Under the pieces are notes generated by a model. The model was not told where the DNA came from and searched no databases. It saw only the letters and a list, made by a program, of their open reading frames with translations. Below are positions 1 through 41,528 of a stretch of 41,528 nt of DNA, one piece after another. This DNA comes from Bacteroidales bacterium (GTDB lineage Bacteria > Bacteroidota > Bacteroidia > Bacteroidales > UBA932), in the NCBI GenBank assembly GCA_017398335.1, contig JAFQGK010000068.1, positions 1 through 41,528 on the forward strand. The letters are read 5' to 3'. The translations under genes were made by a program, and so were the position numbers. Numbering within the stretch: the first letter of the stretch is position 1; each line of letters starts with the position of its first letter.

Positions 1-600
1 GAGAGGAGGAAGTGCATGGTACCATATCGTCATTGCCGGCTTGACCGGCAATCTGAGATGCCCGATCGGAGTCGGGCATGACGAGGGGAAAAGTGAGATG
101 CCCGATCGGAGTCGGGCATGACAATGAGATGGTCGGGCATGACAAGGAAGAGAAGGTCGAGCATGACGAGAGAGGAGGAAGTGCATGGTACCATATCGTC
201 ATTGCCGGCTTGACCGGCAATCTGGAAGGGAAGAGATGCCCGATCGGTGTCGGGCATGACGAGGAAAGAGGGTCGGGCATGACGGAGAAGAGGAAAGGGC
301 ATGGTACTATATCGTCATTGCCGGCTTGACCGGCAATCTGGAGGGGGAGAGATGCCCGATCGGTGTCGAGCATGACAATAAGACGGTCGGGCATGACGGA
401 GGAGAAGGAAGTGCATGGCACCATATCGTCATTGCCGGCTTGACCGGCAATCTGGAGGGGGAGAGATGCCCGATCGGAGTCGGGCATGACGAGGGGAAAA
501 GTGAGATGCCCGATCGGAGTCGGGCATGACAATGAGACGGTCGGGCATGACGAGGAAAGAGGGTCAGGCATGACGAGAGAGGAGGAAGGGCATGACGGGG
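1..600. repeat. Array of two interleaved palindromic repeat families
   Basis: No gene is present here. Family A is a 27-base unit (CGTCATTGCCGG...CCGGCAATCT) at 28-54, 197-223, 313-339 and 427-453. Family B is a 26-base unit (GATGCCCGATCGG...GGGCATGAC) at 57-82, 97-122, 235-260, 351-376, 465-490 and 505-530. Half units of B (GGTCGGGCATGAC and close variants) occur at 131-143, 155-167, 271-283, 385-397 and 539-551. Spacers are purine rich (GAGGAGGAAG type). Larger blocks are duplicated: 1-54 recurs at 170-223, and 57-143 recurs at 465-551 with one difference. The array touches the left edge and probably continues. Open frames across it are by-products of the repeats. Confidence 0.9.
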
Positions 601-602
601 GA

Positions 603-639
603 GAAAAAGGATTCCCCGAAAGGGGGGCTTTCGGGGAAT
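603..639 (-). terminator. Intrinsic terminator of the fimbrial operon
   Basis: A perfect 12-bp stem (ATTCCCCGAAAG at 611-622 against 628-639) with a 5-base loop. Read on the minus strand it is followed by CCTTTTTCTC. It lies 23 bases beyond the stop codon of the last fimbrial gene, so it fits as the end of that operon. Confidence 0.8.
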
Positions 640-662
640 GGGTATTGTATGATGTGATGTGT

Positions 663-3434
663 TTATTGCTTTCTTACGCAACGGACGCGGGCCATATCAT
701 TGCGGGCCTTATTACCATCTTCTCTAGTGATACTTCCAATTTCTTTGTTGTTTTCAGTTCCCTCGTATGTGGTAACTTTCGTATTTGCATTGTAAAACGA
801 ATAATATCCATCAGTTCCACTAGGGCTAGATTTATATCCACCATTTTCGTATAAAACCTTTGTGGCGCGCGCTGATCCAATGTTATTCCTATCTGATTGT
901 GCTTCTGCAGTTCCTGCAGCATATTTGCCATCATCGTCACGATAGTAATCTCCATAATAGTCAATTCTTAAAGAAGATCGATAGTAGGCATAGTTAGGTA
1001 GATAAGCAGGTTGGCATGACCAATAGTATTTATTCTGAAAATCTAAAAATCGAGAATAAGTATAATATGTTCCATTCTCGGATGTATAGGTACTCATTAC
1101 AATTTCCTCCATCTCATCGATAGCAGGAAGATACCATCTATAATCACTAATCACATTTCCATTTGCCAATCGCTTATTCTTGTTATAGCAATATTCAATT
1201 GCAGACTTCGGTTGTTTGTTTAATGGTAGTATTGTGATATCATTATCCGGGTTTGTGTCTTTATTTGCCGCACTTTGGTTCGGCACAGTTCCGTTTACCT
1301 GCTTTATAATTTCATCGCAGAAATCCCAACCAGCATGATCATGAATTGTTGCCAAGGTTTGATTTAATTTTTCAGCATCGTGTGACCTAATATAATAATC
1401 ATAGTATGCAGGTGTATTACCTTTAACTATATTAATAATGTAGTCAATGATATCCAAGCCTAAATAAGACTCAAAAAATAGTGCATCGTGGTCAAAGGAT
1501 AATGTAGTACCATATAATCCCCATTCCATTCCTTCTTCCTGAGTTTCTCCAAAGATGTCTTCGGAGTCAAAGTTGTGCAGGTATTCCTCTTCATATTCAA
1601 TATGGTATGTTTTGCCGCTGCCGCTGTTAGAAACATTAAACAACTTACGCTGTATGATAGCATAGTTGACTTGCGGAAACTCCTCACTGTTTACCTCTGA
1701 AAAGGTACCATTATTAAGATTTCCATATGTCATCCTTATGACGCCTGAGCGAGTGCCGTCTCCGACCTCAGTACATTCATCAACATAAAGCCAGACACAT
1801 TCACCGTTCTCATCAAGCGGAACGATAGCTTGTGTACTATCATTCAACGGATAATCATATGTACCTGCATTTGCTCCGGTTATAAGATTATGCGTAAAGT
1901 ATCTACGTTTACCTTTCGGTGCATAATTACCATCAGTGCAATCATCTGCAGTAATATAGATAGGAACACCATCAGTAGCAGCATTTGACGGATATTGTCC
2001 GTCCTCGTTACCATCTCCAAAACTACGTTCAACACGCATCCATGTAGTAGTAGAAGGATTCAACACTTCAACCTTCATGGCATTCGGCAAGTTATCTCCT
2101 GCATAATTACTCTTCTTGATACGTATAGGACGAATTTCGTAGTGTGAATCAAGAAGCACCTCACGACGAAGTGATACGATTGAAGGCTGCGTATGTTCTA
2201 CATTCACGCGGTGGTCCAGTGATATGTAATTATCCTTGTTGTCGCTAGAGTTAAGGATACCTTTGATAGTAATGTAGTTGCTGTATTCGCAATTTCTTAC
2301 AATGTTGAAATCACTGAAATTATCTTTTCCAAGATGGATGGTGTAATCAACGTTAACAGAATGGTTCTGGTGATCACGGAATTCTCCTTTCAGAACTATG
2401 TGTGTTGCTTTCTGGTTTTCGCCTAAAAGTTTTCCTTTATAGCGTTGACAATATTTCTCATCTTCGTTACGGATACCATCTTCATCTTTATCGATAGTTT
2501 TATCATAAGAACCTTTAAAAGGATATTCAAAACTTGCAGTATCTTTGTCCGATACCAATAAATTCTCCGGAAGATAGAAGGAGAATTTTATCGTGTTGGA
2601 TCCAGAAGCAACAGGGTTACCAGCGTCAACTGTGATCGGATCAAGAACACCTATCGCATCATCTGTATCAGCATTAGTAGAGTTCTTGAAATCCAAGGAG
2701 TTCGGCACGTTAACAATCTTATAATTCTTCAATGTAAACTGTGGAGCAAAGCTATCCTGAATAGTCTGATCTGGACGAACCTCTATTTCAAAGTTTATCT
2801 TAGCATACAGGGCTTTGATAGGAATATTGAGAGTACTAGCCGCTTCGCCATTTACAGTCGGTGGCTCATCTCCAATGGTAGGGGACATAACAAATGTCTT
2901 TCCATCCTTATCAATGATAGTGCTGAAAGTGTCACCTAAACTGCCAAGCATTGGGAAACCATTTTTAGGAATATTCAAGTTCTCTACTTCAATAGATTCA
3001 GATAGGAGTGTTTCCAGAGATAGTTTTGTAATATCATAACCTTCATCCGGATCATACGTCTTCATATTCGGAATATTAGCGAAGACGTAGATAGCATATT
3101 CTTGTCCGGTTTCATATTTGCTATTACTTCTATCAACAGTGAAAAGAAGCTGGGTCGCGTTCTCATGGTATTCATAGTGTACGCAACTGTCTGCCACAGC
3201 AGCAACTTCATTTACTCTAAAAATAGCCATAGCAAAGGAAGTTATATGGACTTCATCTTCATTCTTAGCTGAGCGTGTAGCAACCTCATAGTCATCGAAT
3301 CGGGTTATATGGCCTATAACGGTAATCTCATCTGAACCATTGACCTCTTCAGAAGGGAATTCCAGATAGTCAACAGCGCAAGATGAGGCTAGAAACAATA
3401 TTAAGCCGATTGCTAAAATGCGTATATATTTCAT
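663..3434 (-). CDS. Large fimbrial tip-like lipoprotein (DUF4906 type)
   Basis: A 923-residue predicted lipoprotein, last gene of the fimbrial operon. A signal peptide ends in a lipobox, LASSC, with Cys19. The middle part is beta-rich and resembles the DUF4906 group found at the ends of Bacteroidales fimbrial operons. The last ~170 residues carry WYLPAIDEMEEIV, a YYWSC segment and a closing MARVRCVRKQ, a pattern of the C-type-lectin-like DUF1566/Fib_succ_major proteins; this suggests a ligand-binding tip. An ATRS motif at 52-55 sits where fimbrillins are cut during maturation. It starts 9 bases after the upstream fimbrillin stop. Base composition is AT-rich like the pilin genes. The tip role rests on position, size and C-terminal pattern; the exact ligand is unknown. 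Confidence 0.75.
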   Translation of the reverse strand: MKYIRILAIGLILFLASSCAVDYLEFPSEEVNGSDEITVIGHITRFDDYEVATRSAKNEDEVHITSFAMAIFRVNEVAAVADSCVHYEYHENATQLLFTVDRSNSKYETGQEYAIYVFANIPNMKTYDPDEGYDITKLSLETLLSESIEVENLNIPKNGFPMLGSLGDTFSTIIDKDGKTFVMSPTIGDEPPTVNGEAASTLNIPIKALYAKINFEIEVRPDQTIQDSFAPQFTLKNYKIVNVPNSLDFKNSTNADTDDAIGVLDPITVDAGNPVASGSNTIKFSFYLPENLLVSDKDTASFEYPFKGSYDKTIDKDEDGIRNEDEKYCQRYKGKLLGENQKATHIVLKGEFRDHQNHSVNVDYTIHLGKDNFSDFNIVRNCEYSNYITIKGILNSSDNKDNYISLDHRVNVEHTQPSIVSLRREVLLDSHYEIRPIRIKKSNYAGDNLPNAMKVEVLNPSTTTWMRVERSFGDGNEDGQYPSNAATDGVPIYITADDCTDGNYAPKGKRRYFTHNLITGANAGTYDYPLNDSTQAIVPLDENGECVWLYVDECTEVGDGTRSGVIRMTYGNLNNGTFSEVNSEEFPQVNYAIIQRKLFNVSNSGSGKTYHIEYEEEYLHNFDSEDIFGETQEEGMEWGLYGTTLSFDHDALFFESYLGLDIIDYIINIVKGNTPAYYDYYIRSHDAEKLNQTLATIHDHAGWDFCDEIIKQVNGTVPNQSAANKDTNPDNDITILPLNKQPKSAIEYCYNKNKRLANGNVISDYRWYLPAIDEMEEIVMSTYTSENGTYYTYSRFLDFQNKYYWSCQPAYLPNYAYYRSSLRIDYYGDYYRDDDGKYAAGTAEAQSDRNNIGSARATKVLYENGGYKSSPSGTDGYYSFYNANTKVTTYEGTENNKEIGSITREDGNKARNDMARVRCVRKQ

Positions 3435-3443
3435 ATGATTTCT

Positions 3444-4532
3444 TTATTCAAATTCGTGTTTAAGATCGTCTTTATTGATCTCATCCCATTCATCTACTAC
3501 TGATATATTTATTGATACAGCATCGGAAGTAAAGGTAAATTCTATTGTATATCTTCGACCTTCCACTAATGAGCGTTCCAATGTTTTCAAGTCAACATTT
3601 ACAGACTCCTCATTACCAATATATACATACTCCTCATTGTCATTCTTGTATTTCTTTTTATACTTCAATGACAACGTGCCCTCAAGAAAATTGGATTGGG
3701 GAACAAGTATTAGGGATGTCGCATTCTCGCCTGTATCAGTTGTTAGCAGTCTTAAAGTTGTGTCATCGGTACTATTAGGCTCGATGTCTGTTGCAGACTC
3801 AGAGGCTACAATTTCGTAATTAAGAGTCTGAGAATCTGCTCCTATAGTAGCCGAACCATCAAGATAGATTTTTGCAGAAGTGTAGGTCTTTACCTGCATT
3901 TCGAGACCAGTAATTTCGATTGTCACAATACGTGACTCTTCTGTCTCTCCGTTTGTGATTTTCTGCACATAGTAGTTACGGGCTCCAATATCAATCGCAG
4001 ACAAACGGTGACGCATATTCAAACGAACATCTGGTGATACATCAATATTGGTGTTAATGACACTCGCAGTCATAATATCAATCAGGTCGCTAGGATGAAC
4101 AGTATAGGTTATATATGGAATACCTTCTTTTACTGTTCCATCATCAAATATCTTGATATAATTGCTATCGCTTGGATAATAACCAAAGAATGAATATGTA
4201 TTACCTGTCCATGCCTTTGTTGGACTATATGTATATATACCGTCAGAGTGGGTTACAAGCTGTGGAGTAGATTGAAATACATTTGGTGTAGCCCTACTTG
4301 ATGCTGCTTCCCATGTACCAGGATACTGATATCCGAGAACGTTAAAGTTTGCATCAAGATAGTCTTTCAGGAACAGAGCGCCACGGGTAGAAATTCCCGA
4401 GTCAAATCTGATATAGCTCCTGTCTGTATTTATATCAATCTCGCCGCTCTCATCTGAAATTGCACTTTTGGTGCAACCAAGCAGAAGAACAGCAAAGAAT
4501 ATAAGTCCCAGAATTTTATAATATACCTTCAT
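3444..4532 (-). CDS. Fimbrillin family lipoprotein (Mfa_like_1)
   Basis: A 362-residue pilus subunit of the FimA/Mfa1 superfamily. The signal peptide ends in LLLGC with Cys20 as the lipidated residue. STRGA at 48-52 is a candidate arginine processing site after which the first strand would be removed so that subunits polymerise by strand exchange. The family hallmark around residues 170-180, LNMRHRLSAIDI, is present. C-terminal residues VSINISVVDEWDEI match the usual last-strand region of fimbrillins (a W-x-E ending). It lies 8 bases after the preceding fimbrillin and 9 bases before the tip gene. Its place after the likely major subunit suggests a minor shaft or adaptor subunit; that role is inferred from order. 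Confidence 0.8.
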   Translation of the reverse strand: MKVYYKILGLIFFAVLLLGCTKSAISDESGEIDINTDRSYIRFDSGISTRGALFLKDYLDANFNVLGYQYPGTWEAASSRATPNVFQSTPQLVTHSDGIYTYSPTKAWTGNTYSFFGYYPSDSNYIKIFDDGTVKEGIPYITYTVHPSDLIDIMTASVINTNIDVSPDVRLNMRHRLSAIDIGARNYYVQKITNGETEESRIVTIEITGLEMQVKTYTSAKIYLDGSATIGADSQTLNYEIVASESATDIEPNSTDDTTLRLLTTDTGENATSLILVPQSNFLEGTLSLKYKKKYKNDNEEYVYIGNEESVNVDLKTLERSLVEGRRYTIEFTFTSDAVSINISVVDEWDEINKDDLKHEFE

Positions 4533-4540
4533 TATATCAA

Positions 4541-5599
4541 CTATTTAATGATAATTGTACCACCGGTTTGAGGTGCACCCCATGACTCGACTGTTGGTGC
4601 CAAAAACCTGATGTTTGTAGGTTTTGCAATTGCGAGTCTATATGTAATTCTTTTTCCGGATTGCCACAAATCGTCTGAGGCTGGCAGGTATGCTTCTACG
4701 AAACCAGGTTTTTTTTCTGTTGATTGGGCAAGTTGGTATAGATATTCGACTCTGATTTTAACTTTATCAATTGGTATGCTTTGAGGTATCAATAGCAAAC
4801 CACCTTCTCCATTATCACCCCATACGGATATTTCACCGAGTGATCTTAGTGTATTAGAACCATCATATGCTCTCTCGTAAGAATAATTATTAGCATTCTC
4901 ATAGTTCCAATTTTGATAAATTTGATCATCGTTTGGCAGAATAACATACTCACCATTTGTGCTTATACCGCTAAGAGCAACCTTAGTTATATAATAGTCA
5001 TTGTTCGGGTCTCCTACCTCTTCTCTCGTATCCTGACTTATCTTTAAATTTACCTTGGTGAGCATATGGCGCATATTCAAGGTTACAGTCCTGGACCATT
5101 CTGTAGACGTATTAACGTATGTAGCAGCAGTCAGGATATCAACTCCTGTATGTGTTGAAGCCTCTTCATTGTACGTATCTACATCAAGAGAATATCCTAT
5201 TCGAGTTATATTATCTTGAATTGCTTCGAATTTCTGGAAAGAACCAATTCCACTTCCACCCTGGTTATAAGGATATGAAGCGATGAAGTAGAAATGATAA
5301 TTCTCAAACCAGTATCTGGTGTTGTCATATACCCAGTTTGTGTGGGCCTCATCAGTAGGGTAGACCCTTTCGTTATCAAGTATGGAGATGTAATCAGAGG
5401 TCTCGCCATCCTTAGTCATGGCTGCCCACACTCCTATCTGCTCGATGTCTTCGATTCCATTAACAGCTTTAGTCGCAACATTGCTGAATGTAATCTCTTC
5501 ACCACCTTCGGGCAGGACAGGGACATCCTCATTTTTGCTGCAGGAGAATGCTGCAAAAATCGAAGCTATGAGTAGTAAACTATTGATTCTTATGTTCAT
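4541..5599 (-). CDS. Fimbrillin family lipoprotein (Mfa_like_1)
   Basis: A 352-residue fimbrillin paralogue. The lipobox is AAFSC with Cys20. The first strand region reads EEITFSNVATKAV, giving a Thr-Lys-Ala motif at 43-45 that matches the processing position of its two paralogues. The hallmark LNMRHMLTKVNLKI follows in the middle of the chain, and VESWGAPQTGG is the usual C-terminal strand region. It is separated from the first fimbrillin gene by 97 bases that hold a GC-rich hairpin, unlike the other junctions of this operon, so its expression may be lower than that of the upstream pilin. It is probably an accessory pilus subunit. Confidence 0.8.
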   Translation of the reverse strand: MNIRINSLLLIASIFAAFSCSKNEDVPVLPEGGEEITFSNVATKAVNGIEDIEQIGVWAAMTKDGETSDYISILDNERVYPTDEAHTNWVYDNTRYWFENYHFYFIASYPYNQGGSGIGSFQKFEAIQDNITRIGYSLDVDTYNEEASTHTGVDILTAATYVNTSTEWSRTVTLNMRHMLTKVNLKISQDTREEVGDPNNDYYITKVALSGISTNGEYVILPNDDQIYQNWNYENANNYSYERAYDGSNTLRSLGEISVWGDNGEGGLLLIPQSIPIDKVKIRVEYLYQLAQSTEKKPGFVEAYLPASDDLWQSGKRITYRLAIAKPTNIRFLAPTVESWGAPQTGGTIIIK

Positions 5600-5629
5600 A
5601 AGCGATCTATTCTGTTATTTTATTGGTGA

Positions 5630-5655
5630 CCGGGTGGGCGGTCAGGCCCGCCCGG
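5630..5655 (-). other. GC-rich intergenic hairpin between pilin genes
   Basis: CCGGGTGGGC at 5630-5639 pairs with GCCCGCCCGG at 5646-5655 (10 bp, one G-T pair, 6-base loop). On the minus strand it is followed by an A-rich, not T-rich, sequence, so it is not a standard terminator. It lies just after the first fimbrillin gene and could protect the upstream message or slow read-through. Confidence 0.6.
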
Positions 5656-5696
5656 CCTATTGGTTGATGTATTGCTACATCCTGGTTGCTATTAAA

Positions 5697-6734
5697 TTAG
5701 GCAGCTGGTTCTTCAGTACCCTCTTCTGGAGTAGCAGGATTAATAGGTACTTCAGTTTCTGCTCCCCATTCATCAATTTCAACTGAGAATGAGATAGCAT
5801 CAAGAGATATTTCAAAGACATATTTATAAGCTTTTCCTGCTTCATAAGTTATACCTGTAAGAGGGAAAACTTTTTCATTTGTGATTGTTTCAGTTTTATC
5901 ACCATTTGTTGTCTGAATTTCATATGTAATGTTGATATTTGCAGGGACATTTCCATCAGGAATCAACATAATATATGAGTCATTATTGTTTAGTTTTTCA
6001 CCATTAGTAATAATATCATTTGTATATCCAAAGTTAGTTCCAGTAAGAGTATAAGCCTGTGTTGGAGATTTTAGTACCTGTGCATCTCCTTCTCCTTCTC
6101 TATCTGCAACAACAGCTGGGTTTGTAGCAGTCATATCTACTTTACCAGAAGAAGCAAATGATCCATTGAGGGTGACATTCTTGAGTACCACTTTATTAGC
6201 TTCATCAGTTGGAAGCTGTTTTGCATTAATCTGGAATCCAATACGTGAAAGGAGATGTTTGAAGTGTAATGTAACTACATCACCGTTCATTCCTGGCTGA
6301 GGATCAGATACGATGAGGTCTGTCTGCTTCGTTACATCATCGGCAGGCACTGTGAAAGTAAGTGTTGCATTTTCAACGCTTGCATTATCGACTGGTACCC
6401 AAGCAACGAAGTCAATAGCTTGGTCTTCTGCAGGCCAATATCTAACAGGAGTATAGGTCCATGTAGTAGATTCAGCACTTTCTCTTGTAACGGCCTGATT
6501 TGTCATGAAATTTGATACAAATGTCTTGTTTTCTGCATTCACTTTATAAAGGAATGCATTAACATTTACAGAGGTTACACCTGTTACTACCGATGCTTTA
6601 GTTTGTGCATCTTTGCCAATGTAGCTTTCAAATGAAATAGCCTTGTTCATCACTGATGAATCAACGACCTCGCTCTTTGAGCAAGCTGTCAATGCAGCTG
6701 CTGCAGCGATTGCAAGAAAAATTACTTTTTTCAT
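5697..6734 (-). CDS. Probable major fimbrillin (Mfa_like_1 lipoprotein)
   Basis: A 345-residue fimbrillin. I use the ATG at 6734 because it opens directly on a lipoprotein signal peptide, MKKVIFLAIAAAAALTAC (Cys18); the frame is open 20 codons further upstream, but that stretch runs into the previous gene and is not signal-like. TKAS at 45-48 lies in the same place as the TKA/TRG motifs of the other two fimbrillins. LHFKHLLSRIGFQI is the family hallmark, and the chain ends in FSVEIDEWGAETEVPI plus a short Pro/Glu tail. It is the first of three fimbrillin genes and is followed by a strong hairpin, the arrangement expected for the abundant shaft subunit. The major-subunit role is inference. Confidence 0.8.
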   Translation of the reverse strand: MKKVIFLAIAAAAALTACSKSEVVDSSVMNKAISFESYIGKDAQTKASVVTGVTSVNVNAFLYKVNAENKTFVSNFMTNQAVTRESAESTTWTYTPVRYWPAEDQAIDFVAWVPVDNASVENATLTFTVPADDVTKQTDLIVSDPQPGMNGDVVTLHFKHLLSRIGFQINAKQLPTDEANKVVLKNVTLNGSFASSGKVDMTATNPAVVADREGEGDAQVLKSPTQAYTLTGTNFGYTNDIITNGEKLNNNDSYIMLIPDGNVPANINITYEIQTTNGDKTETITNEKVFPLTGITYEAGKAYKYVFEISLDAISFSVEIDEWGAETEVPINPATPEEGTEEPAA

Positions 6735-6787
6735 GATTTGTTTGTTTAAAAGTGTTAATAAATGATTGTTGATTTGTTTGTGTTTTC

Positions 6788-8791
6788 TTACCAATATATT
6801 ACTTCTTCCTCTTCCTTGAAGAGTCCGTATTGCTTGATGAGTACCGAGATCTCAGGGTCGAGGTTACCTCTATGCCTGTACATCGGTTCCTGTTCCACAG
6901 ACAGCATATAACATTCGACAGCCTTCTGCACCTCTCCGATTCGTGAATAGAGGATTCCGAGGAGGTAGTTGACAGGTGCTGTCTTTTCCATAGGCTCAAG
7001 GATCTGGAGGGCGCTGAGGTTCCTGTCCTTGCCGATGTATGCCACTGCGGTGTTGTAGTCGTTGTAAGGGGCGAGCATTGAGATGGCTGTGTCGTAGTCC
7101 ATGTCCTTAAGTGCCCAGACTCCCTTGGTGTAGGTGCTGTCGACGACAGTCGTATGCACCGTATCCTTGACCATACCCTTTCTGTGGAGGAAGAAGTTGA
7201 ACTTCACCGTCCTGAGCTTAGGGTAGATGTTCTTCTTCATGTGAGGGTACCACGAGTAGTTCTTCAGCTTGGCTTCGCGTGCGTCTGGCTTGTGCTTGTC
7301 GTGGTGGTCGAAGTATTCGTTCTTCTGGTCGTCGGTCATGACGGTGTCTCTCCTGATGTATTCCGCGAGGTCCTCCCAGTTCTCAGGTGTGCTTCTCGGG
7401 GTGAGTCTGATGTCAGGCATCTTCTCCTGTGCGACTATGGTCTCGTCCATGTCGTCACCGACTACCATAGAGAATCCCTTCTCTCTTTCGAGGCTGTCCT
7501 TGTAGTGCTTGATGTACTTGGTGAAGTAGTTTGTCACTGAGACAGACCTGCTGTGGGCGAGTCTTGAGTTAAGGTCGTAACTTCCTTCAGGCGAAGCAGT
7601 TGCGTTGATGCTTATGGAGTCGAGGTCGAAGACTTCGTTCTGCATGAGGGATGCAAGGTTCTCCTTGATCCTTGCGATCTCCTTGGCATTCTCTCCGAGC
7701 TCCGGCTTGATCTCAGACTTAGCCACTTCGAAGTCGATCTTGTAGGCTGTGTTGGCCTCGGCCCTTCTTTCGATGACCTTGGTGAGGTATTTCACTATGC
7801 TTTCGTCAGCGAATGATGACATTGAGCTGATGTAGTAGACAAGAGGCTCCATCTCAGGGAGGTGGTAGATCATTTTATCCGCTTCATAAATATCACCGGC
7901 AAGAAGGATGGTGGCTTTCTTGAGCTTAGGTCTGGTCTCGATGGTCTGTACGTAGTGGTAGACGATGTCTCCCTGGTTGGTGGTCACGACGCTGTCGAGA
8001 CGGATGCCTTCAGTCACGATTGGTGCAGGGATGTATTTGTCCTGCATCTTGCCTCTCTTTCTCTTGAGCTGGTTGTTGGCCTTGCGTCTTGCCTTGTTGA
8101 TGTAGTGCTCAACGACTTCCTGCTCGTCAAGGCCATACTCGCTCTTGAAGGCAGCTTCGCTGACGAATGAGGAGTCGGTCTTGAAGGCGAAGAGTTCAGG
8201 GATGTTCCTCTGGAGGAAGAGTTCGAACTGATAGATATTGAGGAACTCCATGTCGTCCTGGATGATGCGGGAGAGGAACTTGCTGTAGCGCTCGTATCCT
8301 CTGAGCTGTGCCTCACGGTAGGCCTTACCGGTGATGAGGACTGGCTCGAGCCTTGTGCTGTCGCCAAGGACGAAGAGGTCAGGGTAGAGTCGGAACTGCC
8401 ATTTCTCGTGCATCATGCCTGCAGGGACGGTCACGAGGAATTCGAGGTCCACCTTACCGCGACGCTCTGCGAGGTTCTGGAAACGGGCAGTGACCGTAGC
8501 GGCCTGGAGGACTTCAGTTGCGACCATTTCTCCGGTCTCCTCGTCCTCGATGGCCTTCATGAGGAAGGTCTCGTTTCCTTCTGCGTCCTTGATGATGATG
8601 GTGTCCTGCACGAATTTCTGAGCCTGGATCTCAGCAGGGACGGCCGATTTCTGAGGCATGTTGAACGACACAGAATCCAGCTGTCCTTTGTTGATCTCCT
8701 TGAGTCTCTGCTTCGTGGTGCCGCAGGAACTGATGATCACCATAAGGATGATTGATGATATAAATAATATGTCCAGTCCTTTCTTTCTCAT
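6788..8791 (-). CDS. Large OmpA-like fimbrial-operon lipoprotein
   Basis: A 667-residue predicted lipoprotein (lipobox IISSC, Cys23). Residues 90-200 form a beta-rich block that resembles the DUF3868 proteins often placed here in Bacteroides fimbrial operons (inference). Residues 355-425 hold an OmpA-like segment whose core is TASPEGSYDLNSRLAHSRS (398-416). The part after 440 departs from OmpA and is charged. Residues 554-640 look like two or three TPR-like helical repeats. It may be a periplasm- or surface-facing peptidoglycan-binding scaffold for pilus export. It starts 19 bases after the DUF3575 gene and ends 53 bases before the first fimbrillin. Its GC content is visibly higher than that of the pilin genes next to it. 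Confidence 0.65.
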   Translation of the reverse strand: MRKKGLDILFISSIILMVIISSCGTTKQRLKEINKGQLDSVSFNMPQKSAVPAEIQAQKFVQDTIIIKDAEGNETFLMKAIEDEETGEMVATEVLQAATVTARFQNLAERRGKVDLEFLVTVPAGMMHEKWQFRLYPDLFVLGDSTRLEPVLITGKAYREAQLRGYERYSKFLSRIIQDDMEFLNIYQFELFLQRNIPELFAFKTDSSFVSEAAFKSEYGLDEQEVVEHYINKARRKANNQLKRKRGKMQDKYIPAPIVTEGIRLDSVVTTNQGDIVYHYVQTIETRPKLKKATILLAGDIYEADKMIYHLPEMEPLVYYISSMSSFADESIVKYLTKVIERRAEANTAYKIDFEVAKSEIKPELGENAKEIARIKENLASLMQNEVFDLDSISINATASPEGSYDLNSRLAHSRSVSVTNYFTKYIKHYKDSLEREKGFSMVVGDDMDETIVAQEKMPDIRLTPRSTPENWEDLAEYIRRDTVMTDDQKNEYFDHHDKHKPDAREAKLKNYSWYPHMKKNIYPKLRTVKFNFFLHRKGMVKDTVHTTVVDSTYTKGVWALKDMDYDTAISMLAPYNDYNTAVAYIGKDRNLSALQILEPMEKTAPVNYLLGILYSRIGEVQKAVECYMLSVEQEPMYRHRGNLDPEISVLIKQYGLFKEEEEVIYW

Positions 8792-8810
8792 TCTCTACTA
8801 TATGTCCTTA

Positions 8811-9386
8811 TCAGAATATATATGCTATCGCCACAATTACGTTGTCAATAAATACAAAGTTCTTCGCTCCCGAACTTATTTTCTCATTATCGTAATGATT
8901 TGTGTATAGGTCGTATTTCAACACTCGTCCGCCCCAACCGCCGATTCCGAAGTCGATGTTGACATGGGAGCCGATCATTATGGAGTAACCAGCTGAGATT
9001 CCGGCACCAAGTGCATTACCTTTTACCATGTTCTCAGAAAATAGTCCAGCTTCCGTAAAATTCTGGAACTGTGCCTTCGCACCTATCCACCATCCTGAGT
9101 AGACGTGCCATGGCCAGTATTTAGCTCCGACATATCCGGTTGTCTGCTGATTGATCAGTACGTATTGTGATTTTGTCCTAAGTTTCCAAGGGTTATATTT
9201 CGCTCCTGCCAGTACTGTGAAATGCTTTGACACACTGACAGAACCTTCGAGATTTATTGTTCCGAGGTTAGCCCATGACAATGCATTCGTGCTTACAGAT
9301 ACTCTTTGAGCATGTGCTACGCGAGGGGCACATATGAATATTATAGCAACGAATAATATTTTGAATATGTTGTTTCTATTTTTCAC
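8811..9386 (-). CDS. DUF3575 outer-membrane protein (second copy)
   Basis: A 191-residue DUF3575 family protein. The signal peptide probably ends at AHA-Q (residues 24-27). The mature part is a run of short aromatic-rich strands (GYVGAKYWPWHVYSGWWIG and others) as in small outer-membrane beta-barrels, ending in an aromatic residue (Phe). The start codon is GTG, 3 bases after the upstream stop; no upstream in-frame ATG is available. Family members sit in fimbrial operons of Bacteroidales and are thought to assist assembly in the outer membrane; no activity is established. It is a divergent paralogue of the first gene of this operon. Confidence 0.75.
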   Translation of the reverse strand: MKNRNNIFKILFVAIIFICAPRVAHAQRVSVSTNALSWANLGTINLEGSVSVSKHFTVLAGAKYNPWKLRTKSQYVLINQQTTGYVGAKYWPWHVYSGWWIGAKAQFQNFTEAGLFSENMVKGNALGAGISAGYSIMIGSHVNIDFGIGGWGGRVLKYDLYTNHYDNEKISSGAKNFVFIDNVIVAIAYIF

Positions 9387-9389
9387 GTT

Positions 9390-10466
9390 TTAGCTTGGAA
9401 TTACAGTTACTATTTCATCTCCCCAACCACTGAAATCTACATCAAAACCACCATCGACACCATCAACAGGCTTGACATCAGGCAGCTTTTCCGGGAGCCT
9501 TAGTTTCACGACTACTTTCTGGAGTTCTCCGTTTGAACCATCCAATTCTTTGAATTCTGTAAGAAGATCTCCAATGTTGAAATCGTAATCAACGGTTGTC
9601 TGATTATCAACAAGCATCAAATGAATAGAGAACTTGTTTTCTTCTGGTTTTCCAGTGTGTCCGCTTGGTATTCCAAATGTTCCAAGTGTAGCTACCAACT
9701 CACCTCTGGTAATATCGTATTCATACTCTTCAATGCTCCAAGCATCTATTGTATGAGATACTGAACCTTGTGTCACTTCACCAGTTGCAAGAATGCATCC
9801 CTCTGCCATACCATCTACAGAAGCTCTTACAGACCTGAGGTTGTAAAGTCCTTCGCAGTATACTCTGAATTCCACCTGCTTGATCACGCTGATAGGGGTA
9901 ACAGTGGCTACATCATTAATAGCTCGTCCTATGGCACGCATCATTTGTTCCTGACGATTTGCGAGGAATTCCTCTTCTGCTATCCTGACCATCTCCTCGG
10001 TAACTTCGACGTTTTCAGCTGTTCCTACAGCAAGCCATTCTGGCTCAGTTCCGACCTTTGTGTCAGGGGCCTTGGTCGCATACCAGTTGGATTTGGTCTG
10101 GAGGACGCGTACCTGGGCTGTGTTGTAGTCTTCGAGGTTGCTGAACTCCAATGTACCATACTCGGATTCACTCTGGTTGAAGACGAGTGTGTGGAAGAAG
10201 CCGGCCTCGAGTTCGAGAGTGATGTAGTTGATGTTATGGGAGATGAACCTGTAGATGTCGTTTTCGTCCTCGTGAAGAGGGTAGGCATAGGCTGTCATAC
10301 CTGTAGGCTCGTCCATAGGGAAGAGACTCCAGTCCACGTTCACTCTTACAGGAGCGACGTGAGGGTGATAATAACACAGTTCCTTATGTTCGCATGAGGC
10401 CGCTGCAATGATGACCGAGAGAGTCAAGACGAGCGATGCGATACGCTTTAAATTACACATTCTCAT
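9390..10466 (-). CDS. DUF5119 / FimB-Mfa2-like anchor lipoprotein
   Basis: A 358-residue lipoprotein with Cys25 in an AAASC lipobox. The mature N-terminus has the family signature ELCYYHPHVAPVRVNVDW. This group is related to FimB/Mfa2, the subunit that anchors and limits the length of fimbriae in the outer membrane. The C-terminal strand region VDFSGWGDEIVTVIPS resembles a fimbrillin last strand. It overlaps the preceding gene by ATGA, so the two are translationally coupled. Unlike the three shaft fimbrillins it has no obvious T-[KR]-[AG] processing motif near the lipid site, as expected for an anchor that stays attached. Family recognition is firm; the anchor role is inferred from it. Confidence 0.75.
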   Translation of the reverse strand: MRMCNLKRIASLVLTLSVIIAAASCEHKELCYYHPHVAPVRVNVDWSLFPMDEPTGMTAYAYPLHEDENDIYRFISHNINYITLELEAGFFHTLVFNQSESEYGTLEFSNLEDYNTAQVRVLQTKSNWYATKAPDTKVGTEPEWLAVGTAENVEVTEEMVRIAEEEFLANRQEQMMRAIGRAINDVATVTPISVIKQVEFRVYCEGLYNLRSVRASVDGMAEGCILATGEVTQGSVSHTIDAWSIEEYEYDITRGELVATLGTFGIPSGHTGKPEENKFSIHLMLVDNQTTVDYDFNIGDLLTEFKELDGSNGELQKVVVKLRLPEKLPDVKPVDGVDGGFDVDFSGWGDEIVTVIPS

Positions 10467-11098
10467 CTTTTTTTCTTTGCATCAATCAACCATACCAATG
10501 ACACGCCACCTTTTGTGGGACCGAACCAGCTCTGCTGGACTGTCGCTCTCCACACGTAGTGGCCTTCGTTCTCTACATATTCATAGAAACGTCCTCCTAG
10601 GTAACCTACACCAAGGGAGATATCGATGTTGAAAACATTACTTACAGGGAAAGAATAACCGTATTCAACGCCCCCCCCGTATGAGAGGTCCGGACACATA
10701 CGGCCGAAATGACCGACTTCGAAGTCGTAGGAAAGTGCCTGACCGTAGATGCCCACATGGTGGCCGGTCATGCTTCTCTTGAGGGCTCTTCTGCCAAGGT
10801 ATTTCTTGACAGCTACTTCACCGCCGTAGATGCGCCAGTACCAGTGGATGTTCTGGTTGGTCCACCATGCCCACATTCCGTTCACGGCAAGTGTCCAGTT
10901 ATTATATAGGTTGAATTCGAGTCCGATGTTCGGGATAAGGACGGCATCCTGCAGCACATTAGTCGACACCGTCATAAACGAATGTTTCGGCGCGACTTCA
11001 TCCTCTATATGTGATATTCTCCTGTTCTGGGCGCCTGCCGATGTGGTAAAAAAGCATAGCGCGCCAATAACAACAGAAATTGTTAATAGCTGTTTCAA
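10463..11098 (-). CDS. DUF3575 outer-membrane protein (first gene of operon)
   Basis: A 211-residue DUF3575 protein and the first gene of the fimbrial operon. The signal peptide ends at SAGA-Q (residues 20-24). The remainder alternates short strands with aromatic pairs (WAWWTNQNIHWYW) as in a small beta-barrel. The start codon is TTG at 11098: an in-frame TAA lies three codons upstream, and the next ATG (codon 42) is beyond the signal peptide, so the TTG is needed to encode it. A Bacteroidetes promoter lies just upstream, leaving a leader of roughly 20 bases. Probable role: outer-membrane factor for fimbrial assembly; the mechanism is unknown. Confidence 0.75.
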   Translation of the reverse strand: MKQLLTISVVIGALCFFTTSAGAQNRRISHIEDEVAPKHSFMTVSTNVLQDAVLIPNIGLEFNLYNNWTLAVNGMWAWWTNQNIHWYWRIYGGEVAVKKYLGRRALKRSMTGHHVGIYGQALSYDFEVGHFGRMCPDLSYGGGVEYGYSFPVSNVFNIDISLGVGYLGGRFYEYVENEGHYVWRATVQQSWFGPTKGGVSLVWLIDAKKKR

Positions 11099-11124
11099 GA
11101 CGGTATTTTATAAGAATTAGCGCA

Positions 11125-11156
11125 CAAAAATAGATAATCTGTTTTGTTAAAACAAG
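11125..11156 (-). promoter_or_regulatory. Promoter of the fimbrial operon
   Basis: On the minus strand, CTTG (11156-11153), a 20-base spacer and TATTTTTG (11132-11125) match the Bacteroidetes -33 / -7 form. The spacer contains an inverted repeat, GTTTT-GTT-AAAAC read on the plus strand, which could bind a regulator. Confidence 0.65.
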
Positions 11157-11185
11157 ATTTATGTGAGATTTTTTGCAAGAGGCGC

Positions 11186-12037
11186 CTATTTGAATGGGTC
11201 GTCCTGCTTTTCGTGCTGGCGTATGTAGTAGAGCTGGACTTTTTCCATAATGCGAGGGAAGCGTTTGTAGAACCATACGTCCCAGTAGCCAAGGGCTGTG
11301 AGTATCATTTCACGTCTTTTGAGCCACAGTCCGTCAGCGAGCTTTCCTGCCACTTCTTCGGCGCTCATGAGCTTGCCTTCTTCCTTAGGGGAATAGCCCT
11401 GAGGGGTGCCGTCGGCGAGGAGGGCGGCGTTCCTGACGTTGGATGTGGTGTAGCCGGGAGCGAAGACCATGACGTGGATTCCGTCGTTGAGATGCTCCAT
11501 CCTTAGGGTCTCAAGGAAGCCTCTGATGGCAAATTTGGAGGTGACGTAGCCTGTCCTGCCCGGGAGGCCGGCGTAGCCTGCTGTGGAGATGACTCCTACG
11601 ATGGAGCCTTTGCTCTTCAGAATCTCAGGAAGGGCGTATTTGGTGCAATAGACCGTGCCCCAGAAGTTTACGTCCATAAGCCTTCTGAGTACGTCGAGGT
11701 CGACGTCTTTGAACGGGGCTCTCATCGAGATGCCTGCATTATTAATAAGTATGTCGATCCTGCCGAAGTGCTCGACTGCCTTTTCTATGAGATTCCTGCA
11801 GTCTTCTTCGAGGGAAACGTCTGTCTTGACGCAGAGAATGCGCGAACTGTCGTCTGTGAGTTCCTTTGCGAGGGCTTCCATCTTGTCGAGGCTGCGGGCT
11901 GCAAGGACGAGGTTTGCTCCAAGCTTGAAGAATGTCTTTGCAGCTGCCATTCCGATGCCTGAGCTGGCACCGGTTATAACTATTACTTTATTGTTAAAGT
12001 ATGACGACCTGCTAAAGTATGTTGATCTTCTGTTCAT
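11186..12037 (-). CDS. Short-chain dehydrogenase/reductase (classical SDR)
   Basis: A 283-residue NAD(P)-dependent oxidoreductase. The cofactor motif TGASSGIG is at 22-29, NNAG at 99-102, the catalytic Ser at 151 and YxxxK at 164-168, so the active site is complete. The C-terminal ~80 residues contain aromatic and basic segments (YWDVWFYKRFPR), like the membrane-associated DHRS7-type SDRs. The ATG at 12037 is chosen because the -7 box of a good promoter covers the earlier possible start at 12058. It is probably a single-gene transcript. The substrate cannot be told from sequence. Confidence 0.85.
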   Translation of the reverse strand: MNRRSTYFSRSSYFNNKVIVITGASSGIGMAAAKTFFKLGANLVLAARSLDKMEALAKELTDDSSRILCVKTDVSLEEDCRNLIEKAVEHFGRIDILINNAGISMRAPFKDVDLDVLRRLMDVNFWGTVYCTKYALPEILKSKGSIVGVISTAGYAGLPGRTGYVTSKFAIRGFLETLRMEHLNDGIHVMVFAPGYTTSNVRNAALLADGTPQGYSPKEEGKLMSAEEVAGKLADGLWLKRREMILTALGYWDVWFYKRFPRIMEKVQLYYIRQHEKQDDPFK

Positions 12038-12055
12038 GTCGGACGAAATTTGCTT

Positions 12056-12087
12056 CAAAGATAGTGCTAAACCTTGGTTTTTGCAAA
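12056..12087 (-). promoter_or_regulatory. Promoter of the SDR gene
   Basis: On the minus strand TTTG (12087-12084), a 20-base spacer and TATCTTTG (12063-12056) form a near-ideal Bacteroidetes promoter. The start of transcription would fall near 12050, which fixes the SDR start at the ATG of 12037. Confidence 0.75.
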
Positions 12088-12162
12088 GAAGAAAATTTCA
12101 TCCCCCGAATTTTACCGTTTATCCCGAAATTTCTACCGTTCGTCGAATAGTATGGAATAATG

Positions 12163-12194
12163 TTTGCATAATTGGTGGCAAAGCAGTACTTTTG
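12163..12194 (+). promoter_or_regulatory. Promoter of the candidate small RNA
   Basis: TTTG at 12163-12166, a 20-base spacer and TACTTTTG at 12187-12194 fit the Bacteroidetes promoter consensus. No open frame starts downstream before a strong terminator; transcription would begin near 12200. Confidence 0.7.
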
Positions 12195-12199
12195 CATAC

Positions 12200-12318
12200 G
12201 AGTTGATCAGAGAGTTGTTCTGAAACTCTCACAACTTATTGGTTATTAGTTTTAGTGTTATTAATTATGTGGTTAGAATGAGAGACCCCACGTGAGTGGC
12301 GACTCTCATTTTGTTTTA
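12200..12318 (+). ncRNA. Candidate small RNA upstream of maf
   Basis: About 118 bases bounded by a consensus promoter and a hairpin plus T-rich tail, without a coding frame. The 5' end would fold at once: AGTTG (12201-12205) pairs with CAACT (12232-12236), enclosing GAGAGTT (12210-12216) paired with AACTCTC (12224-12230). A 40-base AT-rich single-stranded linker follows (12237-12276). The 3' hairpin has an 8-bp lower stem, a symmetric 3x3 internal loop and a 4-bp upper stem capped by GTGA, a GNRA tetraloop. This is the layout of a trans-acting regulatory RNA. I do not recognise the family with certainty; a Rfam Bacteroidales motif is possible. Confidence 0.6.
12277..12317 (+). terminator. Terminator hairpin of the candidate small RNA
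   Basis: AATGAGAG (12277-12284) pairs with CTCTCATT (12303-12310); CCAC (12288-12291) pairs with GTGG (12296-12299) around GTGA. It is followed by TTGTTTT on the plus strand. The T-rich tail also provides the -33 TTTG of the maf promoter. Confidence 0.65.
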
Positions 12319-12339
12319 TGGAAGTCTGTTGTATCTTTG
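12310..12339 (+). promoter_or_regulatory. Promoter of maf
   Basis: TTTG at 12310-12313, an 18-base spacer and TATCTTTG at 12332-12339. Only four bases separate the -7 box from the maf ATG at 12344, so the message is probably leaderless. Confidence 0.65.
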
Positions 12340-12343
12340 CCGT

Positions 12344-12925
12344 ATGGATATCAAGGGTAAGAAAATAATTCTGGCAAGCGCATCTCCGCGCAGAAAAGAG
12401 CTTCTGGCGGGTCTGGATGTGGATTTTACCGTGGACACACGCAATAGTTTCGACGAGGTCTATGATGAGGCGACTCCTCACGACGAGATTCCGTCCGTGC
12501 TTTCGCGTGGCAAGTCCTATGGCTTTCATCGTCCTCTGGAGGAGGGCGAGGTGCTCATTACGTCGGACACTCTGGTGCTTTGCGGGGATAGGGTGATGGG
12601 CAAGCCTCATTCGCGCGAGGAGGCTGTCGATATGCTCAGATGTCTTTCCGGTCGTGAGCATAAGGTGATCACTGCGGTCACATTGAGGGATAAAGACAAA
12701 TGCCGCACCTCTTCAGATACGGCAGTGGTTCATTTCAAATCATTGACAGACAATGAGATAGGTTATTACGTGGACACTTACAAGCCTTTCGACAAGGCTG
12801 GTGCCTATGGCATCCAGGAGTGGATCGGCTATGTGGGAATCGACCGTATAGACGGGTCGTATTTCACGATCATGGGTCTGCCTGTCCACCTGGTCTACAG
12901 CGAGCTACAGTATTTTCTTGACTAG
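12344..12925 (+). CDS. maf: Maf family nucleotide pyrophosphatase
   Basis: A 193-residue Maf/HAM1-like enzyme that hydrolyses non-canonical or modified nucleoside triphosphates to monophosphates (dTTP/UTP pyrophosphatase type), cytoplasmic house-cleaning. The N-terminal signature LASASPRRKELL is at 9-20, and SDTLV with the catalytic Asp is in the middle; AYGIQEWIGYVGIDRIDGSY matches the C-terminal family region. The ATG at 12344 is used because the signature begins eight residues later and no other start fits; the longer open frame upstream crosses the promoter. Its last 21 bases overlap the 3' end of the convergent ALDH gene. Confidence 0.9.
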   Translation: MDIKGKKIILASASPRRKELLAGLDVDFTVDTRNSFDEVYDEATPHDEIPSVLSRGKSYGFHRPLEEGEVLITSDTLVLCGDRVMGKPHSREEAVDMLRCLSGREHKVITAVTLRDKDKCRTSSDTAVVHFKSLTDNEIGYYVDTYKPFDKAGAYGIQEWIGYVGIDRIDGSYFTIMGLPVHLVYSELQYFLD

Positions 12926-14296
12926 TGAAAACATTCTGTAAGGCATGTATCTGAACGGCAGGTCGATCCATGTGCCTGTCGCAATTATCGAGCGCGTGTG
13001 GCTGAATGCTTCGAAGCTGTCCTTGTCGTGGTAGCGTCCCATTCCCGAGTTGCCTACGCCTCCGAAAGGCAGATTTTCGTTGGCTATATGCATGATTACG
13101 TCATTGATGCATCCGCCTCCTGAGGATGTCCTGCGGATTATTTCCCATCCGTCCGATTCTTTTCCGAAATAGTAGAAAGCGAGTGGCTTTTCGCGGGAGT
13201 TTACGAAGTCTGTGACTGCCTTGCGGAAGGTCTGCGGGTCTCCGTCGATTTCGATCACCGGGAAGACTGGGCCGAAGATTTCCTCGGTCATGAGAGGGGA
13301 GTCGAGAGGGACATTTCCGATGAGGGTCGGTCCGATGAATCTGGTGGCGGCGTTGCAGTGGCCTCCATAGATGATGTCACCGTCCTTGAAGTAGCCTGTG
13401 ACCCTTTCGAACGCCTTGTCGTTCACCATCCTTACGTAGTGCCTGTCGGCCTTGATGTCGGTGCCGTGAAGATTGGTGATTTCTTCTGCAAAGGCTTTGA
13501 CGAAGCTGTCCTTTATCTTCTTGTGTATCAGGATGTAATCGGGTGCGATGCAGGTCTGTCCGCTGTTCAGTGTCTTGCCCCAGGCGATGCGTTTTGCGGC
13601 TGTCCTGATGTCTGCTGTCTCGTCGATTATGCATGGACTCTTGCCTCCGAGTTCCAGTACCACCGGTGTCAGATTCTTCGCTGCTGCGGCCATTACAGTC
13701 TTTGCGAGTGCCGGGCTTCCGGTGAAGAAGATGAGGTCCCATCTCTGGTCGAGAAGGGCGGCGTTGACCTGCCTGTTTCCCTGCACGACGGCGATGTATT
13801 TTTCGTCGAAGGTCTCGGCGATCATGTCTTCGATGACTTTGGAAACGTCAGGGACGTACGGTGACGGCTTGAGCACTGCCGTACATCCGGCTGAGATCGC
13901 GCCGACGAGAGGGTTAAGAAGCAGCTGAACAGGGTAATTCCATGGGGAGATGACGAGTGTGTTGCCAAGTGGTTCTTTGACAATGTAACTGCGTGATGGA
14001 AAGAGCTTTAAGGGTGTGCATGCCTTTTTGCGTCCTGCCCAGCGTGCGACTTTTCTGATGTGCGTCCTGATTTCTGCCTTGACTATGCTCAATTCTGTGA
14101 GATAAGCCTCCTCATATGATTTGTGAAGGTCAGTCCAGAGTGCTTCTGAGAGCCTGTCCTCCCATTTTGTGATGGCGTCCAGGAGCTTGCGGAGCATCTT
14201 TTTACGGAAACTGATGCTGAGTGTTTCTCCTGTTGCAAAATAGGCTTTCTGTGCCTCTCTGATGCTGATTATCCTTTCTACAGATGTGTTTTCCAT
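12905..14296 (-). CDS. Aldehyde dehydrogenase (class 3-like)
   Basis: A 463-residue NAD(P)-dependent aldehyde dehydrogenase. The cofactor Lys is in LKPSP (K143), the catalytic base Glu215 in LELGGKS and the nucleophile Cys249 in SGQTCIAPDY. Length and the C-terminal SGMGRYHDKDSFEAFSHTR with a hydrophobic tail (MPYRMFSLVKKIL) match class 3 / fatty-aldehyde dehydrogenases, some of which are membrane-associated. It starts 41 bases after an SDR gene on the same strand, suggesting an alcohol - aldehyde - acid route for a lipophilic substrate; that link is inferred. It overlaps maf tail to tail by 21 bases. Confidence 0.9.
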   Translation of the reverse strand: MENTSVERIISIREAQKAYFATGETLSISFRKKMLRKLLDAITKWEDRLSEALWTDLHKSYEEAYLTELSIVKAEIRTHIRKVARWAGRKKACTPLKLFPSRSYIVKEPLGNTLVISPWNYPVQLLLNPLVGAISAGCTAVLKPSPYVPDVSKVIEDMIAETFDEKYIAVVQGNRQVNAALLDQRWDLIFFTGSPALAKTVMAAAAKNLTPVVLELGGKSPCIIDETADIRTAAKRIAWGKTLNSGQTCIAPDYILIHKKIKDSFVKAFAEEITNLHGTDIKADRHYVRMVNDKAFERVTGYFKDGDIIYGGHCNAATRFIGPTLIGNVPLDSPLMTEEIFGPVFPVIEIDGDPQTFRKAVTDFVNSREKPLAFYYFGKESDGWEIIRRTSSGGGCINDVIMHIANENLPFGGVGNSGMGRYHDKDSFEAFSHTRSIIATGTWIDLPFRYMPYRMFSLVKKIL

Positions 14297-14337
14297 ATGC
14301 GTGAGTCTTTATATTCCTCAAAATTAAGCAAAATTCA

Positions 14338-15174
14338 TCAAGATGCCTTTGATTTGTGCGAAATTTGAGGTTTTCGTCCTGTGAAGTCGTCCATAGTATG
14401 GTAGATTCCGAAGAGTTCTCCGAAGAGCCAGTCGAAGACTCTTGTAGGGAGGATGGCCTGCCAGAATCGGATAAAGTGGAAACCAAAAGGGATGCCACAG
14501 AATGTCCTGTTGCGTTCTATTCCCTTTATTACGCGTCTTGCGACGTATTCCGGCTTGAGGATAGGGATGATTCTGGATTTCACGCCGTCGAACATTCCGG
14601 TGTTGATGTAGTAAGGGGCTACAGTTGTGATGTGGACATCACTTCTGCTGTCCTGGAGCTCGATCCTGACGGAGTCCGACCATCCGATAACGCCCCATTT
14701 GCTTGCTGCATATACGGACATTTTCGGGTTGGAAAGCATTCCTCCGGCCGATGCTATGGTACAGATGTGGCCTCTGTTCCTTCTGAGCATGTCTGGGAGG
14801 ACTGCGCGTGCAACGAACATCGGGGCGATCGTGTTGATGTTCATGGTGCGGAGGATTTCGTCCGAGGTCATCTGGTCGAAGGTCTTGTTGCTGGTGATTA
14901 TTCCGGCACAATTGATTACGATGTCGATGTCTCCGCAGTCTGCCACGGTCTTTTTGTATGCAAGGGTAACTATTTTATTATCAGATACATCCACTACGTA
15001 TCCCTTTACCCTTCCATACGGTGCTAATTCTTTTCTGACGTTTTCGATCGCCGTGATGTTGATGTCCCATATTATGAAGGTCCTGGCGCCTTTCTCAAGG
15101 GCCATCCTTCCCATGATCTTTCCGATGCCGGATGCTCCGCCGGTGATCAGGACGTTCGCGTTTTCAAATTTCAT
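14338..15174 (-). CDS. Short-chain dehydrogenase/reductase (retinol dehydrogenase-like)
   Basis: A 278-residue SDR. TGGASGIG at 11-18, NCAG at 88-91 (NNAG variant), catalytic Ser142, and Tyr155/Lys159 in YAASK. The C-terminal part is hydrophobic and aromatic (FGFHFIRFWQAILP, VFDWLFGELFG), as in membrane-bound SDR16C/retinol-dehydrogenase-like proteins that act on lipids. The ATG at 15174 is used rather than the GTG two codons earlier. It is followed by the ALDH gene. The pair may oxidise long-chain alcohols; a role as a keto-lipid reductase is also possible. Confidence 0.85.
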   Translation of the reverse strand: MKFENANVLITGGASGIGKIMGRMALEKGARTFIIWDINITAIENVRKELAPYGRVKGYVVDVSDNKIVTLAYKKTVADCGDIDIVINCAGIITSNKTFDQMTSDEILRTMNINTIAPMFVARAVLPDMLRRNRGHICTIASAGGMLSNPKMSVYAASKWGVIGWSDSVRIELQDSRSDVHITTVAPYYINTGMFDGVKSRIIPILKPEYVARRVIKGIERNRTFCGIPFGFHFIRFWQAILPTRVFDWLFGELFGIYHTMDDFTGRKPQISHKSKAS

Positions 15175-15198
15175 AACCACTAATAATTAATCCGCCGG

Positions 15199-15206
15199 CA
15201 AATATA
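15199..15206 (-). promoter_or_regulatory. Possible -7 box for SDR-ALDH pair
   Basis: TATATTTG on the minus strand, 24 bases from the SDR start and just past the kdsC terminator. No good -33 TTG is seen at the right distance, so this is tentative. Confidence 0.4.
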
Positions 15207-15210
15207 TGGC

Positions 15211-15243
15211 AATAAAAATACCGACAGCCTGTTGCTGCCGGTA
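15211..15243 (-). terminator. Intrinsic terminator after the kdsC-like gene
   Basis: TACCGACAGC (15219-15228) pairs with GCTGCCGGTA (15234-15243) with one G-T pair and a 5-base loop; on the minus strand it is followed by TTTTTATT. It ends the DUF3467-kdsC transcript. Confidence 0.75.
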
Positions 15244-15320
15244 ATGTCGTGAAATCCGTATTTCTGTTGTAAACTCCCGAAATCTGTGGCGAATGTCCGG
15301 GCGGTGTGGCGAAAATTCCG

Positions 15321-15848
15321 TCAGAATTTCCTCTTGTAGTCCTGTACGTCGAGGTCCCAGGTGCCCTGGAGCTTCATGACGAGCTCGATGGCGTGCCTTG
15401 CGCATCCTTTTCCGCCCGGCTTGGGACTTACGAGGTCGGCTGCTTCCAGAACATCGTCCACAGCGTCGCAGGGTGCCACTCCGCATCCGCATGCCTGCAT
15501 TACGGGGATGTCCGGAAGGTCGTCTCCGAAGTACATTATTTCTTCCGGTCCGAGGTCATATTTCCTGCAGAAATCCTCGAAGTCTTCAATCTTGTCGCGC
15601 GAGCCGAGGTAGACGTCTTCAGGCTTCATTCCGCACTGGCTGAATCTTTTTCTGATGCTTTCCGAGCGTCCTCCGCTTATGACTCCGAGTCTGTAGCCGT
15701 GCATATAGGCCATTCTCAGGGCAAATCCGTCCTTGGAGTCGAAGGTTCTGAAGAGTTCGCCGTCAAGGTTGCACAGGATGCCGCCGTCGGTGAGCACTCC
15801 GTCGACGTCGAAAACAAAGGCTTTGATTGCTTTCAGTCTTTCTTCCAT
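15321..15848 (-). CDS. kdsC: KdsC-like HAD phosphatase
   Basis: A 175-residue HAD-superfamily phosphatase of the small, capless KdsC type. It would release phosphate from 3-deoxy-D-manno-octulosonate 8-phosphate (KDO-8-P) for lipopolysaccharide core synthesis. The nucleophile motif FVFDVDGVLTDGG has Asp14 and Asp16; SGG at 58-60 is motif II; the Mg site is GDDLPD at 108-113. KPGGKGCARHAIELV near the end matches the KdsC tail that closes over the neighbouring active site in the tetramer. It lies 21 bases after the DUF3467 gene and is followed by a terminator. A related nonulosonate phosphatase is the alternative. Confidence 0.85.
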   Translation of the reverse strand: MEERLKAIKAFVFDVDGVLTDGGILCNLDGELFRTFDSKDGFALRMAYMHGYRLGVISGGRSESIRKRFSQCGMKPEDVYLGSRDKIEDFEDFCRKYDLGPEEIMYFGDDLPDIPVMQACGCGVAPCDAVDDVLEAADLVSPKPGGKGCARHAIELVMKLQGTWDLDVQDYKRKF

Positions 15849-15869
15849 TGCTTCAGTGATTGTTTCCGG

Positions 15870-16178
15870 TTATGATTTGGCGCCGCCGCCGAATCCGCCC
15901 ATAGGGAAAGTGGCCTTAGGCTCGCCTGCAAGGGCGATCGGGCCGTTCTGGGTCTCGTATTTGTTGATGTTGTCCTGAAGTGCGAGGAAGAGTCTTTTGG
16001 CGTGTTCCGGGGTCATGATGATCCTGTTGCTTACCTCCGGTTTAGGGAGGCCCGGGAGCATTGTGGCGAAGTCGATGATGAATTCGCTGTGGGAGTGGGT
16101 GATGATTGCAAGGTTCGAATATGATCCCTTTGCTACGTCCTGCTTCAGATCGATGCTGAATTCCTTTTCGTTTGCCAT
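15870..16178 (-). CDS. DUF3467 protein
   Basis: A 102-residue protein of the DUF3467 family, widespread in Bacteroidota and without a known function. Features seen: the conserved YSNLAIITHSHSEFIIDFA segment, PGLPKPEVSNRIIMTPEHAKRL, and a Gly-rich C-terminus ending GGFGGGAKS. No signal peptide or membrane segment, so cytoplasmic. It is divergent from valS and lies directly upstream of the kdsC-like gene in one transcript. Start chosen at the ATG of 16178, which gives the normal family length. Confidence 0.85.
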   Translation of the reverse strand: MANEKEFSIDLKQDVAKGSYSNLAIITHSHSEFIIDFATMLPGLPKPEVSNRIIMTPEHAKRLFLALQDNINKYETQNGPIALAGEPKATFPMGGFGGGAKS

Positions 16179-16221
16179 ATTGTGTCTGTTTTTAGATTGC
16201 TATTTTAATAGTATCGGAATG

Positions 16222-16229
16222 CAAAGTTA
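16222..16229 (-). promoter_or_regulatory. Possible -7 box for DUF3467-kdsC
   Basis: TAACTTTG on the minus strand, about 44 bases before the DUF3467 start. The -33 region is poor. It is head-to-head with the valS -7 box, 13 bases away. Confidence 0.45.
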
Positions 16230-16242
16230 GTGAAAAATTTGC

Positions 16243-16279
16243 TATCTTTGTACGATTTTGTGTCCCTCTGTGGGAGGGA
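16243..16279 (+). promoter_or_regulatory. valS promoter box and leader hairpin
   Basis: TATCTTTG at 16243-16250 is a good -7 box; no convincing -33 is visible. The ~60-base leader begins with a hairpin, TCCCTC (16263-16268) against GAGGGA (16274-16279), with no T-run after it. It may protect the 5' end or take part in control; no T-box elements are visible. Confidence 0.5.
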
Positions 16280-16319
16280 TGCGGTAATAAGTTGAAAATC
16301 AATAAATTATATAATTAAA

Positions 16320-18962
16320 ATGGAACTTCCAGCAAAATACGATCCTGCCTTGACGGAGGATAAATGGTATGCCTATTGGCTTGAAAACAAGTTTTTTCAT
16401 TCGGAACCTGACGAAAGGGAACCATATACAATCGTGATTCCGCCACCAAATGTGACAGGAATCCTTCATATGGGTCATGTACTCAACAATACATTGAACG
16501 ACGTGCTCATCCGTAAGGCAAGGATGGACGGCAAGAATGCCTGCTGGGTGCCAGGTACCGACCATGCTTCGATCGCTACTGAGAACAAGGTGGTGCAGAA
16601 GCTTGCTGCCGAGGGCATTAAGAAGGAAGATCTGACCCGTGAGCAGTTCCTTGAGCATGCGTGGGAGTGGAAGGAGAAGCACGGAGGAATCATCCTCAGC
16701 CAGCTCCGCAAGCTCGGTGCATCATGCGACTGGGACAGGACAAAGTTCACGATGGATCCTGAGCTCAGCGATGCTGTGATCAGCACTTTCGTATATTTCT
16801 ATAACAAGGGATATATCTACAGGGGCGTACGTATGGTGAACTGGGATCCTGTCGGTCTTACAGCTGTGAGCGATGAGGAGGTTATCCACAAGGATACTGT
16901 CAGCAAGTTCTATCACCTCAGATATTTCATTTCAGACGGCAACGGAAATCCTACTTCGGACTATATCATAATCGCTACTACACGTCCTGAGACCATCATG
17001 GCGGATGCTGCGATCTGTATAAATCCTGAGGACGAGCGTTATCACTGGCTTAAGGGTAAGAAGGTGCTTATTCCGCTGATAAACAAGGAGATACCTATCA
17101 TTGAGGATAGCTATGTAGCTATGGATTTCGGTACAGGATGCCTTAAGGTTACTCCTGCGCACGACGTGAATGACTACGAAATCGGTATGCGTCACAATCT
17201 TCCGGTTCTGGACATCATCGACGACCACGGCCGCTTGAACGAGAAGGCTCAGATCCTCGTAGGAGAGGACCGTTTCGATGCCCGCAAGAAGATCGTGACC
17301 ATGCTTCAGGAGGCCGGAAACCTCGAGAAGATGGAGGATTACACTTCTCCTATCGGATATTCTGAGAGGACAAATGCCGTGATCGAGCCAAGGCTTTCTA
17401 TGCAGTGGTTCCTCAAGATGGAGGCTCTTGCAAAGGATGCTCTCGAGTCTGTGGAGAGCGGCAATGTGAAGCTTATTCCGGACAAATACCGCAATACATA
17501 CCGTCACTGGATGGAGAACGTGCGCGACTGGTGCATCTCTCGTCAGCTTTGGTGGGGACAGCGTATTCCTGCATACTATCTGCCTGATGGTCAGGTGGTT
17601 GTGGCTGAGACTGCCGAGAAGGCTCTCGAGGCTGCGCAGAAGATCGATGCTTCTCTTACAGCAGCTGACCTGCGTCAGGACGAGGATGTTCTCGATACTT
17701 GGTTCTCTTCATGGCTCTGGCCGATTTCGGTGTTCGATACCAATAAGGCCGGACATCCTGAGGCTGAGCCAAATGCAGACCTTGCATATTACTATCCTAC
17801 AAATGACCTCGTGACAGGCCCGGATATCCTTTTCTTCTGGGTTGCACGTATGATCATGGCAGGAAACGAGTTCATGAACGATGTTCCTTTCCGCAACGTA
17901 TATCTTACAGGTATCGTACGTGACAAGCTTGGCCGCAAGATGTCGAAGACTCTCGGAAACTCTCCGGATCCGCTTGACCTGATCGAGAAGTATGGTGCTG
18001 ATGCAGTGCGTCTCGGTATGCTTCTTTGCAGCTCTGCCGGAAACGACATTCTTTACGATGAGTCGCAGATCGAGCAGGGACGTAACTTCAATAATAAGGT
18101 ATGGAACGCTTTCCGTCTTGTTACAGGATGGACTGTGGATGCTGCTGCTCAGCAGCCTGAGGCTTCGGCTGTTGCAGTGAAGTGGTTCGAGAACAAGCTC
18201 AGCCAGGTGGTGGAGACAGTGGAGGATCATTTCTCGAAGTTCCGTATTTCAGATGCCCTGATGACTATCTACAAGTTCTTCTGGGATGATTTCTGCGCTT
18301 GGTACCTTGAGGCTGTTAAACCTGCGTATGGTGCTGGTATAGACAAGGTTACGTATGAGGCGACAATCGGTTTCTTCGATGCTCTGCTTAAGATGATCCA
18401 TCCGATCATGCCTTTCATCACAGAGGAACTGTGGCAGAATATGGCTGAACGCAAGGCTGGAGAGACTATCATGAATCAGCGTTACCCACAGGCTAAGCCA
18501 TATGATGCGGAGTTCATCACTGCGTTCGAGATGGCGTGCGAGGCTGTGGCAGGTGTCCGTAATATCCGTCAGAGCAAGAATCTTTCTCCAAGGGAGGCTC
18601 TTGAGCTTAAGGTGAAGGGCGATTTTCCTGCTGAGGTTCTTCCTGTGGTCATGAAGCTTGCTAATGTTTCTGTCGCTGCTGCAGATGGCGATATGTCTGC
18701 TGCTCAGCGCTTTATGGTGCGTACAGTGGAGATATTTGTTCCTCTTACAGGCCTTATCAATGTCGAGGAGGAGGTTGCAAAGCTCGAGGCAGAGCTTGCA
18801 TATCAGCAGAAGTTCCTTGACAGCGTGCGCAAGAAGCTTTCAAACGAGCGTTTCGTGGCTAATGCTCCTGAGGCTGTAGTGGCTGTGGAGCGCAAGAAGG
18901 AGGCTGATTCGCTTTCAAAGATCGAGAGCATCACTGCTTCGCTTAATGCTTTGAAGAAATGA
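16320..18962 (+). CDS. valS: Valyl-tRNA synthetase
   Basis: An 880-residue class I aminoacyl-tRNA synthetase that charges tRNA-Val. The HIGH-type motif is HMGH (50-53) after PPPNVTG; the KMSKS motif is KMSKT (540-544). The editing (CP1) domain lies between them, with TTRPET near residue 220 and a Thr/Asp-rich pocket. The anticodon-binding helical domain follows, and the last ~70 residues form the coiled-coil arm that contacts tRNA, starting near [16 protein letters not shown]. Length is normal for the family. It heads the run valS - thioesterase - tatA - ABC-F, with a stop codon overlapping the next start. Confidence 0.97.
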
Positions 18963-19369
18963 TGAGGTCGGAGCTCGAGCTGGATGTCAGGTACTATGAG
19001 ACTGACCAGATGGGAATTGTTCACCATTCGAATTATATCAGATATTTCGAGTGCGGAAGGTCAGATATGATGGCAAAGGCCGGTCTCCCGATCGAGAAGA
19101 TCGAGGAGGCTGGTGTTATGCTTCCGATTGTTTCCGTCGACTGCAGATACAGAAGGCCTGCTAAGATGGGGGACAGGATCAGGATCGTTTCCATGGTCGA
19201 GAAGGTGCCTGCAGCAAAGCTGATCATCCGTAACGAGATCTTCAATCAGAGCGGTGACCTGCTTGTCGAGGGCTCGGTGACCTTGGGTTTCATAGATGCC
19301 CAGACCCGGCGTCCGGTGCGTTGCCCGGAGGCTTTGGTGAAGGTGATAGAAAATAATATGAATCTGTAA
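18959..19369 (+). CDS. Acyl-CoA thioesterase (4HBT, YbgC-like)
   Basis: A 136-residue hot-dog-fold thioesterase. The active-site stretch [20 protein letters not shown] carries the conserved Asp and the HxSNY pattern of the YbgC/4-hydroxybenzoyl-CoA thioesterase group. Such enzymes hydrolyse acyl-CoA or acyl-ACP thioesters in the cytoplasm. The start is one of two adjacent ATGs: 18959 overlaps the valS stop as ATGA, and 18962 shares one base with it; both give coupled translation. It is followed 11 bases later by tatA. The substrate range is unknown. Confidence 0.88.
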
Positions 19370-19380
19370 ATCAATACATT

Positions 19381-19554
19381 ATGCTTACTTATCCTCTTGT
19401 TTTCAATTTCGGAATCTGGGAGATCATTCTGATTGTACTTGTCATTCTTCTCATTTTCGGTGGCAAGAAGATTCCGGAACTCATGCGTGGAATAGGCAAA
19501 GGTATAAACAACTTCAAGAAAGGTGTAAAGGGCGAGGATGATATCGATAAATAG
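19381..19554 (+). CDS. tatA: Twin-arginine translocase subunit TatA
   Basis: A 57-residue TatA/E protein, short enough to be missed by length-limited gene calling. It starts with a short N-terminal segment, then one membrane helix (about residues 11-26, IWEIILIVLVILLIFG), the hinge FGGKKIPEL and an amphipathic helix MRGIGKGINNFKKGVKG, ending in an acidic tail EDDIDK. It would oligomerise in the inner membrane to pass folded Tat substrates. No tatC is in the window. Its last 17 bases overlap the start of the ABC-F gene in another frame. The FGxKKxPEL hinge makes the call secure. Confidence 0.92.
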   Translation: MLTYPLVFNFGIWEIILIVLVILLIFGGKKIPELMRGIGKGINNFKKGVKGEDDIDK

Positions 19555-21472
19555 TCTTACGGTCGCCTACGGCGGCTTTACACTTCTGAATGATATAAAT
19601 TTCCACATCAGTGAAAGCGACAAGATAGGTCTTGTCGGCAAGAACGGTGCGGGAAAGTCAACAATACTCAAACTTATCTGCGGCCATCAGAGTCCTACGT
19701 CGGGAAAGGTGGCTGTGCCGAGCGGCGTGAAGATCGGTTATCTGCCGCAGATCATGGAGCATCATCGCGGCAAGAGCGTGATAGATGAGGCCATGACGGC
19801 GTTTGCCGATATGTTCGCTCTCGAGGACGAGCTGGAAAAGATCACTGTCGAGCTTTCGGAAAGGACTGATTATGAGTCAGATGCGTATCAGAATCTTATA
19901 ATACGCATGAATGAGGTCAATGACCGTCTGGCTTATACGCGTTCCGACAATCCGCAGGTCATGGCGGAAAGGACTCTGCTGGGTCTGGGATTCAAGTACG
20001 ATGAGCTTTCGAGGCCGACGGAGACTTTCAGCCAGGGCTGGAACATGCGTATCGAGCTTGCAAAGATTCTGCTGGCGAAGCCGGATGTCCTTCTTCTTGA
20101 CGAGCCTACGAACCATCTTGACATCGAGTCGATCGAGTGGCTCGAGGGTTATCTGAAGGAGTACAAGGGTTCGCTTGTGCTGATTTCGCACGACAGGAAG
20201 TTCCTCGACAATGTGACGAACAGGACAGTGGAGATCATGGTCGGCAGGATTCATGATTATAAGGTCCCTTACAGTAAGTATCTGGAACTCAGGAAGGAAA
20301 GGCTTGCTCAGCAGCAGGCTGCCTATGAGAACCAGCAGCGTATGATCGAGAAGACAGAGGAGTTTATCGAGCGTTTCCGCTACAAGCCTACGAAGTCAAA
20401 TCAGGTGCAGTCGCGTGTGAAGCAGCTGGAGAAGCTGGAGAGGATTGAGGTGGATCTGGAGGACAGGTCTGCTCTTGCTGTGAAGTTTCCTCCTGCTCCT
20501 CGTTCTGGTGAGATTGTCTACAAGTCTGTGGATATGAAGGTGGGTTATGGTGAGAAGGTTGTGTTCGAGAATGCGCAGATTGAGGTGCGGAGGGGAGAGA
20601 AGGTGGCTCTTGTGGGCAGGAACGGTGAGGGAAAGACGACGCTGATGCGCGTGATTATGCGGGAGCTCGATCCTATGGCCGGAAAGTCCGATGTCGGATA
20701 TAATGTAAATATTGGTTATTACGCTCAGAATCAGGAAGATATACTTGATAAGGAGGATACTGTATTCGGTACTTTGGATAGGGTCGCTGTGGGGGATATC
20801 CGTCTTAAACTGAGGGATATTCTTGGTGCTTTCCTTTTCAAGGGTGAGGATATTGACAAGAAGGTGGCGGTGCTGAGCGGTGGTGAGAGGGCAAGGCTTG
20901 CTATGGCAAAGCTGATTCTCAAGCCGTATAATCTTCTTGCTCTTGACGAGCCGACGAACCATATGGATATCCGTTCCAAGGATATTCTGAAGCAGGCTTT
21001 GAAGGCTTACGACGGTACGCTTATCATTGTTTCGCATGACCGTGATTTCCTTGACGGGCTTGTGGATAAGCTGTATGAGTTCCGTGACGGTAGGGTGAAG
21101 GAGCATCTTGGTGGTGTTCAGGAGTTTCTGGAGCGTAGGAAGCTGGAGAATCTTAGTGAGCTGGAGCGTCATTACAAACCGGCTGCTGAGGAGAAGCCTG
21201 CGGAGGTGATCCAGAAGAAGGAAGAAGCGAAGCAGGAGTATCAGGCGAAGAAGTTTGTATCTAAAGAGGAGAAGAAGATAAGGAGTCGTATTTCATTCTT
21301 GGAGAAGGGGATAGAGGATGTTGAGAATAAGATGAAGGAGATTGAGGGGGTGTTGATGAATCCTGGTCCTGGGGATGATATAATGGAGTTGACGAGGGCT
21401 TATCTGGAGCATAAGAGGCAGTTGGATTATAAGATGGAGGAATGGGAGAGGTTGAGTGAATCGCTTGAATGA
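19538..21472 (+). CDS. ABC-F family ATPase
   Basis: A 644-residue soluble protein with two ABC ATPase domains and no membrane segment, the ABC-F layout (ribosome-associated translation factors, some giving antibiotic protection). Domain 1: Walker A GKNGAGKS (34-41), signature SQGW (165-168, usually SGGW), Walker B LLLDEPTNHLD (185-195). Linker 240-305 is the helical arm inserted into the ribosome. Domain 2: Walker A GRNGEGKT (360-367), signature LSGGE (446-450), Walker B LALDEPTNHMD (467-477) and switch His500. Residues 545-640 form a charged, coiled-coil C-terminal extension as in Uup. The start ATG lies inside tatA. It is more likely housekeeping than resistance, given the linker and context. 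Confidence 0.92.
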   Translation: MISINSLTVAYGGFTLLNDINFHISESDKIGLVGKNGAGKSTILKLICGHQSPTSGKVAVPSGVKIGYLPQIMEHHRGKSVIDEAMTAFADMFALEDELEKITVELSERTDYESDAYQNLIIRMNEVNDRLAYTRSDNPQVMAERTLLGLGFKYDELSRPTETFSQGWNMRIELAKILLAKPDVLLLDEPTNHLDIESIEWLEGYLKEYKGSLVLISHDRKFLDNVTNRTVEIMVGRIHDYKVPYSKYLELRKERLAQQQAAYENQQRMIEKTEEFIERFRYKPTKSNQVQSRVKQLEKLERIEVDLEDRSALAVKFPPAPRSGEIVYKSVDMKVGYGEKVVFENAQIEVRRGEKVALVGRNGEGKTTLMRVIMRELDPMAGKSDVGYNVNIGYYAQNQEDILDKEDTVFGTLDRVAVGDIRLKLRDILGAFLFKGEDIDKKVAVLSGGERARLAMAKLILKPYNLLALDEPTNHMDIRSKDILKQALKAYDGTLIIVSHDRDFLDGLVDKLYEFRDGRVKEHLGGVQEFLERRKLENLSELERHYKPAAEEKPAEVIQKKEEAKQEYQAKKFVSKEEKKIRSRISFLEKGIEDVENKMKEIEGVLMNPGPGDDIMELTRAYLEHKRQLDYKMEEWERLSESLE

Positions 21473-21480
21473 CGGTTTTA

Positions 21481-21553
21481 AACGATGCCGGTGACCCCCG
21501 TCCACCTCTGGTGGACACCCCCTAGCCGTGGGTGGCATGTCACCTATATCGTT
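21481..21553. repeat. Structured REP-like intergenic element
   Basis: A GC-rich, highly foldable 73-base element between the ABC-F gene and rlmB. AACGAT (21481-21486) pairs with ATCGTT (21548-21553), GGTGAC (21490-21495) with GTCACC (21539-21544), and GTCCACC (21500-21506) with GGTGGAC (21510-21516) around a TCT loop. A competing pairing is ATGCC (21485-21489) with GGCAT (21534-21538). No T-run follows. It is compatible with a dispersed repeat or a structured RNA. Confidence 0.55.
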
Positions 21554-21615
21554 ATAAAATCGTCGAATATTCAATGATTCATAGGGAGTAGAAACGCGAT
21601 AAGAGATAATATATT

Positions 21616-22362
21616 ATGGAAGAGAAGAAAATGCAGTATCTGTTCGGTATGCATCCGGTGCTGGAGGCAGTGAGAGCAGGAAAGAAGTTTGACAAGGTGC
21701 TTTTGAAGCAGGGCCTTGAGGGTGCGCAGTTCAGGGAGCTGATGGAGCTTCTGAAGGTCAATGAGATTCCTTTCCAGTTTGTGCCTGGCGAGAGGCTCAA
21801 CAGGGCGGTGCGTGGATCGCATCAGGGTGTCCTGGCATATATTTCACAGATAGAATATGTTGATATTGAGCAACTTGTGAATAATGCGCTCGGTGTGAGC
21901 GAGAATCCTCTTCTTGTGATTCTGGACGGCGTGAGCGACGTCCGCAATCTTGGTGCGATTGCCAGGAGTCTGGAATGTGCCGGCGGTAATGGAATCATTG
22001 TTCCTGCCAAGGGTGGTGCTGCTATCAATGCTGATGCGGTGAAGGCTTCTGCGGGTGCATTGATGAGAATGGATACATGCAAGGTTCCTAATCTTCGCGT
22101 TGCCGCTTATTATCTGAAGCAGAGCGGTTTCAGGCTTGTTGCTGCCACTGAGAAGACCGACAGGCTGATATATGATGTGGATCTGACAGGGCCTTGCGCC
22201 ATTATCATGGGTTCTGAGGGCAAGGGTATTTCCCAGTCTATGCTGGAACTTGCTGACGACAAGGCTGCTATTCCTATGGCTGGTGAGATTACATCCCTGA
22301 ATGTGTCCGTTGCATCTGCAGTCCTTATGTATGAGGCTGTAAGACAGAGACTTGCGAAGTGA
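21616..22362 (+). CDS. rlmB: 23S rRNA 2'-O-methyltransferase, RlmB/TrmH family
   Basis: A 248-residue SPOUT-class methyltransferase. The N-terminal substrate-binding domain opens with YLFGMHPVLEAVRAG. The C-terminal trefoil-knot domain carries DGVSDVRNLGAIARSLECAG, IIMGSEGKGIS and IPMAGEITSLNVSVASAVLMYE, the three SpoU motifs (catalytic Arg in the first, SAM binding in the last two). Length and the N-terminal domain fit RlmB, which methylates G2251 of 23S rRNA. The stop overlaps the next gene's possible GTG start. There is no clear promoter box; it lies 62 bases after the structured element. Confidence 0.9.
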   Translation: MEEKKMQYLFGMHPVLEAVRAGKKFDKVLLKQGLEGAQFRELMELLKVNEIPFQFVPGERLNRAVRGSHQGVLAYISQIEYVDIEQLVNNALGVSENPLLVILDGVSDVRNLGAIARSLECAGGNGIIVPAKGGAAINADAVKASAGALMRMDTCKVPNLRVAAYYLKQSGFRLVAATEKTDRLIYDVDLTGPCAIIMGSEGKGISQSMLELADDKAAIPMAGEITSLNVSVASAVLMYEAVRQRLAK

Positions 22363-22364
22363 AA

Positions 22365-23450
22365 ATGTTTGTTCTTGATTCTCATTGCGACACGCCTTCC
22401 CAGATTCTGCGACTGAGGGATCTGGCCGTAGACAATGAATATGGCCACGTCGATTTTCCGAAGTTGAAGCGTGGTGGGGTTGACGGGGCGTTCTTTGCTC
22501 TGTATATTCCTGCTTCCTACGATTCCGATCCGGATGCGGCTTTCGAATATGCCTGCCGGCTTTATGATGGGGTTGAACGTTCGGTTGCTGAGAATTGCGG
22601 GGTTGCGGCGTTCGCCAGGTCTGAGTCTGAAGCTTTGGCAAATAAGGCTTCATCGCGTTTCTCGGTCTTCCTCGGTCTGGAGAACGGTTCGCCGATAGGA
22701 CAGTCACTCGATAGACTTAAATGGTTCTATGATAAGGGAATACGTTATGTTACCTTGTGTCATTCAAGAAATAATCAGATTTGTGATTCATGTGCGCCCG
22801 ATGTAAAGACATGGGGCGGTCTGAGTCCTTTCGGCAAAGAGCTGGTTGCTGAGATGAACCGTATCGGAATGCTGATCGATGTGTCGCATATTTCCGATGA
22901 TTCGTTTTACGATGTGCTTGAGTGTTCGACCAAGCCTGTAGTTGCTACGCATTCCTGCTGCAGGGCGCTGGCCGGTCATCCCAGGAATATGACCGATGAT
23001 ATGATCAGGGCTCTTGCTGCCAAAGGGGGAGTCATCCAGATCAATTTCTATCCTATGTTCATTGATCCTTCTTTCGGGTCCAGGCTGGAGGCTTCCGGTG
23101 TCATGGAAAGAGGGGAAGTGATTGAAGCTGAGTTCATTGCAGATCCTGCAGATCATGAGAAAAGGCGTGCCTGGAATGCCGTTCAGGATGAATTGAATGC
23201 TTTGGAGAGGCCGTCATACAAGCTTATTGCCGATCATATCGACCATGTCGTAGGTCTTGTCGGTATCAATCACGTGGGTCTGGGTTCGGATTTCGATGGA
23301 ATTGCTGTGACTCCTGACGGATTGGAAGATATTTCCCTGATGCCGAGAATATTTGATGAGCTTCGCGGAAGGGGATATTCCGATGAAGATATTGCCAAGA
23401 TTGCCGGTGCAAACTTCTTCCGTGTGCTTGGCGAGGTGTCACTTCTTTAG
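22365..23450 (+). CDS. Membrane dipeptidase family protein (peptidase M19)
   Basis: A 361-residue zinc dipeptidase of the renal dipeptidase family. Metal ligands are visible: DSHCDTP near the N-terminus (His7, Asp9), a Glu in LGLENG, and THSCCRALAGHPRN with a His; GIGSDFDG-like GLGSDFDGI is the closing motif. It cleaves dipeptides, including D-amino-acid and dehydro forms. No signal peptide is visible, so it is probably cytoplasmic. The start is either GTG at 22359 (overlapping the rlmB stop) or ATG at 22365; I use the ATG. Its 3' end overlaps the convergent transporter gene by 12 bases. Confidence 0.9.
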   Translation: MFVLDSHCDTPSQILRLRDLAVDNEYGHVDFPKLKRGGVDGAFFALYIPASYDSDPDAAFEYACRLYDGVERSVAENCGVAAFARSESEALANKASSRFSVFLGLENGSPIGQSLDRLKWFYDKGIRYVTLCHSRNNQICDSCAPDVKTWGGLSPFGKELVAEMNRIGMLIDVSHISDDSFYDVLECSTKPVVATHSCCRALAGHPRNMTDDMIRALAAKGGVIQINFYPMFIDPSFGSRLEASGVMERGEVIEAEFIADPADHEKRRAWNAVQDELNALERPSYKLIADHIDHVVGLVGINHVGLGSDFDGIAVTPDGLEDISLMPRIFDELRGRGYSDEDIAKIAGANFFRVLGEVSLL

Positions 23451-24389
23451 GTCCTGGAAGTGCTTTTTCTTGCTCTGGTTCTGCACAATGACCATTACTG
23501 CAATCAGTATTATGCTGATTCCCAGCACTGTAGACACGCTTAGATGCTCGTCAAGGAAGATTATTCCCAAAATTACCGCTGTGAGAGGCTGGAGCGCTCC
23601 CAGAATTGAGGTGAGTGTCGGTCCTATGCGTCTGACAGCCTTTACTCCTGTGAAACTCGATATCATTGTCGACCAAAGAGCGAGGCCCAGAATGTAGAGC
23701 CATTGTATTCCGTCCGTGACGATTGCTATGCCTCCGTTGAAGAGGAAGCCGCAGATTGTGAAGTATATGCCGCTGAGCAGCATGATCCAGGTTGTGAATT
23801 TGACGACTTCGATCTTATCTGCGCGTGTACGCTTCATTGCTATGTAGTATGCAGCGAAGGAAATGGCTGATACAAGGGAAGATATGAGTCCTAGTCGGGT
23901 GTCCCCACCGGGCGCTACAAGTCCGTCTCCCGAGACCATCAGGTATACTCCAAGTATTGAAACAGCTATTGCGCCTATCTTTATGAATGATTTCTGTTCA
24001 CCGAAGAAAAGCATCATGCATAGTGCCACTATGACCGGATACATGAAGTTGATGGTGGATGAGATTCCGCTGGCGATGTTTTCAAATCCGATGAGAAGGG
24101 TGATCGATGTCACGGATCTGAGGAAGCTGAGGAGTACGACTCTCCAGACTTCTCCGAATGAATTCAGTCTGAGAGTCTTCTTTTTTACCCTTGCGTAGAT
24201 GACAAGAACCAGAGCAGCGAGCATCCATCTGTAGGAAAGAATGTCGAAATTGTTCAGTCCGGCGGCTATGAGTGCAAGGCTGAAAAGGGGAGAGAATCCA
24301 AATGATGCAGCGGAAATAGAGGCATAGAAAATACCGTTCAATGTGATTCTTCGTCTCTTTTTTTCGTATGTTGTGTGTGCAACGCTCAT
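23439..24389 (-). CDS. EamA/DMT family transporter
   Basis: A 316-residue inner-membrane protein with about ten hydrophobic helices arranged as two five-helix EamA repeats, the drug/metabolite transporter fold. FRSVTSIT-like and PVIVALCMMLFFGE in repeat 1 and LGALQPLTAVILGIIFLDE in repeat 2 are the conserved helix ends. A charged tail (QSKKKHFQDLKK) is cytoplasmic. The substrate (amino acid, nucleotide precursor or drug) cannot be read from sequence. The 132-base gap upstream is AT-rich and holds a possible -7 box, TAAATTTG on the minus strand (24463-24470), without a clear -33. Confidence 0.88.
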   Translation of the reverse strand: MSVAHTTYEKKRRRITLNGIFYASISAASFGFSPLFSLALIAAGLNNFDILSYRWMLAALVLVIYARVKKKTLRLNSFGEVWRVVLLSFLRSVTSITLLIGFENIASGISSTINFMYPVIVALCMMLFFGEQKSFIKIGAIAVSILGVYLMVSGDGLVAPGGDTRLGLISSLVSAISFAAYYIAMKRTRADKIEVVKFTTWIMLLSGIYFTICGFLFNGGIAIVTDGIQWLYILGLALWSTMISSFTGVKAVRRIGPTLTSILGALQPLTAVILGIIFLDEHLSVSTVLGISIILIAVMVIVQNQSKKKHFQDLKK

Positions 24390-24521
24390 TTTCTCTCCTT
24401 TTATCCTTAATTTATTGGTTTATAATACTTTAAGTCTTTATATAATAGTTTTTTATAGTTTACAAATTTAATTAAACAAAGATGTTACATTGTTTAACTT
24501 TTATGTTTTATAGGTTAATTG

Positions 24522-25799
24522 TCAGTTATTTAGCTCTTTCTTCACTTTCTTGTATAAAATATGTAGTGCGGAGGACGAAAACCTCTCGATATTACGATTT
24601 CTGTCACTGTTGAATACAAGTTTCACGGTCTCGGTCCCCTTAGCGGAGCTTACTCCGATCCATACTGTTCCCACCGGTTTGTCGTCACTTCCGCCTCCTG
24701 GTCCGGCAATTCCTGAGGTAGCGACGGAGTAGTCGCTGCCGGTGAGGTTCCTGACACCTTCTGCCATTGCTGCTACGCATTCCTGGCTAACTGCTCCGTG
24801 TTTTTCTATGATTTCTGCCGGTACTTTCAGGACGTTCGTCTTTACTTCGTTGGCATATGAGGTGACTGAGCCCAAAAAATAGGCCGATGAGCCCGGTACA
24901 GAGGTGATAAGAGAGGATATCATGCCTCCTGTGCATGATTCAGCCGTGCTCATTGTCTTTCCGTTGGCTTCCAGAATCCTGCCAATTGCGGCCTGCAGCG
25001 TGTCGTCTCTGTCAGAGTATATAATGTCCCCAAGGATTGCCTTGAGGGCGTCTAATTCCGTTTCTATGCGCTTCAGGGCGATTTCCTTGTCTTCTGCTCC
25101 GTAGACGGAGAGACGTAGGCGTACGCCGGTGATTGCGTTAGGAAGGTAGGCAAGGTGCATGTCGGACGGAAGGTTGTCCTCCCATGCGGATATCATCTTG
25201 GATAGAGCGGATTCAGCCACTCCATAGGTCATGACCGTGCGGTGGTAAATATCTGATAATGAGTAATTTGCCTTAATATCATCCATTATGTCACCGAGGG
25301 CTCCCAGTGCTTCGAAGGGTACTCCAGGAAGGGAATACAAGGTCGCTTTGTGGCCGAATCTTTCTTCCGGGAAGCGGAAGACCATGATCGGAGCTGTGCC
25401 GAGACGGTTGGGGATGACGTCGCAGGTGTCCGGAACGGATGCCTGGGCGAGGTTGATGTCGAGGATGTCAAGGCCTCTGGCGCTCAGAATCCTGTGGATG
25501 ATTTCAAGCTGTCTGTCGTCAGTCTTGAAGTTTTCGGCCTTGGAAAGTTCTGCAAGGGCATTTTTGGTGATGTCGTCCTTTGTCGGTCCAAGTCCTCCGG
25601 TTACGATCACGATGTCGTTTGCAAGGAGCTCTTCGCTGAGCGAATCGATTATGACTTTATGGTCGTCACCTATGGATACCATTCTTGAAACCTTGATACC
25701 CAATGAGTTAAGTGCTCTTGATATATGTGCAGAGTTTGTATCAGTGATCTGACCTATCAGAATCTCGTCACCTATGGTGCAGATTGATGCTCCTGTCAT
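24522..25799 (-). CDS. cinA: CinA family protein (NMN amidohydrolase / MoCF-like)
   Basis: A 425-residue CinA protein. The N-terminal MoCF-like domain has IGDEILIGQITDTNS and VTGGLGPTKDD; the C-terminal nicotinamide-mononucleotide deamidase domain starts near residue 285, with TAESCTGGMISSLIT, PGSSAYFLGSVTSYANEVK and SGIAGPGGGSDDKPVGTVW. Family proteins act in pyridine-nucleotide recycling and ADP-ribose hydrolysis; the competence link applies to other phyla. It overlaps the end of pyrD by ATGA (25796-25799), so pyrD - cinA form one transcript. Confidence 0.93.
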   Translation of the reverse strand: MTGASICTIGDEILIGQITDTNSAHISRALNSLGIKVSRMVSIGDDHKVIIDSLSEELLANDIVIVTGGLGPTKDDITKNALAELSKAENFKTDDRQLEIIHRILSARGLDILDINLAQASVPDTCDVIPNRLGTAPIMVFRFPEERFGHKATLYSLPGVPFEALGALGDIMDDIKANYSLSDIYHRTVMTYGVAESALSKMISAWEDNLPSDMHLAYLPNAITGVRLRLSVYGAEDKEIALKRIETELDALKAILGDIIYSDRDDTLQAAIGRILEANGKTMSTAESCTGGMISSLITSVPGSSAYFLGSVTSYANEVKTNVLKVPAEIIEKHGAVSQECVAAMAEGVRNLTGSDYSVATSGIAGPGGGSDDKPVGTVWIGVSSAKGTETVKLVFNSDRNRNIERFSSSALHILYKKVKKELNN

Positions 25800-26845
25800 T
25801 TTAATTGTTTGTTTGTTTGTTCGAGATGCTTGAGAATCTTTTTGATAAGTGCCGGACCTTCGTAAATGAATCCTGAATATATTTCCACGAGAGATGCTCC
25901 TGCGTCCATCATATCCTTCGCCTGCTCAGGAGTCATGATTCCGCCTACGCCGATGATAGGGAGCTTGCCGTCCGATTTAGTGTGGACGTATCTTACGAGT
26001 TCCAGGTTCTTTTTGTGTACAGGGGCTCCAGACAGGCCTCCGTTGCCGATTTCTTCGATCTTTTCCTTCGATATGCTGTTAAGGCCATCCCTGCTTCTGG
26101 TTGTGTTTCCTGCCACGATTCCGTCAATTCCGGAGCGGAGGCAGTAGTCTATGATCTCGTCCAGCTGCTCTTTCGAAAGATCCGGAGATACTTTGAGGAG
26201 AACCGGTCTGTATTCGTCGTGGTACATTCTCAGGTCGAGGAGTCTGTCAACGATGTCCGAAAGGAAGGTGATGTCCTGTAATGCGGTGAGTCCCACTACG
26301 TTAGGGCAGGATACGTTCACCACGAACATATCTACGAAGTCGTAAAGAAGGGCGAATGATGTCTCGTAATCCTTAGCTGCGTCTTCGTTTATGCTTGTGC
26401 TGTTCTTAGATATGTTTGCAGCGACAATGACCTCCGGTCTTACCTTTTTAAGGTGTTCTACGGCATTTCTGACGCCTTTATTATTGATTCCGAAGCGGTT
26501 GATGATGGCTTTGTCTCCAGGGACTCTGAAACATCTAGGCTTTGGATTTCCGTCCTGTGGCTTAGGTGTGAGGGAGCCGATCTCTACGAAGCCGAAGCCG
26601 AAATTGGCCATATCATTGTAGAATTCTCCGTTCTTGTCAAGGCCTCCTGCCAGTCCTACAGGGTTAGGGAAGTTGATTCCGAAGACTTCGCGTTCAAGGG
26701 AAGGGGTATTTCTACGGTAAAAGGCCCTTATGATCTGTTTTGCAAACGGCACATGTCTCAGAAAGGAAAGTCCGGAAAATAATATGTTATGTGCTGTTTC
26801 CGGATTGAATCTGAATAGTATCGGCTTTAGAAAATGCTTATACAT
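25796..26845 (-). CDS. pyrD: Dihydroorotate dehydrogenase, quinone-dependent
   Basis: A 349-residue class 2 dihydroorotate dehydrogenase, the fourth step of pyrimidine synthesis, passing electrons to menaquinone at the inner membrane. The N-terminal amphipathic helices (about 1-45) for membrane contact are present. FMN-domain motifs: PVGLAGGLDKNGE, FGFVEIGSLTPKPQDGNPKP, NRFGINNKG, VNVSCPN with the catalytic-Ser region of class 2, and IGVGGI with the phosphate loop. It starts 60 bases from the XRE gene stop; a minus-strand TATATTTG (26868-26875) could be its -7 box, but it merges with the terminator. Confidence 0.95.
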   Translation of the reverse strand: MYKHFLKPILFRFNPETAHNILFSGLSFLRHVPFAKQIIRAFYRRNTPSLEREVFGINFPNPVGLAGGLDKNGEFYNDMANFGFGFVEIGSLTPKPQDGNPKPRCFRVPGDKAIINRFGINNKGVRNAVEHLKKVRPEVIVAANISKNSTSINEDAAKDYETSFALLYDFVDMFVVNVSCPNVVGLTALQDITFLSDIVDRLLDLRMYHDEYRPVLLKVSPDLSKEQLDEIIDYCLRSGIDGIVAGNTTRSRDGLNSISKEKIEEIGNGGLSGAPVHKKNLELVRYVHTKSDGKLPIIGVGGIMTPEQAKDMMDAGASLVEIYSGFIYEGPALIKKILKHLEQTNKQLK

Positions 26846-26876
26846 ACGCTGGAGTATTTATAACATACAAATATAC

Positions 26877-26906
26877 AAAAAAGTACCGCATCTGCGGCAC
26901 TTTTTT
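26877..26906 (-). terminator. Terminator between XRE gene and pyrD
   Basis: GTACCGCA (26883-26890) pairs with TGCGGCAC (26893-26900), flanked by six A and six T. It can terminate in both directions; on the minus strand it ends the XRE gene, whose TAA stop is inside the A-rich flank. Confidence 0.8.
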
Positions 26907-27315
26907 ATAATTCCTGAAATGTCCCGTCGTCGAAAAGAACGATAATCTTTTTGATAACACGTTGTTTTATAATGGTTTGCGGGATGTTATCTATAATTTT
27001 ATTTGAATCTGTGGCTGGAATATTTTCAACAATCTTCTCCGGTAGCACACGAATTTCCGGTTCTTCAGCCGGTTCGTCGTAGAAATCTGTGAAGAGGAGA
27101 TCAGAGTCGTTGTACATCTTTCCGTTCCCGAAGAAAAGCCAGTTGATGTTGAGCTGGGGGAATCCGGCCATGATGGCTGTGATGAAATCATAGCCTGGCT
27201 TGTTGCGTCCGGCGAGTACGTGTGATACGTTTGCTTTTCCGATCCTGATTCTGTCTGCGAACTGCGCCTGAGTGATGTTTTCTGCTGCCAGAAATTGTTT
27301 TAGTCTGTTGTGCAT
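26905..27315 (-). CDS. XRE family transcriptional regulator
   Basis: A 136-residue DNA-binding protein. The Cro/C1-type helix-turn-helix spans about residues 4-58 (QFLAAENITQAQFADRIRIG then KANVSHVLAGRNKPGYDF). NINWLFFGNGKMY follows, a signature of a common Bacteroidales XRE subgroup, then an acidic linker and a basic C-terminal segment (IKQRVIKKIIVLFDDG) that may dimerise. The ATG at 27315 is used because a promoter lies at 27336-27366; the longer open frame to 27366 crosses it. Target genes are unknown; the neighbouring region has TTACAAATGT-type sites that could be its operators. Confidence 0.85.
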   Translation of the reverse strand: MHNRLKQFLAAENITQAQFADRIRIGKANVSHVLAGRNKPGYDFITAIMAGFPQLNINWLFFGNGKMYNDSDLLFTDFYDEPAEEPEIRVLPEKIVENIPATDSNKIIDNIPQTIIKQRVIKKIIVLFDDGTFQEL

Positions 27316-27335
27316 AATTGTATACGTTTGCGTTA

Positions 27336-27366
27336 CAAATGTAGACAGAATTTTTGTAAATATCAA
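27336..27366 (-). promoter_or_regulatory. Promoter of the XRE gene
   Basis: On the minus strand TTG (27366-27364), a 20-base spacer and TACATTTG (27343-27336). It leaves a leader of about 16 bases. Confidence 0.65.
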
Positions 27367-27824
27367 CAGTATTGTGTGTATAAAATTGTTGATAAGTAGG
27401 GTAGACTGTTTAAAACCTATCTTATTAATTACATTAGATAAATTTTATAAAGTTCTGAGTATTATTGGTATAATAGTTATTATATATGCTTTTATACGTC
27501 CCTATGAGGCATTGTTGCCCTTATTTATACCTAAATATAGTATAATACTGCTATATTTGCTTTAATTAAATCTCATAACTATCTGATTTTAAGTTATATA
27601 AGTTATAGATAAATCAACATAAGAAATACTTATTCTACAATTCTATCCATGTATTAGACAGGCTTCCCATAGTGAATAAATCGGGGTTAAAAATTTACAA
27701 TTATATACAACGGTGTTACAACACTATTTACAAATGTGTAAACAAATGTAAATTCGGTGAAAAGAGAAGAGAAATGAAAATTATTCGTAAATTTGCATTG
27801 TTATTAAAGAATGAACAGATACAG
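27367..27824. other. AT-rich intergenic region between XRE gene and queA
   Basis: About 460 strongly AT-rich bases with no supported gene. It holds a possible plus-strand -7 box TATATTTG (27552-27559), a second TAAATTTG (27788-27795) close to queA, an inverted repeat GTGTT-AC-AACAC (27713-27724) and another, TTTACA-AATG-TGTAAA (27727-27742), followed by ACAAATGTAAA. I looked for DnaA boxes typical of an origin and saw none. Confidence 0.6.
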
Positions 27825-29033
27825 ATGATGCCTGAAATACATATAGAGGATTATAATTATCCCCTCCCCGATGAGAGAATAGCAAAATACCCGCTGGATC
27901 AGAGAGATTCTTCGAAGCTGCTTAAATATAAAGATGGAAAGATCGAGGATTATAACTTCAGGTCCCTGCCAGATCTGCTTGAGGAGGGCTCGCTGATGGT
28001 GTTCAATGATACCAAGGTAGTTCCTGCCAGACTGCATTTCCAGAGGTCTACTGGTGCGCATATCGAGATTTTTTGTCTGGAGCCGGTGCTTCCTGAGGAA
28101 TATGTGAGTATGTTTGCAGTAACAGAGAGGTGCAGATGGAAGTGTATCGTGGGTAATGTGAAGAGGTGGAAGAGCGATACTTTGTATCTGTATAATCCAG
28201 ATGGAAATGCTTCGGTTGCGGAGATGGATCTTAGGGCTGATCTCATTGAGCGTCAAGGAGAAACATCGGTTGTGGAGTTCAGCTGGGATAACGGGGCTCC
28301 GTTCTCAAGGGTTCTTGAAATATGCGGTTCTGTGCCTATTCCTCCGTATCTGAACAGAGAGACTGAAGCGGTGGATCTGGAGCGTTATCAGACCTTATAT
28401 GCCCGTTTCAGAGGTTCTGTAGCTGCTCCTACAGCCGGCCTTCATTTTACGGAAAAAGTGCTGGAGGCCCTCAGAGCCAAGAATATAGACACGGAGACGG
28501 TCTGTCTGCATGTTGGTGCGGGTACTTTCCTTCCGGTCAAGTCTTCTCTTGTTTCGGAGCATTCTATGCATCGTGAGCCTTTCGTGGTTACCCTGGATTT
28601 TCTGGAGAAGCTTCTGGCGAGGAAGGGTAAGCTGGTGGCAGTCGGAACTACATCGGTCAGGACTCTCGAGTCTTTGTATTATATCGGTGTAAAATGTATC
28701 GAAAAGGGAGTTCCGGCTGATGTGGATCAGTGGGAGCCATATGAGCGTGAGTATTCTTATACCGTAGAGGAGTCTATTGGAGCGATAGTTGAGTATTTGC
28801 GTTCTAATTCCTTGAAAGAGTTGCAGTTAGGTACGCGTATTATTATTGTGCCAGGTTATTCTTTCAAGCTGGTCGATGTGCTTGTGACCAACTTCCATCA
28901 GCCTCAGAGTACGCTACTGTTGCTGATTTCTGCTTTTGTTAAGGGGGACTGGAAAAATATTTATGATCATGCGCTTGCGAATGGTTTCCGTTTCCTTAGT
29001 TATGGTGACAGTTCGGTACTCTTCCGCCTCTAG
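27825..29033 (+). CDS. queA: S-adenosylmethionine:tRNA ribosyltransferase-isomerase (QueA family)
   Basis: A 402-residue QueA-family enzyme, which moves the ribosyl group of SAM onto 7-aminomethyl-7-deazaguanine in tRNA to make epoxyqueuosine. Family motifs: EDYNYPLPDERIAKYPL, LMVFNDTKVVPARL, GSVAAPTAGLHFT, HVGAGTFLPVKS, VGTTSVRTLES and TNFHQPQSTLLLLISAF. It is about 50 residues longer than the usual ~350, through inserts in the central region, like the long form seen in Bacteroidota. The first of two adjacent ATGs (27825) is used; longer starts would lie upstream of the TAAATTTG box. Confidence 0.88.
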   Translation: MMPEIHIEDYNYPLPDERIAKYPLDQRDSSKLLKYKDGKIEDYNFRSLPDLLEEGSLMVFNDTKVVPARLHFQRSTGAHIEIFCLEPVLPEEYVSMFAVTERCRWKCIVGNVKRWKSDTLYLYNPDGNASVAEMDLRADLIERQGETSVVEFSWDNGAPFSRVLEICGSVPIPPYLNRETEAVDLERYQTLYARFRGSVAAPTAGLHFTEKVLEALRAKNIDTETVCLHVGAGTFLPVKSSLVSEHSMHREPFVVTLDFLEKLLARKGKLVAVGTTSVRTLESLYYIGVKCIEKGVPADVDQWEPYEREYSYTVEESIGAIVEYLRSNSLKELQLGTRIIIVPGYSFKLVDVLVTNFHQPQSTLLLLISAFVKGDWKNIYDHALANGFRFLSYGDSSVLFRL

Positions 29034-29043
29034 CGAAAAATAG

Positions 29044-29075
29044 TTTGTATTTTTTGCAATGTTTTCATACATTTG
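29044..29075 (+). promoter_or_regulatory. Promoter of the acyltransferase gene
   Basis: TTTG at 29044-29047, a 20-base spacer and TACATTTG at 29068-29075. It supports the ATG at 29101 as the start of the next gene. Confidence 0.72.
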
Positions 29076-29100
29076 CATTAATGTACATAAAAATAGACCT

Positions 29101-30273
29101 ATGGTAGACTTATCTGAATTCGAGAGTATCAGCCCTTATACGGATGCTGAAGCTGCGGAGGCGTTGAGCAAGTTGGCTGAATATCCTCTCCTTTCCCATG
29201 TGTCTCAACATTTCTTTCCTGAAGAATCGCCTGATTTTCTCAAGAATCTGCTGAAAAGCATCAAGACAATCGATGATTTTCAGATTCTTGTGATGCAGAA
29301 GTTCGTGCGTTGGGTTCTGGAACATACAGCAAAGAATTTTTCATACGACGGCGTTGCCAATATAGATCCGAACAAGAAGTTTCTTGCTCTTTCAAATCAT
29401 AGGGATATCATGCTGGATCCTGCTATCACTCAGCTTGTTCTGTATACCAACGGTATTCCGATGACTGAGATAGCCGTAGGTGATAATCTGATTACCAGCA
29501 AGACCATCGAGTATCTTATCCGTTCGAACAGAATGATCAAGGTGGTAAGGGGTATCAGCGCGAGGGAGCTTTATCTTTCGTCACAGCTTCTGTCCAAATA
29601 TATCCGTCTGAACATCACTGAGCAGCGTAGTTCGATCTGGCTTGCACAGCGCCAGGGAAGGACCAAGAATGGTTATGATGTCACGGAGCAGGGTCTTCTC
29701 AAGATGCTGGATATGAGCGGTACTTCGGATTTTCAGCAGAATTTCGAGGAGCTGAACATTATTCCGATGAGTATTTCTTACGAGTATGAGCCTTGCGATA
29801 TCCTGAAGGCTCGTGAGCTTGTGATTTCGCGTAAGAAGAAGTATGTGAAGGCAGAGGGTGAGGATCTTAACAGCATTATGGTGGGTATCATGCAGCAGAA
29901 GGGAAATATCCATCTGAATATCGGTACTCCTCTTACTTCTGATGAGATTGCTGCGGCTGCAAAATGCGATAAGAATGACAGGTATCAGCTTATACGCCAT
30001 GCTGTCGACAGGCGAGTTATCGAGGGATACCATCTTTGGAAGAACAATTATGTGGCTTATGATATCCTGAATCATTCGTTCAAGTATTCGGATATGTATT
30101 CGATTTCGGATGTCGAGTCGTTCGTCATTTATATGGAGAAGCAGCTTGATACTATCGAGAAGGAAATCAATAGGGAAGACCTTAGACGCATTTTCCTCCA
30201 GATTTATGCTAATCCTGTGGTTACCAAGGAATTACTAGCCAAAGAAAAGGCCACTGGAGCGATTCTTCTGTAA
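29101..30273 (+). CDS. Acyltransferase (PlsC/glycerolipid family)
   Basis: A 390-residue predicted phospholipid/glycerol acyltransferase of a Bacteroidota-specific group. The catalytic stretch is FLALSNHRDIMLDPA, where His is five residues from the second Asp (H-x5-D) instead of the usual H-x4-D; the family form HRDIxLD is recognised. WLAQRQGRTKNGYD is the likely substrate-binding block (usual EGTRS region), and NIIPMSISYEYEPCD matches the next conserved block. There is no clear transmembrane helix, so it probably binds the inner face of the membrane. The ATG at 29101 follows a good promoter. Acceptor lipid unknown. Confidence 0.8.
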   Translation: MVDLSEFESISPYTDAEAAEALSKLAEYPLLSHVSQHFFPEESPDFLKNLLKSIKTIDDFQILVMQKFVRWVLEHTAKNFSYDGVANIDPNKKFLALSNHRDIMLDPAITQLVLYTNGIPMTEIAVGDNLITSKTIEYLIRSNRMIKVVRGISARELYLSSQLLSKYIRLNITEQRSSIWLAQRQGRTKNGYDVTEQGLLKMLDMSGTSDFQQNFEELNIIPMSISYEYEPCDILKARELVISRKKKYVKAEGEDLNSIMVGIMQQKGNIHLNIGTPLTSDEIAAAAKCDKNDRYQLIRHAVDRRVIEGYHLWKNNYVAYDILNHSFKYSDMYSISDVESFVIYMEKQLDTIEKEINREDLRRIFLQIYANPVVTKELLAKEKATGAILL

Positions 30274-30281
30274 ATTCTTCG

Positions 30282-30317
30282 ATTATTTATATATCGTCTA
30301 TTATTTATATATCGTCT
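30282..30317. repeat. 18-base direct tandem duplication
   Basis: ATTATTTATATATCGTCT occurs twice head to tail (30282-30299 and 30300-30317), just after the acyltransferase stop and immediately before the palindrome that flanks the GIY-YIG gene. Confidence 0.85.
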
Positions 30318-30340
30318 ATGCCCGGCTTGACCGGCAATCT
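30318..30340. repeat. Hybrid palindrome at the 3' end of the GIY-YIG gene
   Basis: Its left half (ATGCCCGG) is like family B at 1-600 and its right half (TTGACCGGCAATCT) is identical to family A. The last two bases, CT, are also part of the TAG stop codon of the GIY-YIG gene. Confidence 0.85.
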
Positions 30341-30647
30341 ATATTAAATCAGGGTCATCGATAATGTATCCGGAGAGATCTTTCCATTCAGGGTTAATTG
30401 CTTCGACTAATTGATTTTTCCACTCTCTTTTGAAATGCTTGAGTTGTTTTTCTCTGGCAATGGCTTGTTCTATTGTCGGAAGTGCTTCAAAATAAATAAG
30501 TTTGGAGCATTTGTATTTAGATGTAAATACTGATCCACGTCCTTCAGAATGTTCTGTAATTCGCCTCTTTATACTGTTTGTTACGCCGACGTAAAGAACT
30601 GTGTTGTTCTTGTTGGTTGTAAAGTATATGTATCCTTTCTGCTTCAT
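30339..30647 (-). CDS. GIY-YIG nuclease family protein
   Basis: A 102-residue stand-alone GIY-YIG domain protein (UPF0213/YhbQ-like). YIYF near the N-terminus and VLYVGVTNSIKRRI supply the two strand motifs (GIY is GYIY here; YIG is YVG). The helix Arg is in KRRITEHSEGRGSVFTSKY, and the catalytic Glu region is IEQAIAREKQLKHFKREWK. The ATG has a good Shine-Dalgarno-like AGAAGG six bases before it. It reads in the same direction as mscS, with no promoter of its own visible. Palindromes lie 14 bases before the start and at the stop codon itself. Function uncertain: repair, restriction-like cleavage or mobility. Confidence 0.88.
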   Translation of the reverse strand: MKQKGYIYFTTNKNNTVLYVGVTNSIKRRITEHSEGRGSVFTSKYKCSKLIYFEALPTIEQAIAREKQLKHFKREWKNQLVEAINPEWKDLSGYIIDDPDLI

Positions 30648-30658
30648 ATCCTTCTGTT

Positions 30659-30800
30659 AGATCCCCGATCAGGTCGGGGATGACGGTGTGATTGAGATGC
30701 CCGGTCGAGCCGGGCATGACGTTTATAGGTCGGGGATGACGGTGTGGTTGAGATGCCAGGTCGAGCCGGGCATGACGTTTATAGGTTGGGGATGACGGGG
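30659..30800. repeat. Palindromic repeats with 56-base tandem duplication
   Basis: Three palindromic motifs: ATCCCCGA-TCAGG-TCGGGGAT (30661-30681), ATGCCCGG...CCGGGCAT (30697-30717) and ATGCCAGG...CCGGGCAT (30753-30773). A 56-base unit is duplicated (30672-30727 and 30728-30783) and a third partial copy begins at 30784. The block starts 14 bases before the GIY-YIG ATG and ends directly at the mscS stop codon. Confidence 0.88.
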
Positions 30801-31712
30801 TCAGTCGTTCTTGAGGTTGATGTCGAGTTTAGGGTATGGGAACTGGATGTTGTTCTTCGGTAGTTCGTTGTAGATTTTTTCCAACATATCGAAGTTCACG
30901 TTCCAGTAGTCCTGTGATTTTACCCATACTCTTATTGTGAATATAATGCTGCTGTCTGCCAGGTTGCTAAGTGCAATGAAAGGGGCAGCAGGGGCTCCTG
31001 TTTCAACTGTCAGTACGCGTGGGTCTGCATTGATTATCTCAGACAGAATTGATTTTGCATGCTCTGTTGATGTGCCGTATTCCACACCGACAGACAGGTC
31101 GAGTCGTCTTAATGTGTTATGGGAGTAATTGTTGATTGTTCCGTTTGAGAGGGCTCCGTTAGGTATTACAATCATTCTGTTGTCGACTGTCGTGAGCTTT
31201 GTGCTGGTGATGGTCACTTCCGATACTGTGCCTTCATATCCTTGCGCCTGGATGTAGTCACCGGCCTTGAAAGGACGGAAGATGAGGATCATGATGCCGC
31301 CTGCAAAATTCTGTACGGTGCCGTTCAAAGCCATACCTATGGCCATGCCACCACCTGCAAGTAATGCTGCAAGTGAGGTGGTGTCAATGCCTAGTGTTCC
31401 GACAATTATGATTATAAGGAGGATTGTCAGAGCGATGCTTATGATGCTCTGTACGAATGATGCTATGGCCGGATCTGTCTTCTTTTTTTCGAAGATTCTG
31501 TGAAGCATCTTCTTGATCTTGCGGATGAGCCATATGCCTATAAAATACAGGGCAAGAGCGGCCAGAACCTTCAGCCCGAACGATACTATCTTATCAAGCA
31601 TATCGCCGATAAGGACATCTGCAGGGGTGTTCTTTACTGTTTCAATGACTTCTGTGACTTTGGCCTCTACGTCCAAAGTGTCAACTGGAGTGGTCTGAAG
31701 CAAGTTTATCAT
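30801..31712 (-). CDS. Small-conductance mechanosensitive channel (MscS family)
   Basis: A 303-residue inner-membrane channel that opens under membrane tension to release osmolytes. There are three hydrophobic helices; the pore helix is the Gly/Ala-rich LAALLAGGGMAIGMALNGTVQNFAGG, followed by IMILIFRPFKAGDYI leading into the beta domain, and a C-terminal alpha/beta domain. The mature N-terminus lacks a large periplasmic domain, as in the short MscS type. It is the last gene of the minus-strand Hdr/cysteate synthase cluster, 15 bases after that gene's stop, so co-transcription is likely. Confidence 0.92.
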   Translation of the reverse strand: MINLLQTTPVDTLDVEAKVTEVIETVKNTPADVLIGDMLDKIVSFGLKVLAALALYFIGIWLIRKIKKMLHRIFEKKKTDPAIASFVQSIISIALTILLIIIIVGTLGIDTTSLAALLAGGGMAIGMALNGTVQNFAGGIMILIFRPFKAGDYIQAQGYEGTVSEVTITSTKLTTVDNRMIVIPNGALSNGTINNYSHNTLRRLDLSVGVEYGTSTEHAKSILSEIINADPRVLTVETGAPAAPFIALSNLADSSIIFTIRVWVKSQDYWNVNFDMLEKIYNELPKNNIQFPYPKLDINLKND

Positions 31713-31727
31713 AATTTCAAATGCTTA

Positions 31728-33017
31728 TTAACGGAAAAGATTCTCAACTTTTGCTGCAACTTCGTCAGCCGGTGTTTCCGGATCCATTACAAGATGCGGC
31801 TCAGCATAAATGATGCCTCCCTCTGCCTTTGCTCTCTCTTCACCACCTCCGGTGATATTGAGCATGATCATTTCATCCTTGCCGACAGTGCCGTTGCTTA
31901 CGGCCTGTGCAAGTGATGCGACTGCTACTGCAGCTGCATTGTGGATATCAATTCCTTCGAGCTTCAGGAATTTATCCTGCCATTTATGGAGCTCTTCGTT
32001 TGTGACCTTAAACATCTCACCACCAGCATCTTCCATTGCTTCAAAGAGTCCGCCTGCAAGTGAATAAGGCGGCTTTCTGTTGGAAAGAACCTTTGCGTCG
32101 ATGATGGCTGCTGCCTGACGTGCTTCCTCCGGAGACATAGGCACGAGCTCTCTCGAGTGCTTGCACCAGGAATCATACATAATGGTGAAAGGGTCGTTCT
32201 GAGAAGGGTAGAGGCGCATCTTGTGCGATCCGTACCTTCCGTCTTCGATGAGCCTGAGATTGTTTTCCCATGCTGCGATTGTGCCTGTACCGCTTCCGAT
32301 GGCCTGGAAGTATGCATCAGGGATTCTGCCGGTCACTTCAACGGCTGAGAGAAGGGTCGTGCCCATTCCGTCACGTCTTGCTACGTTCTTTGCTCCTCCT
32401 TCGGCCATGAAACGAGGTGATGAGCATACTTTGTCGGAGAGTGCGATTGCATCGAAATAATCGGATCCCTTCGGAGATGCTATGATCTTAACGCAGTCAT
32501 TGAGAGGTTTCTTGAACCACAGTGCGCTGATATTGTCCTCCGGAATGGATATTACGAGTGGAATGTTGTTGTCTGAGCATACTTTGGCAAAGGCGCGGGC
32601 TGTGTTTCCTGCAGATGCCACAACGAGGATTCTGTCGTTGTCTTCAGGAAGTCTTGCGCATACGGAATATGCTTCAGTTTCCTTGAATGAGCATGTCTCC
32701 ATCTTTGCACCGATTTCCGGGAAGTAGCCGGAGAATGTGATGTACAGGTTGTTCAGTCCGAGTTCTTCTGCAAGGGCCTTGCTCTTGTAGGTGATCGGAG
32801 GGCATGAACCGTTCAATGTCCTTCTGATCGGAAGCCAGTCTGCGAATCTGTAGAATCCATCAAGTTCTGTACGAGGGTTGTACTGTTTCTTTTCGTATTC
32901 GGCTCTGACGAGGCTTGGACAATTGCATTTTGGGTCGGCAAGGCTCCAGCCTTCGTCTTCAAATCTGTGACCTGTACTGCAGCAGATAAGCGTGTACTTT
33001 GTTGGAGTGAATGTCAT
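31728..33017 (-). CDS. Cysteate synthase (threonine synthase-like PLP enzyme)
   Basis: A 429-residue PLP enzyme of the threonine synthase fold; the best match in memory is cysteate synthase (TIGR03844 type), which makes L-cysteate from O-phosphoserine and sulfite. Features: WLPI and PPITYKSKALAEELGLNN, YITFSGYFPEIGAKMETCSF as in archaeal cysteate synthase, PLP Lys112 in SFKETEA, and SAGNT (135-139). Cysteate is the head-group precursor of sulfonolipids in many Bacteroidales. Start at 33017 puts MTFTPTKYTLICC first; the longer frame overlaps the upstream gene. It follows the HdrD-like gene by 13 bases. A true threonine synthase is unlikely but not excluded. Confidence 0.82.
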   Translation of the reverse strand: MTFTPTKYTLICCSTGHRFEDEGWSLADPKCNCPSLVRAEYEKKQYNPRTELDGFYRFADWLPIRRTLNGSCPPITYKSKALAEELGLNNLYITFSGYFPEIGAKMETCSFKETEAYSVCARLPEDNDRILVVASAGNTARAFAKVCSDNNIPLVISIPEDNISALWFKKPLNDCVKIIASPKGSDYFDAIALSDKVCSSPRFMAEGGAKNVARRDGMGTTLLSAVEVTGRIPDAYFQAIGSGTGTIAAWENNLRLIEDGRYGSHKMRLYPSQNDPFTIMYDSWCKHSRELVPMSPEEARQAAAIIDAKVLSNRKPPYSLAGGLFEAMEDAGGEMFKVTNEELHKWQDKFLKLEGIDIHNAAAVAVASLAQAVSNGTVGKDEMIMLNITGGGEERAKAEGGIIYAEPHLVMDPETPADEVAAKVENLFR

Positions 33018-33030
33018 AATAGTATAGATT

Positions 33031-34884
33031 TTAGTTAATTTCTGTGTTTGAGTCGATAAGTTCGGCAATGTCTCTTACCGGAGTCTGCGAGTACCTGTTG
33101 AATGTGCTTCTACAGAGCGGGCAGGCAGTGATGACTTCGTCTGGAGATGCTATCGTGAGGTTCTTCAATGCATTCTCAGTCAGGGCTTTCCGCTTATCGA
33201 AGCTTAGTGTCAGACTACCGAGGCTGCCACCGCAGCATATGCTTTCCTTACCGTTTTTCTCTGCCTCGACGAGTTCGCCTGCCGATGAAACGACGTTTCT
33301 TGGCTGGTCATATATGCCGCAGCCGCGTCCAAGCTCGCACGGATCATGGTAAACATATGATTTTTCTGACTTCCGTACCTTCAGCCTGCCTTCCTTTATC
33401 AATCTGTCGATATATTCAGTATGGTGAAGGATTTCTATTCCTTCGAGGGCATATTTTTCCTTGAATATCTTATAACAGATAGGGCAGCTCAGAAGAAGTA
33501 TGTCTGCTCCGGATTCCTTGATGATCTCAGTGTTCTTCGCAACAAGCTCCATTGCCTGGTCGATTCTTCCTGCCATAAGCATCGGCCTTCCGCAGCAGAT
33601 ACCGCCGTCCTTGTCCATTATTCCGTAGTTGACCCCTGCTTTTTTCAGTAGGGAAGTCATGGATTTCATAATCGTCGGAGTCAGTGAGGTCATACAGCCA
33701 GCAAAATATAAAACCTTTTGATTATGAATGTCTGAAACAAAGTCGTTCTCGGTTGTAACAAAATTGTTAAGCTGGTTTTTCAGGCTATTTGTGTCGATAT
33801 TCGAGTAGTCCTGACTGATGTTGTATTTTCTGATCGACCTCTGTGCTATGCGGAGTCTGTCACCCTGTACGCCGACCGGACATACGGCTGTACATTTGCC
33901 GCAGAGAAGACATTTGTCGCTGATTTCTTCTATTCTTCTTTCGTTGTAGCGCTTGATCTGGCGGTTGAGATAGACGGTCGTGTCTCTGGTGTTGGCTTTC
34001 ACTGCACTCATCGGGCATGCATCGATGCAGACGCCGCAGCTCGGGCATGAATATACCTGAAGCCTTGATATGCCTTTGCGCGAATGTCTGATAGGTATTC
34101 CGGCATTGCGCATAGGGATGAGAAGTATTTCTGCCGGAATGTGCATGTATCTGCTGAACGGCAGGACGCACATGAATACGCACAGGGCCATTGAATATGC
34201 CCACCATGTCGGAAGCATGTTCATCTGGTCACTGAAGAAGAAGTGGAGAACATCATTAAGCGACTTTGTCAGGAAGGATCCGCCGCTGATGTCGGCTGTA
34301 AAGCCTTCAGCGAGGAGTCGCAATGGGAAAATGCTCCACAATGCGTACAGGCCGATGGTGTCGGTAAGGCTTGGTCTTGTCGTACGCCTCATTCCGAACA
34401 GTCTGGAGCGTATTCTCTTGGTGATGGCGAGAATGATGCCGCTCAGAATCACAAGAAGGAAAAAGTCCATCAGGAAGAAGAAGAATGATCCCTTCATCGT
34501 GTTCTCGGTCACGGCCACAAAATAGCGGAAGAATATAGGATACCATACCTGATGAATGCGCTCGGGTGTGTATAGGAATACTTCTATATGTCCTATGACA
34601 ATGATCATGAACCATCCGAATGCTATGCTTGAGTGCATGTAGCCCAGGAGTTTGTTTCTTTTCCATAGCTTTACGTGGAAAAGGCAGTCGCAGAACCAGT
34701 CCTTGATGTTCTTTGCCATGATCTTCGGATTGAGCAGGGAAAGGAAGAACTTCTTTCTGTCCTCTGCACTGAGCTCCATGATGACCCTGATGGCTCCTAT
34801 TATGCACCAGGACAGCACGAAAATCATTCCGATCATGAAAGGAATGATAAAGTTGCTGTATCCTGACAGATATATCTCTCTCAT
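33031..34884 (-). CDS. Membrane HdrE/HdrD-like iron-sulfur protein
   Basis: A 617-residue fusion. Residues 1-260 form a NarI/HdrE-like membrane domain of about five helices with His84, His99, His214 and His248 as possible haem ligands. Two [4Fe-4S] sites follow: C280/C283/C286/C290 and C325/C328/C331/C335. Then come two complete CCG domains for non-cubane clusters: C397, C430-C431, C467, C470 and C516, C550-C551, C588, C591. This is the HdrDE, or HdrB2-like, catalytic part that would exchange electrons with menaquinone. It overlaps the upstream gene by ATGA. Similar fusions occur in Qmo/Dsr-related complexes; the substrate is unknown. Confidence 0.88.
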   Translation of the reverse strand: MREIYLSGYSNFIIPFMIGMIFVLSWCIIGAIRVIMELSAEDRKKFFLSLLNPKIMAKNIKDWFCDCLFHVKLWKRNKLLGYMHSSIAFGWFMIIVIGHIEVFLYTPERIHQVWYPIFFRYFVAVTENTMKGSFFFFLMDFFLLVILSGIILAITKRIRSRLFGMRRTTRPSLTDTIGLYALWSIFPLRLLAEGFTADISGGSFLTKSLNDVLHFFFSDQMNMLPTWWAYSMALCVFMCVLPFSRYMHIPAEILLIPMRNAGIPIRHSRKGISRLQVYSCPSCGVCIDACPMSAVKANTRDTTVYLNRQIKRYNERRIEEISDKCLLCGKCTAVCPVGVQGDRLRIAQRSIRKYNISQDYSNIDTNSLKNQLNNFVTTENDFVSDIHNQKVLYFAGCMTSLTPTIMKSMTSLLKKAGVNYGIMDKDGGICCGRPMLMAGRIDQAMELVAKNTEIIKESGADILLLSCPICYKIFKEKYALEGIEILHHTEYIDRLIKEGRLKVRKSEKSYVYHDPCELGRGCGIYDQPRNVVSSAGELVEAEKNGKESICCGGSLGSLTLSFDKRKALTENALKNLTIASPDEVITACPLCRSTFNRYSQTPVRDIAELIDSNTEIN

Positions 34885-35219
34885 CGTCCTGCCTCCTTTT
34901 CATATATGCGGCATATCGAAAGAATGATATGTCTTGTGTTGATGCCTCTCGGACAGACCATAGTGCATTTCCCGCAGAGCATACAGTTCGACATAAGCCT
35001 GAATGCTTCCTCTTCCTTGCCTCTCTGGAGGTTCAGGAGCACTTTCCTGACGCTCATTCCTGAGAATGTTGCCGCCGGACACGTCGCACTGCACGAACCA
35101 CAGGCCATACAGCGCATGGCATCGGGCTCGATCCTGCATAGCTCTTCGAACCGTGTCCTGTCCACTTTGTCCAGATTTATTGCTGAACTGGGTGATATTC
35201 TGAATCCGAAAATGCTCAT
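34881..35219 (-). CDS. HdrC-like 4Fe-4S dicluster protein
   Basis: A 112-residue small electron carrier with two CxxCxxCxxxCP motifs, C37/C40/C43/C47 and C79/C82/C85/C89, as in HdrC of heterodisulfide reductases. No signal peptide, so cytoplasmic or attached to the membrane subunit. It overlaps both neighbours by ATGA (HdrA-like upstream, membrane fusion downstream), pointing to a fixed complex. In the sHdr gene order this is the place of HdrC2. Confidence 0.9.
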   Translation of the reverse strand: MSIFGFRISPSSAINLDKVDRTRFEELCRIEPDAMRCMACGSCSATCPAATFSGMSVRKVLLNLQRGKEEEAFRLMSNCMLCGKCTMVCPRGINTRHIILSICRIYEKEAGR

Positions 35220-36235
35220 TGTCCGGAAATTATCTGTGAATGTATGTCAAGTACTGCAGATCTTGCCTCTGCAAGTGTTTCAGGGACTGTTTTAGGGCCT
35301 GTGCAGGCGCCTGCGTAGAATATTCCTTTCTTAGTGGAAGAGGTGATGTGGAAGACATTGTCGTGGCTTTTGAGGAAGCCGTCGGAGTCCACCTGCAGTG
35401 CCATCATTCCAGCCATCTTGTGGGTGTCAGGGTTACATACCATGCCTGACATAAGCACAAGGAGGTCAAGAGTCACTTTGATTGGCTTGCCTGCGAGGGT
35501 GTCTTCAGCCTTTACAATCACTTTACCTTCAATGTTTTCGCTTACTTCCGACACTCGTCCGCGTATGAAGTGGATGCCGTAGTCTTTCTGGGCCTTGATG
35601 TAGAAGTCTTCGAATTTCTTTCCGAAGAGTCTGAGGTCCATATAGAAGCAGTAGATCTGTGCGTCAGGGAATTTCTCCTTGAGTTCGATGGCCTGCTTGA
35701 TTGCGGTGATGCAGCATACTTTCGAGCACTGGCTGTTTCTGGCCTTCTCGTCACGTGAGCCTACACAGTGGACGAATCCGATGGCCTGCATCGATGAATT
35801 TTCGATTCTTTCGTCTTTGCCAGTGTTGAACCAATGCTCCAAGTCTCCGTTGGTAATTACTTGATTGTAAATACCATATCCGTACTCTTCCTTTTTCTCG
35901 GCTTCAAAGAGTCTGAATCCTGTTGTACAAAGGATATACTTCGTCATTATTGATATGCCGTTCGAGAGCTTGATATTATAGCTGTCCTGAAGACGGTTGA
36001 TGAACGATATTTCCGTATTAAGGAATATGTTCGAGTCCTTGCTGGATGCAATCAGTTCATCGACTATGTCTTTAGCCGGGGTCATATCAGGGAAAAGCTT
36101 GTGCCAGTTGGCAACCTTTCCGCCGAGGTGATCCTCCTTTTCAATTATTATAGGGGAGTAACCGAGCTTGAGAAGCTGTGATGCCGCTTCCAGACCGGCG
36201 ATTCCACCTCCGATTATTACAACAATCTCCTTCAT
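35216..36235 (-). CDS. Short HdrA-like FAD protein
   Basis: A 339-residue FAD-dependent subunit. The dinucleotide fold is IIGGGIAGLEAA (GGGIAG 9-14) and a second one ends ILCTTGF. An HdrA-type cysteine set follows: HCVGSRDE (156-163, C157), C170, C174-C175 in NSQCSKVCC, then the family-typical YMDLRLFGKKFEDFY. The C-terminal FAD-binding part is GIFYAGACTGPKTVPETLAEARSA. It lacks the ferredoxin domains of full-size methanogen HdrA (~650 residues), matching sHdrA length. The ATG at 36235, two bases after the HdrB-like stop, is used rather than the one at 36247, which lies inside that gene. Confidence 0.88.
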   Translation of the reverse strand: MKEIVVIIGGGIAGLEAASQLLKLGYSPIIIEKEDHLGGKVANWHKLFPDMTPAKDIVDELIASSKDSNIFLNTEISFINRLQDSYNIKLSNGISIMTKYILCTTGFRLFEAEKKEEYGYGIYNQVITNGDLEHWFNTGKDERIENSSMQAIGFVHCVGSRDEKARNSQCSKVCCITAIKQAIELKEKFPDAQIYCFYMDLRLFGKKFEDFYIKAQKDYGIHFIRGRVSEVSENIEGKVIVKAEDTLAGKPIKVTLDLLVLMSGMVCNPDTHKMAGMMALQVDSDGFLKSHDNVFHITSSTKKGIFYAGACTGPKTVPETLAEARSAVLDIHSQIISGQ

Positions 36236-36237
36236 AA

Positions 36238-37308
36238 TTAAAAGCATTTGATGCCCGCAGGCAGTTCAGGACGCATTATATCCTTCTTGTTCAGGCCTTT
36301 ATATTTGTCCTCCGGACTGTATTCGATGCCGATTTTGTCGAGTAGGGGCTCAACTGCCACCTGGTGGAGCTGGAGTCCGAGGTCCCATGGGTCATAACCC
36401 AGTACAAGGCCGGCTACTTCTTCATATGTGAATACAGGGATTCCGAAGCCGTTCTGTCCGTAGGTCTTTCCTTCCATTTCAGCGATGACATACTGCCAGC
36501 GGTCAAGGAAGTATGGACATCCTGGGCAGTTGGTTATGATCATATCCGGCTTGTAGGGCTCCATAGACTCGAATTTCTTATGTGTATTCGAGAGGGAGTA
36601 GCCACGGTTAGCTTTGACATGATATTGCCTGAAACCGTATCCGCAGCAATGTCTGCGCTCAGGATAATCGATCACTTCGCCTCCCCAGGCGTCAATCATT
36701 CCTGCCAGGACGTACGGATATTCGGCGCCGCCGACTCCTTTTGACGGGAACATCTTGGCGTAATGGCAGCCGATGTGCTCAACGACTCTGAGAGGTTCTC
36801 CTGTCTTTTTGTTTACGAGTCTGAACGCGGCCTTTTCGGCGATTTCGTTCCTGTATTTGTAGATCAGGTCGCTTGAGTGTGCCAGATATTTAGGCTTGTT
36901 GAATTCCTTGCGGCATGCTTTCCAGAGCATTTCGCGGATTCTGGTTTCCAGTTCAGGGAATTCATTCCATGTTTCAAGGATTTCTGTGTAGTTGCCGAAG
37001 GATGTTATGCATGAAGCTACGTAGTTTTCATAGCCGGCTTCTGTCATAAGCGCAAACTGCCTTGCCACAATAGTCATGGCTGTCTCCTGAGGAATGGTGT
37101 CGCAGTGGTACGCTATGCCTCCACAGGTCGTATGATGCTCATTTTCATAGAAATCCTTTCCCAGAACATCTTTGCATATTTCAAGGAACATACGTTCCGA
37201 TCCTGGGAAGAAGTTCTGCCTGATGCAGCTTCTTACATAGTACCAATGATCATCAGGAATCTCTTTCTGATAATCACTCCAGATCTTCTGTTTGCCTTGG
37301 TAAATCAT
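36238..37308 (-). CDS. HdrB-like CCG-domain protein
   Basis: A 356-residue HdrB-type subunit. The C-terminal CCG domain is complete: C181, C221-C222, C261, C264 (GCHYAK, HCCGYG, NCPGCP), suited to a non-cubane [4Fe-4S] cluster. The N-terminal one is degraded: C28, then TCGG (C62, one Cys in place of Cys-Cys), and C100 with Ser in place of the second Cys of CxxC. It is one of the two HdrB-like subunits of the cluster and starts 3 bases after the HdrC-like gene. The loss could leave only one active cluster. Confidence 0.87.
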   Translation of the reverse strand: MIYQGKQKIWSDYQKEIPDDHWYYVRSCIRQNFFPGSERMFLEICKDVLGKDFYENEHHTTCGGIAYHCDTIPQETAMTIVARQFALMTEAGYENYVASCITSFGNYTEILETWNEFPELETRIREMLWKACRKEFNKPKYLAHSSDLIYKYRNEIAEKAAFRLVNKKTGEPLRVVEHIGCHYAKMFPSKGVGGAEYPYVLAGMIDAWGGEVIDYPERRHCCGYGFRQYHVKANRGYSLSNTHKKFESMEPYKPDMIITNCPGCPYFLDRWQYVIAEMEGKTYGQNGFGIPVFTYEEVAGLVLGYDPWDLGLQLHQVAVEPLLDKIGIEYSPEDKYKGLNKKDIMRPELPAGIKCF

Positions 37309-37311
37309 CTC

Positions 37312-38010
37312 TTATTCGTTGTTGAAATGTCCTTCCGAGCAATGCTCGAATGTATGTCTGTAGTATTCGTCGATGCTCATTCCCATTTCCTCTGCTTTTG
37401 CTTTGGAATATTTTTCTATTGTCTCCATCCTCTCGGTTCCTCCGGTCACGTCGAATATGCTCTTGAGCTCATCGAGGGATTCCTGAGGTATGTTTCTAAG
37501 TATACCGGGGCCGTTGCCTTTGTAGTTTGCACCCAGTCGTGCGTAGCTGTCCTCGTAATGCTCTGTGTGCCATTTCCATACAGGACCGGACTCTACGTGG
37601 TCTTCCCAACTGAAAGTGTCCGGATAGATACAGTATCCGTAGTTGAGTATGTTACCGGTCATTATCCTGGTAAGAGGGAAGAGCTGACGGCCTTTTTCGG
37701 ATTCGACGAAGTAGCCGAGCTTTGCAGATAGGTTTCTAAGGGCCATTATGACCAGTCCGGGGCCGTTCTTTCGAGGGCATCTCGTGAGACAGGACATACA
37801 TTCGCCGCAATACCATATCATATCGCTTTTGAGGAGCTTCTCTATCTCCTCATCATCGCCACGCTGGACGGTGTCGACTATCATACGAGGGTCGTATCTG
37901 TAGAATTCTGCAGCTGGGCATATGGCCGTACAGGTGCCGCAGTTGATGCAGGCTTTGAGACCTTCCTTTATTCGGTAGTCTTCCTGCAGCATATCATATA
38001 ACTTTCCCAT
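37312..38010 (-). CDS. HdrC-like 4Fe-4S protein with C-terminal extension
   Basis: A 232-residue protein with two ferredoxin-type cluster motifs, C21/C24/C27/C31 and C68/C71/C74/C78, then about 150 residues of helical and aromatic-rich sequence (ESGPVWKWHTEHYEDSYARLG and beyond) with no obvious family. The N-terminal half equals HdrC, in the position of HdrC1 of the sHdr order. It is probably cytoplasmic. It starts 2 bases after the antiporter gene stop, so the whole cluster is translated in one run. Confidence 0.87.
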   Translation of the reverse strand: MGKLYDMLQEDYRIKEGLKACINCGTCTAICPAAEFYRYDPRMIVDTVQRGDDEEIEKLLKSDMIWYCGECMSCLTRCPRKNGPGLVIMALRNLSAKLGYFVESEKGRQLFPLTRIMTGNILNYGYCIYPDTFSWEDHVESGPVWKWHTEHYEDSYARLGANYKGNGPGILRNIPQESLDELKSIFDVTGGTERMETIEKYSKAKAEEMGMSIDEYYRHTFEHCSEGHFNNE

Positions 38011-38012
38011 AA

Positions 38013-38966
38013 TCAGATATTTGATATAAGGTAGTACATATAAGCAACCTCCATCAGGACCAGAATCAGACCTTCAATACGGTCGAGACTTTTCTTGCGG
38101 AAGCACCATGCGCTCAGCAGGATAAAGAGCGAGCAGGCCAGTACCATTCCAAGGTCGATGATGGTCATACCATTGAATGAAAGTGGTGAGATGAGTGCAG
38201 AACCGCCGAGAATAAGCAGTATGTTCGATATGTTGGAACCGAGGATGTTGCCGAGAGCAAGCTGGCCTCTTCCCTTGAAGGCAGCTACAACGCAGGTGGC
38301 AAGTTCTGGCATGGACGTTCCTGCAGCCATGACTGTGATTGCAATGAATTTGTCTGATACTCCGAAGAGTTTTGCTATTTCAGTTGCCGAATTGACGAAG
38401 AGCCTTCCTCCGAAGATCAGTCCTGCAAGTCCACCGGCTATCATCAATACTGAAACCACGATAGAATACTGCTTGATCGGTGATTCATCGTCAGATGCTG
38501 AATCCGAGCGGAACGATGACCACAGGTACCATACGAATATTCCGAGCAGGATGATTCCGTCGAGTCGGCTGAGCTGGTCTGTACCTTTTCCGAATATTGT
38601 GAAATTGAGACCCAGGAAAATCAGTAGGGCTGTAACGAAGATATTTAGCGGAATATCTTTCCTGATGTTGCTTCTGGTGATTACGAGGGGGGAGATCAGG
38701 GCTGTCACGCCAAGGATCATTGCGGTGTTGAATATGTTCGATCCTACAATGTTTCCAATGGCCATATCTGCTTTACCTTGGATTGAGGAAAGGAAGCTCA
38801 CTACCATTTCCGGAGCGGACGTTCCGATGCCTACGATGGTTACACCGATGATGAACTCGCTGAGTCCGAATCTTTTAGCTATGCTGGACGCTCCGTCTAC
38901 GAGGTAGTTGGCGCCAAAAAGTATCAGCAGCAGTCCTGCTGCCAGTATAAGTAGCTGTATTGTCAT
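38013..38966 (-). CDS. Calcium/sodium antiporter (CaCA family)
   Basis: A 317-residue inner-membrane antiporter of the CaCA family (YrbG-like), about ten hydrophobic helices in two inverted halves. The two alpha-repeats are VGIGTSAPEMVVS and AAGTSMPELATC, each with the Glu that binds the cation; NIVGSNIFN and NILGSNISN follow them. It exchanges Na+ or K+ for Ca2+. It is the first gene of the minus-strand Hdr/cysteate synthase/mscS cluster and is divergent from the NfeD gene. Ion specificity is inferred. Confidence 0.92.
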   Translation of the reverse strand: MTIQLLILAAGLLLILFGANYLVDGASSIAKRFGLSEFIIGVTIVGIGTSAPEMVVSFLSSIQGKADMAIGNIVGSNIFNTAMILGVTALISPLVITRSNIRKDIPLNIFVTALLIFLGLNFTIFGKGTDQLSRLDGIILLGIFVWYLWSSFRSDSASDDESPIKQYSIVVSVLMIAGGLAGLIFGGRLFVNSATEIAKLFGVSDKFIAITVMAAGTSMPELATCVVAAFKGRGQLALGNILGSNISNILLILGGSALISPLSFNGMTIIDLGMVLACSLFILLSAWCFRKKSLDRIEGLILVLMEVAYMYYLISNI

Positions 38967-39007
38967 TTCAGGTTCAGGTTTCGTCCTTACAGGACATATT
39001 AACTAAG

Positions 39008-39035
39008 CAAAGTTATAAAAAATATCTTATATTTG
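39008..39035. promoter_or_regulatory. Divergent promoter pair between antiporter and nfeD-like genes
   Basis: Minus-strand TAACTTTG (39015-39008), with a TTG about 22 bases upstream (39040-39038), faces plus-strand TATATTTG (39028-39035). The arrangement is nearly the same as at 16222-16250. Confidence 0.55.
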
Positions 39036-39061
39036 TACAATCACCAACTCAGTTAAGTGCT

Positions 39062-40381
39062 ATGAAGCGGATTCTTACAATTTTAGCTACTTTGATGCTA
39101 TCGTTTTATGCCAATGCAGATGAGGTCGTTTTCTATCGTATCAGACTTGATCAGGATATTGACAAGGCTGCGCAAAGGCTTGTGGTCAAGGGACTTGAGA
39201 AGGCTGATGAGGCCGGAGCGGATTATGTTCTGCTCGATCTGGATACATACGGTGGAGCTGTTGATGCGGCTGACAGCATCCGTACGGCGATTCTTCGATA
39301 TGAAAAGCCTGTCATTGCATATATCAACATGCAGGCAGCTTCTGCTGGAGCTCTGATAAGCATTGCATGCGATTCCATCTATATGAGAACAGGAAGTTCG
39401 ATAGGCGCTGCTACAGTGGTGAATCAGACCGGTGAGGTCATGCCGGACAAATACCAGTCGTTCATGAGAGGAATGATGCGTTCGACTGCCCAGGCTATGG
39501 GAAGAGATCCTGAAATTGCAGAGTCCATGGTTGATACGGCAGGTGTGCTGAGCCTTACTCCAAAGGAGGCAATCAAGGTCGGATACTGCGAGGGAATTGC
39601 CGAGACAGTAGAAGAAGTCATAAATAAGGTAACTCCCGATAAATCATTTGTAATCAAGAATATGGAGGATGATATGACTTGGCTGGACAAACTGATTCAG
39701 ATTCTGCTGAATCCATTGCTCCAGTCCATATTCATGATGATGATTGTGGGAGGTATATTTGTAGAAATACGTACTCCGGGCATAGGTCTTCCTCTTGTTA
39801 CGGCGATTGTGGGTGCATTGCTGTACTTTGCTCCTTTGTACGTCGAGCAGCTTGCAGTTTCATGGGAAATCCTGCTTTTCGTGGTCGGTCTGGTCCTTAT
39901 TGCATTGGAGATTTTTGTAATTCCGGGCTTTGGAGTGGCCGGAATATCCGGTATAGTGGCCGTTGTGGCTTCTCTAGCCTTTGCAATGATCGATAATACG
40001 GATCTTCTCAGATGGGACGGTACCATCAACCTGCAGCCGCTTCTTCGTCCTGTGGCTCTGGTCATCTTCTCATTGACAGCAGCTGTCTTCGGGTCTGTAT
40101 GGCTTGTCAGAAGGCTTTACAATACCAGGTCATTCGATGCCATTGCATTGAGGCAGGAGATGAAGGCTGAGGACGGATTTACTGGTGTGGTTTCAGGACT
40201 TGACCATCTGGTAGGTGAAGAACTGACTGTCTTTGCAGATCTGAAGCCGGCAGGAAAGGTCAGCACGGCTGACGGCAGAGTATATGAGGCAATTCTTGCG
40301 TTCGGAGGGTATGCAGAAAAAGGCAGCCCTGTCAGAGTCATACGCACTGAACAGGGCCGCCTGTATTGTGAAAAAGCCTGA
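39062..40381 (+). CDS. NfeD family membrane serine protease
   Basis: A 439-residue NfeD long form. A signal peptide ends at ANA-D (residues 17-20). The ClpP-like serine protease domain (about 20-200) has LDTYGGAVDAADSI and AASAGALISIACD with nucleophile Ser94; a Lys around 130 (MPDK) is the candidate base. Residues ~215-310 and ~325-355 give four to five membrane helices; the C-terminal OB-fold NfeD domain follows. Such proteins cleave membrane proteins near stomatin; no stomatin gene is in the window. The start at 39062 is fixed by the TATATTTG box upstream and by the signal peptide. It ends 3 bases from the GH36 stop. Confidence 0.87.
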   Translation: MKRILTILATLMLSFYANADEVVFYRIRLDQDIDKAAQRLVVKGLEKADEAGADYVLLDLDTYGGAVDAADSIRTAILRYEKPVIAYINMQAASAGALISIACDSIYMRTGSSIGAATVVNQTGEVMPDKYQSFMRGMMRSTAQAMGRDPEIAESMVDTAGVLSLTPKEAIKVGYCEGIAETVEEVINKVTPDKSFVIKNMEDDMTWLDKLIQILLNPLLQSIFMMMIVGGIFVEIRTPGIGLPLVTAIVGALLYFAPLYVEQLAVSWEILLFVVGLVLIALEIFVIPGFGVAGISGIVAVVASLAFAMIDNTDLLRWDGTINLQPLLRPVALVIFSLTAAVFGSVWLVRRLYNTRSFDAIALRQEMKAEDGFTGVVSGLDHLVGEELTVFADLKPAGKVSTADGRVYEAILAFGGYAEKGSPVRVIRTEQGRLYCEKA

Positions 40382-40384
40382 TTC

Positions 40385-41528
40385 CTACTGAGCGATGAGC
40401 TCGAGGATGTGGCTTCTGAAGTCGTTCATATCCCTGATGTCATTGTAAGGGACGCGACGGCTTGATTCTGTTGTAAGTTCCTTGATGACAATACCTTCAT
40501 CCATAAGATAACGTCCGCTTACGATCTTTCCGTCAAGCTCGATCGGCTTGCCTTCAACTTCAGGTGCGACTTCCCTGATGAGATATTTCTTGTCCGGATC
40601 GAGTCCCTGAAGTTTGATGATTCTCTGATGCATCTTGCGGGTGAAGAGCATGCGGTATACGAAGGCAACTGCCTTATCCTTTGACTGATCCACATACATG
40701 AGGGATGCGTAGTCGCGTCTGCCTTCATAAGGGGATACGAGTTTATAGAGGTCTCCCTGCTGAACGACGTTTCTGATTCTCTTGTACTCGCTGATAGCGC
40801 GTTTTGCATATGCCTTTTCTGCCTCATTCAAGTCAGCAGGAACCATTTCCATACCCATTCTGCACATGGAGGCAACGTCGAAGCGGAACTTGAGAGGTGT
40901 ACGTCTCTGGGTGTATTTGTTCTGTGCCGAGCATACGTGGGCAGCGAGCATATTCGAAGGATAGAAGTTAAGGGCACCCCACTGGATGTAGATTCTGTGA
41001 AGAGCATCTGTCTGGTCGCTGGTCCACATTTCCTGGAAGTAAGGCATAAAGCCGTAGTTCATTCTGTATCCGCCTGACGAGCAGAGCTGGATGATGAGGT
41101 CAGGGTAGGTCTCACGCACTCTCTTGAGGATGTTCTGGAGTCCCAGATGATAGTCAACATAGAGGTTCGACTGATGGCTCTTCGGCAGATAAGGAGAGGA
41201 TGCGTTGAACATGGACATGTTGAAGTCCCATTTGATGTATGAGATTTCAGGGTTCTCCTTCATCAGGTTGTCAACCACTCCGTAGACGAAGTCCTGTACC
41301 TTAGGGTTGGTTAGATCAAGAAGAAGCTGGGTCTTTCCTCTTCCGTATGTAGGCTCGAAATGCTCGTTCTTGAGCACCCAGTCAGGGTGCTTCTCGTAAA
41401 GTTCGCTCTTGTAATTGACCATTTCCGGCTCAATCCAGATGCCGAACCTGAGGTTTCTGCCGTGAGCATATTCGATGAGCTTGCCAATGCCTTCAGGAAG
41501 TCTTTCGCGGCAGACTTCCCAGTCTCCA
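40385..41528 (-). CDS. GH36 alpha-galactosidase, 3' part (truncated by the window)
   Basis: The C-terminal ~381 residues of a GH36 family enzyme; the frame stays open to the right edge, so the N-terminal half of the usual ~700 residues is outside. Visible in the frame: GIWIEPEMVNYKSELYEKHPDW, YIKWDFN with the nucleophile Asp, the LIIQLCSSGGYRMNYG segment, and WTSDQTDALHRIYIQ with the acid/base Asp. The C-terminal beta domain ends in SRRVPYNDIRDMNDFRS. It would release galactose from raffinose-type sugars or galactomannan. A start at 41422 would cut the catalytic domain and is not used. Tail to tail with nfeD. Confidence 0.9.
   Translation of the reverse strand, partial: GDWEVCRERLPEGIGKLIEYAHGRNLRFGIWIEPEMVNYKSELYEKHPDWVLKNEHFEPTYGRGKTQLLLDLTNPKVQDFVYGVVDNLMKENPEISYIKWDFNMSMFNASSPYLPKSHQSNLYVDYHLGLQNILKRVRETYPDLIIQLCSSGGYRMNYGFMPYFQEMWTSDQTDALHRIYIQWGALNFYPSNMLAAHVCSAQNKYTQRRTPLKFRFDVASMCRMGMEMVPADLNEAEKAYAKRAISEYKRIRNVVQQGDLYKLVSPYEGRRDYASLMYVDQSKDKAVAFVYRMLFTRKMHQRIIKLQGLDPDKKYLIREVAPEVEGKPIELDGKIVSGRYLMDEGIVIKELTTESSRRVPYNDIRDMNDFRSHILELIAQ

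Follow-up and report, generated by a model that had tools for sequence, protein, structure and literature searches.

What does a set of heterodisulfide reductase-like (Hdr) genes do directly ahead of a cysteate synthase gene in a member of the Bacteroidales? The locus lies in a stretch of 41,528 nucleotides that was analysed as a whole (the window; contig JAFQGK010000068.1), and cysteate synthase, which makes cysteate from sulfite and phosphoserine, is the last of six closely spaced genes on the reverse strand:

38013..38966, minus strand, Na+/Ca2+ exchanger family gene, 2 nt upstream of C1
37312..38010, minus strand, sHdrC1-like protein (C1), 232 aa, eight cysteines, two [4Fe-4S] motifs
36238..37308, minus strand, sHdrB1-like protein (B), 356 aa, 3 nt after C1
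35216..36247, minus strand, sHdrA-like single-domain FAD protein (A), 343 aa, 10 nt overlap with B
34881..35219, minus strand, HdrC-like protein (C2), 112 aa, two [4Fe-4S] motifs, 4 nt overlap with A
33031..34884, minus strand, EtfD/EMO-type membrane protein, 617 aa, 4 nt overlap with C2
31728..33017, minus strand, archaeal-type cysteate synthase, 429 aa, ATG at 33017
30801..31712, minus strand, MscS-type mechanosensitive channel gene, 15 nt downstream of cysteate synthase

The sequence-only reading of this DNA had described the order HdrC, HdrB, short HdrA, HdrC and membrane protein with overlaps, followed 13 bases later by cysteate synthase. Coordinates and family matches confirmed the gene order, and the placement of the synthase was confirmed by the sequence, in which its ATG lies 13 nt past the stop codon of the membrane protein gene, and by the TIGR03844 model (462.8 bits; cut-off 324.9); the same protein matched PDB entry 9k3c, 'Cysteate synthase', with 587 bits. 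Sequence inspection found the iron-sulfur cysteines in place. Of 40 Bacteroidales loci retrieved around HdrB, 32 kept the order C1-B-A-C2-membrane protein, 2 were rearranged and 6 were partial, holding only C1-B or B-A (including those of G001 and G218, both counted as Hdr-only genomes). Cysteate synthase directly followed the membrane gene in at least 45 loci (76 listed loci had B and the membrane gene placed) and does so too in L113, whose membrane gene is split. Because the order is retained to this extent and the synthase recurs directly after it, the five-gene arrangement is not due to chance.

Among the matches listed, a Na+/Ca2+ exchanger gene was found near the Hdr cluster in 10 of 80 loci and an MscS-type gene in 27 of 80, and a role for either in the Hdr module is doubtful. 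Promoter-like sites (14, against 12.2 in shuffles) and terminator-like sites (11, against 8.4) were about as many as in shuffled sequence, and a CCG-motif search of the window's own genome returned one more frame, of 418 aa, outside the cluster.

The first three proteins were compared with a cyanobacterial C1-B1-A-C2-B2 cluster from Picosynechococcus, which we infer from its gene order to be sHdr. Identity was 48% over 200 aa for C1, 39% for B against B1 and 44% for A, with C2 reaching 34% over 68 aa. Residues 9–334 of A aligned nearly end to end with residues 4–335 of the 349-aa PDB entry 6tjr (204 bits), which we take to be the Hyphomicrobium sHdrA, and C161, C174, C178 and C179 of A were invariant in an alignment of 17 rows. 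Pfam showed FAD/NAD-type domains only in A, where no ferredoxin domain was found. In B the C-terminal CCG site is complete (C181, C221, C222, C261, C264) and the N-terminal site keeps C28, C62 and C100 only, the same pattern as in Picosynechococcus B1. Judged by these alignments, C1, B and A are of sHdr type, with a short single-domain A and sHdr-type C1 and B1. B, C and part of A are also homologous to methanogen HdrABC, from which the locus differs in an A without ferredoxin domains and a degenerate N-terminal CCG site in B. An electron-bifurcating HdrABC was considered and rejected, as A has neither the inserted nor the terminal ferredoxin domains of a multi-domain HdrA; no Flx, Mvh or Fdh genes were recognised in the Hdr operon.

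The fifth protein combines an N-terminal membrane domain, two [4Fe-4S] motifs and two complete CCG sites in a single chain of 617 aa. The best PDB fold for its AlphaFold2 model (mean pLDDT 89.1) was 9ojn, EtfD of M. smegmatis (E 1.2e-20, TM 0.71 by query length, 17% identity), which was also its best PDB sequence match, and likeness to Picosynechococcus B2 was weak. EtfD-type proteins also go by the name EMO, for ETF:menaquinone oxidoreductase. Membrane domain, [4Fe-4S] motifs and CCG sites are shared with EtfD, whereas the partner genes here are of sHdr type, and no EtfAB gene was recognised among the identified genes of the Hdr operons. An earlier assignment of this gene as HdrE/HdrD was not borne out by the EtfD-like fold, and the model suggests that the protein is probably a menaquinone reductase.

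For gene co-occurrence, HdrB by itself decided whether a genome counted as Hdr+ (E no higher than 1e-20, partial loci included). A TIGR03844 cysteate synthase was present in 28 of 79 genomes with HdrB, compared with 38 of 168 others (odds ratio 1.88, p 0.045, not tree-corrected), and this weak association led us to reject cysteate synthase as the main partner of the cluster. The sequence-only reading had counted it against itself if the cluster proved common without this enzyme, and 51 of the 79 HdrB genomes are indeed without TIGR03844. Its suggested co-occurrence with the cysteate acyltransferase SulA fared better, SulA being present in 74 of 79 HdrB genomes and in 101 of 168 others (not tree-corrected; E below 1e-100, with the 42 weaker of 217 genomes matching at 1e-60 dropped). 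The steadier partner of Hdr is SulA, and with it sulfonolipid synthesis, rather than cysteate synthase. SulA initiates the making of sulfonolipids by condensing cysteate with acyl-ACP, as known in Alistipes (PMC9304779). In the window's own genome SulA lies on another contig and is 74% identical to the Hdr-linked SulA of locus L040, which matched 7u7h with 579 bits and 28eh with 556 bits; with the 9k3c match, these correspond to the known pathway of archaeal-type cysteate synthase, SulA/CapB and KCR/CapC.

Operon gene mapping showed that the two sets of genes are also physically joined. At least 12 loci (80 listed) carried SulA-SDR-C1-B-A-C2-EMO-CS in one direction with most gaps of a few bases (SDR, reductase; EMO, EtfD-type gene; CS, cysteate synthase), and in 11 of those 12 a VOC gene directly preceded SulA. 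With a cysteate synthase-like gene (CSL), the order was VOC-SulA-CSL-SDR-C1-B-A-C2-EMO in L151, and loci from other families had SulA-CSL-C1-B-A-C2-EMO-SDR-VOC (L039), SulA-CSL-SDR-VOC-C1-C2-EMO-B-A (L040 and L042), SulA-CSL-C1-B-A-C2-EMO (L041) or C1-B-A-C2-EMO-SulA (L162). Loci of the L039–L042 and L162 type form a clade in the HdrB tree apart from that of the window. These reshuffled operons, together with VOC-SulA-reductase-C1-B-A-C2-EMO-CS, strongly support the earlier proposal of an anaerobic Bacteroidales module serving cysteate and sulfonolipid synthesis. Two 'SulA' genes that were only 30% identical (L116, L118) were left out of the counts. Hdr-sulfonolipid linkage within 10 kb was found in at least 8 of 79 HdrB genomes among the matches listed, many contigs being short. 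Response-regulator-like and ABC-transporter ATPase-like genes (named by eye) each occurred in 5 of 41 loci, and SulA as often or less.

In eleven other fetched sulfonolipid loci CysH lay next to SulA and/or a cysteate synthase-like gene, and the stretch contained no Hdr; two of these loci also have confirmed CysD and CysN, and one has confirmed CysQ. With CysH called by TIGR02055 at E 1e-15 (G111, at 6.6e-17, was dropped before counting), Hdr and CysH were complementary among 175 SulA+ genomes (p 0.005) and among 62 hand-picked, well-assembled ones of at least 95% completeness and at most 100 contigs (Fisher p 0.004). Adding G063, which has both modules and a fragmentary HdrB, gave 63 genomes, p 0.005 and a split of 23/17/21/2 (both, Hdr only, CysH only, neither). 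HdrB or CysH was found in 60 of the 62 genomes (61 of 63 with G063) and both modules in 22 of 62, and in G003 and G201, which hold SulA and TIGR03844, neither was found. HdrB was present in 17 of 19 CysH-negative well-assembled genomes, a descriptive count, and such genomes occur in 14 families, 13 of which have at least one that carries HdrB. As proof this complementarity was rejected, for independent pairs on the SulA tree (8 pairs, low power) gave a sign test p of 1; the 58-row tree served as a stand-in for the species tree, with G106, G195, G204, G206 and G214 out for want of listed SulA coordinates and G000 added. Neither siroheme sulfite reductase (NIR_SIR) nor CysD above cut-off was found in any of the 20 genomes examined among the 24 that were Hdr+ SulA+ CysH- (G012, G071, G148 and G242 were left out).

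An LbpA-like protein had been suggested as a further search target, and no linked one was found: the Hdr operons contain no LbpA gene and leave no operon gene over for one. The own genome (86% complete) has one marginal lipoyl-type match of 21.3 bits, or 22.2 with neighbours (cut-off 22.2), and G018 (Hdr+, 99% complete) has none. One good GcvH-type match lay elsewhere in 18 of the 20 genomes, by a search that does not tell LbpA and GcvH apart, and DsrE and TusA matched in 2 of 20 each, both only in G195 and G224. Type I sHdr (hdrC1-B1-A-hyp-C2-B2 with LbpA, in Hyphomicrobium and others) shares C1, B1, the single-domain A and the order of the first subunits, whereas here the hyp gene is absent, an EtfD-type protein stands in place of B2, LbpA is not in the operon and the tie is to lipid synthesis instead of lithotrophy. 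Type II, given in the available part of PMC11582611 as sHdrA, C1 and B1 with a fused shdrB3, has A, C1 and B1 in common and differs from the cluster in that C2 is separate here, the CCG part shares a chain with a membrane domain and LbpA is not linked. Strict membership in type I or II was rejected because B2 is replaced and LbpA is not linked. Overall, the interpretation in the sequence-only reading is partly supported.

We favour, with some but by no means full confidence, the reading that the five genes are an anaerobic, menaquinone-coupled source of sulfite for sulfonolipids, a biosynthetic system coupled to the membrane and related to the sHdr complex of sulfur oxidation. By homology, sulfite would form at the C1-B1-A core through oxidation of bound sulfur (sulfide-level or sulfane), and by fold, the electrons may leave via C2 and the EtfD-type subunit to menaquinone; cysteate synthase would then turn sulfite and phosphoserine into cysteate, and SulA would join this to acyl-ACP, opening sulfonolipid synthesis. 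Such a route would give oxygen-free sulfite to anaerobes without sulfate reduction. This reading draws on SulA operons found, with differing gene orders, in two clades of HdrB, on SulA in most HdrB genomes and HdrB or CysH in most well-assembled SulA+ genomes, on other sulfonolipid loci with CysH and no Hdr, on the lack of NIR_SIR matches, and of CysD matches above cut-off, in the 20 genomes, and on the sHdr-type core and EtfD fold. Against it stand the unlinked LbpA, the few DsrE and TusA matches, the complementarity that disappears on the tree, the genomes with both modules or neither, the at least 8 of 79 genomes linked among the matches listed, and other recurring neighbours. That the cluster is a third sHdr architecture, LbpA-independent and membrane-bound, which anaerobically converts sulfur to sulfite with menaquinone for sulfonolipids and not energy, beside or in place of CysND/CysH in Bacteroidales, is a proposal we regard as evenly poised.

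The module could also serve sulfonolipid synthesis with sulfite from the gut, Hdr moving electrons between menaquinone and a thiol/disulfide or other redox step. The SulA-Hdr operons described above and the unlinked LbpA fit this, and G201 and G003 indicate that some other sulfite source may exist; we nevertheless consider it unlikely, given that the core is of sHdr type, that the operons contain a separate SDR-type gene for the known ketone reduction, and that CysH in other sulfonolipid loci (with CysD and CysN confirmed in two) represents a route ending in sulfite. Operons that are tight and co-directional and differ in gene order between two HdrB clades, and the presence of SulA in nearly all HdrB genomes, make it distinctly improbable that the complex performs general Hdr-menaquinone electron transfer for catabolism in a secondary or chance neighbourhood, even though 71 of 79 HdrB genomes had no 10-kb link among the matches listed (contigs being short), other neighbour genes recur and genomes with both Hdr and CysH exist. 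We give very little credence to sulfite detoxification in the reductive direction, in which the cluster would adjoin cysteate synthase because both use up sulfite. The lack of a siroheme sulfite reductase match in the 20 genomes means that another sink might be wanted, yet detoxification does not account for operons that include SulA and the reductase, and the redox potential of menaquinol makes it ill suited to reducing sulfite. The Hyphomicrobium sHdr relative moreover runs oxidatively and releases sulfite, according to the available part of PMC12423496.

No paper joining 'sulfonolipid' and 'heterodisulfide' was found in our literature search, and in the sulfonolipid papers covered by term search the word sulfite was absent, as were 'heterodisulfide' and 'Hdr' where sought. 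Gut Bacteroidota make sulfonolipids, which are immune-active, and Hdr genes among sulfur-lipid genes in gut Bacteroidales suggest an oxygen-free making of sulfite for lipids. The finding would bear on the sHdr mechanism because the version here seems not to need LbpA and carries its own quinone reductase, and it opens a direct genetic test of five genes against one lipid class. An anabolic sHdr, if true, would put a lithotrophic enzyme to a new purpose, providing sulfite without oxygen or sulfate.

Annotation of the window recovered six contiguous minus-strand genes, and the order proposed by the sequence-only reading, a heterodisulfide-reductase-like (Hdr) cluster followed by cysteate synthase (CS), was correct, with Pfam/NCBIfam matches as listed.

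38010-37312, minus strand: C1; 4Fe-4S
37308-36238, minus strand: B; CCG
36247-35216, minus strand: A, 343 aa; FAD
35219-34881, minus strand: C2; 4Fe-4S
34884-33031, minus strand: membrane protein (EMO), 617 aa; 4Fe-4S and two CCG
33017-31728, minus strand: cysteate synthase; TIGR03844, 462.8 bits (cut-off 324.9)

Spacings were +3 (C1/B), -10 (B/A), -4 (A/C2), -4 (C2/EMO) and +13 nt (EMO/CS), and the cysteate synthase matched PDB 9k3c ('Cysteate synthase') with 587 bits. On the strand opposite to the operon, 29059-30273 (plus) encodes a 404-aa protein with a weak acyltransferase match (20.9 bits, under the cut-off of 23).

Residues 9-334 of window A matched PDB 6tjr (204 bits), an entry named as a generic flavoprotein that we take to be Hyphomicrobium sHdrA, whereas methanogen HdrA has extra domains and aligned with window A in pieces only, at 203 bits or less. 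C161, C174, C178 and C179 of A were invariant in 17 rows. The sHdr-like C1-B1-A-C2-B2-FAD genes of a Picosynechococcus PCC 7003 plasmid (NZ_CP016476.1; L163:7068-12808) showed 48% (C1), 39% (B) and 44% (A) identity to the window cluster, the best other HdrB matches being approximately 30% identical among 247 genomes sampled across the phylum, a set that included few Bacteroidales. Picosynechococcus B1 and window B have the same odd N-terminal half, with the CC pair and the CxxC one cysteine short each, and the C-terminal CCG site of window B is whole. According to PMC11582611, types I and II of the sulfur oxidisers' complex (sHdr) have in common sHdrA, sHdrC1 and the subunit proposed to be catalytic, sHdrB1; they are told apart by C2/B2 versus a fused B3. 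In comparison to both types, the window cluster keeps the core and has an outlet of a third kind. Window C2 and the fifth protein resembled C2 and B2 of the plasmid cluster weakly, and a confident model of the fifth protein (mean pLDDT 89.1, 25 sequences) had M. smegmatis EtfD as its top PDB fold (E 1.2e-20, TM 0.71 by query length, rmsd 7.0), which was also its top PDB match by sequence. Across 25 rows of this protein, which would deliver electrons to menaquinone, the two CCG sites, the two 4Fe-4S motifs and the residues H70, H84 and H248 were invariant.

HdrB (E 1e-20 or better; Hdr+) was found in 79 genomes of a sample of 247 Bacteroidales, some counts thus taking in partial loci. TIGR03844 was over cut-off in 66 of the 247 and together with HdrB in only 28, indicating that the cluster is common without this cysteate synthase, an outcome that the sequence-only reading had itself named as refuting. 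SulA, the cysteate acyltransferase starting sulfonolipid synthesis (E <1e-100), was present in 175/247 genomes, including the window's own (contig C64, 708 bits). It occurred in 74 of the 79 Hdr+ genomes versus 101 of 168 others (odds ratio 9.8, p 1e-8, kinship ignored), SulA being a steadier partner of HdrB than TIGR03844 (28/79). Of 40 loci retrieved with HdrB as the anchor, 32 kept the C1-B-A-C2-EMO order, the five genes being rearranged in L040 and L042, with C1-B or B-A only in L038, L043, L051, L054, L055 and L075. A second locus type (L055:6328-11479, L075, L038), with a C1-B pair without A and an HdrB 65-67% identical to the window's, is a paralogous sulfur module. Methionine gamma-lyase-like, CoA-disulfide reductase-like and Mrp/NUBPL-type genes follow C1-B in L055, a DUF134-type gene lies nearby in all three loci, and a PAPS-reductase-domain gene occurs in L075.

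A PLP acyltransferase was found in 4 of the 40 HdrB loci, three with a short-chain dehydrogenase (SDR) and three sharing one similarity group of threonine/cysteate synthase-like proteins (CSL); closer inspection showed CSL in all four. The acyltransferase matched 28eh ('Cysteate-C-fatty acyltransferase') with 556 bits and 7u7h with 579 bits, the latter taken to be the structure of A. finegoldii SulA described in PMC9304779, which gives 3-ketocapnine as the SulA product. CSL would be a second kind of cysteate synthase. An HdrB-profile scan of one genome per species (84,980 species), from which the best 80 loci were analysed, recovered mainly uncultured Bacteroidales, several of them Candidatus Cryptobacteroides. 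SulA-SDR-C1-B-A-C2-EMO-CS, co-directional and with gaps of mainly a few bases, was found in 12 of these 80 loci, a two-domain VOC-family gene directly preceding SulA in 11 of the 12. B and EMO were placed in 76 of the 80, with at least 1.5 kb of downstream room in 72, and CS was next in 45 as well as in L113, where EMO is split. Locus L151 reads VOC-SulA-CSL-SDR-C1-B-A-C2-EMO. Loci of other families carried SulA-CSL-C1-B-A-C2-EMO-SDR-VOC (L039), SulA-CSL-SDR-VOC-C1-C2-EMO-B-A (L040, L042), SulA-CSL-C1-B-A-C2-EMO (L041) and C1-B-A-C2-EMO-SulA (L162, picked for fetching by matching coordinates). Sulfonolipid-linked loci fell in two separate places of an HdrB tree of 53 rows, with at least four label changes required by well-supported branches. 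From listed coordinates, the link lay within 10 kb in at least 8 of 79 Hdr+ genomes (among the matches listed, to CS in the window's own genome, G008 and G224, and to SulA in G041, G081, G185, G108 and G141), and linkage is thus the exception; where it occurs, it is operon-like and reshuffled.

The VOC/glyoxalase-superfamily two-domain protein (~357 aa; L080:6157-7233, also L039, L040, L042, L160, L176, L179, L180, L184, L185, L190) shares a locus with SulA in Hdr-type and CysH-type sulfonolipid loci alike. Its PDB matches were marginal only, and it may be an undescribed sulfonolipid gene.

From 18 fetched regions, 11 (L175-L185) had been selected for closeness of listed coordinates, and CysH lay near SulA and/or CSL (between or beside them) in all 11, with no Hdr genes in the fetched stretches. 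In L184 the interval from CysH to CSL holds CysD, CysN, a DASS transporter and CysQ, and in L182 it holds CysD and CysN, an apparent sulfate-to-sulfite-to-lipid gene cluster. Sulfate-to-sulfite enzymes in these loci occupy the place held by Hdr genes in others. No CysH match was found in 86 Hdr-bearing scan and order loci (L037-L076, L077-L162), bar the C1-B-only L075. Sulfur-route searches covered 20 of 24 Hdr+ SulA+ genomes lacking CysH (TIGR02055, E 1e-15), and of these 20 none had a siroheme sulfite reductase (NIR_SIR) match or CysD over cut-off (weak pieces in two), while DsrE and TusA were each found in two. These genomes, though bearing sulfonolipid genes, seem unable to turn sulfate into sulfite, and reduced-sulfur oxidation is the simplest internal source left. 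Alternatively, sulfite may be taken up rather than made internally.

Several observations weigh against reading the Hdr cluster as the sulfite source for sulfonolipids. Among 62 well-assembled SulA+ genomes (>=95% complete, <=100 contigs), both modules were present in 22, Hdr alone in 17, CysH alone in 21 and neither in two (p 0.004; with G063 added 23, 17, 21 and 2, p 0.005), and the corresponding values for all 175 SulA+ genomes were 50, 24, 87 and 14 (p 0.005). This complementarity is descriptive, as independent pairs on a SulA tree of 58 rows showed no Hdr/CysH relation (8 pairs, sign test p 1; informative pairs being few). Both modules occur together in many genomes, and G003 and G201 have SulA and TIGR03844 with Hdr and CysH both absent. 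The lipoate-binding partner LbpA is described for sHdr as essential and as inevitably associated (PMC6067878; PMC10332631). The LbpA-like protein that the sequence-only reading suggested seeking was absent from the operon. GcvH had a good match in 18 of the 20 genomes, a marginal one in the window's own genome and none in G018, and no lipoyl-type Pfam match was found in six scanned genes after the Picosynechococcus cluster. Other neighbours of the cluster recur too. Five of 41 loci have a gene that looks by eye like a response regulator, upstream of C1 in L047, L048, L050 and L066 and 12 genes off in L054; in four loci a membrane-protein gene adjoins it, and the two are possible regulators. 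A gene that looks like an ABC-transporter ATPase is likewise found in five of the 41 loci, one copy being adjoined by a binding protein, PBP_like_2.

Cysteate synthase converts phosphoserine and sulfite to cysteate. The sulfite/sulfide couple lies at approximately -116 mV and menaquinone at approximately -74 mV, such that menaquinone could take such electrons and NAD could not, which would fit a quinone reductase built into the complex. We infer the direction, substrate, carrier and coupling of the Hdr cluster; gene order, homology, fold, operons and absences are observed. For sHdr, release of sulfite is stated in a section of PMC12423496. One survey annotated 406 sHdr, 334 of these assigned to Proteobacteria MAGs (PMC12345210). 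A passage of a review (PMC10191378) has gut Alistipes and Odoribacter using the archaeal-type cysteate synthase, and the word 'sulfite' is absent from that review. In mainly open-access literature, outside bioRxiv and most subscription papers, no paper was found with both 'sulfonolipid' and 'heterodisulfide', or joining 'cysteate synthase', 'sulfonolipid' and 'sulfite', and papers with 'cysteate synthase' and 'heterodisulfide reductase' all concerned, by title, methanogens, Methanoperedens-like archaea or coenzyme M. We regard as new the joining of an sHdr-type core to an EtfD-type outlet in a biosynthetic setting.
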